Assembly: GCA_902619615.1 (NCBI GenBank)
Contig: CACNFD010000018.1
Coordinates: 1 to 34,306 of the forward strand
Origin: an uncultured SAR116 cluster alpha proteobacterium
Lineage (GTDB): Bacteria > Pseudomonadota > Alphaproteobacteria > Puniceispirillales > Marisalimonadaceae
Reading direction: 5' to 3'
Length of the DNA stretch: 34,306 nucleotides
In this document: positions 1 to 34,306 of the stretch, in pieces
Layout of the letters: every line of letters begins with the position of its first letter
Position numbering within the stretch: position 1 is the first letter of the stretch
The notes under the pieces: model-generated
Told to the model about the DNA's origin: nothing
The model's input: only the letters and a program-made list of their open reading frames with translations
The model's database searches: none
Position numbers and translations under genes: made by a program

Positions 1-966
1 ATTATTGAGTTATCATCAAAAAAAATAATGATTGCAGTAGGAGGTGAATCTTCTTTTCCAACTTTTGATGGCAATCATTTTATGATTAATTCTGATAAAG
101 CTTTAGATTTAAGTGAACTACCTAAATCAATTGTTATATATGGTTCTGGTTATATAGCTGTTGAGTTTGCTGGAATATTTAACGGTTTTGGAGTTGATAC
201 TCATCTTGTTTTTAGGGCTGATATGGCTTTAAGAGGCTTTGATAAAGATATAAGACAATTTTTGATGACATCTATGAAGCAAAAGGGAATAACAATTCAT
301 AATGGAGTTACAATTTCAATAATTGAAAAGAATAACAAAAACCATAATGTTAAATTATCAAACGGAAAGAAAATTGAAGTTGAAACTGTTATGGGTGCAA
401 CTGGCAGATTGCCAAACGTGTTAAATCTTGGATTAAATGAGGTTGGTGTAAAAACAGGAAGTCGTGGTGAGATAATAGTAAATAAGCATAACCAAACTAA
501 CATTAAATCAATATTTGCAATTGGTGATGTAACAGATAAAATTACATTGACTCCCGTAGCTATTGCAGAAGGACATAGTTTTGCAGATAGAGAATTTGGA
601 GGATTGAAAAGATTCATCTCTTACGAAAATGTTCCTAGTGCTGTTTTTAGTCAACCATCCATTGCAGTTGTAGGTCTAAGTTTTGACGAAGCTGTAAAGA
701 ATGGTATAAATGCAAGAGAATATAAAAGTGAATTCAGAGCTTTAAAAAACACAATATCTGGAAATCTTGAGAAAACTCTAATGAAACTTATTGTCAACGA
801 AAAAACACAAAAAGTTATCGGAGCTCATATGATTGGTCCAGATTCTGCAGAAATAATTCAAGGAATTGCAATAGCAATTAAAGCAGGAGCATCTAAGTCT
901 GATTTTGACAATACTATAGGTATCCATCCCTCGTCAGCTGAGGAGTTTGTCACTATGAGATCTTAA
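1..966 (+). CDS. gor: Glutathione-disulfide reductase, C-terminal part (5' end cut by window edge)
   Basis: The reading frame is open from the first base, so the start lies to the left and only the last 321 residues are visible. The enzyme is an FAD- and NADPH-dependent cytoplasmic disulfide reductase that regenerates reduced glutathione. Visible features are the NADPH-binding GSGYIAVEFAG loop (about visible residue 48), followed by the arginines in HLVFRAD and MALRGFD that give NADPH preference in this family. Next come the second FAD motif, IFAIGDVTD, and the C-terminal dimerisation domain ending in GIHPSSAEEFVTMR, whose His-Pro/Glu is the acid-base pair. The redox-active CxxxxC is in the missing N-terminus, so it cannot be checked. 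Other members of the lipoamide dehydrogenase superfamily are possible, but the two arginines favour glutathione reductase. Confidence 0.9.
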   Translation: MIELSSKKIMIAVGGESSFPTFDGNHFMINSDKALDLSELPKSIVIYGSGYIAVEFAGIFNGFGVDTHLVFRADMALRGFDKDIRQFLMTSMKQKGITIHNGVTISIIEKNNKNHNVKLSNGKKIEVETVMGATGRLPNVLNLGLNEVGVKTGSRGEIIVNKHNQTNIKSIFAIGDVTDKITLTPVAIAEGHSFADREFGGLKRFISYENVPSAVFSQPSIAVVGLSFDEAVKNGINAREYKSEFRALKNTISGNLEKTLMKLIVNEKTQKVIGAHMIGPDSAEIIQGIAIAIKAGASKSDFDNTIGIHPSSAEEFVTMRS

Positions 967-982
967 TGATAAACTTAACTCA

Positions 983-1019
983 TTATTTGAAGAAAAAGTT
1001 AAATTCTGTTATTTGAAGA
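983..1019 (+). repeat. 11-bp direct repeat upstream of the DAHP synthase gene
   Basis: TTATTTGAAGA occurs exactly at 983-993 and again at 1009-1019, 26 bp apart. This lies in the 98-bp gap between gor and the DAHP synthase gene. The second copy contains TTGAAG, which with a TATTAA at 1038-1043 would make a poor promoter with a 19-bp spacer. The pair could be a regulator site or chance in AT-rich DNA. Confidence 0.35.
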
Positions 1020-1064
1020 TTGTTAATTAACATTTTGTATTAATTTGTTTTTAAAGGAAAAGTC

Positions 1065-2450
1065 ATGATGGATTGGAAAATAGATAGTTGGAGAAAACTT
1101 CCTATTAAGCAAGTTCCCGATTATAGTGATCTTAATAAAGTTACTAGTGTGGAAAAGGAATTATCTATTAGACCACCTTTAGTTTTTGCTGAAGAAGCTA
1201 GAAGATTAAGAAAAAGGATGGCTGATGTAGCTGAGGGTAATGCTTTTTTATTACAAGGTGGTGATTGTGCTGAGTCGTTCGCTGAACATAACGCTAATAA
1301 TATAAGAGATAGTTTTAGAGTATTATTACAAATGGCTGTTGTTCTCACTTTTGGATCAGCCTTGCCTGTTGTTAAAATAGGAAGGTTAGCTGGCCAATAC
1401 TCTAAGCCTAGATCATCACCTTTTGAAGAAATAAAGAATGTTTCTTTACCTAGTTACCGTGGTGACATGGTAAATGATATGGCATTCGACAAAAAAGCAA
1501 GAGAGCCTGACCCAGAGCGTCTTATTCAAGTTTATGATAAATCTGCTTCAACGTTGAATCTATTAAGAGCATTCGCAAGTGGAGGTATGGCAGATTTAAC
1601 AAAGTTGCACGAATGGAACCTTGAGTTCGTTAGAGGTACTAAGGAGGCAGAAAAATATAAAGAGTTAGCGTCTCAGATAACTGCTTCACTTGAGTTTATG
1701 AATGCGTGTGGTATGACACCCGAAAATACTGTCCAACTTCGTGAAACTGAATTTTATACATCTCATGAGGGGTTGTTACTAAATTATGAAGAAGCTCTAA
1801 CTAGAAAAGATACTATCACAGAGGAGAAAGGTTGGTTTGCAACATCTGCTCATATGTTATGGATTGGAGATAGAACAAGAAGTATTGATGAGGCTCATGT
1901 TGAATATATGAGAGGAATAGCTAATCCCATAGGGCTTAAATGTGGACCATCTACAGAACCCGATGATTTGCTAAGATTAATTGAAAAACTTAATCCACTT
2001 AATCAAGCGGGTCGATTAACTCTGATTGCTAGAATGGGCTCTTCAGAAATACATAAAAAATTAAAACCATTAATTTCAGCAGTTAAGAGGTCTGGATTAG
2101 TTGTGGGTTGGTGCAGTGATCCAATGCATGGAAATACAGTAAAGGCATCATCAGGATTTAAAACTAGGAAAATGGATGATATTATGATGGAGGTTAAAGG
2201 TTTTTTTGAGCTTCATAATGAGATGAATACAATACCAGGTGGGGTGCATTTTGAAATGACAGGACAAAATGTAACAGAGTGCGTTGGTGGCGTGTATGAA
2301 GTAAATGAATCAAATTTAGCCGATAGATATCATACTCATTGCGATCCTAGACTTAATGCAACTCAATCTCTTGAGCTGGCATTTTTAGTAGCTGACTTAC
2401 TTACGGAAAATAGAAATAATCAAAAAAAACAAATTGCGGCAGTATCTTAA
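1065..2450 (+). CDS. aroG: 3-deoxy-7-phosphoheptulonate synthase, class II
   Basis: Condenses phosphoenolpyruvate with erythrose 4-phosphate, the first step of the shikimate pathway to aromatic amino acids. At 461 residues it has the usual length of the plant/Mycobacterium-type (class II) enzyme. The four metal ligands of the family are visible: Cys68 in QGGDCAESF, His355 in DPMHGNT, Glu397 in HFEMTG and Asp427 in THCDPRLNA. The phosphate-binding arginines in KIGRLAGQYSKPRS and IARMG are also present. The ATG at 1065 follows AAAGGAAAA with good spacing; a second ATG directly after it gives nearly the same protein. The next gene starts only 9 nt after its stop, so the two are probably cotranscribed. 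The symbol aroG follows the mycobacterial class II enzyme; aroF or aroH are used elsewhere. Confidence 0.95.
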   Translation: MMDWKIDSWRKLPIKQVPDYSDLNKVTSVEKELSIRPPLVFAEEARRLRKRMADVAEGNAFLLQGGDCAESFAEHNANNIRDSFRVLLQMAVVLTFGSALPVVKIGRLAGQYSKPRSSPFEEIKNVSLPSYRGDMVNDMAFDKKAREPDPERLIQVYDKSASTLNLLRAFASGGMADLTKLHEWNLEFVRGTKEAEKYKELASQITASLEFMNACGMTPENTVQLRETEFYTSHEGLLLNYEEALTRKDTITEEKGWFATSAHMLWIGDRTRSIDEAHVEYMRGIANPIGLKCGPSTEPDDLLRLIEKLNPLNQAGRLTLIARMGSSEIHKKLKPLISAVKRSGLVVGWCSDPMHGNTVKASSGFKTRKMDDIMMEVKGFFELHNEMNTIPGGVHFEMTGQNVTECVGGVYEVNESNLADRYHTHCDPRLNATQSLELAFLVADLLTENRNNQKKQIAAVS

Positions 2451-2462
2451 GGAAATGTCTTG
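2449..2462 (+). promoter_or_regulatory. Ribosome binding site and TTG start of pncB
   Basis: AAGGAAA at 2449-2455 overlaps the DAHP synthase stop codon (2448-2450) and sits 4 nt before TTG at 2460. No ATG in this frame lies near the conserved N-terminus, so this site sets a TTG start. Confidence 0.6.
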
Positions 2463-3641
2463 AGTAATCAAAAGAAAAAGCATAATTTTAAAATTGTTAA
2501 AAAAAATAATTGGCCCCGAGATTTAAGGCCAAATCCAAGCCAGTTACCTTCTGTCACAGACACTTATTTTTTAAGAACAAAGGATATTGTATCTTCATTT
2601 GGAGATACAGAAGTTACATATGCAATTTTCATGAGAAGGCCAGTTATCTCAGCATTAAATCCTGCTTTAGACTGGCTTCAAAATATTATTAAAGAAAGAA
2701 AAGGGAGTGTTAATATAAATCGCTGTTTTGAAGAAGGAGCGGATGTTGGAGCGGGTGAACCATTGGTTTATGTATCAGGATCATTTCTATTATTAGTTGA
2801 TTTAGAAACCGCTTTACTTCAAAAAATCGGGGCTACATGTGTTGCTGCTTATAATGCCAAATCTATGGTTGAAAGTTTACCTAAGACTTCTTTTTTAGCT
2901 ATGGATGCAAGACATTGTGCAGGTGCTGACATGGCAGATTTAATGGCATATGGAGCATTTGTGGGCTCTAAAAGGGTTAAGTCAGAAGGTGAAGCAATAG
3001 GGTTTATAGGATGCGCTACTGACAAAACAGCGCATTTATTTGAAAACACAAAAGGTTTGGGCACTATGCCTCATGCATTAATTGGTTATGCTGGGTCAAC
3101 ATTAAAAGCAGCACAAATGTTTCACTCAACTTGGCCAGATGAACCATTAACAGTTCTTATTGATTATTTTGGTAAAGAAATAACAGACGGTTTAACAGTT
3201 TGTAGATCATTCAAAAATTTGGCTGATAAACACTCTTTATCACTCCGAATTGACACTCATGGTGGAAGATATATTGAAGGACTTGATGTAGCTGGTTCTT
3301 ACTCGGTTTTAGAAAGAAATGCTCCGCAAGCTATTCGTGGCTACAGAACTGAACAAGAGCTTCGTTATTTAATTGGTACAGGAGTGTCTGCAGCTTCTGT
3401 GTGGCATTTAAGAGAAATACTTGATAATGCTGGTTTTGAAAAAGTTAAAATTGTTGCTTCAAGTGGATTTGGTCCAGAGAAGTGTAAAGTTTTTTCACTT
3501 GCAAAAGTGCCTGTTAATGTTATAGGGACAGGATCGTATCTACCTAGTCGTTGGTCAGAAACATATGCAACAGCTGATATAATTTCTTATGGTGGTAAGT
3601 CACAAGTTAAACTTGGGAGAGAGTTTTTACTGAAGCGGTAA
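2460..3641 (+). CDS. pncB: Nicotinate phosphoribosyltransferase
   Basis: Makes nicotinate mononucleotide from nicotinate and phosphoribosyl pyrophosphate, with ATP, in the Preiss-Handler route to NAD. The 393-residue protein shows the family landmarks: an N-terminal TDTYFLRT block, ARHCAGADMADL, IGFIGCATDKTA, GTMPHALIG (His205, probably the active-site histidine), VASSGFGPEKC and the C-terminal phosphate-binding VIGTGSYLP. The start is TTG, supported by a strong ribosome binding site. The gene stands between the DAHP synthase gene and NAD synthetase and ends 12 nt before the latter, so two NAD-forming enzymes are adjacent. Nicotinamide phosphoribosyltransferase is related, but the motifs and the neighbour fit nicotinate better. 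Confidence 0.88.
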   Translation: MSNQKKKHNFKIVKKNNWPRDLRPNPSQLPSVTDTYFLRTKDIVSSFGDTEVTYAIFMRRPVISALNPALDWLQNIIKERKGSVNINRCFEEGADVGAGEPLVYVSGSFLLLVDLETALLQKIGATCVAAYNAKSMVESLPKTSFLAMDARHCAGADMADLMAYGAFVGSKRVKSEGEAIGFIGCATDKTAHLFENTKGLGTMPHALIGYAGSTLKAAQMFHSTWPDEPLTVLIDYFGKEITDGLTVCRSFKNLADKHSLSLRIDTHGGRYIEGLDVAGSYSVLERNAPQAIRGYRTEQELRYLIGTGVSAASVWHLREILDNAGFEKVKIVASSGFGPEKCKVFSLAKVPVNVIGTGSYLPSRWSETYATADIISYGGKSQVKLGREFLLKR

Positions 3642-3653
3642 TAATTCTAGTAA

Positions 3654-5324
3654 ATGAGTCAATTGTTGAAAAATAAAATGAAAATAGCACTTGCCCAATT
3701 AAATCCTAAAGTAGGAGACGTCAAAGGAAATATCTCTAAACTTATATCTATCAGAAATGATTTGAGTAAGGATGTAGATATTATTGTTGTTCCTGAATTA
3801 TATGTTACAGGATATCCAATTGATGATTTAGTCCTTCGAAACGATTTCTTGGATCTCGTAGAGAATGAAATTAGTGATCTAGCTAAGTTAACTAATGATG
3901 GTAAAGCAGCAATAATCCTTGGATCTCCAAGAAAAGATGAAGATAAAATCAGAAATTCTGTTTTTGTTTTGGATCAAGGAAAAATTTTGTCATTTAGGGA
4001 TAAACATAATCTTCCAAATACTGGAGTATTTGACGAACAACGAATTTTTACGCCTGGTTCTTTGTCAGGCCCAGTTAAAATAAGAGAAACATTAGTTGGA
4101 TTACCAATATGTGAAGATATTTGGAATGAAACAGTGATAGATTGTCTTTCTGAAACAGGAGCTGAGATAATTATTTCAATTAATGCTTCGCCATACACAA
4201 CAAAAAAAATTGATCAAAGGATGTCTGTTGCAGTTTCAAGGGTTTTTGAATCAAAATTACCTTTAATTTACCTAAATAGGGTAGGTGGACAAGACGAATT
4301 AGTTTTTGATGGTTCATCTTTTTGTTTAAGTCATAGTGGAGAATTAACAGTACAACTAAATGACTTCAAAGAAGAAATATTGAATATTGATTTATATAAA
4401 AATAATAATAAATGGAATTTTCAAAAAAACATTAAAAACATCTCTTCTAATATTGAGGCATTATACAAGTCTCTTGTTGTAAGCGTAAGAGACTATGTTC
4501 AAAACAACGGTTTTCCAGGTGTTGTACTTGGGATGTCAGGTGGTGTTGATTCAGCGCTTGTAGCTGCGATAGCAACTGATGCTTTGGGGGCAAATTTAGT
4601 AAAAGCAGTTATGATGCCTAGTCCGTATACTAGTAAAGAAAGTCTTGAAGATGCTGAAAGGGCTTCATCTAATCTTGGAATTGATTACTCATATTTAGAT
4701 ATCAAAGAAGGTATGAATACTATTGATCAAATTTTATTAAATTTTAATGGTCCAAAGATACCACCGGGTATTACTGAAGAAAATATTCAATCTAGAATTA
4801 GAGGATTAATATTAATGGCAATATCAAATAAATATGGATCAATGGTATTAGCAACAGGAAATAAGTCAGAATACGCTGTTGGATACGCAACATTATATGG
4901 AGATATGTGTGGTGGGTTTGCGGTTATAAAAGATGTCTGGAAGAGTGATGTTTTCAAATTATGTAAATGGAGAAATTTAAACAAACCATTAGAATTTTTA
5001 GGACCTAAGGGAATAGTAATACCAGATAGAATAATTACTAAGCCACCAAGTGCAGAATTAAGAGAAGATCAAAAAGATACAGATAGCTTACCAGAATATG
5101 ATATCCTTGATGTTATTTTAAAGAAATTAGTTGAAGATGATCAGTCATTAGATGAAATAGTAAGTGAAGGCTTTGATTTAAATGATGTAAAAAAAATCTC
5201 AATGTTGTTATCTAGATCTGAGTATAAAAGATTTCAGTCAGCACCTGGACCAAAAGTTACTGAAAAAGCTTTTGGCAGGGATAGAAGGTATCCTCTAACT
5301 AGTGGTTTTAGGAATTGGAATTAA
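3654..5324 (+). CDS. nadE: Glutamine-dependent NAD(+) synthetase
   Basis: Amidates nicotinate adenine dinucleotide to NAD using ammonia released from glutamine. The N-terminal nitrilase-type glutaminase domain carries the triad Glu48 (VVPELYVTGYP), Lys117 (FRDKHNLPN) and Cys153 (GLPICEDIW). The C-terminal synthetase domain begins with the ATP pyrophosphatase loop SGGVDS at 295-300 and later has ATGNKSEYAVGYATLYGD. The length of 556 residues is normal for the two-domain form. The first ATG (3654) has a weak ribosome binding site. The ATG at 3678 begins exactly at the conserved MKIALAQLNPKVGD and may be the true start, giving 548 residues. With pncB just upstream, this completes the salvage of nicotinate apart from the adenylyltransferase step. 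Confidence 0.95.
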   Translation: MSQLLKNKMKIALAQLNPKVGDVKGNISKLISIRNDLSKDVDIIVVPELYVTGYPIDDLVLRNDFLDLVENEISDLAKLTNDGKAAIILGSPRKDEDKIRNSVFVLDQGKILSFRDKHNLPNTGVFDEQRIFTPGSLSGPVKIRETLVGLPICEDIWNETVIDCLSETGAEIIISINASPYTTKKIDQRMSVAVSRVFESKLPLIYLNRVGGQDELVFDGSSFCLSHSGELTVQLNDFKEEILNIDLYKNNNKWNFQKNIKNISSNIEALYKSLVVSVRDYVQNNGFPGVVLGMSGGVDSALVAAIATDALGANLVKAVMMPSPYTSKESLEDAERASSNLGIDYSYLDIKEGMNTIDQILLNFNGPKIPPGITEENIQSRIRGLILMAISNKYGSMVLATGNKSEYAVGYATLYGDMCGGFAVIKDVWKSDVFKLCKWRNLNKPLEFLGPKGIVIPDRIITKPPSAELREDQKDTDSLPEYDILDVILKKLVEDDQSLDEIVSEGFDLNDVKKISMLLSRSEYKRFQSAPGPKVTEKAFGRDRRYPLTSGFRNWN

Positions 5325-5369
5325 AGTTTACTATATTTATTTGAAACTTTTTATAAATTAGGAAAATTA

Positions 5370-6701
5370 ATGATTAAAGTTCGATTTGCGCCAAGCCCAA
5401 CGGGATATTTACATATTGGAAATTTTAGAACTGCTTTAGTTAACTTCTTATTTGCTAAGAGTAAAAATGGTCACTTTATGCTTAGAATTGACGATACTGA
5501 CGATGAGAGATCATCCAAAGAATATGAAGATGCTATTAAAGAAGATTTAACTTGGATGAATATAAATTGGGATAGTTTAGAAAGGCAATCTTCTAGACTT
5601 TTATCTTATAATGAAGCTTTAGAAACTTTATTAGAAAAAAAACGTGCATATCCTTGTTTTGAGACGGCGGAAGAATTATCCCTTAAAAGAAAAAGCCAAT
5701 TGACTTCAGGAAAACCACCTATTTATGATAGGTCTGCATTGAAATTATCAGATTCAGATATTGCTGATTTAAAGTCTAAAGGAAAAAAACCACATTATAG
5801 ATTTTTACTCAATCATGAAGACGTAAATTGGAATGATCTTGTGAAGGGTGAGAGTAAATACAATATGTCTAATTTGTCAGATCCAGTCATATTAAGAGAA
5901 GACGGAAGAGTTATCTATACATTAGCTTCAGTAGTAGACGACATCCAATTTGAAGTAACAGACATTTTGAGAGGTGAAGATCATATGACAAATTCAGCTG
6001 CTCAAATACAGTTATTTGAAGCACTAGGATCATTGTCACCAAAAATGGGTCATTTGTCACTATTGACTGATAATACTGGATCAGGACTTTCAAAAAGAAT
6101 TGGAAGTTTATCGCTTCGAGAATTAAGAAGTCAAGGGTTTCAACCAATGGCAATTTCCTCCTTGTTAGCTAAAATTGGGACTTCAGATTCAATTGATATT
6201 TTTAAAGATATGAAACAAATTGTTAAAAGTTTTGATATTTCTAAGTTTGGAAATTCAAAGCCCAAATTTGATAAAACGGAATTATCAGCTTTGAATTCTA
6301 AGTTTTTTCAGCTGGTAGATTATAAGGATATTAGATATCAGTTAAATATATTAGATATAAAAATTACTAACGAATTTTGGAATTTAATTAGAGGAAATAT
6401 AAATAATTTTTATGATGTAAAGTTTTGGTGGAACATTGTTTATGGGGATATCAAAGAAGTTTCAAATGATCTAGATTTTAAAAAACTAGCGTTGCAAACA
6501 CTTCCTAAAGAAAGATTTGATAAAAACACTTGGTCGGTTTGGACTAACTCTCTTATGAAAGAAAGTGGTAAAAAAGGTAAAGAACTTTTCAAGCCACTAA
6601 GATTATGCCTTACTGGTCAGAGTAACGGGCCAGAAATGGCGAATTTAGTGTTAATGATGGGGAAAGATAAAATTAAAGAAAGATTAAATAAAAATAATTA
6701 A
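5370..6701 (+). CDS. gltX: Glutamate--tRNA ligase
   Basis: Class I aminoacyl-tRNA synthetase charging tRNA-Glu. It has the HIGH-type signature HIGN at 15-18, within PSPTGYLHIGNFRTAL, and the KMSKS-equivalent LSKR at 240-243. The 443 residues are slightly short of the usual 465-490. The GSLSLRELRSQGF segment after LSKR is typical of one of the two GluRS paralogues of alphaproteobacteria. These organisms usually lack GlnRS and make Gln-tRNA through GatCAB, so the enzyme may charge tRNA-Glu, tRNA-Gln or both; the sequence alone does not decide. The ATG at 5370 follows AGGAAAA with correct spacing. cysS begins 26 nt downstream. Confidence 0.94.
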   Translation: MIKVRFAPSPTGYLHIGNFRTALVNFLFAKSKNGHFMLRIDDTDDERSSKEYEDAIKEDLTWMNINWDSLERQSSRLLSYNEALETLLEKKRAYPCFETAEELSLKRKSQLTSGKPPIYDRSALKLSDSDIADLKSKGKKPHYRFLLNHEDVNWNDLVKGESKYNMSNLSDPVILREDGRVIYTLASVVDDIQFEVTDILRGEDHMTNSAAQIQLFEALGSLSPKMGHLSLLTDNTGSGLSKRIGSLSLRELRSQGFQPMAISSLLAKIGTSDSIDIFKDMKQIVKSFDISKFGNSKPKFDKTELSALNSKFFQLVDYKDIRYQLNILDIKITNEFWNLIRGNINNFYDVKFWWNIVYGDIKEVSNDLDFKKLALQTLPKERFDKNTWSVWTNSLMKESGKKGKELFKPLRLCLTGQSNGPEMANLVLMMGKDKIKERLNKNN

Positions 6702-6727
6702 ATTTTTAAAAATAAATAAATCTAAAA

Positions 6728-8101
6728 ATGATTAAATTAAATTTATATAATACACTTCAAAGGCGTTTGTCTATTTTTCAGCCTATCGATACCCAAAATG
6801 TAAGAATATATGCATGTGGACCCACTGTTTATGATTTTATACATATTGGTAATGCAAGACCCTTAGTTGTTTTTGATGTTTTAGTTAGATTACTTAGAAA
6901 AATATATCCAAAAGTTACATATGTAAGAAATATAACGGATATTGACGACAAAATTAATAAAAGAGCAATTGAAAAAAAAATAAATATTTCACAATTGACT
7001 AATGAAACAATAAAAAACTTTCATAAAGATGCTCATGCGTTAGGTAATTTGAAACCTGATTTTGAACCAAAAGCAACTGACCATATTTCTGAAATGATAG
7101 AAATGATAGAAACATTAATTTCAAATGGTTTTGCTTATGTTTCATCCGGAAATGTTTTGTTTGCTGTTGAAAAATATAATAATTACGGAGCTTTATCAGG
7201 TAGGTCACTTGATGAAATGATATCTGGAACAAGGGTTGAAGTTGCTGAATATAAAAAAAATCCTGGAGACTTTATTTTATGGAAACCATCATCCGAAAAA
7301 CTTCCTGGATGGGATAGTCCATGGGGTAGAGGTCGTCCAGGTTGGCATATAGAATGTTCAGCAATGAGTAAAAAGTATTTAGGAACACAATTTGACATAC
7401 ATGCTGGTGGATTAGACTTGATTTTTCCACACCATGAAAATGAAATCGCTCAGTCTTGTTGTGCCAATAAATCTGATATTATGGCCAATTACTGGTTGCA
7501 TAATGGTTACGTTACTTCTGATGGTGAAAAAATGTCAAAATCATTAGGTAATTTTGCTACCATAAATAGTTTGTTGTTAAATTTTAGGGGCGAGGCAATC
7601 AGATATGCATTAATGCAAGCTCAGTACAGGGCTCCTTTGAATTTTAGTAAGAAATCTTTAGATGAAGCTACTAAATCACTCTCTAGACTTTATAGAGCTG
7701 TTGAAGGCTTTGATGTAAATGATGGGCAGGACACTCAGATAATTGACAATCTTTGTGATGATTTAAATTCACCTAAAGCTCTTGCCAGATTACATTATCT
7801 TGCTGATGAAGCTAATAAAGGAAGTAAAGAATGTGCTCAAAAGTTAAAAAATTCTTCTAAAATTTTAGGAATTTTATGCAATTCTACAGACAATTGGTTT
7901 AAATTTGAAGAAGTGAATTCAAACGAAGCAATTGAAAACTCTATCATGACAGAAAAGGAAATCGATGAACTCATAATAAAACGTAAAATTGCAAAAGAAA
8001 ATAAAGAGTACGAAAAAGCAGATCAGATAAGAGAACAATTACTAGAAAAGAATATACAATTAGAAGATAAACCAGATAGAACAGTTTGGAGAAGACTTTA
8101 A
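6728..8101 (+). CDS. cysS: Cysteine--tRNA ligase
   Basis: Class I synthetase charging tRNA-Cys, of normal length at 457 residues. The zinc ligand Cys30 lies in YACGPTVYD, HIGN is at 39-42, further zinc ligands are in WHIECSAMS and in FPHHENEIAQS, and KMSKS is at 268-272. The C-terminal helical tRNA-binding region ends in KPDRTVWRRL, as in close relatives. It sits 26 nt after gltX. The TrmJ-like gene follows within a few bases, so three translation-related genes form a likely cotranscribed set. There is no clear ribosome binding site, only a purine-rich AAATAAATCTAAAA before the ATG. Confidence 0.96.
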   Translation: MIKLNLYNTLQRRLSIFQPIDTQNVRIYACGPTVYDFIHIGNARPLVVFDVLVRLLRKIYPKVTYVRNITDIDDKINKRAIEKKINISQLTNETIKNFHKDAHALGNLKPDFEPKATDHISEMIEMIETLISNGFAYVSSGNVLFAVEKYNNYGALSGRSLDEMISGTRVEVAEYKKNPGDFILWKPSSEKLPGWDSPWGRGRPGWHIECSAMSKKYLGTQFDIHAGGLDLIFPHHENEIAQSCCANKSDIMANYWLHNGYVTSDGEKMSKSLGNFATINSLLLNFRGEAIRYALMQAQYRAPLNFSKKSLDEATKSLSRLYRAVEGFDVNDGQDTQIIDNLCDDLNSPKALARLHYLADEANKGSKECAQKLKNSSKILGILCNSTDNWFKFEEVNSNEAIENSIMTEKEIDELIIKRKIAKENKEYEKADQIREQLLEKNIQLEDKPDRTVWRRL

Positions 8102-8115
8102 ACTTAGATGAATTT

Positions 8116-8877
8116 ATGAATGAACTTAATCCATATATAATTTTATCAAAACCACAACTTGGTGAAAATATTGGTTCTACTGCTCGTGCTATGAAAAATT
8201 TTGGTATAAAAAAACTTTTACTAGTTCAGCCTAGAGATGGATGGCCTAATAATATTGCTTTTCCTTCCGCAGCGGGTGCAGACGATGTTTTAAATCAAGC
8301 AAAGTTGTATGATTCAATAAGTGACGCTACTAAAACAATTTCTTTGTTATTTGCAACAACTGCACGAAAACGTGTTATTGGGACAAAATCCTTAAGCATC
8401 TTCAGAGCAATAGAGAAATCATTTGAACATGTTGTTGATGGTGGTAACGTTGGATTTTTATTTGGACCTGAGCAATCGGGGTTATCAAATGATGATGTTG
8501 TCCAAGCAGATTACACAGTTTCAATTCCAATTAATAGAGAATTTTCATCATTAAATATATCTCAAGCAGTATTATTGATTTGTTGGGAATGGAACAAAAT
8601 AAAAATGTCATTTTTGAATGATGATAAGAATTTGGTTAAAATTAATAAAAAATTAAAAAAAAGTACCGAACTCTCTAATGTTGGTGACAGAGAATATTTT
8701 TATAAACATTTAGACGAGCTTTTAACTAAATCAGGTTTTTTTTATTCATCTGAAATGGCTCCTGTTGTAAAAAGAAATATCAGAAGTTTATTTAATAGAG
8801 CTTCACTAACTCACCAAGATTTAAGAACACTTCATGGTATTATTAGATCATTATCAGGTACTTCAAATCGTACTTGA
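8116..8877 (+). CDS. trmJ: tRNA (cytidine/uridine-2'-O-)-methyltransferase, TrmJ-like SPOUT enzyme
   Basis: SpoU/TrmH-class RNA 2'-O-methyltransferase with a trefoil-knot SAM site. PQLGENIGSTARAMKNFG near the N-terminus, LFGPEQSGLSNDDV (from about residue 115) and SLNISQAVLLICWEW are the three SPOUT motifs. The C-terminal extension (RTLHGIIRSL) matches the TrmJ subgroup, which methylates position 32 of several tRNAs. I chose ATG 8116 because the conserved protein starts there (MNELNPYIILSKPQLG). A TTG at 8086 inside the cysS end would add ten residues unlike the family. The stop codon TGA (8875-8877) lies inside a TTGACA hexamer that is part of the promoter region for rpsD. Confidence 0.87.
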   Translation: MNELNPYIILSKPQLGENIGSTARAMKNFGIKKLLLVQPRDGWPNNIAFPSAAGADDVLNQAKLYDSISDATKTISLLFATTARKRVIGTKSLSIFRAIEKSFEHVVDGGNVGFLFGPEQSGLSNDDVVQADYTVSIPINREFSSLNISQAVLLICWEWNKIKMSFLNDDKNLVKINKKLKKSTELSNVGDREYFYKHLDELLTKSGFFYSSEMAPVVKRNIRSLFNRASLTHQDLRTLHGIIRSLSGTSNRT

Positions 8878-8901
8878 CATTTTATATAATGATAGTATTT
8901 T
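8862..8901 (+). promoter_or_regulatory. Overlapping promoter candidates for rpsD
   Basis: Two sigma70-like pairs overlap here. TTCAAA (8862-8867) is 17 bp from a perfect TATAAT (8885-8890). A perfect TTGACA (8874-8879) is 16 bp from TATTTT (8896-8901). Starts would fall near 8897 and 8908, giving an rpsD leader of roughly 100-115 nt. The elements overlap the end of trmJ. Confidence 0.5.
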
Positions 8902-8906
8902 TCAAT

Positions 8907-9004
8907 TCCATTTCCGATAAAGTGGATAGTAGCGTGGTGTTATATATCCCGAAGCCAAGCTTCTGGTTGGAATAATTTATTACTTCTAAGTAGTTACATA
9001 AAGG
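8907..9004 (+). promoter_or_regulatory. Structured 5' leader of rpsD, possible S4 autoregulatory region
   Basis: The leader can form a 7-bp hairpin from TCCATTT (8907-8913) with AAGTGGA (8920-8926, one G-U pair). It can also form a perfect 5-bp hairpin GAAGC/GCTTC (8951-8955 with 8959-8963, loop CAA). CCAA (8955-8958) can instead pair with TTGG (8967-8970), which would exclude the second hairpin. The ribosome binding site AAGG is at 9001-9004. S4 represses its own operon in other bacteria by binding mRNA. Whether this leader does the same is inference; I do not recognise it as a named motif. Confidence 0.4.
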
Positions 9005-9011
9005 TTTAAAA

Positions 9012-9638
9012 ATGCCTAAATCAGATCACAAAAGAACAAGTTCAAAACATAAAATTGATAGAAGATTAGGAGTTAATTTATGGGGACGACCAAAATCTCC
9101 CTTAAATGATAGAGAATATGCACCAGGTCAGCATGGTCAAAGAAGGAAAAAACCTACAGATTATGGTGTTCAATTAATGGCTAAACAAAAATTAAAAGGC
9201 TATTACGGTAACATTGGTGAAAAACAATTCAAAAAATACTATACAGCTGCAGTTCGTAAAAAAGGTGACACCGGAGCAAATTTGATTGGTATTTTGGAAT
9301 CTAGATTAGATGCTATCCTTTACAGAATGAAGCTAGCACCAACTGTATTTGCCTGTCGTCAATTGATTAATCATGGTCATGTTATGGTAAATGGAAGTAG
9401 ATGTAATATACCTTCTAGAATGATCAATGTAGGGGAGGTTATTTCTTTGAAGGACAAAGCAAAGAACATTCCAGCTGTAATTGAAGCAACAACTCTACCT
9501 GAAAGAGATGTACCTGAATATGTCGAAGTTGATCACTCTAAGTTTACTGGATCTTTATTAAGGATCCCAATGCCAGATGATGTTCCTTATCCAGTACAAA
9601 TGGAAACTAACTTAGTAATTGAGTTTTATTCACGTTAA
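9012..9638 (+). CDS. rpsD: 30S ribosomal protein S4
   Basis: Primary 16S rRNA-binding protein that starts assembly of the 30S body. The 208-residue protein has the alphaproteobacterial pattern [29 protein letters not shown] and [11 protein letters not shown]. The S4 RNA-binding domain follows at about residues 98-160 ([25 protein letters not shown]), and the protein ends in VIEFYSR. It is transcribed alone: its own promoter lies upstream, and the convergent grxD end is 43 nt downstream. Unlike in Escherichia coli, no rpsM, rpsK or rpoA accompany it, which is the usual alphaproteobacterial arrangement. The N-terminus lacks the Cys zinc-ligand pattern. Confidence 0.97.
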
Positions 9639-9681
9639 TAAATTAGTTAAAAGAAAAATTTCAAAAATTATAATTAGTTTA

Positions 9682-10008
9682 TTAGGTAGAAATGCCTGCT
9701 TCATTAAAATACTGAGTTAACTCTCCATTTTCGTGCATTTCTCTAATAATATCACAGCCACCAACAAATTCTTTTTTTACATATAATTGTGGTATTGTTG
9801 GCCAATCTGAAAACTCTTTTATACCCTCTCTTATTTCAGGGTCTTCAAGAACGTTTACACTATTGTACTTAATTCCCATATGGCTTAAAACTCCAACAAC
9901 TGCAGCAGAAAAACCACATTGTGGCATAACTGGAGTACCTTTCATAAATAGCAAAACATCGTTTTCATCGATTATATTCTGAATTTTATCTTTAGTACTT
10001 TGTTCCAT
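9682..10008 (-). CDS. grxD: Monothiol glutaredoxin, CGFS type
   Basis: Binds and hands on [2Fe-2S] clusters with glutathione and is the partner of BolA-family proteins. The CGFS active site is at residues 31-34 ([11 protein letters not shown]). The [18 protein letters not shown] glutathione-binding segment follows, and the length of 108 residues is normal. The ATG is preceded by GAGGAGA at ideal spacing. The gene starts 11 nt after the end of bolA, so the two partner proteins are made from one message, which also follows the purine genes. It is the last gene of this minus-strand run and converges on rpsD. Confidence 0.95.
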
Positions 10009-10019
10009 TTAATTCTCCT

Positions 10020-10256
10020 CTATTCACTTGGGGCTGATGTATTTAAAGCTAATGCATGTAGTTCTTTTCCCATTTTGCCACCCATTGCATTGTAGACCAT
10101 TTGATGTTGTTGCACACGAGATTTTCCTCTAAATTCTTCAGCAATGATTTGTGCTGCATAATGATCTCCATCACCACGTAAATCATCAATAATAACTTTT
10201 GCATTTGGAAAAGCTTTAATAATTAGTTCTTCTATCTCTGAAGCTGTCATAGCCAT
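10020..10256 (-). CDS. BolA family protein, IbaG/YrbA-like
   Basis: Small alpha/beta protein (78 residues) that forms [2Fe-2S]-bridged heterodimers with monothiol glutaredoxins and helps iron-sulfur delivery. The family pattern is clear: GDGDHYAAQIIAEEF (His32), then SRVQQHQMVYNAMGG (His51), and a C-terminal ELHALAL strand. The lack of the BolA cysteine and the GDG-H loop place it with the IbaG/YrbA subgroup rather than BolA proper. The start could equally be the second Met (residue 3). It lies between purL (9 nt) and grxD (11 nt); fusion of a glutaredoxin/BolA pair to the end of a purine operon is common in alphaproteobacteria. Confidence 0.9.
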   Translation of the reverse strand: MAMTASEIEELIIKAFPNAKVIIDDLRGDGDHYAAQIIAEEFRGKSRVQQHQMVYNAMGGKMGKELHALALNTSAPSE

Positions 10257-10265
10257 TTTACAAAC

Positions 10266-12569
10266 TTAACCTTGTTGTTGCTCACCCATCATTGATGGGA
10301 TGGTTTTTTCATTTAAGTTTTTAATATCTTTTATAAATATAGTAGTAATATCTTTTAAATTCAAGTTACTGCTTGAATTAGTTTGTCCAAGAACAAAGAA
10401 GTCAATATTATTTTCTTTTAATATTAGTTGTACTTTTTTGATATGTTTTGTTGCAATAATTATTCTTGCTTGATCTTCTCCAAAACACCATGATTGAAGT
10501 AAGGGGTCATAACTATCACAATTAATTAGGTTGCTAGGTAAATTAATATCTAATCCTAAATTATATTTAAATAACATTTCACAAACTGTTGTCAGCAAGC
10601 CACCGTCTGAAATATCATGGGCAGCTGTCAGAAGTTTTTGTTCATTCAATTTTAATAAAATTTCAATAACTTTTTTTTCATTTTCTAAATTTATTGGTGG
10701 AGGTGCTCCGTCATATTTTTTATTAATAATTTCTTGATAGATACTACAACCAACCCAACCAGCTTTAAAATTTTCAGATTGTCCAAGGGCAATCAAGACA
10801 TTATCTGGTTCTGCACTTATCTTTAGAGAATTTTCAACCTCATCTATTGCTCCAACCATACCAATGACTGGAGTAGGAAGAATACTCTTACCATTAGTTT
10901 CATTATAAAGAGAAACATTTCCTGATACAATTGGAGTACTTAAATAAGAAGCAGCTTCTGAAATTCCTTTTATAGATCCTACAATTTCTCCCATAACATT
11001 TTTTTTATCAGGATTTCCAAAATTTAAGTTGTTTGTTATCGCAAGTGGTTTTGCCCCTGACGAAGCTATATTTCGTGCAGCTTCACAAACTGCTTGCATA
11101 CCTCCAATTATAGGATCTGACTTAACATAACGTGGTGTGCAATCAGTTGTAATCGCAAGACCTTTTCCGAAAGATCCTTTTTTTTCTGTTCCATGAACTT
11201 TTACTAATGAAGCATCACTATCACCATTTGCAAAAATTGTATCTCCCATTACTGAGCTATCATATTGTTCCCAAATCCATTTCTTACTGGCTATATTTGG
11301 ATTTTTAAAAATTATTTTTAATATATCAATTATTGTAAGATTGGTTTTGAGATCTGACGGTTTTAATACTTTTTTAATAGCTTTTATTTCAAAAGGTTTA
11401 TTATATTCAGGAGCATCTTCGACAAGAGGTTCAAGAGGTAAGTTGCACGCTTCAAAGCCGTGTTTAGTAAGAATTAGTCTTCCTGTATTAGTAACTTCTC
11501 CTATATTAGCAAAATCTAGATCCCATTTATCAAATATTGATTTTGCTTTTTCCTCTGATCCTGGTTTTAAAATCATTAACATTCTCTCTTGACTTTCTGA
11601 GAGCATGATTTCATAGCTAGTCATCTTATCTTCTCTAGTAGGCACTAAATCTAAATTTAAACTCATACCTAATGATCCCTTAGAAGCCATCTCTACACTA
11701 GAGCTTGTTAAACCAGCTGCTCCCATATCTTGAATAGATAAGACAGCATCTGTGTTCATTAATTCTAAACAGGCCTCTAATAGTAATTTTCCTGTAAATG
11801 GATCTCCAACTTGAACAGTTGGTCTTTTTTCAGTACTGTTTTCTGTAAATTCAGCAGAAGCCATTGTCGCTCCATGTATTCCATCTCTTCCTGTTTTTGC
11901 ACCTACATATATAACTGGGTTACCGGCGCCTGTTGCTGCTGAATAGAATATTCTATCTTTTTTTGCAAGACCAACAGCCATTGCATTCACTAGAATATTA
12001 CCATCATAAGATTTATCAAAGTTTGTTTCACCACCAACTGTTGGAATTCCTATACAATTACCATATCCACCAATTCCTTTAACCACACCCGAAACAAGGT
12101 GTTTTGTTAAAGGTTGATCTGGAGAACCGAATCTCAATGCATTCATAAGAGCTATAGGTCTAGCACCCATTGTGAAGACATCTCTCAAAATTCCGCCAAC
12201 ACCAGTTGCTGATCCTTGGTAAGGTTCTATAAATGAAGGGTGGTTGTGAGACTCTATTTTAAAAACAGCAGCTAAATTTTCTCCTATATCAATTACACCA
12301 GCATTTTCTCCAGGTCCTTGAATCACATGACTAGCCTCTGTTGGTAAAGTTTTTAACCATTTTTTTGAGCTTTTATAAGAGCAATGTTCTGAAAACATAG
12401 CAGAAAAAATCCCTAATTCTGTTATATTGGGAATTTTATCAATTTTTTCACAAATTAAATTATATTCATTTTTCGTTAAACCCATTTCTAAAGCATCTTC
12501 AAGTTTACTTTTCTGTTGAGCTAAATACTCATTTTTATTAATTTTTAAGAGTTCTGATTGTGGTTCCAT
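10266..12569 (-). CDS. purL: Phosphoribosylformylglycinamidine synthase subunit PurL
   Basis: The synthetase subunit of the three-protein FGAM synthase (PurLQS), fourth step of purine synthesis. It turns FGAR into FGAM with ATP and ammonia supplied by PurQ. The 767-residue length is that of the small PurL, not the 1,300-residue fused gamma-proteobacterial type. The N-terminus has [16 protein letters not shown] and [19 protein letters not shown]-site motifs include [34 protein letters not shown] and the second AIRS repeat with DCTPRY and ISDGGLLTT. It begins 6 nt after purQ, with only a weak ribosome binding site, so translation is probably coupled. Confidence 0.97.
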
Positions 12570-12575
12570 TATTAT

Positions 12576-13268
12576 TTAACCAATTATTTGTTCAACACAA
12601 TTTGTAAGAAATTTTAAACCATCTGTTCCACCCTGTAGATTGTTTATGGCTCTTTCAGGGTGTGGCATCATTCCTAAAACTTTTCCATTGTTTGATAGAA
12701 TGCCAGCTATGTCTTCTGTTGATCCGTTGGGATTATAATTTTTTTCATTATCATTTTGTTTAATATATTTTAAAGCAATTCTTCCTTCTTCTTTCAGTTG
12801 TTTTAATAAATCTTCAGGAGCAAAATAATTACCTTCATTATGAGCAACTGGAATCTTTAAACATTCACCTATTTTTAAACCAGAGAGAAAAGGGTTTTCA
12901 ATACAACTTTGGACTTCTAATGTTGTCTCTCTGCAAGTAAATAAGAGTTTCTTATTTCTTATAAGAGATCCAGGGAGTATTTTAGCTTCAATTAATATTT
13001 GAAACCCATTACATACACCTAACACTGCGCCACCACGACTTATATGGTTTTTAATTGAAGTTATTACTGGAGATCTGGCAGCTAAGGCGCCACATCTCAG
13101 GTAATCTCCAAAGGTAAATCCACCTGGGATAACAATTAAATCTAAATTAGGAATGTCATATTCTTTATGCCAAATTTTGATTGGGGTTTTCCCTGTGATT
13201 TTCCTGATTGCAACAATCATGTCTCTATCACAATTAGAACCTGGAAATATTACAACACCTGAACGCAA
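12576..13268 (-). CDS. purQ: Phosphoribosylformylglycinamidine synthase subunit PurQ
   Basis: Class I glutamine amidotransferase that supplies ammonia to PurL. The oxyanion loop region is VIPGGFTFGDYLRCGA, the nucleophile is Cys86 in GVCNGFQ, and the His203/Glu205 pair lies in GMMPHPERA. The length of 230 residues is typical. The start is TTG at 13268: the protein begins MRSGVVIFPGSN, exactly where the family begins, and no ATG is available there. AAAGGA (13280-13285 on the plus strand as TCCTTT) lies inside the last codons of purS, about 11 nt away, which suggests coupling to purS translation. Confidence 0.96.
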   Translation of the reverse strand: MRSGVVIFPGSNCDRDMIVAIRKITGKTPIKIWHKEYDIPNLDLIVIPGGFTFGDYLRCGALAARSPVITSIKNHISRGGAVLGVCNGFQILIEAKILPGSLIRNKKLLFTCRETTLEVQSCIENPFLSGLKIGECLKIPVAHNEGNYFAPEDLLKQLKEEGRIALKYIKQNDNEKNYNPNGSTEDIAGILSNNGKVLGMMPHPERAINNLQGGTDGLKFLTNCVEQIIG

Positions 13269-13275
13269 AATTTTT

Positions 13276-13521
13276 TTAATCCTTTAAAATATTGATTTCA
13301 TAATTTTCAATAACGGTGTTTACTAACAACTCTTCGCACATCTTCTTAGCTTGTTTCAGAACTTCAGTTTCACTATTTTGATCCAAATTCAAAATAATTT
13401 GTTTGCCAGTCCTTACATCACTACAATGTTCAAAACCCAAGTTATTTAAAGAAGACTTTATAGCTTGTCCTTCTGGATCTAAAACACCTTCCTTAAGAGA
13501 TACATTTACAATAACTTTCAT
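13276..13521 (-). CDS. purS: Phosphoribosylformylglycinamidine synthase subunit PurS
   Basis: The small (81-residue) structural subunit that bridges PurL and PurQ in the FGAM synthase complex. The family pattern is visible: MKVIVNVSLKEGVLDPEGQAIKSSL, a GF-V--VR-GK core (here FEHCSDVRTGKQI) and a C-terminal LLVNTVIENYEI strand. It lies between purC (11 nt) and purQ (7 nt), the standard order in bacteria with the three-part enzyme. AGAGAG precedes the ATG. Confidence 0.96.
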   Translation of the reverse strand: MKVIVNVSLKEGVLDPEGQAIKSSLNNLGFEHCSDVRTGKQIILNLDQNSETEVLKQAKKMCEELLVNTVIENYEINILKD

Positions 13522-13532
13522 AATAACTCTCT

Positions 13533-14300
13533 TTATTTTACTATTTCAGGTTTAGCGATAGAGTATATTTTTTTCTCAGGAATAATACCTAATCTATTTG
13601 CAACTTCTTGATATGCCTCTTTTAACCCACCTAATTCTTGCCTAAACAAATCTTTATCCATTTTCTTATTAGTTTTAATGTCCCATAATCTGCAGTTGTC
13701 TGGGCTTATTTCGTCAGCTAATAGCAAAATTGAATTGCCATCTTCAGAATAATATCTTCCAAACTCAATTTTAAAATCTACAAGTTTAAGACCTATTCCA
13801 AAAAACAGACCTCTTAAAAAATCATTAATCCTAAGACCGTATTCTTGCATCTCCTCTAATTCATCTCTAGTGCCCCACTGAAAGTTAAGTATATGATCTT
13901 CGTTTATTAGTGGATCACCCAACTCATCTTTTTTTAAATAATGTTCAATTAGGGGTCTTGAAAAAACACTACCTTCTTTTAAACCAAGTCTTTTTACAAT
14001 TGAGCCAGCTGCAATGTTTCTAACAACAAATTCTACAGGTATTATTTCAACTTTTCTTACAAGTTGTTCTCTCATATTTAATTTCTTAATATAGTGCGTT
14101 GGTATGCCAATCTCGTTTATTTTTTTCATTAAGTAGTCAGAAATAGAATTATTTAAAACTCCTTTACCATTAATTATAGAATGTTTTTCAGCATTATTTG
14201 CAGTGGCATCATCTTTGAAATATTGTATAACTGTATCTGAAGTGGGGCCTTCAAAGATGGTTTTAGCTTTCCCATCATATAAAATTTTCTTTTTAGACAT
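13533..14300 (-). CDS. purC: Phosphoribosylaminoimidazole-succinocarboxamide synthase
   Basis: SAICAR synthetase, which joins CAIR with aspartate using ATP in purine synthesis. Typical blocks are LYDGKAKTIFEG at the N-terminus, FKDDATANN, MREQLVRKVEIIPVEFVVRNIAAGS, LVDFKIEFG and LADEISPDNCRLWD. The 255-residue length matches the single-domain bacterial enzyme. GAGGAT directly after the purB stop codon serves as its ribosome binding site, with 15 nt between the genes. Its product is the substrate of the upstream-encoded PurB. Confidence 0.97.
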   Translation of the reverse strand: MSKKKILYDGKAKTIFEGPTSDTVIQYFKDDATANNAEKHSIINGKGVLNNSISDYLMKKINEIGIPTHYIKKLNMREQLVRKVEIIPVEFVVRNIAAGSIVKRLGLKEGSVFSRPLIEHYLKKDELGDPLINEDHILNFQWGTRDELEEMQEYGLRINDFLRGLFFGIGLKLVDFKIEFGRYYSEDGNSILLLADEISPDNCRLWDIKTNKKMDKDLFRQELGGLKEAYQEVANRLGIIPEKKIYSIAKPEIVK

Positions 14301-14315
14301 AGATTAGTTATCCTC

Positions 14316-15623
14316 TTAGTCAAAAACTCTGTCAAATATATGATTAACATGAACAAAATGTTGATCTAAATTGAACAATTCATCTATTTCTTTTTCACTA
14401 AGGTATTTAATCACTTTTTTATCATTTTTTAACAAGTTTTTATATATATCTTTTCTTTTATGTTCTGGCGTTTCCCAAACTTTCATGGCATTTTCTTGAA
14501 CCATTTCATAGGCATATTCTCTACTAGCACCTTTCTGTGTTAGTGCAAGTAATACTTGTTGTGAGTGAACAAGACCACCAAGTTTTTCTAAATTTTTTAA
14601 CATTGTGTCAGGATAAATAAGCAAATTTTCAATTACATTATTTAATCTATGTAAAGCAAAGTCTAAAGTTATTGTTGCATCGGGAGCAATCATCCTTTCT
14701 ACGGATGAATGTGAAATATCCCGCTCATGCCACAATGTAACATTTTCTAAAGCTGGTATAACTGAAGATCTAACTAATCTTGCAAGTCCAGTTAGATTTT
14801 CTGTAAGCACAGGATTTCTCTTGTGTGGCATTGCACTTGATCCTTTTTGACCTTGAGAAAAATATTCTTCTGCTTCCCTTACTTCAGTTCTTTGCATATG
14901 TCTTATTTCTGTTGCTAAGCGTTCAACACTAGATGCAATTATGGCCAGGGTTGAAAAGAACATTGCATGTCTGTCTCTTGGAATAATTTGTGTTGAGACA
15001 TCTTCAGGTACTAAATCCATTTTTTTAGATACGTAATTTTCTACAAATGGGTCAATATGAGCAAAAGTTCCTACTGCTCCTGATATAGCGCATGTACTAA
15101 TTTCTTTTTTTGCTTCAATTAATCTTTTTTTATTACGTTTGAATTCAGCATAGTAACCAGCGAGTTTCAAGCCAAATGTAATTGGTTCTGCATGAATACC
15201 ATGAGATCTTCCAATTGTAATAGTATGTTTATGTTCGAAAGAACGTTTTTTTAATGTTTCAAGTAATTGATTAATATCATTTAATAAAATATCAGATGCG
15301 TTTCTTAATTGTATAGAAAGAGTAGTATCCAAAATATCAGAAGATGTCATGCCCTGATGAATAAACCTTGCATCTTCCCCAATGTATTCTGCAAGGTTTG
15401 TTAAAAATGCAATTACATCATGTTTAGTTGTTTTTTCAATTTCATTAATTTTATTAATATCAAACTTCCCTTTTTCCCAAATTATTTCTGCAGATTTTTT
15501 TGGTATTACACCTAATTTTGCTTGAGCATCACAAGCATGAGCTTCAAGTTGGAACCATATGTTAAATTTCTCTTCTTGAGACCAAATTTTAACCATCTCT
15601 TTTCTTGAATATCTTTCAATCAT
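14316..15623 (-). CDS. purB: Adenylosuccinate lyase
   Basis: Acts twice in purine synthesis, releasing fumarate from SAICAR and from adenylosuccinate. The fumarase/aspartase superfamily signature is GSSAMPHKRNPV near residue 265, with the mobile catalytic serine. The conserved HDVIAFL and TSSDILDT blocks and GRSHGIHAEPITFG (catalytic His) are also present. The length is normal at 435 residues. It is the first gene of the minus-strand purine run, so the operon promoter should lie in the 120-bp AT-rich gap at 15624-15743, shared with the divergent small basic protein. I could not identify convincing -35/-10 pairs there. Confidence 0.97.
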   Translation of the reverse strand: MIERYSRKEMVKIWSQEEKFNIWFQLEAHACDAQAKLGVIPKKSAEIIWEKGKFDINKINEIEKTTKHDVIAFLTNLAEYIGEDARFIHQGMTSSDILDTTLSIQLRNASDILLNDINQLLETLKKRSFEHKHTITIGRSHGIHAEPITFGLKLAGYYAEFKRNKKRLIEAKKEISTCAISGAVGTFAHIDPFVENYVSKKMDLVPEDVSTQIIPRDRHAMFFSTLAIIASSVERLATEIRHMQRTEVREAEEYFSQGQKGSSAMPHKRNPVLTENLTGLARLVRSSVIPALENVTLWHERDISHSSVERMIAPDATITLDFALHRLNNVIENLLIYPDTMLKNLEKLGGLVHSQQVLLALTQKGASREYAYEMVQENAMKVWETPEHKRKDIYKNLLKNDKKVIKYLSEKEIDELFNLDQHFVHVNHIFDRVFD

Positions 15624-15743
15624 TTCAAAACCTAAATTAAATTTTTAAGAAATTTTTATATTATTTTAAAACTATTTTCTTATACTGAATAAATTAATTT
15701 ATATATATATATATTTTGTTTTTAACTTTAATACGAGAATAAA

Positions 15744-15914
15744 ATGATCATTGGTACAGTTTTAAAAAATGCGATAAAAATTTTAGCTACTAATCCAGTT
15801 GCAAGAAAAAAAGCAGGAGAGTTAGCTTTAAAAGGTTATCAAAAAGCTAAACCAATTATCAAAGAAACTTCAAAATCTCTAAAAAAAACAATTAAAGAAA
15901 ATTTAAAGAAATAA
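15744..15914 (+). CDS. Small lysine-rich protein of unknown function (56 residues)
   Basis: A complete short frame from ATG to TAA begins MIIGTVLKNAIKILATNP and ends in KKTIKENLKK. About 17 of the 56 residues are lysine, with very few acidic residues. The N-terminal third looks like an amphipathic or membrane-binding helix, and the rest like a long basic helix. It lies alone between divergent purB and convergent map, in a 308-bp gap that is otherwise empty. A weak GAGAA precedes the ATG. The residue choice is protein-like rather than low-complexity, which is the main support. No function can be assigned; nucleic-acid or membrane binding is only a guess from charge. Confidence 0.6.
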   Translation: MIIGTVLKNAIKILATNPVARKKAGELALKGYQKAKPIIKETSKSLKKTIKENLKK

Positions 15915-15931
15915 TAACAAAAAATTAATTT

Positions 15932-16720
15932 TTAAATTGGGTAATATGGTTGTGTATAGCCTTTAGGCGAATTCGTAAAAACTTCATATCCATCTGATGT
16001 CACCCCTATACTATGTTCAAATTGAGCTGATAAACTCTTGTCACGTGTAACTGCTGTCCAACCATCAGATAGAATTTTGACGTCATATTTTCCTGAATTA
16101 ATCATAGGTTCAATGGTAAAAATCATACCTTCTTCAAGAACATCCCCAGTTTTTGGTTGACCATAGTGTAAGATTGTTGGTGGTGCGTGGAAGACTTTTC
16201 CAAGACCATGGCCTGTAAAATCTCTTACAACTGACAATCCATTTTTTTCAGCATGAGTTTGAATTGCATGACCAATATCACCTGTAGTGCTTCCTGGTTT
16301 GACTGTTTCAATTCCTAGCCAAAGGCACTCATAAGTTACTTTAGTTAAAAATTTTGCTTTCCTAGATGGCTCTCCTACAAAATACATTCTGCTTGTATCA
16401 CCATACCATCCATCAAGGATTACAGTTACGTCAATGTTTAGAATGTCTCCTTCATCAAGAATTTTGTCGCCAGGTATACCATGACAAACAACGTGATTTA
16501 CAGAAATACAAGTGGATTTAGGAAATCCTCTATAATTCAATGGCGCTGGTGTAGCGTCATTTTTTAAAATATAATTGTGACATAAATCATTTAGATACCC
16601 GGTAGAAACACCACTTTTAACATATGATGTTATATAGTCTAAAACATCAGCTGCTAATTTGCCTGCAGCATGCATTTTTAAAAATGCCGCTTTGTCATAT
16701 AAAGCTATATTTTTTTTCAT
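15932..16720 (-). CDS. map: Methionine aminopeptidase, type I
   Basis: Removes the initiator methionine from nascent proteins; a two-metal enzyme. The five metal ligands can be followed: Asp in LNIDVTV, Asp in YGDTSRMYF, His in GHGLGKVFH, Glu in FTIEPMI and Glu in AQFEHSIGV. FPKSTCISVNHVVCHGIP, with the active-site histidine, precedes them. The length of 262 residues is normal for type Ia without an N-terminal zinc finger. It is divergent from the CinA-like gene, with a 99-bp gap between starts, and its end lies 17 nt from the end of the small basic protein. Confidence 0.96.
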   Translation of the reverse strand: MKKNIALYDKAAFLKMHAAGKLAADVLDYITSYVKSGVSTGYLNDLCHNYILKNDATPAPLNYRGFPKSTCISVNHVVCHGIPGDKILDEGDILNIDVTVILDGWYGDTSRMYFVGEPSRKAKFLTKVTYECLWLGIETVKPGSTTGDIGHAIQTHAEKNGLSVVRDFTGHGLGKVFHAPPTILHYGQPKTGDVLEEGMIFTIEPMINSGKYDVKILSDGWTAVTRDKSLSAQFEHSIGVTSDGYEVFTNSPKGYTQPYYPI

Positions 16721-16766
16721 TTTTACTTCAATTTTGTTTTATACATTATGACTATTATTTGTAATA

Positions 16767-16772
16767 TATAAT
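16767..16772 (+). promoter_or_regulatory. Possible -10 element for the CinA-like gene
   Basis: A perfect TATAAT stands 47 nt before the ATG at 16820, in the divergent gap with map. No good -35 hexamer lies 16-18 bp upstream, and the region is so AT-rich that chance matches are likely. Confidence 0.25.
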
Positions 16773-16819
16773 CATAAATATTTACGTACAATATTAATTT
16801 TTATTAAGGAATATTCTTT

Positions 16820-17593
16820 ATGGTTGCAACTGCGGGTATAATAATTATAGGCGATGAAATTCTATCTGGAAGAACTAAAGACTCAAATATTAATTGGATT
16901 GCGTCTCAATTGGATGGTTTAGGTGTTAGATTAAAAGAAGCTAGAATTATTCCTGATGTTTCAGATAATATCATTGAGACAATTCAAACTTTCTCAAATA
17001 AATATACATATGTTTTTTCTTGTGGAGGAATTGGTCCGACTCATGATGATATAACCACAGAGTGTGTGGCTAAGGCTTTCAATCAAAATCTATATAAAAA
17101 TACTGAGGCTATGAGAAGATTACAATTACATTATGAGGGCACAAACATTGAGTTTAATGAAGCACGTCAGAAAATGGCAATTGTACCAACAAATTCTAAG
17201 CTAATAGATAATCCAGTTTCAGCCGCACCCGGATATAGGATTGAAAATCTTTTTGTTTTTGCGGGTGTTCCAAAAATAATGCAGGGTATGTTTAACTCAA
17301 TTTTAAATGATTTAACTGGTGGTAAAAAACTGAAATCAAAAACTGTATCAAGCAATATTGGAGAGGGCTTGATTGCAAAAGACTTAGAAAAAATAGAAAA
17401 TGAATTTTCAAACGTTAAAATTGGTTCTTATCCATATTTCAAACCAGGAAGTTTTGGAACATCCATCGTATTAAGGTCTGAAGATGAACTGTCTCTAGAA
17501 AAGGCCTCTGAAGCAATTTTAGAAATTGTTATAAAATTAGGTGGAAAAGGAAAAATTTTAGATGGCAATGAGATTGATGATAGATCTCTATAA
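16820..17593 (+). CDS. CinA N-terminal-like (COG1058) molybdopterin-binding-fold protein
   Basis: The N-terminal TAGIIIIGDEILSGRTKDSN and FSCGGIGPTHDDITTECVAKAF blocks define the MoaB/MogA-like fold of the CinA N-terminal family. The conserved tail APGYRIENLFVFAGVPKIMQ fits the stand-alone COG1058 group. At 257 residues it lacks the C-terminal PncC nicotinamide-nucleotide amidase domain that full CinA has. Characterised CinA N-domains hydrolyse ADP-ribose or related nucleotides; the reaction here is not known. The ATG is preceded by AAGGA at 16806-16810. Its TAA (17591-17593) directly abuts the stop codon of the convergent rhomboid gene. Confidence 0.85.
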   Translation: MVATAGIIIIGDEILSGRTKDSNINWIASQLDGLGVRLKEARIIPDVSDNIIETIQTFSNKYTYVFSCGGIGPTHDDITTECVAKAFNQNLYKNTEAMRRLQLHYEGTNIEFNEARQKMAIVPTNSKLIDNPVSAAPGYRIENLFVFAGVPKIMQGMFNSILNDLTGGKKLKSKTVSSNIGEGLIAKDLEKIENEFSNVKIGSYPYFKPGSFGTSIVLRSEDELSLEKASEAILEIVIKLGGKGKILDGNEIDDRSL

Positions 17594-18313
17594 TTATTTA
17601 GAATTAGGGACAGAACCATTTAGGATTTTATTTTTTTGAGTAATTTTATTTTTCATTATATTTATTAAAAGTACTCCTGATATAAATCCACCAATATGTG
17701 CAGCATATGCAACACCCCCCGAATTTAAATCAGATCCATTAAAACTAATAAATTGAATTATTATCCATCCTCCAAGTACAATAAAAGCTCTTATTCTAAA
17801 TACTTTTACAAAAATTATAAACCAGAATAAAACTTTTATATTTGCCTTAGGATATAAAACTAAATACCCTCCAAGCACACCAGCAATTGCCCCTGATGCT
17901 CCAATCATTGGTATTGTTGATGTGGGATCCATAATTGCTTGAGAAAAAGCAGCAATAATTCCAGTAACGAAATAAAAAATTATAAATTTAAATTTTCCTA
18001 ACGTTTCTTCAATGTTATCTCCAAAAATATAAAGATAAGTCATATTTCCAATTACATGCATCCAACCACCATGTAAAAACATAGAAGTGAAAATTGATAA
18101 AAAAGGGGGGATAATTTTCAGAGGTCCAGATAATTCAGAATGTCCAAATAAAATTGCTGGGATCATGCCAAAACTTAAAAACGTCTGTTCTGTTATATAT
18201 CTAGGATAAAAAATTTGGTTAAGAAAAATAAATGAACAAATAAATATTATTAACCAAGAAATAATTGGTTTTTTGTTTGTAGGGTTTTCATCTGCAAATG
18301 GGAAAAAAAACAT
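17594..18313 (-). CDS. Rhomboid family intramembrane serine protease
   Basis: Polytopic inner-membrane protease of 239 residues with about six hydrophobic segments. The landmarks are the L1-loop/TM2 block SMFLHGGWMHVIGNMTYLYIFG, GASGAIAGVLGGY with the catalytic serine, and AAHIGGFISGVLL with the catalytic histidine. The dyad is therefore intact. The ATG follows the panC stop codon without any gap (TAAATG), so translation is almost certainly coupled to panC. The substrate cannot be deduced; the link to panC is probably only genomic packing. Confidence 0.9.
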   Translation of the reverse strand: MFFFPFADENPTNKKPIISWLIIFICSFIFLNQIFYPRYITEQTFLSFGMIPAILFGHSELSGPLKIIPPFLSIFTSMFLHGGWMHVIGNMTYLYIFGDNIEETLGKFKFIIFYFVTGIIAAFSQAIMDPTSTIPMIGASGAIAGVLGGYLVLYPKANIKVLFWFIIFVKVFRIRAFIVLGGWIIIQFISFNGSDLNSGGVAYAAHIGGFISGVLLINIMKNKITQKNKILNGSVPNSK

Positions 18314-19156
18314 TTAAAATTCTATATTATCAATTAATCTAGTATTGTTTATTGTAACAGATCCAAGAAAAACTTTGCTGCCTTCAAAATTATCTTTTGA
18401 GATAAGATTTAGTTCGCTATCTCTTAATTCAAAATAATCGGGCATTAGATTTTTAGATACTAAAAAAGAATTAGCGTTATTTAATATTTCATTTAGCTGT
18501 TTTCTTTTCTTATAAGAATTCACACTATTTTGAAGACATTTAAATAAATTTGCAGCGATATCTAATTCTTTTTCAGATAAATAATTATTTCTCGATGATA
18601 GGGCAACACCATTCTTTGACCTTATTATAGGAGCTTTTAAAAGAGATATTTGAGGATGTAATGACTTGGCCATTTTTCTAATCAAAATTTGTTGTTGATA
18701 ATCTTTTGCACCAAAAACAGCTATATTTGGATTAATTAATTCAAATAATTTATTAACTACAGTCAACACTCCATCAAAATGTCCAGGTCTAATCTTTCCA
18801 CAAAGCTCAGATCCAAGAGTCCCCGAGTCCAAAGTTTTAACTTTTTCATGTTTTGAAAAAACTTCTTCACCATTTCTAGGAATAAATAAAATGTCACAAT
18901 GTTCTTTTTTTAATTTTTCAATATCTAATTTTTCACTTCTTGGATATTTTTCAAAGTCTTCATTTTTACCAAATTGAAGTGGATTAACAAATATTGTCGT
19001 AATTATTTTTGATGCTTTTAGTTTAGCTAATTTAATTAAAGATAAATGTCCATCATGTAAATTACCCATAGTAGGGATTAATGCTAATTCACCTGGCTTT
19101 TTAGAAAATTCTTCTAAGGTTTTATATAGTTCTTCTCTTGAACGAGTAATAATCAT
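18314..19156 (-). CDS. panC: Pantothenate synthetase (pantoate--beta-alanine ligase)
   Basis: Joins pantoate and beta-alanine with ATP to form pantothenate, the precursor of coenzyme A. The nucleotidyltransferase HxGH-type motif appears in IPTMGNLHDGHLSLI. IFVNPLQFGKNEDFEKYPR, GAKDYQQ and the KMSKS-equivalent ALSSRNNYL follow. The length of 280 residues is normal. panB is not adjacent. The start is 47 nt downstream of tRNA-Leu on the same strand, with a perfect inverted repeat in between. The stop codon is immediately followed by the rhomboid start. Confidence 0.96.
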   Translation of the reverse strand: MIITRSREELYKTLEEFSKKPGELALIPTMGNLHDGHLSLIKLAKLKASKIITTIFVNPLQFGKNEDFEKYPRSEKLDIEKLKKEHCDILFIPRNGEEVFSKHEKVKTLDSGTLGSELCGKIRPGHFDGVLTVVNKLFELINPNIAVFGAKDYQQQILIRKMAKSLHPQISLLKAPIIRSKNGVALSSRNNYLSEKELDIAANLFKCLQNSVNSYKKRKQLNEILNNANSFLVSKNLMPDYFELRDSELNLISKDNFEGSKVFLGSVTINNTRLIDNIEF

Positions 19157-19175
19157 TTATATAATGACCTGTATG

Positions 19176-19199
19176 ATTTGTTTGGTATCTAAAACAAAT
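19176..19199 (-). repeat. 8-bp inverted repeat between tRNA-Leu and panC
   Basis: ATTTGTTT (19176-19183) and AAACAAAT (19192-19199) are perfect complements around an 8-nt loop. The hairpin begins 4 nt after the tRNA-Leu 3' end in the direction of transcription. No T-run follows it, so it is not a standard intrinsic terminator. It could help processing of the tRNA 3' end or act in the panC leader. Confidence 0.45.
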
Positions 19200-19203
19200 T
19201 ATA

Positions 19204-19290
19204 TGGTACGAGCGGGGGGACTTGAACCCCCACGTCCTTATCGGACTCTGGATTTTAAGTCCAGTGCGTCTACCATTCCGCCACGCTCGC
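19204..19290 (-). tRNA. tRNA-Leu (anticodon UAA)
   Basis: The complementary strand reads GCGAGCG at the acceptor stem, GGTAGACGC in the D arm, and anticodon loop CTTAAAA giving UAA (reads UUA/UUG). A long variable arm follows, then GTTCAAGTC in the T arm. The 87-nt length includes an encoded CCA, and the long variable arm is typical of leucine. The discriminator base is A, as leucyl-tRNA synthetase requires. The first acceptor pair is G-U instead of the usual G-C. Confidence 0.95.
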
Positions 19291-19313
19291 AAAACCATAT
19301 GTTTGTTGTGTAA

Positions 19314-19342
19314 CTTAGCTTTTTGGCTAAGGCAAGTTTTTT
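19314..19342. repeat. Inverted repeat with T-run between tRNA-Leu and the dehydrogenase gene
   Basis: CTTAGC (19314-19319) and GCTAAG (19326-19331) are perfect complements around a 6-nt loop, followed on the plus strand by six T at 19337-19342. It resembles a short terminator but lies downstream of no plus-strand gene. It sits between the divergent tRNA-Leu and the alpha-hydroxy-acid dehydrogenase gene, 65 nt before the latter's start, so an operator or leader hairpin is more likely. Confidence 0.45.
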
Positions 19343-19386
19343 ATAGATTTAAATATTAATTTTTATATAGTTTGAGTTATTAATTT

Positions 19387-19399
19387 GGAGAACGAAATG
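19387..19399 (+). promoter_or_regulatory. Ribosome binding site deciding the dehydrogenase start
   Basis: GGAG at 19387-19390 is 6 nt before ATG at 19397. The upstream TTG (19385) overlaps this site, so it is not the start. Confidence 0.6.
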
Positions 19400-20497
19400 T
19401 CTAAAAATAAATTAGGTAGTAAAATTGAAGGTGAAGAATATTTGGTTCTTCATGAATTTGCTAAAAAGGCTAAATCTAAACTTTCCAAAGAAACATGGGA
19501 TTACCTGATTGGAGCTGCTGAAACTGAGACAACTTTTAAAAGAAATAGATATGCTCTTGACAGTTTAGCATTTAGACCAAGAGTATTAAGAGATGTTGAA
19601 CATGTTGATATATCTACTAATTTAGTTGGACATTCTTTAAGAATGCCAGTAATTCTTGCACCAATAGGTTCAATGCAAGATTTTGTAGAAGGGGCAGGCA
19701 TTGCTCCAACAATTGCAGCATCTGAATTTGGGATATTGCACATGATAAGCTCTACTTGTATGCCAGGACTAGAAGAAGTCGCTAAAAGCGTTAATTATCC
19801 AAAACTGTTTCAATTATATGTAAGAGGCGACCAAAATTGGGTTGATGATCAGATCAAAAGTGCAATTGACTGTAATTATGCAGGTATATGTTTGACAGTC
19901 GACTTAGACGCTTATGGAAGAAGAGAAAGAGATCTTGCGAAGAGGTATAGGACAACTTCAAGACAAAGCGCCAGTGGTTTTGAGTATCAAATGCGATTTT
20001 CATGGAAAGATATTAATAGGATTAAATCTTATTGTGATTTGCCTATTATAATAAAGGGCATAGCTACTAAAGAAGATGCTTTATTAGCCATAGAACATGG
20101 TGTTGAAATTATTTATGTTTCTAATCATGGAGGAAGACAATTGGATTATGGTGTTGGTGGTTTGAATGTTTTGCCAGAAATTGTTGAAGTAGTAAAAAAC
20201 AAAGCAAAGATCATTTTTGATGGAGGTATAATGCGAGGTACAGATGTTCTAAAAGCAATTGCGTTAGGAGCAGATTGTGTTGGTATTGGTAGACTTCAAG
20301 GTTTTGCAGCTGCAGCTGGTGGAGCAAAAGCCATTTTTCGAATGCTTGAATTATTAGAAATGGAAATTTTAACTGGATTAAGGTTGCTAGGATTAAATTC
20401 GTTATCCAGACTTGATCAAACATATTTAAGAAAAGATTATGCATTTGATTCAAAAAATGTGTTAAGTGCTTTCCCTCTAATTGAGGAGGGTTATTAA
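19397..20497 (+). CDS. FMN-dependent alpha-hydroxy-acid dehydrogenase (lactate/glycolate oxidase family)
   Basis: A TIM-barrel flavoenzyme (366 residues from ATG 19397) that oxidises an L-2-hydroxy acid to the 2-oxo acid. The family pattern is followed throughout: LSKETWDYLIGAAETETT, LAFRPRVLRDV, LAPIGSMQ, IIKGIATKEDAL (FMN lysine), the catalytic histidine in VSNHGGRQLD, and the phosphate-binding FDGGIMRGTDVLKAIALGA. The usual STAST motif is SSTCMPG and GRPYLYGL is GRLQGFAA, so substrate preference may differ from LldD. Lactate, glycolate or another hydroxy acid cannot be told apart by eye. Its stop overlaps that of the convergent HD protein by TTAA. Confidence 0.88.
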   Translation: MSKNKLGSKIEGEEYLVLHEFAKKAKSKLSKETWDYLIGAAETETTFKRNRYALDSLAFRPRVLRDVEHVDISTNLVGHSLRMPVILAPIGSMQDFVEGAGIAPTIAASEFGILHMISSTCMPGLEEVAKSVNYPKLFQLYVRGDQNWVDDQIKSAIDCNYAGICLTVDLDAYGRRERDLAKRYRTTSRQSASGFEYQMRFSWKDINRIKSYCDLPIIIKGIATKEDALLAIEHGVEIIYVSNHGGRQLDYGVGGLNVLPEIVEVVKNKAKIIFDGGIMRGTDVLKAIALGADCVGIGRLQGFAAAAGGAKAIFRMLELLEMEILTGLRLLGLNSLSRLDQTYLRKDYAFDSKNVLSAFPLIEEGY

Positions 20498-21114
20498 GAA
20501 ATTTCTGAAATTATTTTGTAAAACCTTTTTAAAAATTTATCCCTAATATCATTGGCAGATAGTGCGACTATAATTTGATGTTTTGAATTCAATTTTGGTT
20601 TTTTTATAATTTGTGTAGCTTCATTTTCTTTGTAACCTGCCACATCAATAGCTTCGAACCAAGCAAGAGCTTTGTCAATTTTTTTTATTTTATACTCAAT
20701 ATGTTTAGGAAGTATAGCTGGCAGTCCAAACCTAAGAAAAATTGCTTTCATTAGAGTATCTTCAACAAATCTATAACTATTATTTAGGGCATATTTAAAG
20801 GGCGTGATCAAATCACCAATAACATACTCTGGTGCGTCATGAAGTAAAGCAGCCAAATTCCATTTTTTATTTATTTCTGGATATTCAATGTTAAAAAGTT
20901 CTTCAACCAACAAAGAGTGTTGAGCAACTGAATATGGATGTTTACCAGTAGTTTGCCCATTCCATCTAGTTACGCGTGAAAGTCCTAAAGCTATATCTTC
21001 AATTTCAATGTCTAATGGAGAAGGTGATAATATGTCGAGCTTGCGACCAGACAACATTCTTTGCCAAGCTCTCTCATTTATTTTTTTTAAAGGTCTTATT
21101 ATTTTGTTTGCCAT
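20494..21114 (-). CDS. HD-domain phosphohydrolase, YfbR-like
   Basis: A 206-residue protein with the HD metal-site order of this superfamily: His in SVAQHSL, His-Asp in LAALLHDAPEYVIGD, and a later Asp near KIDKALAWFEA. The pattern fits the YfbR-type nucleotide hydrolases (COG1896), some of which remove phosphate from deoxynucleoside 5'-monophosphates. The substrate here is inferred only from the family. The N-terminal 45 residues (PLKKINERAWQRMLSGRKLDILSPSP) are typical of the alphaproteobacterial members. Its TAA overlaps the stop of the dehydrogenase gene at 20494-20497. On its start side, the next plus-strand gene begins 71 bp away. Confidence 0.85.
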   Translation of the reverse strand: MANKIIRPLKKINERAWQRMLSGRKLDILSPSPLDIEIEDIALGLSRVTRWNGQTTGKHPYSVAQHSLLVEELFNIEYPEINKKWNLAALLHDAPEYVIGDLITPFKYALNNSYRFVEDTLMKAIFLRFGLPAILPKHIEYKIKKIDKALAWFEAIDVAGYKENEATQIIKKPKLNSKHQIIVALSANDIRDKFLKRFYKIISEIS

Positions 21115-21185
21115 TCAGAAAAAATATATTGATTTATTACTGATTAAATATAAAAGAGAAAAAAAAAAATATTCAAGGTTTAAAT

Positions 21186-21887
21186 TTGGATTTTTATCAG
21201 GCACAAAATAAATATAGGCAAAAACAGTTTAGATCAATATTAAATTATTTCTTTAAACTAATAATGATTATTGTTGCTTTATTTATTGGATGGTGGCTCG
21301 GTAACCGTGATAAATTAGTTTTGATACAAGAAAATGAAAAAATAATTAATGATTTCAATGATCAAAAAATCGAATTAGATAGAAAATTAACAGAAATAAG
21401 ATTAAAGCTTAAAGAAGCTAATTTAGCTCTTAATACTCAAAATATTAAAAATAAAAACAGTGATTTTGGAAGAGACGCTAAAAATATTCTTGCATCTAAT
21501 TTAGCAAAGGGTGTACCTGAAAAAGACATGATAGATGTATTAAGATTACTAAGTTATAACAAAATATGTAGTAAGTTTGATTTTAGAGAGTTAGCAGTCT
21601 CAACACAATCATTCATACCTCCTGAAAATACCCTATTATTATTATCAGGTGGATTAAAAGTTAAAGTTGAGGGTAATATTTCTGATCCAGTAAGTGATAA
21701 TCCTTACTTTGATCCATCTAAACCTATCAGGGTTATTTTTGTTTATTTAGGTAATAATGATATTATTGAGGGTAATTTGCCAATAACAAGAAATATTATC
21801 GCTGGAAAATTTTCTGTAAAAATAAAAATTCTAAAATCCAAAGTTAGAGGGGCTGTTATAGTTCGATATCAAAATTGCAAAATTTAA
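21186..21887 (+). CDS. Single-pass membrane protein with coiled coil and C-terminal domain, function unknown
   Basis: I do not recognise a characterised function. The 233-residue protein has a basic N-terminal tail, one membrane helix at about residues 25-41 (LIMIIVALFIGWWLG) and a heptad-rich coiled coil at about 46-86. A globular C-terminal part contains GVPEKDMIDVLRLL, a lone CSKFDF, and several beta-like stretches ending in AVIVRYQNCK. This predicts an inner-membrane anchor with most of the protein in the periplasm. The start is TTG at 21186; the next Met (27) lies within the membrane helix and is unlikely. The gene ends 12 nt before the SDR gene, so it may be cotranscribed with the lipid-related cluster. 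Confidence 0.7.
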   Translation: MDFYQAQNKYRQKQFRSILNYFFKLIMIIVALFIGWWLGNRDKLVLIQENEKIINDFNDQKIELDRKLTEIRLKLKEANLALNTQNIKNKNSDFGRDAKNILASNLAKGVPEKDMIDVLRLLSYNKICSKFDFRELAVSTQSFIPPENTLLLLSGGLKVKVEGNISDPVSDNPYFDPSKPIRVIFVYLGNNDIIEGNLPITRNIIAGKFSVKIKILKSKVRGAVIVRYQNCKI

Positions 21888-21899
21888 TTTATTAGTAAT

Positions 21900-22667
21900 G
21901 TGAATAATTTGAAAATTAATAAAAAAGAACAAAAAACTGCTATTGTTACTGGTGCGAGTGAGGGAATTGGTGCTGCTTTTTCTAAATTATTAATTAATAA
22001 AGGTTGGAAAGTTATAGGTATAAGTCGAAGTTCTAGTAAGTTAAGAAATTTAAGTAAAAGTTTTTTATCAAATGAAGAAACTTTTAAATATTTTTCATGT
22101 GATGTCCAAGATTTTAAAAAATTGAAATCAATAGCAAAAGAAATTGAAGTGCCTGATTTGCTTTTTCTAAATGCTGGTATTTACTCACCTGTAAATGCTT
22201 CTGAAATCAATTTAGAAACTTATAAAAAACATTTAAATATTAATTATCTTGGTGTCTTGAATTGTTATGAGACATTTCTACCAGGTCTAATAAGAAAACA
22301 AAATGGACACATTATTATTATGTCTAGTGTGTCTGGGTGGATTGGGTTGCCTAAAGCTGCTGCATATGGACCAACAAAGGCAGCTTTAAGGTCATTTGCT
22401 CAATCTGCTCGTTATGATTTAAATCCCAAAGGTATAAAAGTACAATTATGCAGCCCAGGCTTTGTGGAAACACAAGCAACCTCAATAAATGATTTTTATA
22501 TGCCAGGTTTGATGAATGTTAACGAAGCTGCTAATTTAATTTTTAAATATATGAGTTCAAATAAATTTGAATTTTCCTTCCCATTATCATTTTCTATTTT
22601 CATGAAGATTTTTAGTTATCTACCTGATAAGATATCGTCTTATTTAATTAAAAAATTTATAATATAA
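21900..22667 (+). CDS. Short-chain dehydrogenase/reductase
   Basis: Classical NAD(P)-dependent SDR of 255 residues. It has the cofactor loop TGASEGIG (17-24), the structural LNAGIY, catalytic Ser143 in MSSVSGW and the YxxxK pair Tyr156/Lys160 in AAYGPTKAAL. An arginine-serine segment after strand 2 (ISRSSSK) favours NADP. The C-terminal part has a hydrophobic segment (LSFSIFMKIFSYLP), suggesting membrane contact as in lipid-acting SDRs. The start is GTG at 21900; the protein would otherwise begin inside the Rossmann fold. It heads toward the fatty-acid methyl-transfer genes and is 9 nt from a SnoaL-like gene. Substrate unknown. Confidence 0.85.
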   Translation: MNNLKINKKEQKTAIVTGASEGIGAAFSKLLINKGWKVIGISRSSSKLRNLSKSFLSNEETFKYFSCDVQDFKKLKSIAKEIEVPDLLFLNAGIYSPVNASEINLETYKKHLNINYLGVLNCYETFLPGLIRKQNGHIIIMSSVSGWIGLPKAAAYGPTKAALRSFAQSARYDLNPKGIKVQLCSPGFVETQATSINDFYMPGLMNVNEAANLIFKYMSSNKFEFSFPLSFSIFMKIFSYLPDKISSYLIKKFII

Positions 22668-22676
22668 AAATCTGAA

Positions 22677-23102
22677 ATGGAAAAAAGTATAGTAAAAAAT
22701 TATATCAATTTATTTAGTAATCTTTCCCCTGATAATATTAATGAATTTGATAATCTAATATCCCAAAATATAATTTTTGTAGATCCATTTAATAATGTTA
22801 AAGGAATAAATGCTTTTAAAAACATTTTTTATCATATGTTTGAAAATGTAAAAGAACCTAAGTTTTTTATTCTTGACTATTCAATGAATAAACAAAGAGT
22901 ATTTTTGAAATGGAAAATGACTTTTTTTGCATTTAAGTCTTTACAGACTATTGAAGGTATGAGTGAATTGATATTGAATGACGCTGGAAAAGTTGTTTCT
23001 CATACTGATTATTGGGATTCATTAAATGGTCTCTTCATTAAAATTCCATTAATTGGTTATTTCTACAAAATAAGCTTATTTTTGTTTAAATCAAAATCTT
23101 AA
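22677..23102 (+). CDS. SnoaL-like / NTF2-fold protein
   Basis: A 141-residue protein fitting the small alpha+beta barrel of the SnoaL-like family. The order is an N-terminal helix pair, IIFVDPFNNVKGINAFKNIF (the DP--G hallmark), KWKMTFFAF, the IEGMSELILNDAGKVVSHTDYWD strand pair, and a hydrophobic tail (LIGYFYKISLFLF). Members bind or isomerise small hydrophobic molecules; no reaction can be assigned. It follows the SDR by 9 nt, and its TAA overlaps the stop of the convergent fatty-acid synthase at TTAA (23099-23102). The same fold often accompanies the CFA-synthase/DUF1365/FAD genes in other proteobacteria, which supports a role in that pathway. Confidence 0.78.
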   Translation: MEKSIVKNYINLFSNLSPDNINEFDNLISQNIIFVDPFNNVKGINAFKNIFYHMFENVKEPKFFILDYSMNKQRVFLKWKMTFFAFKSLQTIEGMSELILNDAGKVVSHTDYWDSLNGLFIKIPLIGYFYKISLFLFKSKS

Positions 23103-24271
23103 TTAATGTTCAATTTTATTTGCTTTAAATCAATATTTTTGGATAAAAAACCGCCTTCGCAATAAGATAAATAGTAATTCCACATTAACTTAAAAGTTTC
23201 GTCAAATCCAAGCTCTTCAATTTTTTTCCAATTATTGTTAAAACTTTTATTCCATATATTTAATGTTTTTGCGTAATCATTTGAAAAACTATTTACTCTA
23301 TCAATATTGAAGTTATTTTTAGTTGCGACCTTTGAAAGTATTTTAAAAGATGGTAACATTCCCCCAGGAAAAATATATTTTTGTATAAAGTCTGGGTTAT
23401 TTTTATAAACTTCATATATTTTATCATCAATTGTAATTAATTGAAGTCCAACATTTCCATTAGGCTTCAAAATACTTCTTATTTTACTAAAAAATTTGTT
23501 CCAATATTCTTTTCCTACAGCTTCAAACATTTCAATTGACAATACTTTATCAAATTTGCCGTCAATATTCCGATAATCGCAGTATTTTACATCAATTTTG
23601 TTTTCTAGATCGGCTTTTTTTATTCTATTTTGAGCAAAATTATATTGCTCTTTTGAAATTGTAATTGCAGTTATATTACAATCATATTCTTTTCCTAGAA
23701 ATTCAGAGAAACCACCCCAACCACAACCAATTTCTAAAATGCTGTCACCTTCTTTAACTGATACTAGTTCTGCGAGTTTTTTATATTTATTTGTTTGAGC
23801 GATTTCTAGATTATCAGTTGGTTTTGAAAAAATCGCAGAAGAATATGTCATAGATTCATCTAACCAATAACTATAAAATTTATTTCCTAAATCATAGTGA
23901 TAAGAGATGTTTTTCTTTGCTTGATCTTGACTATTTTTATTTTTGGAATGTAAAAACTTATTGAAAAAATATTTTAGTATAGAAATTTTGAAAGTGTCCT
24001 CAGCTTCATCATTATTTAGGGCAAAATAATGCATTAAAGTTGTTAAGTTCGAAGATGTTAATCTTTTGGCCATATATAATTCTGCAAATTTAACAGAACC
24101 TCCATTTATAATTTCTTTAACAACCTTAGCATCTGCAATTTTTAAATTTGCAATAGGACCAGTTTTGCTTGCAGAAATCTTTTCAACTTTTCCGTTTGGC
24201 CATTCAATTTCAATTGACCCATAAGGAAAATTTCTTATGCCACTTAAAAATAAATTATTCCAAAAATTCAT
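23099..24271 (-). CDS. Cyclopropane-fatty-acyl-phospholipid synthase family methyltransferase
   Basis: SAM-dependent enzyme (COG2230, 390 residues) adding a methylene or methyl group to the double bond of phospholipid acyl chains. The SAM loop EIGCGWGGFSEF is near residue 180. The lipid-specific helix motif YHYDLGNKFYSYWLDESMTYS precedes it, IEMFEAVGKEYW follows, and the active-site CEGGF is close to the C-terminus. A long N-terminal lipid-binding domain is present. The clustered DUF1365 and FAD genes suggest a methyl-branched or furan fatty acid rather than a plain cyclopropane; this is inference from context. No ribosome binding site is obvious; DUF1365 ends 26 nt upstream. Confidence 0.9.
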   Translation of the reverse strand: MNFWNNLFLSGIRNFPYGSIEIEWPNGKVEKISASKTGPIANLKIADAKVVKEIINGGSVKFAELYMAKRLTSSNLTTLMHYFALNNDEAEDTFKISILKYFFNKFLHSKNKNSQDQAKKNISYHYDLGNKFYSYWLDESMTYSSAIFSKPTDNLEIAQTNKYKKLAELVSVKEGDSILEIGCGWGGFSEFLGKEYDCNITAITISKEQYNFAQNRIKKADLENKIDVKYCDYRNIDGKFDKVLSIEMFEAVGKEYWNKFFSKIRSILKPNGNVGLQLITIDDKIYEVYKNNPDFIQKYIFPGGMLPSFKILSKVATKNNFNIDRVNSFSNDYAKTLNIWNKSFNNNWKKIEELGFDETFKLMWNYYLSYCEGGFLSKNIDLKQIKLNIN

Positions 24272-24297
24272 TAATTTTATAACCTACTTAAATTAAA

Positions 24298-25107
24298 TTA
24301 ATCTTTTGACACTTCAATTCCATATGAATGTTTAACTTTTTCACTAGGAGGGATTTTGTAAAAACTTATTCTTTTAAACCAGAGAATTAATGCTTGTAAA
24401 TGAATATTTATCCAAATTTTACCTGGAAATATAGAACATTTTAAAAATGCCTTTAAAATGTTCACATTATTAAATTTTATTTCTTTTAATTTCATGTTTG
24501 CTATAAAAACTTTTTTATTTTTCAAAGTATATTCCACAGAGATCATAATCTTATCATGGACGTGGTTTGCAAATAATTTATAATTTCCCTTTTTTGGATA
24601 AAAGGGAGATACAAATAGCTTCTTAGTAGTTTTTTGAGGAATTTTTTTTAGATTTATATTTCGTAAAACATAATGGTGCATATCTCCAAAAGTGTTTCTG
24701 ACTTCAAAAATTGAATGAATTAGCAATCCTTTTTTATCATAACAAAAATAAACTGAAAGTGGGTTAAATCCAAAACTTAAAACTTTTGGGAAAGTTAATA
24801 ATTTTATATTATGAATTTCCTTATATTCATCTGTCTTTTCGTTACACAAATTTTTAATAAATTTATAAAGATCATTAGATGTAGAAAATTCACATTGGCT
24901 TCCATGTTTAGAGGCACTCCAAGTAAGTATATTGAATTTTTTCAAAGAAAACAATGAAGGGTATTTGGGTATTTTTTTTTGAGATTTATTTTTTAAGTCA
25001 ATTAATACTGCGTTTGTTTTATTTTTAAAGAAATGATTTTTGTTACCATTTCTTCTATGGGTTATATTTGCTTCAAAGAATTTTATATCACCAGTAATGG
25101 GTTTCAT
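24298..25107 (-). CDS. DUF1365 family protein
   Basis: A 269-residue protein with the family pattern: an N-terminal EANITHRRNG, a LLTFPKVLSFGFNPLSVYFCYD core, IFEVRNTFGDMHHYVL, and FVSPFYPKKGNYKL. A hydrophobic C-terminal helix (NIHLQALILWFKRISFY) may touch the membrane. No activity is established for the family that I know of. It is almost always found next to an FAD amine-oxidase-like gene and a CFA-synthase gene, as here (12 nt and 26 nt away). This indicates a shared pathway of membrane lipid modification. Confidence 0.85.
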   Translation of the reverse strand: MKPITGDIKFFEANITHRRNGNKNHFFKNKTNAVLIDLKNKSQKKIPKYPSLFSLKKFNILTWSASKHGSQCEFSTSNDLYKFIKNLCNEKTDEYKEIHNIKLLTFPKVLSFGFNPLSVYFCYDKKGLLIHSIFEVRNTFGDMHHYVLRNINLKKIPQKTTKKLFVSPFYPKKGNYKLFANHVHDKIMISVEYTLKNKKVFIANMKLKEIKFNNVNILKAFLKCSIFPGKIWINIHLQALILWFKRISFYKIPPSEKVKHSYGIEVSKD

Positions 25108-25119
25108 TATGATCTCTAA

Positions 25120-26379
25120 TTATTTTTCTGTCCATGGCACTTTTATGTCAAAATTTTTAGAAATTTCCATAGCTGATGATATTCCATCTTCGTGGAAACC
25201 GTATCCTAACCAAGCACCTGCGTAGTAAATATTATTTTTTCCTTGAATTTTATTAATCAGCTTTTGAGCTTCATTTGTACCATTATTAAAAATAGGATGT
25301 TCATATACAATTTTTTTATGAATAAGTGATTTATTTGGCATTTTAAACGGATTCAGGCTAACAAATACATTTAATGAGGTGTTCAAATCTTGTAGTTGAT
25401 TCATCCAATAAGTTGTTGAGGACTTTTCATTTTTATTAGATAGATAATTCCAGCTAGACCAGGTTTTACGATTTCTTGGCATCATTGAAGGATCTGAGTG
25501 TAAAAACACTGTATTTTTTTGATACTTAAATTTACTTAAAATTTCTGTAGTTTTTTTATCTAAATCTTTTATTAATCTCATTGTTTGATGAGGGTGAGTG
25601 GCCATTATTATTTTATCAAAACTTTCATAACTATGATTATATTCAATTTTAATCTTTTTTCTTTTTAAAGTTATAGAAGAAATTTTTGTATTTAATAAAA
25701 GTTTATTGTTTTTATTCTGTTCAAGTGTTTTGATTACTTTTTTTACATATTGTATAGAACCTCCTTTAACTGTTCTCCATTTAGGTCTAATGAAAAAATT
25801 AATTAACTGATGATTCTTAAAAAAAGTAAGTAAATTTTTTGCAGGAAATGTTAATATTTCTTTTTCAGGACAAGACCAAATTGCAGACGACATTGGGATT
25901 AAGTGATCATTTGCAAATACATCGCTAAAGTTACATCTATTTAAGTAGTCTTTTAAATTTTCATTTTCTTTAACATTAAAAGCATATTTATAACCAAAGA
26001 TAAAAAATCTTATAATATCTTTCAACATTTTATAAAATTTTAAATTAAAATAATTCTTTTTTTGCGCAAACATTCCTTTGAGGGAACCTGAATATTCTAA
26101 TTCCCCATCTCTTGCAGAAACTGCAAAGGACATGTCTGATTTTATAGTTTCTACATTTAAATATTTAAAAAAACCAATTAAGTTTGGATAATTTAATTTA
26201 TTGAATACAATAAACCCAGTATCAACATTAATAGTTGAATCTTCGTTTTTAATTTCAACTGTATTAGCATGCCCACCATATCTTTTATCTATTTCAAATA
26301 TTGTTATTTGGTGTTTTTGAGACAACAGTAAAGCAGCTGATAGTCCTGATATCCCAGAACCAATAATAGCAATTTTCAT
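25120..26379 (-). CDS. FAD-dependent amine-oxidase-like protein (COG2907 type)
   Basis: A 419-residue flavoprotein with the N-terminal dinucleotide loop GSGISG (7-12) and the FEIDKRYGGHANTVEI ribose/isoprenoid segment. A substrate domain follows, and the C-terminal FAD motif is IYYAGAWLGYGFHEDGISSA. These are typical of the NAD/FAD-binding proteins that cluster with DUF1365 and CFA synthase. In Rhodobacter, enzymes from such clusters take part in making methylated furan fatty acids. By analogy this protein could desaturate or oxidise a methylated acyl chain, but that is inference. It is 12 nt upstream of DUF1365 and 17 nt downstream of a tiny membrane protein. Confidence 0.87.
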   Translation of the reverse strand: MKIAIIGSGISGLSAALLLSQKHQITIFEIDKRYGGHANTVEIKNEDSTINVDTGFIVFNKLNYPNLIGFFKYLNVETIKSDMSFAVSARDGELEYSGSLKGMFAQKKNYFNLKFYKMLKDIIRFFIFGYKYAFNVKENENLKDYLNRCNFSDVFANDHLIPMSSAIWSCPEKEILTFPAKNLLTFFKNHQLINFFIRPKWRTVKGGSIQYVKKVIKTLEQNKNNKLLLNTKISSITLKRKKIKIEYNHSYESFDKIIMATHPHQTMRLIKDLDKKTTEILSKFKYQKNTVFLHSDPSMMPRNRKTWSSWNYLSNKNEKSSTTYWMNQLQDLNTSLNVFVSLNPFKMPNKSLIHKKIVYEHPIFNNGTNEAQKLINKIQGKNNIYYAGAWLGYGFHEDGISSAMEISKNFDIKVPWTEK

Positions 26380-26396
26380 TTATTTAGGACTCTGTT

Positions 26397-26579
26397 TTAA
26401 TTTTGGTTTAATTTTTTTAATCCAGTTCTAGGTGTGCACTTATCAGTAAACATTTGTTCGAACATTGATTCTTTACAATTTAAATGGTCAGGCATCTTCA
26501 TACCTGATTGTTCTCTATAAATTGATGCAATAACTAATACTGATATCAATACTGCTAATATCCACATGTTTCTAGACAT
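26397..26579 (-). CDS. Small membrane-anchored protein with two cysteines, function unknown
   Basis: Sixty residues: a hydrophobic N-terminal segment (WILAVLISVLVIASIY) that should act as a signal anchor, then a short soluble tail. The tail contains LNCKESMFEQMFTDKCTPRTG, with Cys at about 34 and 48, which could form a disulfide in the periplasm. AAGGA lies at proper distance before the ATG, a good sign that it is translated. It has 17-nt gaps on both sides, to YcgN upstream and the FAD protein downstream, so it belongs to the same message. I do not recognise a family with known function. Confidence 0.7.
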   Translation of the reverse strand: MSRNMWILAVLISVLVIASIYREQSGMKMPDHLNCKESMFEQMFTDKCTPRTGLKKLNQN

Positions 26580-26596
26580 TTTTTTTCCTTATATGA

Positions 26597-27022
26597 TCAC
26601 CAATTATAGATATGATTTGGTAGGTTTTTTGTTTTAACTTTAAGTTCATTTGTTACTCTGTTTTTTACACTATTACCACTTTTCACAATTTCTTCATTAT
26701 TTCCACATACTAGGGGATGCCATTTAGGTAATTGACCACCTTGGTCTATGATTTTATAAGCGCATGTTTCTGGCATCCATTTAAGATTTTTTAAGTTTTT
26801 AGGAGATAAAATTTTACAGTCTGGAACAAGAGTTTTTCTATTAATATAATCTTTACACAGAGCAGTCTTCTCGCACAAAAGCTTGCAAGATACATTTGTA
26901 TAATAAATTTCTTGTGTGTCATAATCTTCCAATTTCACCAGACAACATTTACCACATCTATCACATAATGATTCCCATTCATTATGTGTCATATCTTTTA
27001 ATGACTTAGTTTTCCAAAACAT
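26597..27022 (-). CDS. YcgN/YkgJ-type cysteine-cluster protein
   Basis: A 141-residue protein of the UPF0260 (YcgN) family. It has CDRCGKCCLVKLED near the N-terminus, CKLLCEKTALCKDY in the middle, and PDCKILSP and CAYKIIDQGGQLPKWHPLVCG toward the end. At least ten cysteines fall in the expected pattern, suggesting zinc or iron-sulfur binding; the biochemical role is not established. It is the first gene of a minus-strand run that continues through the small membrane protein to the lipid genes, and is divergent from mnmC across a 73-bp gap. Confidence 0.88.
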   Translation of the reverse strand: MFWKTKSLKDMTHNEWESLCDRCGKCCLVKLEDYDTQEIYYTNVSCKLLCEKTALCKDYINRKTLVPDCKILSPKNLKNLKWMPETCAYKIIDQGGQLPKWHPLVCGNNEEIVKSGNSVKNRVTNELKVKTKNLPNHIYNW

Positions 27023-27095
27023 TATAAATATCTCAATAAAGTCTAGTTTTAATTTATAATTTTAGTAAATTTCTATAAATTGTTAAAGATATAAA

Positions 27096-28904
27096 ATGAA
27101 AAATAATTTAAAAAAATCAGAACTTTTGATCTCTACTCAATTAGGAATTTATTCAAACCTATATAAAGATATTTATTTTGATAAACATCACGGAATAAAA
27201 GAAACCCAACATAATTTTATTAATGCAAACAATTTAGCTTCACGTTTTAAAAAGTCTGATAAATTCATAATTTCTGAGCTAGGATTTGGTACAGGTTTGA
27301 GTTTTCTAATGACCTTGAAACTCTGGAAAAAAACAAAAAAACCAAATGCTAAATTAATTTTTATTAGTTTTGAGAGTGCTCCATTAACAAAAATTGAGTT
27401 AAAAAAAGTATATAAGTGTGTAAAGGGTTTAAAAACACTTTCTAGTCAATTAATAAAAAAATTACCTAGCATATATAAATCTACACATAAAATTTATTTT
27501 GATTCAGAAAATGTTGAATTAATTTTAATTTATGACGACTTCAACAGTCTAAAAAATTTTAAATTTAAAGCTGATGCATGGTTTTTAGATGGTTTTGCTC
27601 CCCAAAAAAATAAATCTGCTTGGAATTCAAAACTTTTAGAACAAATTTATTTATCTACAAATTTTAAAGGAACTTTTAGTACATTTACTTCTGCAGGACA
27701 CGTGAGAAGAGGATTGTCTAATTCAGGATTTTCTGTATCAAAAGTAGTTGGTTTTGGAAATAAAAAAGAAAGTTTAATCGGGATAAAGAAATCTTTATCA
27801 AGTAAAATTAATAAAGTATCAAGTTCTAAAAAATATATAGGACCAGTAGCTATAATCGGATCTGGTATTTCAGGTGCTTCTTTAGCCTATTCATTAAGAA
27901 AAAGAAATATAGAATGTTTTATAGTAGATAAATTTTCTAAATATGCAAGTGGAGCAAGTGGGAATAAGTTGGCACTTCAAATGCCAAAATTAACATTGGA
28001 TAATTCCCCTTATGGATTACTCTCTTTGGAGGCTTTTACTTATTCAAGAAATCTTGCCAAAAATCTTAATTCAATTCCACCTTCTAATGGGCTTGTTGTG
28101 TTACCTTTAAGGGAAAGAGATCAAGTTAAATATTTAAAACTTTTACAAAATAATTGGCCACTAGATTTGATTTCAAATAAAGTAGACAACGCTAAATTCC
28201 TTGAAAATATAAATTATGTATATATGAAATCATCAGGAATATTGGATAATAAAAAATTTATAAAAAATTTAATTAAAGATGTAAAATTTGTAGCAAATTT
28301 TGATGTTAAAAAAGTTATCAATACTAAAGACAAACTTAAATTATTAATTGATGAAAAAGGTAATAGTTTAAAAGCTAAAACTGTAATTTGGGCAAATGGT
28401 TATGAGATGAAAAATCTAAGTAATAATGTACCCATCAATTCAATTTCTGGACAAGTAACTTATTTAAAAGAAAATAAAGCATATAATGATTTTAAATTAA
28501 ATTTTAGTTATGGTCATCATTTCTCACAAGCTTTTGGAGGTTATCATCAAATAGGATCTTCATTCAACAGAAATGAAGATAAAAATTACAAAGAAATAGA
28601 TCAAATTAATAATTTAAATTCTATTCCAGAATTTTTAAAAAAAATAATTAAAGTTTTTAACAGTGAAACAAAATATCGAGTAAGTATAAGAGCAAGCACT
28701 AAAGATAGAATGCCATTTTTTTGTAATTTGGAAACTGTAATAAACAAGAATACAAAAAATGAATACTTATTAGGAGGTATGGGATCTTGGGGGTTTGTTT
28801 ATGCTCCCTTATATGCTGAATTTTTAATTAAAAGTCTTGTAAATGAACCTCTTGTAATTAATTCTAAAATGGAGCGTTTATTAGGAGTTAATAGACTTCT
28901 ATAA
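27096..28904 (+). CDS. mnmC: Bifunctional tRNA mnm5s2U biosynthesis protein MnmC
   Basis: Finishes the wobble-uridine modification mnm5(s2)U34. The C-terminal FAD domain removes the carboxymethyl group from cmnm5U, and the N-terminal domain methylates the product with SAM. Residues 1 to about 245 carry the methyltransferase motifs ELGFGTGLSFLM and WFLDGFAPQKNKSAWN, and TSAGHVRRGL. The FAD part begins at GSGISGASLAYSL (from residue 255), continues with ASGASGNKLALQMPKL and ends in LGGMGSWGFVYAPL. The 602-residue length is a little shorter than the 660 of Escherichia coli, but both domains look intact. The ATG has only weak ribosome binding. Its stop is one base from the stop of the convergent hydrolase. 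Confidence 0.94.
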   Translation: MKNNLKKSELLISTQLGIYSNLYKDIYFDKHHGIKETQHNFINANNLASRFKKSDKFIISELGFGTGLSFLMTLKLWKKTKKPNAKLIFISFESAPLTKIELKKVYKCVKGLKTLSSQLIKKLPSIYKSTHKIYFDSENVELILIYDDFNSLKNFKFKADAWFLDGFAPQKNKSAWNSKLLEQIYLSTNFKGTFSTFTSAGHVRRGLSNSGFSVSKVVGFGNKKESLIGIKKSLSSKINKVSSSKKYIGPVAIIGSGISGASLAYSLRKRNIECFIVDKFSKYASGASGNKLALQMPKLTLDNSPYGLLSLEAFTYSRNLAKNLNSIPPSNGLVVLPLRERDQVKYLKLLQNNWPLDLISNKVDNAKFLENINYVYMKSSGILDNKKFIKNLIKDVKFVANFDVKKVINTKDKLKLLIDEKGNSLKAKTVIWANGYEMKNLSNNVPINSISGQVTYLKENKAYNDFKLNFSYGHHFSQAFGGYHQIGSSFNRNEDKNYKEIDQINNLNSIPEFLKKIIKVFNSETKYRVSIRASTKDRMPFFCNLETVINKNTKNEYLLGGMGSWGFVYAPLYAEFLIKSLVNEPLVINSKMERLLGVNRLL

Positions 28905-28905
28905 T

Positions 28906-29733
28906 TTATTCAGCCGCCTCTCTTTGAGAGTGTCCAAAATTATTAAATATTTCAGAAAATACTTTTTGCAAATAATCAATCTTATGTATTTTAAGATTTG
29001 TTTCGTCCATATATAATGATCTATTAATTTCTATTTGAATTGTTTCAATGCCTACTAATGGATTGCCATATTGCCTAGTTATATAACCACCTGCATATGG
29101 GTTGTTAATTTCAACCTTAAGACCAAATTTCTCAAAACGGTTTTTAATGGCATAAATTAGATTTTCAGATGAGCTTTTGCCAAAGTTATTTCCTAAAACA
29201 ATATCAGGTTTAATTTTAAAATGCTTTAAAGCTTTAGAGGGCATAGTGTGAAGATCAAAATGATAACAAAAACCAAATTTTTTTAATAAAAATTCTAATT
29301 GTTTTGACAGAGATTTATGAAAGGGATCATAATATTCTTTCAACATATTTTTAGAGTATGAAATAGGTAACTTTGTTTTAAAAATTGATTTGTTATCAAT
29401 AATTTTAGGAAACACACCTAAACCATAAGAAATCATTTTTTTTTCATCTTGTTGGTCAATAATTACAGTACCATTAAACATATCGTTATCAATTGATTTT
29501 CTTGATCTATTCAAATCCACTACGGCTCTAGAACACTTAGCTATTATAATATCTACATTTTCTTTTTTTATTAGTTTTATAAGTTTATCCGACTGATAAT
29601 CTTCAATTTTTCTTATTTTATCTAAGTCTAACTTTAAATATTTTTTGAATAGTTTTGGATAAAAACTTCCTGAATGTGGAACAGTTATTAAAACTGGATT
29701 TTTGGGGTTTTTTCTAATATTATGATTTAGCAT
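28906..29733 (-). CDS. N-formylglutamate amidohydrolase family protein
   Basis: A 275-residue zinc hydrolase of the HutG/N-formylglutamate deformylase family. Markers are TVPHSGSFYP, the ARG/NR block RAVVDLNRSRKSID, FHKSLSKQLE, the metal-binding FDLHTMPSKA, and IETIQIEINRSLYMDE near the C-terminus. True HutG acts in histidine breakdown, but no other hut gene is nearby. Many family members in alphaproteobacteria are of unknown substrate, so the exact reaction is open. It converges on mnmC and diverges from the aminotransferase gene across 90 bp. Confidence 0.85.
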   Translation of the reverse strand: MLNHNIRKNPKNPVLITVPHSGSFYPKLFKKYLKLDLDKIRKIEDYQSDKLIKLIKKENVDIIIAKCSRAVVDLNRSRKSIDNDMFNGTVIIDQQDEKKMISYGLGVFPKIIDNKSIFKTKLPISYSKNMLKEYYDPFHKSLSKQLEFLLKKFGFCYHFDLHTMPSKALKHFKIKPDIVLGNNFGKSSSENLIYAIKNRFEKFGLKVEINNPYAGGYITRQYGNPLVGIETIQIEINRSLYMDETNLKIHKIDYLQKVFSEIFNNFGHSQREAAE

Positions 29734-29823
29734 TTAATTTCTATAGTTTAATTCATTTATTAATGCAAATTCAAAAGTTTTTTATAATATATGTATTAAA
29801 AGTTTTTATTTGAAAGATTTTCT

Positions 29824-31041
29824 ATGAGATATTTTGATATTCAAACACCTGCACTTGATTCAACAAGACTCATGTTCAAAGAATTGGAAAGTGATAAGAG
29901 AGATTCTAAAATTGATTTGGGAATAGGTATATATAGAGATGAAAAAGGTGAGGCTCCGGTTTTTAAAGCAGTAAAAAAAGCTGAAATTATATTATTACAA
30001 ACTGAAGTTTCTAAGTCTTATAAAACACCTGCTGGAAACTCTGAATATTGTAAAAATATTTTAGAATTGGTTTTAGGAAAAGATATTATTAGTGAAAGAA
30101 GCGACAAGATTGGAGCAATACAGATACCTGGAGCTGGTTCAGGTCTTAGAATTGCTGGAGAACTCATAAAAAGTAAATTAAAAAATAAACTAATATCCAT
30201 CCCTAATCCGACATGGGGACAACAAACTTTTATGTTTCAAAAATCTGGTCTGAAAATCACAAAACATAGTTATTACGATAACACAAACAATTTCTTAAAT
30301 TTTGAAGATATGGTTTTAGATTTAAAGAAATTAAAGTCAGGTGATGCATTATTATTACATGGATGTTGTCATAATCCAACGGGTGCTGACTTGAATACTG
30401 ATCAATGGGAAGAAGTTGCTAAAATATGTAAAAAAAATGGAATTATTCCCTTTATAGATTTGGTTTACCAAGGTTTGGGCAGAGGTATTGATGAAGATGT
30501 GCTAGGTATTAGAAAATTAGTTAAAATTGTACCTGAAGTGATAATAACTATTTCGTCTAGTAAAACTTTTGGAGTTTATAGAGACCGTTGTGGACTGATT
30601 GCAGTAATTACTGACTCCAATAAAGTAAATAGTGACTCTTTAGAAACAATGTTAAGTGAAATTGCTCGTGAGCTTTATTTCCATCCACCAGATCATGCTG
30701 CAGAAATAATAAATATTTTACTTGATGATAATATTTTAAAAAATGAATGGCTTTTGGAAATTATTAGAATGCAGAAAAGAATAGTTTCTCTAAGAGAAAA
30801 ATTTTCAAAAAGTTTGCAAAACAAATTACAAACAGATTACTTTAGCTTTTTAAATGTTCAAAATGGTATGTTTTCACTTTTGCCTGTTTCTGATGAAGGA
30901 ATAATGACATTAAGAAAAGAAAATGGAATATACTTAATGCCTGATGGACGTATAAATATAGCTTCTTTGCCAGAAAATAAAATAGATTTTATAGCATCTA
31001 AAATTTGTACGTTAAAAGAATTTAAAAATAGGAAGAGTTAA
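29824..31041 (+). CDS. Class I aspartate/aromatic amino acid aminotransferase
   Basis: PLP-dependent transaminase (COG1448, 405 residues) of the AspC/TyrB type. HGCCHNPTGADL holds the conserved Asn-Pro, and FIDLVYQGLGRG contains the cofactor-contacting Asp and Tyr. The Schiff-base lysine is Lys247 in SSSKTFGVYRDR, and the carboxylate-binding Arg376 lies in DGRINIASLP. The subunit-crossing arginine block reads ARELYFHPPDHAAEI, where AspC has RANYSNPP-HGA, so the active-site rim differs. Aspartate and aromatic substrates are both possible. The start ATG at 29824 follows GAAAGATTTTCT. The thioesterase gene begins 1 nt after its stop. Confidence 0.9.
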   Translation: MRYFDIQTPALDSTRLMFKELESDKRDSKIDLGIGIYRDEKGEAPVFKAVKKAEIILLQTEVSKSYKTPAGNSEYCKNILELVLGKDIISERSDKIGAIQIPGAGSGLRIAGELIKSKLKNKLISIPNPTWGQQTFMFQKSGLKITKHSYYDNTNNFLNFEDMVLDLKKLKSGDALLLHGCCHNPTGADLNTDQWEEVAKICKKNGIIPFIDLVYQGLGRGIDEDVLGIRKLVKIVPEVIITISSSKTFGVYRDRCGLIAVITDSNKVNSDSLETMLSEIARELYFHPPDHAAEIINILLDDNILKNEWLLEIIRMQKRIVSLREKFSKSLQNKLQTDYFSFLNVQNGMFSLLPVSDEGIMTLRKENGIYLMPDGRINIASLPENKIDFIASKICTLKEFKNRKS

Positions 31042-31045
31042 TTTG
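31030..31045 (+). promoter_or_regulatory. Ribosome binding site and TTG start of the thioesterase
   Basis: AGGAAGAG (31030-31037), inside the last codons of the aminotransferase gene, stands 5 nt before TTG at 31043. The first ATG in frame (31091) would cut into the conserved hot-dog N-terminus. Confidence 0.55.
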
Positions 31046-31486
31046 CAAAAAATTCCTACTAATCGAAGTGATTATAATGTTTTTTCCAAAATGAACACAA
31101 GGTGGAATGATAATGATATTTATGGTCACTTAAATAATGTAATCTATTATGAGTTATTTGATACTGCAGTTAACAAATGGTTAATAAAAAACAATTTAAT
31201 TGATATTAAAAATGGGAATAATATTGGCCTTATAGTTCAATCAGGATGTAATTACTTCTCTTCGTTTGAATATCCAGAAGATATCGACGCAGGAATAAGA
31301 GTAACAAAAATTGGAAATAGTTCCGTTAGATATGAGGTGGGTTTATTTAAACCTAATGATGATTTAGCATCTGCAGATGGATTTTTCATTCACGTTTATG
31401 TTGATAGAGTTAGCAATAAACCAATAACTTTAGATTATGAATTTAAAAAAAAATTAGATACAATTTACGTTGATCTAAATAATTAA
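31043..31486 (+). CDS. Acyl-CoA thioesterase, 4HBT/YbgC-like hot-dog fold
   Basis: A 147-residue protein of the 4-hydroxybenzoyl-CoA thioesterase superfamily. The signature TRWNDNDIYGHLNNVIYYELFDTAVNKWL carries the catalytic Asp and the GH-NN helix. VQSGCNYFSSFEYPEDIDAGIRVTKIGNSSVRYE forms the central strands. It likely hydrolyses a short or aromatic acyl-CoA; the substrate is unknown. The start is TTG with a good ribosome binding site in the preceding aminotransferase gene, so the two are coupled. Its TAA overlaps the stop of the convergent cyclophilin-like gene at TTAA (31483-31486). Confidence 0.88.
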   Translation: MQKIPTNRSDYNVFSKMNTRWNDNDIYGHLNNVIYYELFDTAVNKWLIKNNLIDIKNGNNIGLIVQSGCNYFSSFEYPEDIDAGIRVTKIGNSSVRYEVGLFKPNDDLASADGFFIHVYVDRVSNKPITLDYEFKKKLDTIYVDLNN

Positions 31487-31854
31487 AGTTTTTCTATTTT
31501 TACAATCTCGTTTTCTTTAATTTTTTCAATATAACTTTTTTCGAAATTACTGTCTGCCCAAATATTACAAGGTGAAATTAATCTAATTTCATTTTCCTTT
31601 GAAACTGGAGTTTTACCATAACCAATAGCAATAGCTGACCCTTCATTCCAAAATGCTATTTCTCCAAAATCAACTACTGCCTTAGCATTATCCTCTAATT
31701 CAACATCAACAGGGGTCTCAAAATAAATCTCTTCACCCCATTTTTTCACTGTTGAATTAAAAGGTAATGCTTCATAAATCATATCTGCTGTTGGTGTGTC
31801 TCGTAGGTTTAAAACTAAGTTTTTATCTTTAAATTTAAGAACAATTTTTTTCAT
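31483..31854 (-). CDS. Cyclophilin-like fold protein
   Basis: A 123-residue protein of the small cyclophilin-like family (TM1367/DUF369-type beta barrels). It has TPTADMIYEALPFNSTVKKWGEEIYFETPV, then VDFGEIAFWNEGSAIAIGYGKTP and a C-terminal PCNIWADS. Proteins of this fold are found widely in archaea and bacteria; no peptidyl-prolyl isomerase activity can be claimed. I chose ATG 31854, where the conserved MKKIVLKFKDK begins. A longer frame back to 31902 adds 16 residues (MCYNCNILAIKKSKLF) that look like promoter-region sequence, containing TTATAAT on the minus strand. It is next to tRNA-Val and is the last core gene before the integrase. Confidence 0.8.
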   Translation of the reverse strand: MKKIVLKFKDKNLVLNLRDTPTADMIYEALPFNSTVKKWGEEIYFETPVDVELEDNAKAVVDFGEIAFWNEGSAIAIGYGKTPVSKENEIRLISPCNIWADSNFEKSYIEKIKENEIVKIEKL

Positions 31855-31920
31855 AAATAATTTACTTTTTTTAATTGCTAATATATTACAATTATAACAC
31901 AATTTTATTAATTATAAAAT

Positions 31921-31995
31921 GGGACTATAGCTCAGCGGGAGAGCACTTCGTTGACATCGAAGGGGTCACTGGTTCAATCCCAGTTAGTCCCACCA
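31921..31995 (+). tRNA. tRNA-Val (anticodon GAC)
   Basis: The acceptor stem GGGACTA pairs with TAGTCCC, the D arm is GCTCAGCGGGAGAGC, the anticodon stem CTTCG/CGAAG encloses TTGACAT (anticodon GAC), and the T loop is TTCAATC. CCA is encoded, giving 75 nt. It reads GUC and GUU. Its 3' end directly precedes an integrase gene, a classic attachment-site arrangement. Confidence 0.96.
31961..31995 (+). other. Putative attachment site (attL) at the tRNA-Val 3' end
   Basis: Tyrosine recombinases encoded beside a tRNA usually integrate into its 3' half, leaving the tRNA intact and a direct repeat of its 3' end at the far boundary. The integrase gene starts 78 nt after this tRNA. No second copy of GTTCAATCCCAGTTAGTCC is present before 34306, so the other end lies outside the window. 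The exact core is not known. Confidence 0.5.
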
Positions 31996-32042
31996 TAAAT
32001 TTCAAGGACTTAGCAGTAATTAATCATATATAAACTTAATGA

Positions 32043-32065
32043 CTGTCACTCATGTGTCACAGTGA
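32043..32065 (+). repeat. TGTCAC direct repeats and inverted repeat before the integrase
   Basis: TGTCAC occurs twice, 11 bp apart, just upstream of the integrase ribosome binding site (TGTCACTCATG then TGTCACAGTGA). Within it, TCACT (32046-32050) is inversely repeated as AGTGA (32061-32065). One helical turn between copies suits protein binding, such as integrase arm sites, an excision factor or a repressor; this is inference. Confidence 0.4.
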
Positions 32066-32076
32066 GGTTATATATG
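32064..32076 (+). promoter_or_regulatory. Ribosome binding site deciding the integrase start
   Basis: GAGG at 32064-32067 lies 6 nt before ATG 32074. The upstream GTG at 32062 overlaps this site, so ATG is the likely start. Confidence 0.55.
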
Positions 32077-33018
32077 GCTACCATAAGAAAACGTAATAAC
32101 AAATACCAGGTTCAGGTACGTATCAAAGGTCAATCCACCAGTGCAACTCTTATCTCTTTAGATAGTGCAAGGAGGTGGGCTAGACAAAAAGAACTAGAGT
32201 TGGAAAAGAAAATAAAGCTTGGGGAACTATATAGACCTAAGAATTTTAAAGAGATAATTCTTGAGTATAAACAGAAGGTTACACCTCTTAAAAAATCATC
32301 CCATAATGAGAATATCATTATTGAATCATTAGCACGTAACCCATGGATGCTAATACCACTTGATAAATTACAACCCATTGATATTACCAACTACAGAGAT
32401 GAAAGATTGGCTAATATAAAGCCATCAAGTTTTGCAAGAGAGTTTGGTATATTAAGACATGCCTTAAAGATTGCTAAGGTTGAATGGGGCTGGGAAGTGC
32501 CAATAGACCTATTTAGACACATTAAAATACCTAAGCTTTATCAACGGGTTATAAGAAGAATACAAGACAAAGATTTAGAATTAATTCTTCGATATACTAA
32601 AGACCATAATAACATTTATCTTTATCCTATTATTGTTCTTGCTTTGGAATCAGCTATGAGACGAAGTGAAATATTATCTTTAAAATGGGCTGATATTGAT
32701 TTTAAAAGACGATTAATAACAGTTGAAAATACCAAGAATGGATACCCACGTATAATACCTATGACAGATAAATCACATAATATTTTAAAAAATCTTAAGG
32801 TAATAAATGAATATGTTTTTCCACTTACCACAAACAGTTTGAGGTTAATGTATCAAAGATTATGTAAAAAATTATCTCTTAAAATAAGGTTCCATGATTT
32901 AAGACATGAAGCTATTAGTAGATTGTTTGAGGAAGGAAATACCATACCTGAAATAGCAGCAGTAAGTGGTCATAGAACCATAAGTCAGTTGTTTAGATAT
33001 GCTCATCCAAAATCTTGA
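32074..33018 (+). CDS. int: Site-specific tyrosine recombinase (phage/island integrase)
   Basis: A complete 314-residue integrase. The N-terminus (MATIRKRNNKYQVQVRIKGQ) is the short arm-binding domain seen in tRNA-directed phage and island integrases. A SAM-like core-binding domain occupies about residues 55-150. The catalytic domain has all six residues: Arg196 in AMRRSEIL, Lys221 in NTKNGYPR, His274 and Arg277 in HDLRHEA, His300 in SGHRT, and the nucleophile Tyr309 in LFRYAHPK. No frameshift or missing residue is seen, so it may be active. It lies in the same direction as, and 78 nt from, tRNA-Val(GAC), and marks the left end of an integrated element. No excisionase gene is visible. Confidence 0.95.
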   Translation: MATIRKRNNKYQVQVRIKGQSTSATLISLDSARRWARQKELELEKKIKLGELYRPKNFKEIILEYKQKVTPLKKSSHNENIIIESLARNPWMLIPLDKLQPIDITNYRDERLANIKPSSFAREFGILRHALKIAKVEWGWEVPIDLFRHIKIPKLYQRVIRRIQDKDLELILRYTKDHNNIYLYPIIVLALESAMRRSEILSLKWADIDFKRRLITVENTKNGYPRIIPMTDKSHNILKNLKVINEYVFPLTTNSLRLMYQRLCKKLSLKIRFHDLRHEAISRLFEEGNTIPEIAAVSGHRTISQLFRYAHPKS

Positions 33019-33069
33019 AGGCGCTCTATATAGTTTAATTAAGATTAATAAGAAGAGATATTAGTTATA

Positions 33070-33116
33070 ATTAGTATATATAATAATATATAATATATAT
33101 ATATATATATAATAAC
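33070..33116. repeat. TA-rich tract including a pure (AT)9 run
   Basis: Almost every base from 33074 to 33113 is an alternating T/A step, with an uninterrupted 18-nt AT run at 33093-33110. It sits in the 149-bp gap after the integrase and can melt or extrude easily. The region otherwise holds no gene. Confidence 0.7.
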
Positions 33117-33167
33117 TACATCATTAAAATATAAAAATACAAAGATAAGAATATTATAGTCAACGCT

Positions 33168-33581
33168 ATGAAAGATTTAAATTCTTCTGACAAAAATACT
33201 ATTTTTTCGTTTATAACAAATGACACAGATTTTTTACCTTTGTTTAGGGAGATAAAAAGTAAAAATGAACTTTATTGGTTGCGTGGTTCAGCAAAACCCT
33301 CAAATCAACTTAAAAGTTTAGTAATTCAAGAAAATCAAATAGAACTTTCTGAATTCTTTGAAAAATATCATTTTTTTAGTATGGCAAATAGTTTTTGGAA
33401 TAATCAATTCATAAAAGTTGTTGTTAATAATTTTGACTTTGAGCAAGCATCAGAGATTTATTATCATAAACTCTTAGTCGAGGAATATGAAGTTCACCGA
33501 GAAAAAGAACTAGATGAATTATGGAAGATAACTATGGCTGAGATTGATGAAACAATTAAACCTAAAGACGAAAATGATTAA
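33168..33581 (+). CDS. Protein resembling the C-terminal part of a NYN/PIN-like nuclease domain, probably truncated
   Basis: A 137-residue protein. Residues 14-58, with SFITNDTDFLPLFREIKSK, then LRGSAKPSNQLKS and IELSEFFEKY, follow the end of the NYN (LabA/DUF88) domain pattern (SGDSDFIPLIRELR, then S-eLk, then F-dls). The Asp19/Asp21 pair would be one half of the acidic metal site. The N-terminal half of the domain, with the first catalytic aspartate, is missing. The frame is closed by TAA only 12 codons upstream, in the AT-rich gap, so the gene looks truncated or has diverged. The C-terminal 60 residues are charged and helical. No good ribosome binding site precedes the ATG. It is cargo of the tRNA-Val element; the assignment is tentative. 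Confidence 0.5.
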   Translation: MKDLNSSDKNTIFSFITNDTDFLPLFREIKSKNELYWLRGSAKPSNQLKSLVIQENQIELSEFFEKYHFFSMANSFWNNQFIKVVVNNFDFEQASEIYYHKLLVEEYEVHREKELDELWKITMAEIDETIKPKDEND

Positions 33582-33778
33582 AAACTTATTTAAAAGAATT
33601 TTGTTGCTAATCTTTCATATGTAGACCATAGCTATAAATATCTTGCCATATCTTCATGTCCAGTGCCAAGGTATAAGCAAAGAATGAAAAAACATTATGA
33701 GTGGCTCACAAACCCCTGAACTACAAGGTGATAAAGACAGAGTACTTGTACAGTTTAACTAGGGATATTAAAATGATA

Positions 33779-34240
33779 TTATCTGGCGTTTATCATTCTT
33801 TTAAGCCTTGATTTATATTTATTTATATATTGGTTAATCATATTAATGTTCTTTTTAATTAAATTTGATTTTTCAAGAACTTTCAAACCTAAAATTCTAT
33901 AACAACGAATGACCTCTTCATACACTTCTGCAGTCCATTCAGGTTGCATGTAAATTTTGTCCACATTTGAAGCAATAATATTTTCTGCTATAACAATATC
34001 TTCTTCAGAGCGTTGTTTGGACAGACCTTCACCATAAAATGCTTTTATTCCAAGCTCAAAAGCGGCATTAAAATTTTCTTCATTTTGAAGGTCTCTTAAT
34101 TCTGTTGCACCTTCTCCCATTACAACACCTGCACAAGCTGATACATTATCAAATTCATTTGAGTATGATTGTTTGATAAATATAAAAAATATAATGGGAA
34201 TTACGAATATAATACTAGGTTTGAAAAAATATATTAACAT
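33779..34240 (-). CDS. Small exported protein of unknown function
   Basis: A 153-residue protein with an N-terminal signal peptide: hydrophobic residues 8-23 (PSIIFVIPIIFFIFI), then KQSYSNEF, with likely cleavage after the serine at about 27. The mature part starts with VSACAGVVMGEGATE, then a predicted all-helical stretch including ELGIKAFYGEGLS, VIAENIIASNVDKIY and EEVIRCYRILGLK. Two cysteines (in SACAGV and IRCYRI) could form a disulfide. The end is lysine-rich and helical. I do not know a characterised family. It is transcribed toward the NYN-like fragment, with 197 bp between their 3' ends, and is likely part of the integrated element. Confidence 0.65.
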   Translation of the reverse strand: MLIYFFKPSIIFVIPIIFFIFIKQSYSNEFDNVSACAGVVMGEGATELRDLQNEENFNAAFELGIKAFYGEGLSKQRSEEDIVIAENIIASNVDKIYMQPEWTAEVYEEVIRCYRILGLKVLEKSNLIKKNINMINQYINKYKSRLKRMINAR

Positions 34241-34306
34241 ATATTTATCTTATGAAAATTTTGTATTGAGTAAAGTTTTTATAATGTCATTTACATTAAT
34301 TTAATA

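Follow-up and report, generated by a model that had tools for sequence, protein, structure and literature searches.

Williams is reported to have described, in 2002 (cited in PMC6563490), classical prophages and islands at tRNA genes in which the element supplies the 3′ part of the gene. The element considered here begins near the end of a window of 34,306 nt (the whole stretch of DNA analysed, on contig C18 of an uncultured SAR116 alphaproteobacterium). It is like the classical 3′-restoring elements in having a tyrosine integrase beside an intact tRNA gene, a supplied 3′ part and, at its other end, the 3′ fragment that was displaced, and it shows no difference in principle from them, with a long core of 69 nt. 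The islands of this genus resemble integrons in that their small genes are flanked by ~120-bp dyad repeats of one orientation and are shuffled between arrays. For Actinomarinales (PMC7771536) and Methylophilaceae (PMC10872708), gene cassettes at tRNA genes are described as additive flexible genomic islands, and in the available passages of these papers, as here, marine or freshwater plankton have small gene sets added at their tRNA genes together with repeated tRNA ends. In the islands studied here, the joints bear a ~120-bp repeat of non-tRNA origin, of which those passages make no mention. Tycheposons, as defined in the available part of PMC10872708, are elements of marine bacteria with a tRNA border, a tyrosine recombinase and metabolic cargo; our locus likewise has a tRNA border and a tyrosine recombinase with cargo.

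The window contains an intact tRNA-Val(GAC) gene (31921–31995, plus strand; tRNA call, 67.7 bits against Rfam tRNA), which the element would have restored and which we designate attL. It is the only host tRNA-Val(GAC) gene assembled. A complete tyrosine integrase of 314 aa adjoins it on the same strand, running from an ATG at 32074 to a stop codon that ends at 33018, with a gap of 78 nt between the two. The integrase, taken from the open reading frame (ORF) list, matched PF00589 at 97.2 bits (cut-off 27.1), it also matched a phage integrase family of PHROGs (phrog_1), and alignment with XerA filled all six catalytic positions (R196, K221, H274, R277, H300 and Y309, numbered from the ATG at 32074), which bears out the complete recombinase reported by the first-pass annotation. 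Within the gap, TGTCAC occurs twice in direct orientation at a distance of 11 bp (32044–32049 and 32055–32060, plus strand); the two copies are candidate integrase arm sites with counterparts before the core on a second contig, C39. The same annotation saw core-metabolism genes give way to other content at the tRNA gene, and this agrees with aminotransferase, thioesterase-like and cyclophilin-like genes on the left (Pfam) and two small ORFs on the right. The cyclophilin-like gene (31486–31857, minus strand; PF04126, 112.3 bits) is the last host gene on the left and is conserved beside the tRNA gene in relatives. The G+C content of 1-kb stretches was 0.25–0.33 to the left and right alike and showed no clear step.

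The displaced end of the tRNA gene was found in the same genome. The core repeat, tRNA bases 8–75 plus one T (31928–31996, plus strand), is identical over 69 nt to C39:5309–5377 (attR). Element sequence precedes this copy and host flank follows it, and the flank corresponds to the DNA directly 3′ of the intact tRNA gene in G010 and G034, two SAR116 relatives without the window's element. Because the tRNA gene has an exact partial copy placed between element sequence and host flank, chance is excluded as an explanation of the integration. ARAGORN called no tRNA in the C39 copy; Rfam scored it as a tRNA (41.5 bits, gathering score 29) even though its 5′ acceptor strand is mismatched, which counts against the reading. 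The left and right host flanks are contiguous across an uninterrupted tRNA-Val site in both relatives (85.5% and 95.2% identity in G010, 92.8% and 86.0% in G034), and G010 has a short tRNA fragment of 28 nt 3.3 kb further on. The two checks proposed in the first-pass annotation, a search for a direct repeat of the tRNA 3′ part and for an empty site in relatives, therefore both gave the expected result, the repeat being on a separate contig since the window stops where its own contig ends. The reading of positions 31,921–34,306 as the left boundary of an element in tRNA-Val(GAC) stands. Judged from sequence, the end of the window is very probably one edge of an integrative genomic island whose integrase would have recombined attP, carrying tRNA-Val bases 8–75, with the host tRNA-Val(GAC) gene.

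Right of the integrase, ~40 nt (33117–33156, minus strand) match the 3′ end of a small HTH-membrane gene located after the integrase in G003 and in G020, and homology to these two genomes ends here. The next ORF encodes an orphan of 137 aa (33168–33581, plus strand) that was matched in its own genome alone among 40 genomes of the genus. It had been called nuclease-like, a label we rejected as unsupported, with no Pfam match over the cut-off and no PDB match at E ≤ 10. Beyond it, the repeat search placed island repeat C at 33700–33764 (plus strand); this repeat occurs in eight genomes among the loci examined, often directly 5′ of a longer repeat (repeat A, below), and stands here without it. 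The last ORF, an island gene of 153 aa (33779–34240, minus strand), has relatives in 11 of the 40 genomes, its own included. By eye its N terminus resembles a signal peptide, and the protein is probably exported, as had been suggested. No mention of DUF6974 was found in the literature searched.

Across the genus, island cargo consists of small genes separated by a dyad repeat of ~120 bp (repeat A), and the same genes recur with different neighbours. The count was 77 copies over 33 loci, including one copy that entered twice since L166 overlaps L145; L166 was left out of the flank, strand, breakpoint and repeat C counts, leaving 76 copies. All repeat statistics come from loci chosen for repeat A, an integrase or tRNA-Val, and their pairs and breakpoints are non-independent; in one set of 20 loci, several were picked for a nearby repeat A. 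G036 and G038, both incomplete, had no repeat A, and in IMG/VR no contig contained one exact 24-base pattern, which is too strict to exclude the repeat.

We see an even chance that repeat A is no recombination site in its own right but a stretch of shared homology, or a protein-binding site, where island genes become joined by ordinary homologous recombination. Breakpoints were dense throughout intergenic DNA (16.7 per kb) and only some two times denser in repeat A (36.1 per kb), and 16 of the 33 loci had neither of two searched integrase classes on the stretch examined, many contigs being short. Pairing of the arms barely exceeded that of shuffled copies (0.636 vs 0.626 ± 0.005; 300 shuffles, highest 0.642), with slid partners at 0.10–0.37; the dyad is present in the consensus and not clearly kept by covariation. 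The integron integrase IntI (TIGR02249) was over the cut-off in none of the 40 genus genomes, which are incomplete, and likewise in none of 14 control genomes, so the controls included no positive. However, of 44 pairs of neighbouring copies, 35 had the same orientation, independent of gene strand (47 plus and 27 minus). Exchange of one flank only was also far commoner than shared flank pairs (92 and 120 vs 21; sufficient flank was available for 2,556 of 2,850 pairs, and within-genome pairs were kept).

A more tentative reading is that SAR116 islands contain a cassette system that resembles integrons without kinship to IntI or attC, in which repeat A, mostly kept in one orientation, is the recombination site where some recombinase adds, removes and reorders single small genes. 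Same-orientation arrays of small genes between repeats are exchanged among genomes, as in integrons; unlike integrons, the islands have no IntI over the cut-off and genes on both strands. Since no integron integrase passed the cut-off and the repeat had only about double the breakpoint density of other intergenic DNA, such a system is possible and unproven. The repeat C copy and the 153-aa gene in the window might, equally tentatively, be one piece of the repeat system and one of its genes. Three narrower roles for repeat A were rejected. As an attC site, it had no attC core by eye, no Rfam match over the gathering score in six sources and weak covariation. As the partner of one integrase class, it lay near both the window type and another class of ~360–415 aa, besides the loci with neither. 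As a free operator, its arm motif had 88 matches inside and five outside the repeat in 987 kb.

Relatives of the element occupy the same tRNA gene in two arrangements. In a tree of 30 rows the integrases at tRNA-Val formed one clade with two subclades, although the tree program warned that this clade joins others by long branches; the truncated L182 and partial or later-found integrases of G029, G032, G012 and L091 were left out. Elements of the window type (mode 1) carry the tRNA 3′ part, and the gene is restored beside the integrase. Two were whole, ~6.4 kb in G003 and ~6.3 kb in G020, with integrases 93% and 98% identical to the window's, respectively; the far tRNA copy in G020 is only 85% identical to the tRNA. 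Mode-2 elements, found in G035, G002, G021 and G009, carry the tRNA 5′ part and their own upstream sequence, so that a broken copy lies beside the integrase and an intact tRNA gene is restored at the far end, 11–15 kb away. In two of the genomes, decay has affected the former tRNA copy next to the host genes. Putative TGTCAC arm repeats occur at both ends in both modes, as pairs against a background of 0.24 per kb; five of six mode-2 left ends had a single exact TGTCAC and no pair. One 470-aa mode-2 protein looks polymerase-like by eye from its motifs, with no PDB match at E ≤ 10; its predicted structure had a mean pLDDT of 42 and was dropped. The first-pass annotation considered such islands uncommon in streamlined marine alphaproteobacteria. 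Here they are not uncommon: the genome has three integrases of the window kind, and among the matches listed ARAGORN called a tRNA close by, within the same short stretch, for 14 of 22 window-type integrases examined in the genus.

Because C18 and C39 are unjoined in the assembly, two or more elements might sit in tandem, in which case the integrase in the window would stem from one insertion and the right end on C39 from another. G039 has tandem remnants (a mode-2 end, an intact tRNA, a mode-1 remnant and a second mode-1 left end), and contig C9 of G009 has three successive 3′ tRNA fragments. We nevertheless consider a tandem unlikely here, as only one 3′ fragment of this tRNA and only one integrase of the window's subclade were found in the genome itself and the G003 and G020 elements, at 6.3–6.4 kb, are single. 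Still less likely is a prophage or phage satellite with structural or packaging genes in the missing middle: the integrase matches phage integrase families, with relatives in phage records at up to ~33% identity, but no capsid, terminase or portal match was found in the ORFs of the window (Pfam, PHROGs) or C39 (Pfam, NCBIfam) or in nine ORFs of the G003 and G020 elements (Pfam), and no IMG/VR contig matched integrase peptide patterns, which reach close relatives only. Of the earlier wording "prophage or genomic island", we therefore keep island, since we saw no phage structural, packaging or satellite gene in the parts examined. That contamination or faulty assembly produced the copy on C39 is scarcely credible: the assembly comprises 59 contigs and does not show the join, but reported contamination is 0.02, the C39 flank is 94–95% identical to the DNA after tRNA-Val in G010, and in four more genomes (G003, G020, G011 and G039) a 3′ piece of the tRNA likewise follows this right end of the element.

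For the integrated island, we propose that crossover occurs inside tRNA bases 11–53, most likely around the anticodon loop, with the TGTCAC pairs at both ends serving as putative integrase arm sites. Integration would leave the intact tRNA beside the integrase, which may be transcribed from the tRNA promoter staying at attL, and would displace the host's 3′ part to the far end on C39. Mode-2 kin keep the 5′ part and rebuild the gene at their far end under their own upstream sequence. As the two modes keep opposite parts of the tRNA, the half kept by attP would decide how the gene is restored. The cargo varies: islands exchange small genes, most of them metabolic or of unknown kind, and many of the joints have repeats A, B and C. 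We saw no transfer genes in the parts examined, so spread probably needs a phage, another element or DNA uptake, although this is a weak suggestion.

Elements that recombine in the 5′ region of tRNA genes are known and rare (PMC6563490, citing Zhao and Williams 2002 among others), and mode 2 resembles them in supplying the tRNA 5′ part; the difference is that here 5′- and 3′-restoring elements with related integrases share one tRNA gene. Related integrases, alike in their arm repeats and sharing a crossover zone, restore this gene from opposite halves, which suggests that the polarity of restoration can flip without the site moving. We know of no report of related integrases that are opposite in this respect at one tRNA gene. 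In mode-2 genomes, the intact tRNA-Val(GAC) gene now depends on element DNA. Repeat A offers a testable handle on the trade of single genes in abundant, mostly uncultured ocean bacteria.

The window comprises contig C18 in full (34,306 bases), one of 59 contigs in a 2.16-Mb genome with a reported completeness of 99%, and carries tRNA-Val(GAC) at 31921-31995 (anticodon at base 33), followed after 78 nt by a 314-aa integrase (32074-33018). Integrase residues R196, K221, H274, R277, H300 and Y309 match the corresponding positions when aligned to XerA, bearing out the first-pass annotation, which had noted the tRNA with a complete integrase beside it. The nuclease-like label that it gave to the 137-aa ORF at 33168-33581 found no support: this ORF is an orphan, and nothing pointed to a nuclease. 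No other full-length tRNA-Val(GAC) copy was found in the same genome. The feature at 31921-34306 is genuine and was rightly interpreted: an island of a known kind, inserted at tRNA-Val(GAC), has its left end here.

Searching the genome with this region located the far end of the element. Bases 8-75 of the tRNA recur on contig C39 (5309-5376; exact run of 69 nt), and this is the second copy of the tRNA 3' end that had been proposed as a check. ARAGORN called no tRNA at this copy, whose seven initial bases mismatch the acceptor strand and which scored 41.5 bits as a tRNA in Rfam, versus 67.7 for the intact tRNA (gathering threshold 29). The sequence GAAATTCTCCGGAGG directly precedes the copy and is common, with small differences, to the right ends of elements in four congeners (G003, G020, G011 and G039). 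Past the copy, a 600-nt stretch of C39 shares 95.2% identity with the DNA that follows the intact tRNA in the relative G010, where the window's left flank (85.5%) adjoins the same tRNA; the relative G034 shows the same arrangement (86.0% after the tRNA and 92.8% for the left flank). Comparison with relatives, also suggested earlier, thus yielded two genomes with both flanks at the tRNA and without this element. We note that G010 carries a 28-nt tRNA fragment 3.3 kb beyond the tRNA site.

The recovered portions of the element measure 2.3 kb on C18 and 5.3 kb on C39, contigs that are unjoined in the assembly; the comparable whole elements of G003 and G020 span about 6.4 and 6.3 kb, respectively. 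Contig C46 of the same genome, parts of which are 88-93% identical to the G020 and G003 elements, may be a further, unproven piece. Homology of the window to G003 and G020 ends at 33156. In those two elements a small gene lies next after the integrase, encoding a protein whose HTH matches phrog_323, and the homology breaks off within its 3' end; the window's own cargo therefore begins at that joint. The probably exported ORF of the window has relatives in 11 of the 40 genus genomes, its own counted. C39 encodes a pair of DUF6974 proteins, a protein of 380 aa assigned to no family and a TPR protein whose glycosyltransferase-9 match is below cut-off. Genes in the G003 and G020 elements include DUF6974 relatives, DUF1330, a 2OG-Fe(II) oxygenase and a cupin, as well as cupin-like and SnoaL-like genes with matches below cut-off. 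DUF6974, for which a literature search found no paper, has seven matches in the window's genome: besides the two on C39, one lies in each of two further islands, on C4 (from 132683) behind the integrase at tRNA-Arg(ACG) and on C5 (from 116050) behind tRNA-Arg(TCG).

Across the genus, tRNA-Val(GAC) is a hotspot with two polarities. A full-length match was present in 23 of 40 genomes, most of them incomplete assemblies. Mode 1, the window type, has the integrase adjoining the intact tRNA, with a 3' piece of the tRNA at the opposite end of the element. All or part of the integrase gene was found in the window's genome, G003, G020, G029 (where the contig end cuts it) and G032 (where it is truncated); in G011 and G039 just the element ends were seen. 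The far end is in the data for the window's genome, G003, G020 (a copy with 85% identity to the tRNA), G011 and G039. Mode 2 has the integrase adjoining a partial copy of bases 1-64 only (1-53 in G021), with the intact tRNA 11.3-15.0 kb away and the element DNA in front of it. Complete mode-2 elements occur in G035, G002, G021 and G009, left ends on G039:C86, G012:C133 and L091 (a contig of HS5SWF_bin.12), decayed elements with a degraded 5' copy in G001 and G028, and right ends alone in G036 and on G039:C98. A 92% copy of bases 1-65 in G019 was assigned to neither mode.

The four complete mode-2 elements share a conserved gene block (L063 oriented 8545-13839, and L060-L062), with 381-, 170-, 147- and 470-aa proteins in all four, a 177-aa protein in three and a 325-aa protein in two. 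None of these proteins matched Pfam above cut-off or PADLOC at E<=0.01, and only the 470-aa protein had a strong PHROGs match (phrog_4756, unknown function). Two adjacent proteins with cysteine motifs in the G035 element (L060 oriented 9242-11856) are radical-SAM-like by eye. In a third kind of insertion at tRNA-Val, just the final 23-28 nt of the tRNA are left. Three short 3' fragments stand in succession at oriented 1455, 6624 and 7769 of L079 (G009:C9), and point to several insertions made by a different type of integrase.

The complete integrases at tRNA-Val form a single clade (support 100/100) that contains a mode-1 group (100/96, three rows) and a mode-2 group (99/94, five rows). The tree program warned that long branches attach this clade to the others, and the root is for drawing only; the sister relation of the two groups therefore depends on distant outgroups. 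Integrase identities, 57-62% between modes and 34-38% to the C36 and C4 integrases of the same genome, agree with that relation. The window integrase matched 11 of 136 order genomes at E<=1e-80, nine of them in this genus; its peptide patterns had no match in IMG/VR, and its 477 matches among phage records were all below 60% identity (about 33% for the best among the matches listed). Related integrases sit at tRNA-Arg(ACG), tRNA-Arg(TCG) and tRNA-Pro(TGG), and next to part of a tRNA in reverse orientation whose anticodon, read by eye, is CAT. This reversed 3' piece precedes the integrase at G000:C36 4627-5583 (G000 being the window's genome) and on G002:C3, G023:C12 and G017:C37, so that restoration of the tRNA used by this integrase would take place at the far end.

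Element ends carry TGTCAC repeats 11 bp apart, a motif with a background frequency of 0.24 per kb. In mode 1, all five left ends have them at +48 and +59 past the tRNA. Four of five right ends have them ahead of the core (the tRNA segment duplicated at element ends), at -125 and -114, and the remaining one has a single copy. Mode-2 left ends have a single exact copy at +58 in five of six cases and a pair in the other, and all eight right ends have the pair. Bases 11-53 of the tRNA, centred on the anticodon loop, are common to all these elements. Given this shared stretch, the TGTCAC repeats and the related integrases, the same reaction seems to yield either restoration, and we infer that the half kept in attP would set which half of the tRNA is supplied on completion, the 3' half in mode 1 and the 5' half in mode 2. 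Recombination at tRNA 5' regions is considerably less frequent and has precedents, as one paper has it (PMC6563490).

Between the cargo genes of C39 and C46, and also in G003 and G020, a repeat of about 120 bp with 23-nt inverted arms (repeat A) recurs. At E<=0.001 it was detected in 30 of 40 genus genomes and, with a different copy as query, in 37 of 58 family genomes. With the cut-off set to E<=1e-10, 35 of the 136 genomes of the order had a match, representing two of 20 genera, both within this family. A search of the window found no repeat A. The island loci examined held 77 copies (one double-counted) in 33 loci; neighbouring pairs had the same orientation in 35 of 44 cases, and none of 76 copies overlapped an ORF of at least 70 aa by more than 60 nt. 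Stretches shorter than 3.2 kb between same-way copies (n=31) had a median of 1,366 bp, and the ORFs in them ran in both directions (47 plus, 27 minus). In 49 of 65 cases the gene left of the repeat faced it. Directly 5' of repeat A lie two alternative sequences, repeats B and C (19 and 12 of 76 copies; neither in 45), which are both found alone too; the window has one repeat C, at 33700-33764. tRNA genes, for Leu(GAG), Arg(TCG), Gly(GCC) and Gly(TCC), occurred on 13 of 29 scanned loci. Integrases of another class, some 360-415 aa long, lay near repeat A in nine loci (L147-L154, L166) out of a set of 20, several of which had been picked for that; in most cases the repeat had the opposite orientation and the neighbouring tRNA was tRNA-Arg(TCG) or tRNA-Gly.

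The same DNA flanking repeat A was found beside different neighbours in other copies. Pairs of copies had only the left flank in common in 92 cases, only the right in 120 and both in 21 (217 mixed; 2,106 without a common flank). Homology endpoints fell in or near repeat A in 401 of 2,334 cases, versus 71 ± 16 with shifted repeats. Per kb, we counted 36.1 endpoints in repeat A, 16.7 in other intergenic DNA and 3.5 in ORFs; shuffling is therefore generally intergenic, with repeat A a roughly twofold hot spot. The tests applied indicate that this is not an integron: no integron integrase scored above cut-off in any of the 40 genomes (nor, however, in any control genome), Rfam gave no matches other than tRNAs, the arms showed barely any covariation, and no attC core was apparent by eye. 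The repeats may still act in an integron-like way, which we consider rather unlikely, or may just be shared homology. Among the papers listed in our literature searches on SAR116 genomic islands, gene cassettes and island repeats (12 of 62 in one of them), which covered a minority of subscription journals, none evidently described such a system, to judge by the listings. The repeat-marked shuffling of island genes is unusual, as is the restoration of one tRNA from opposite halves by related integrases.
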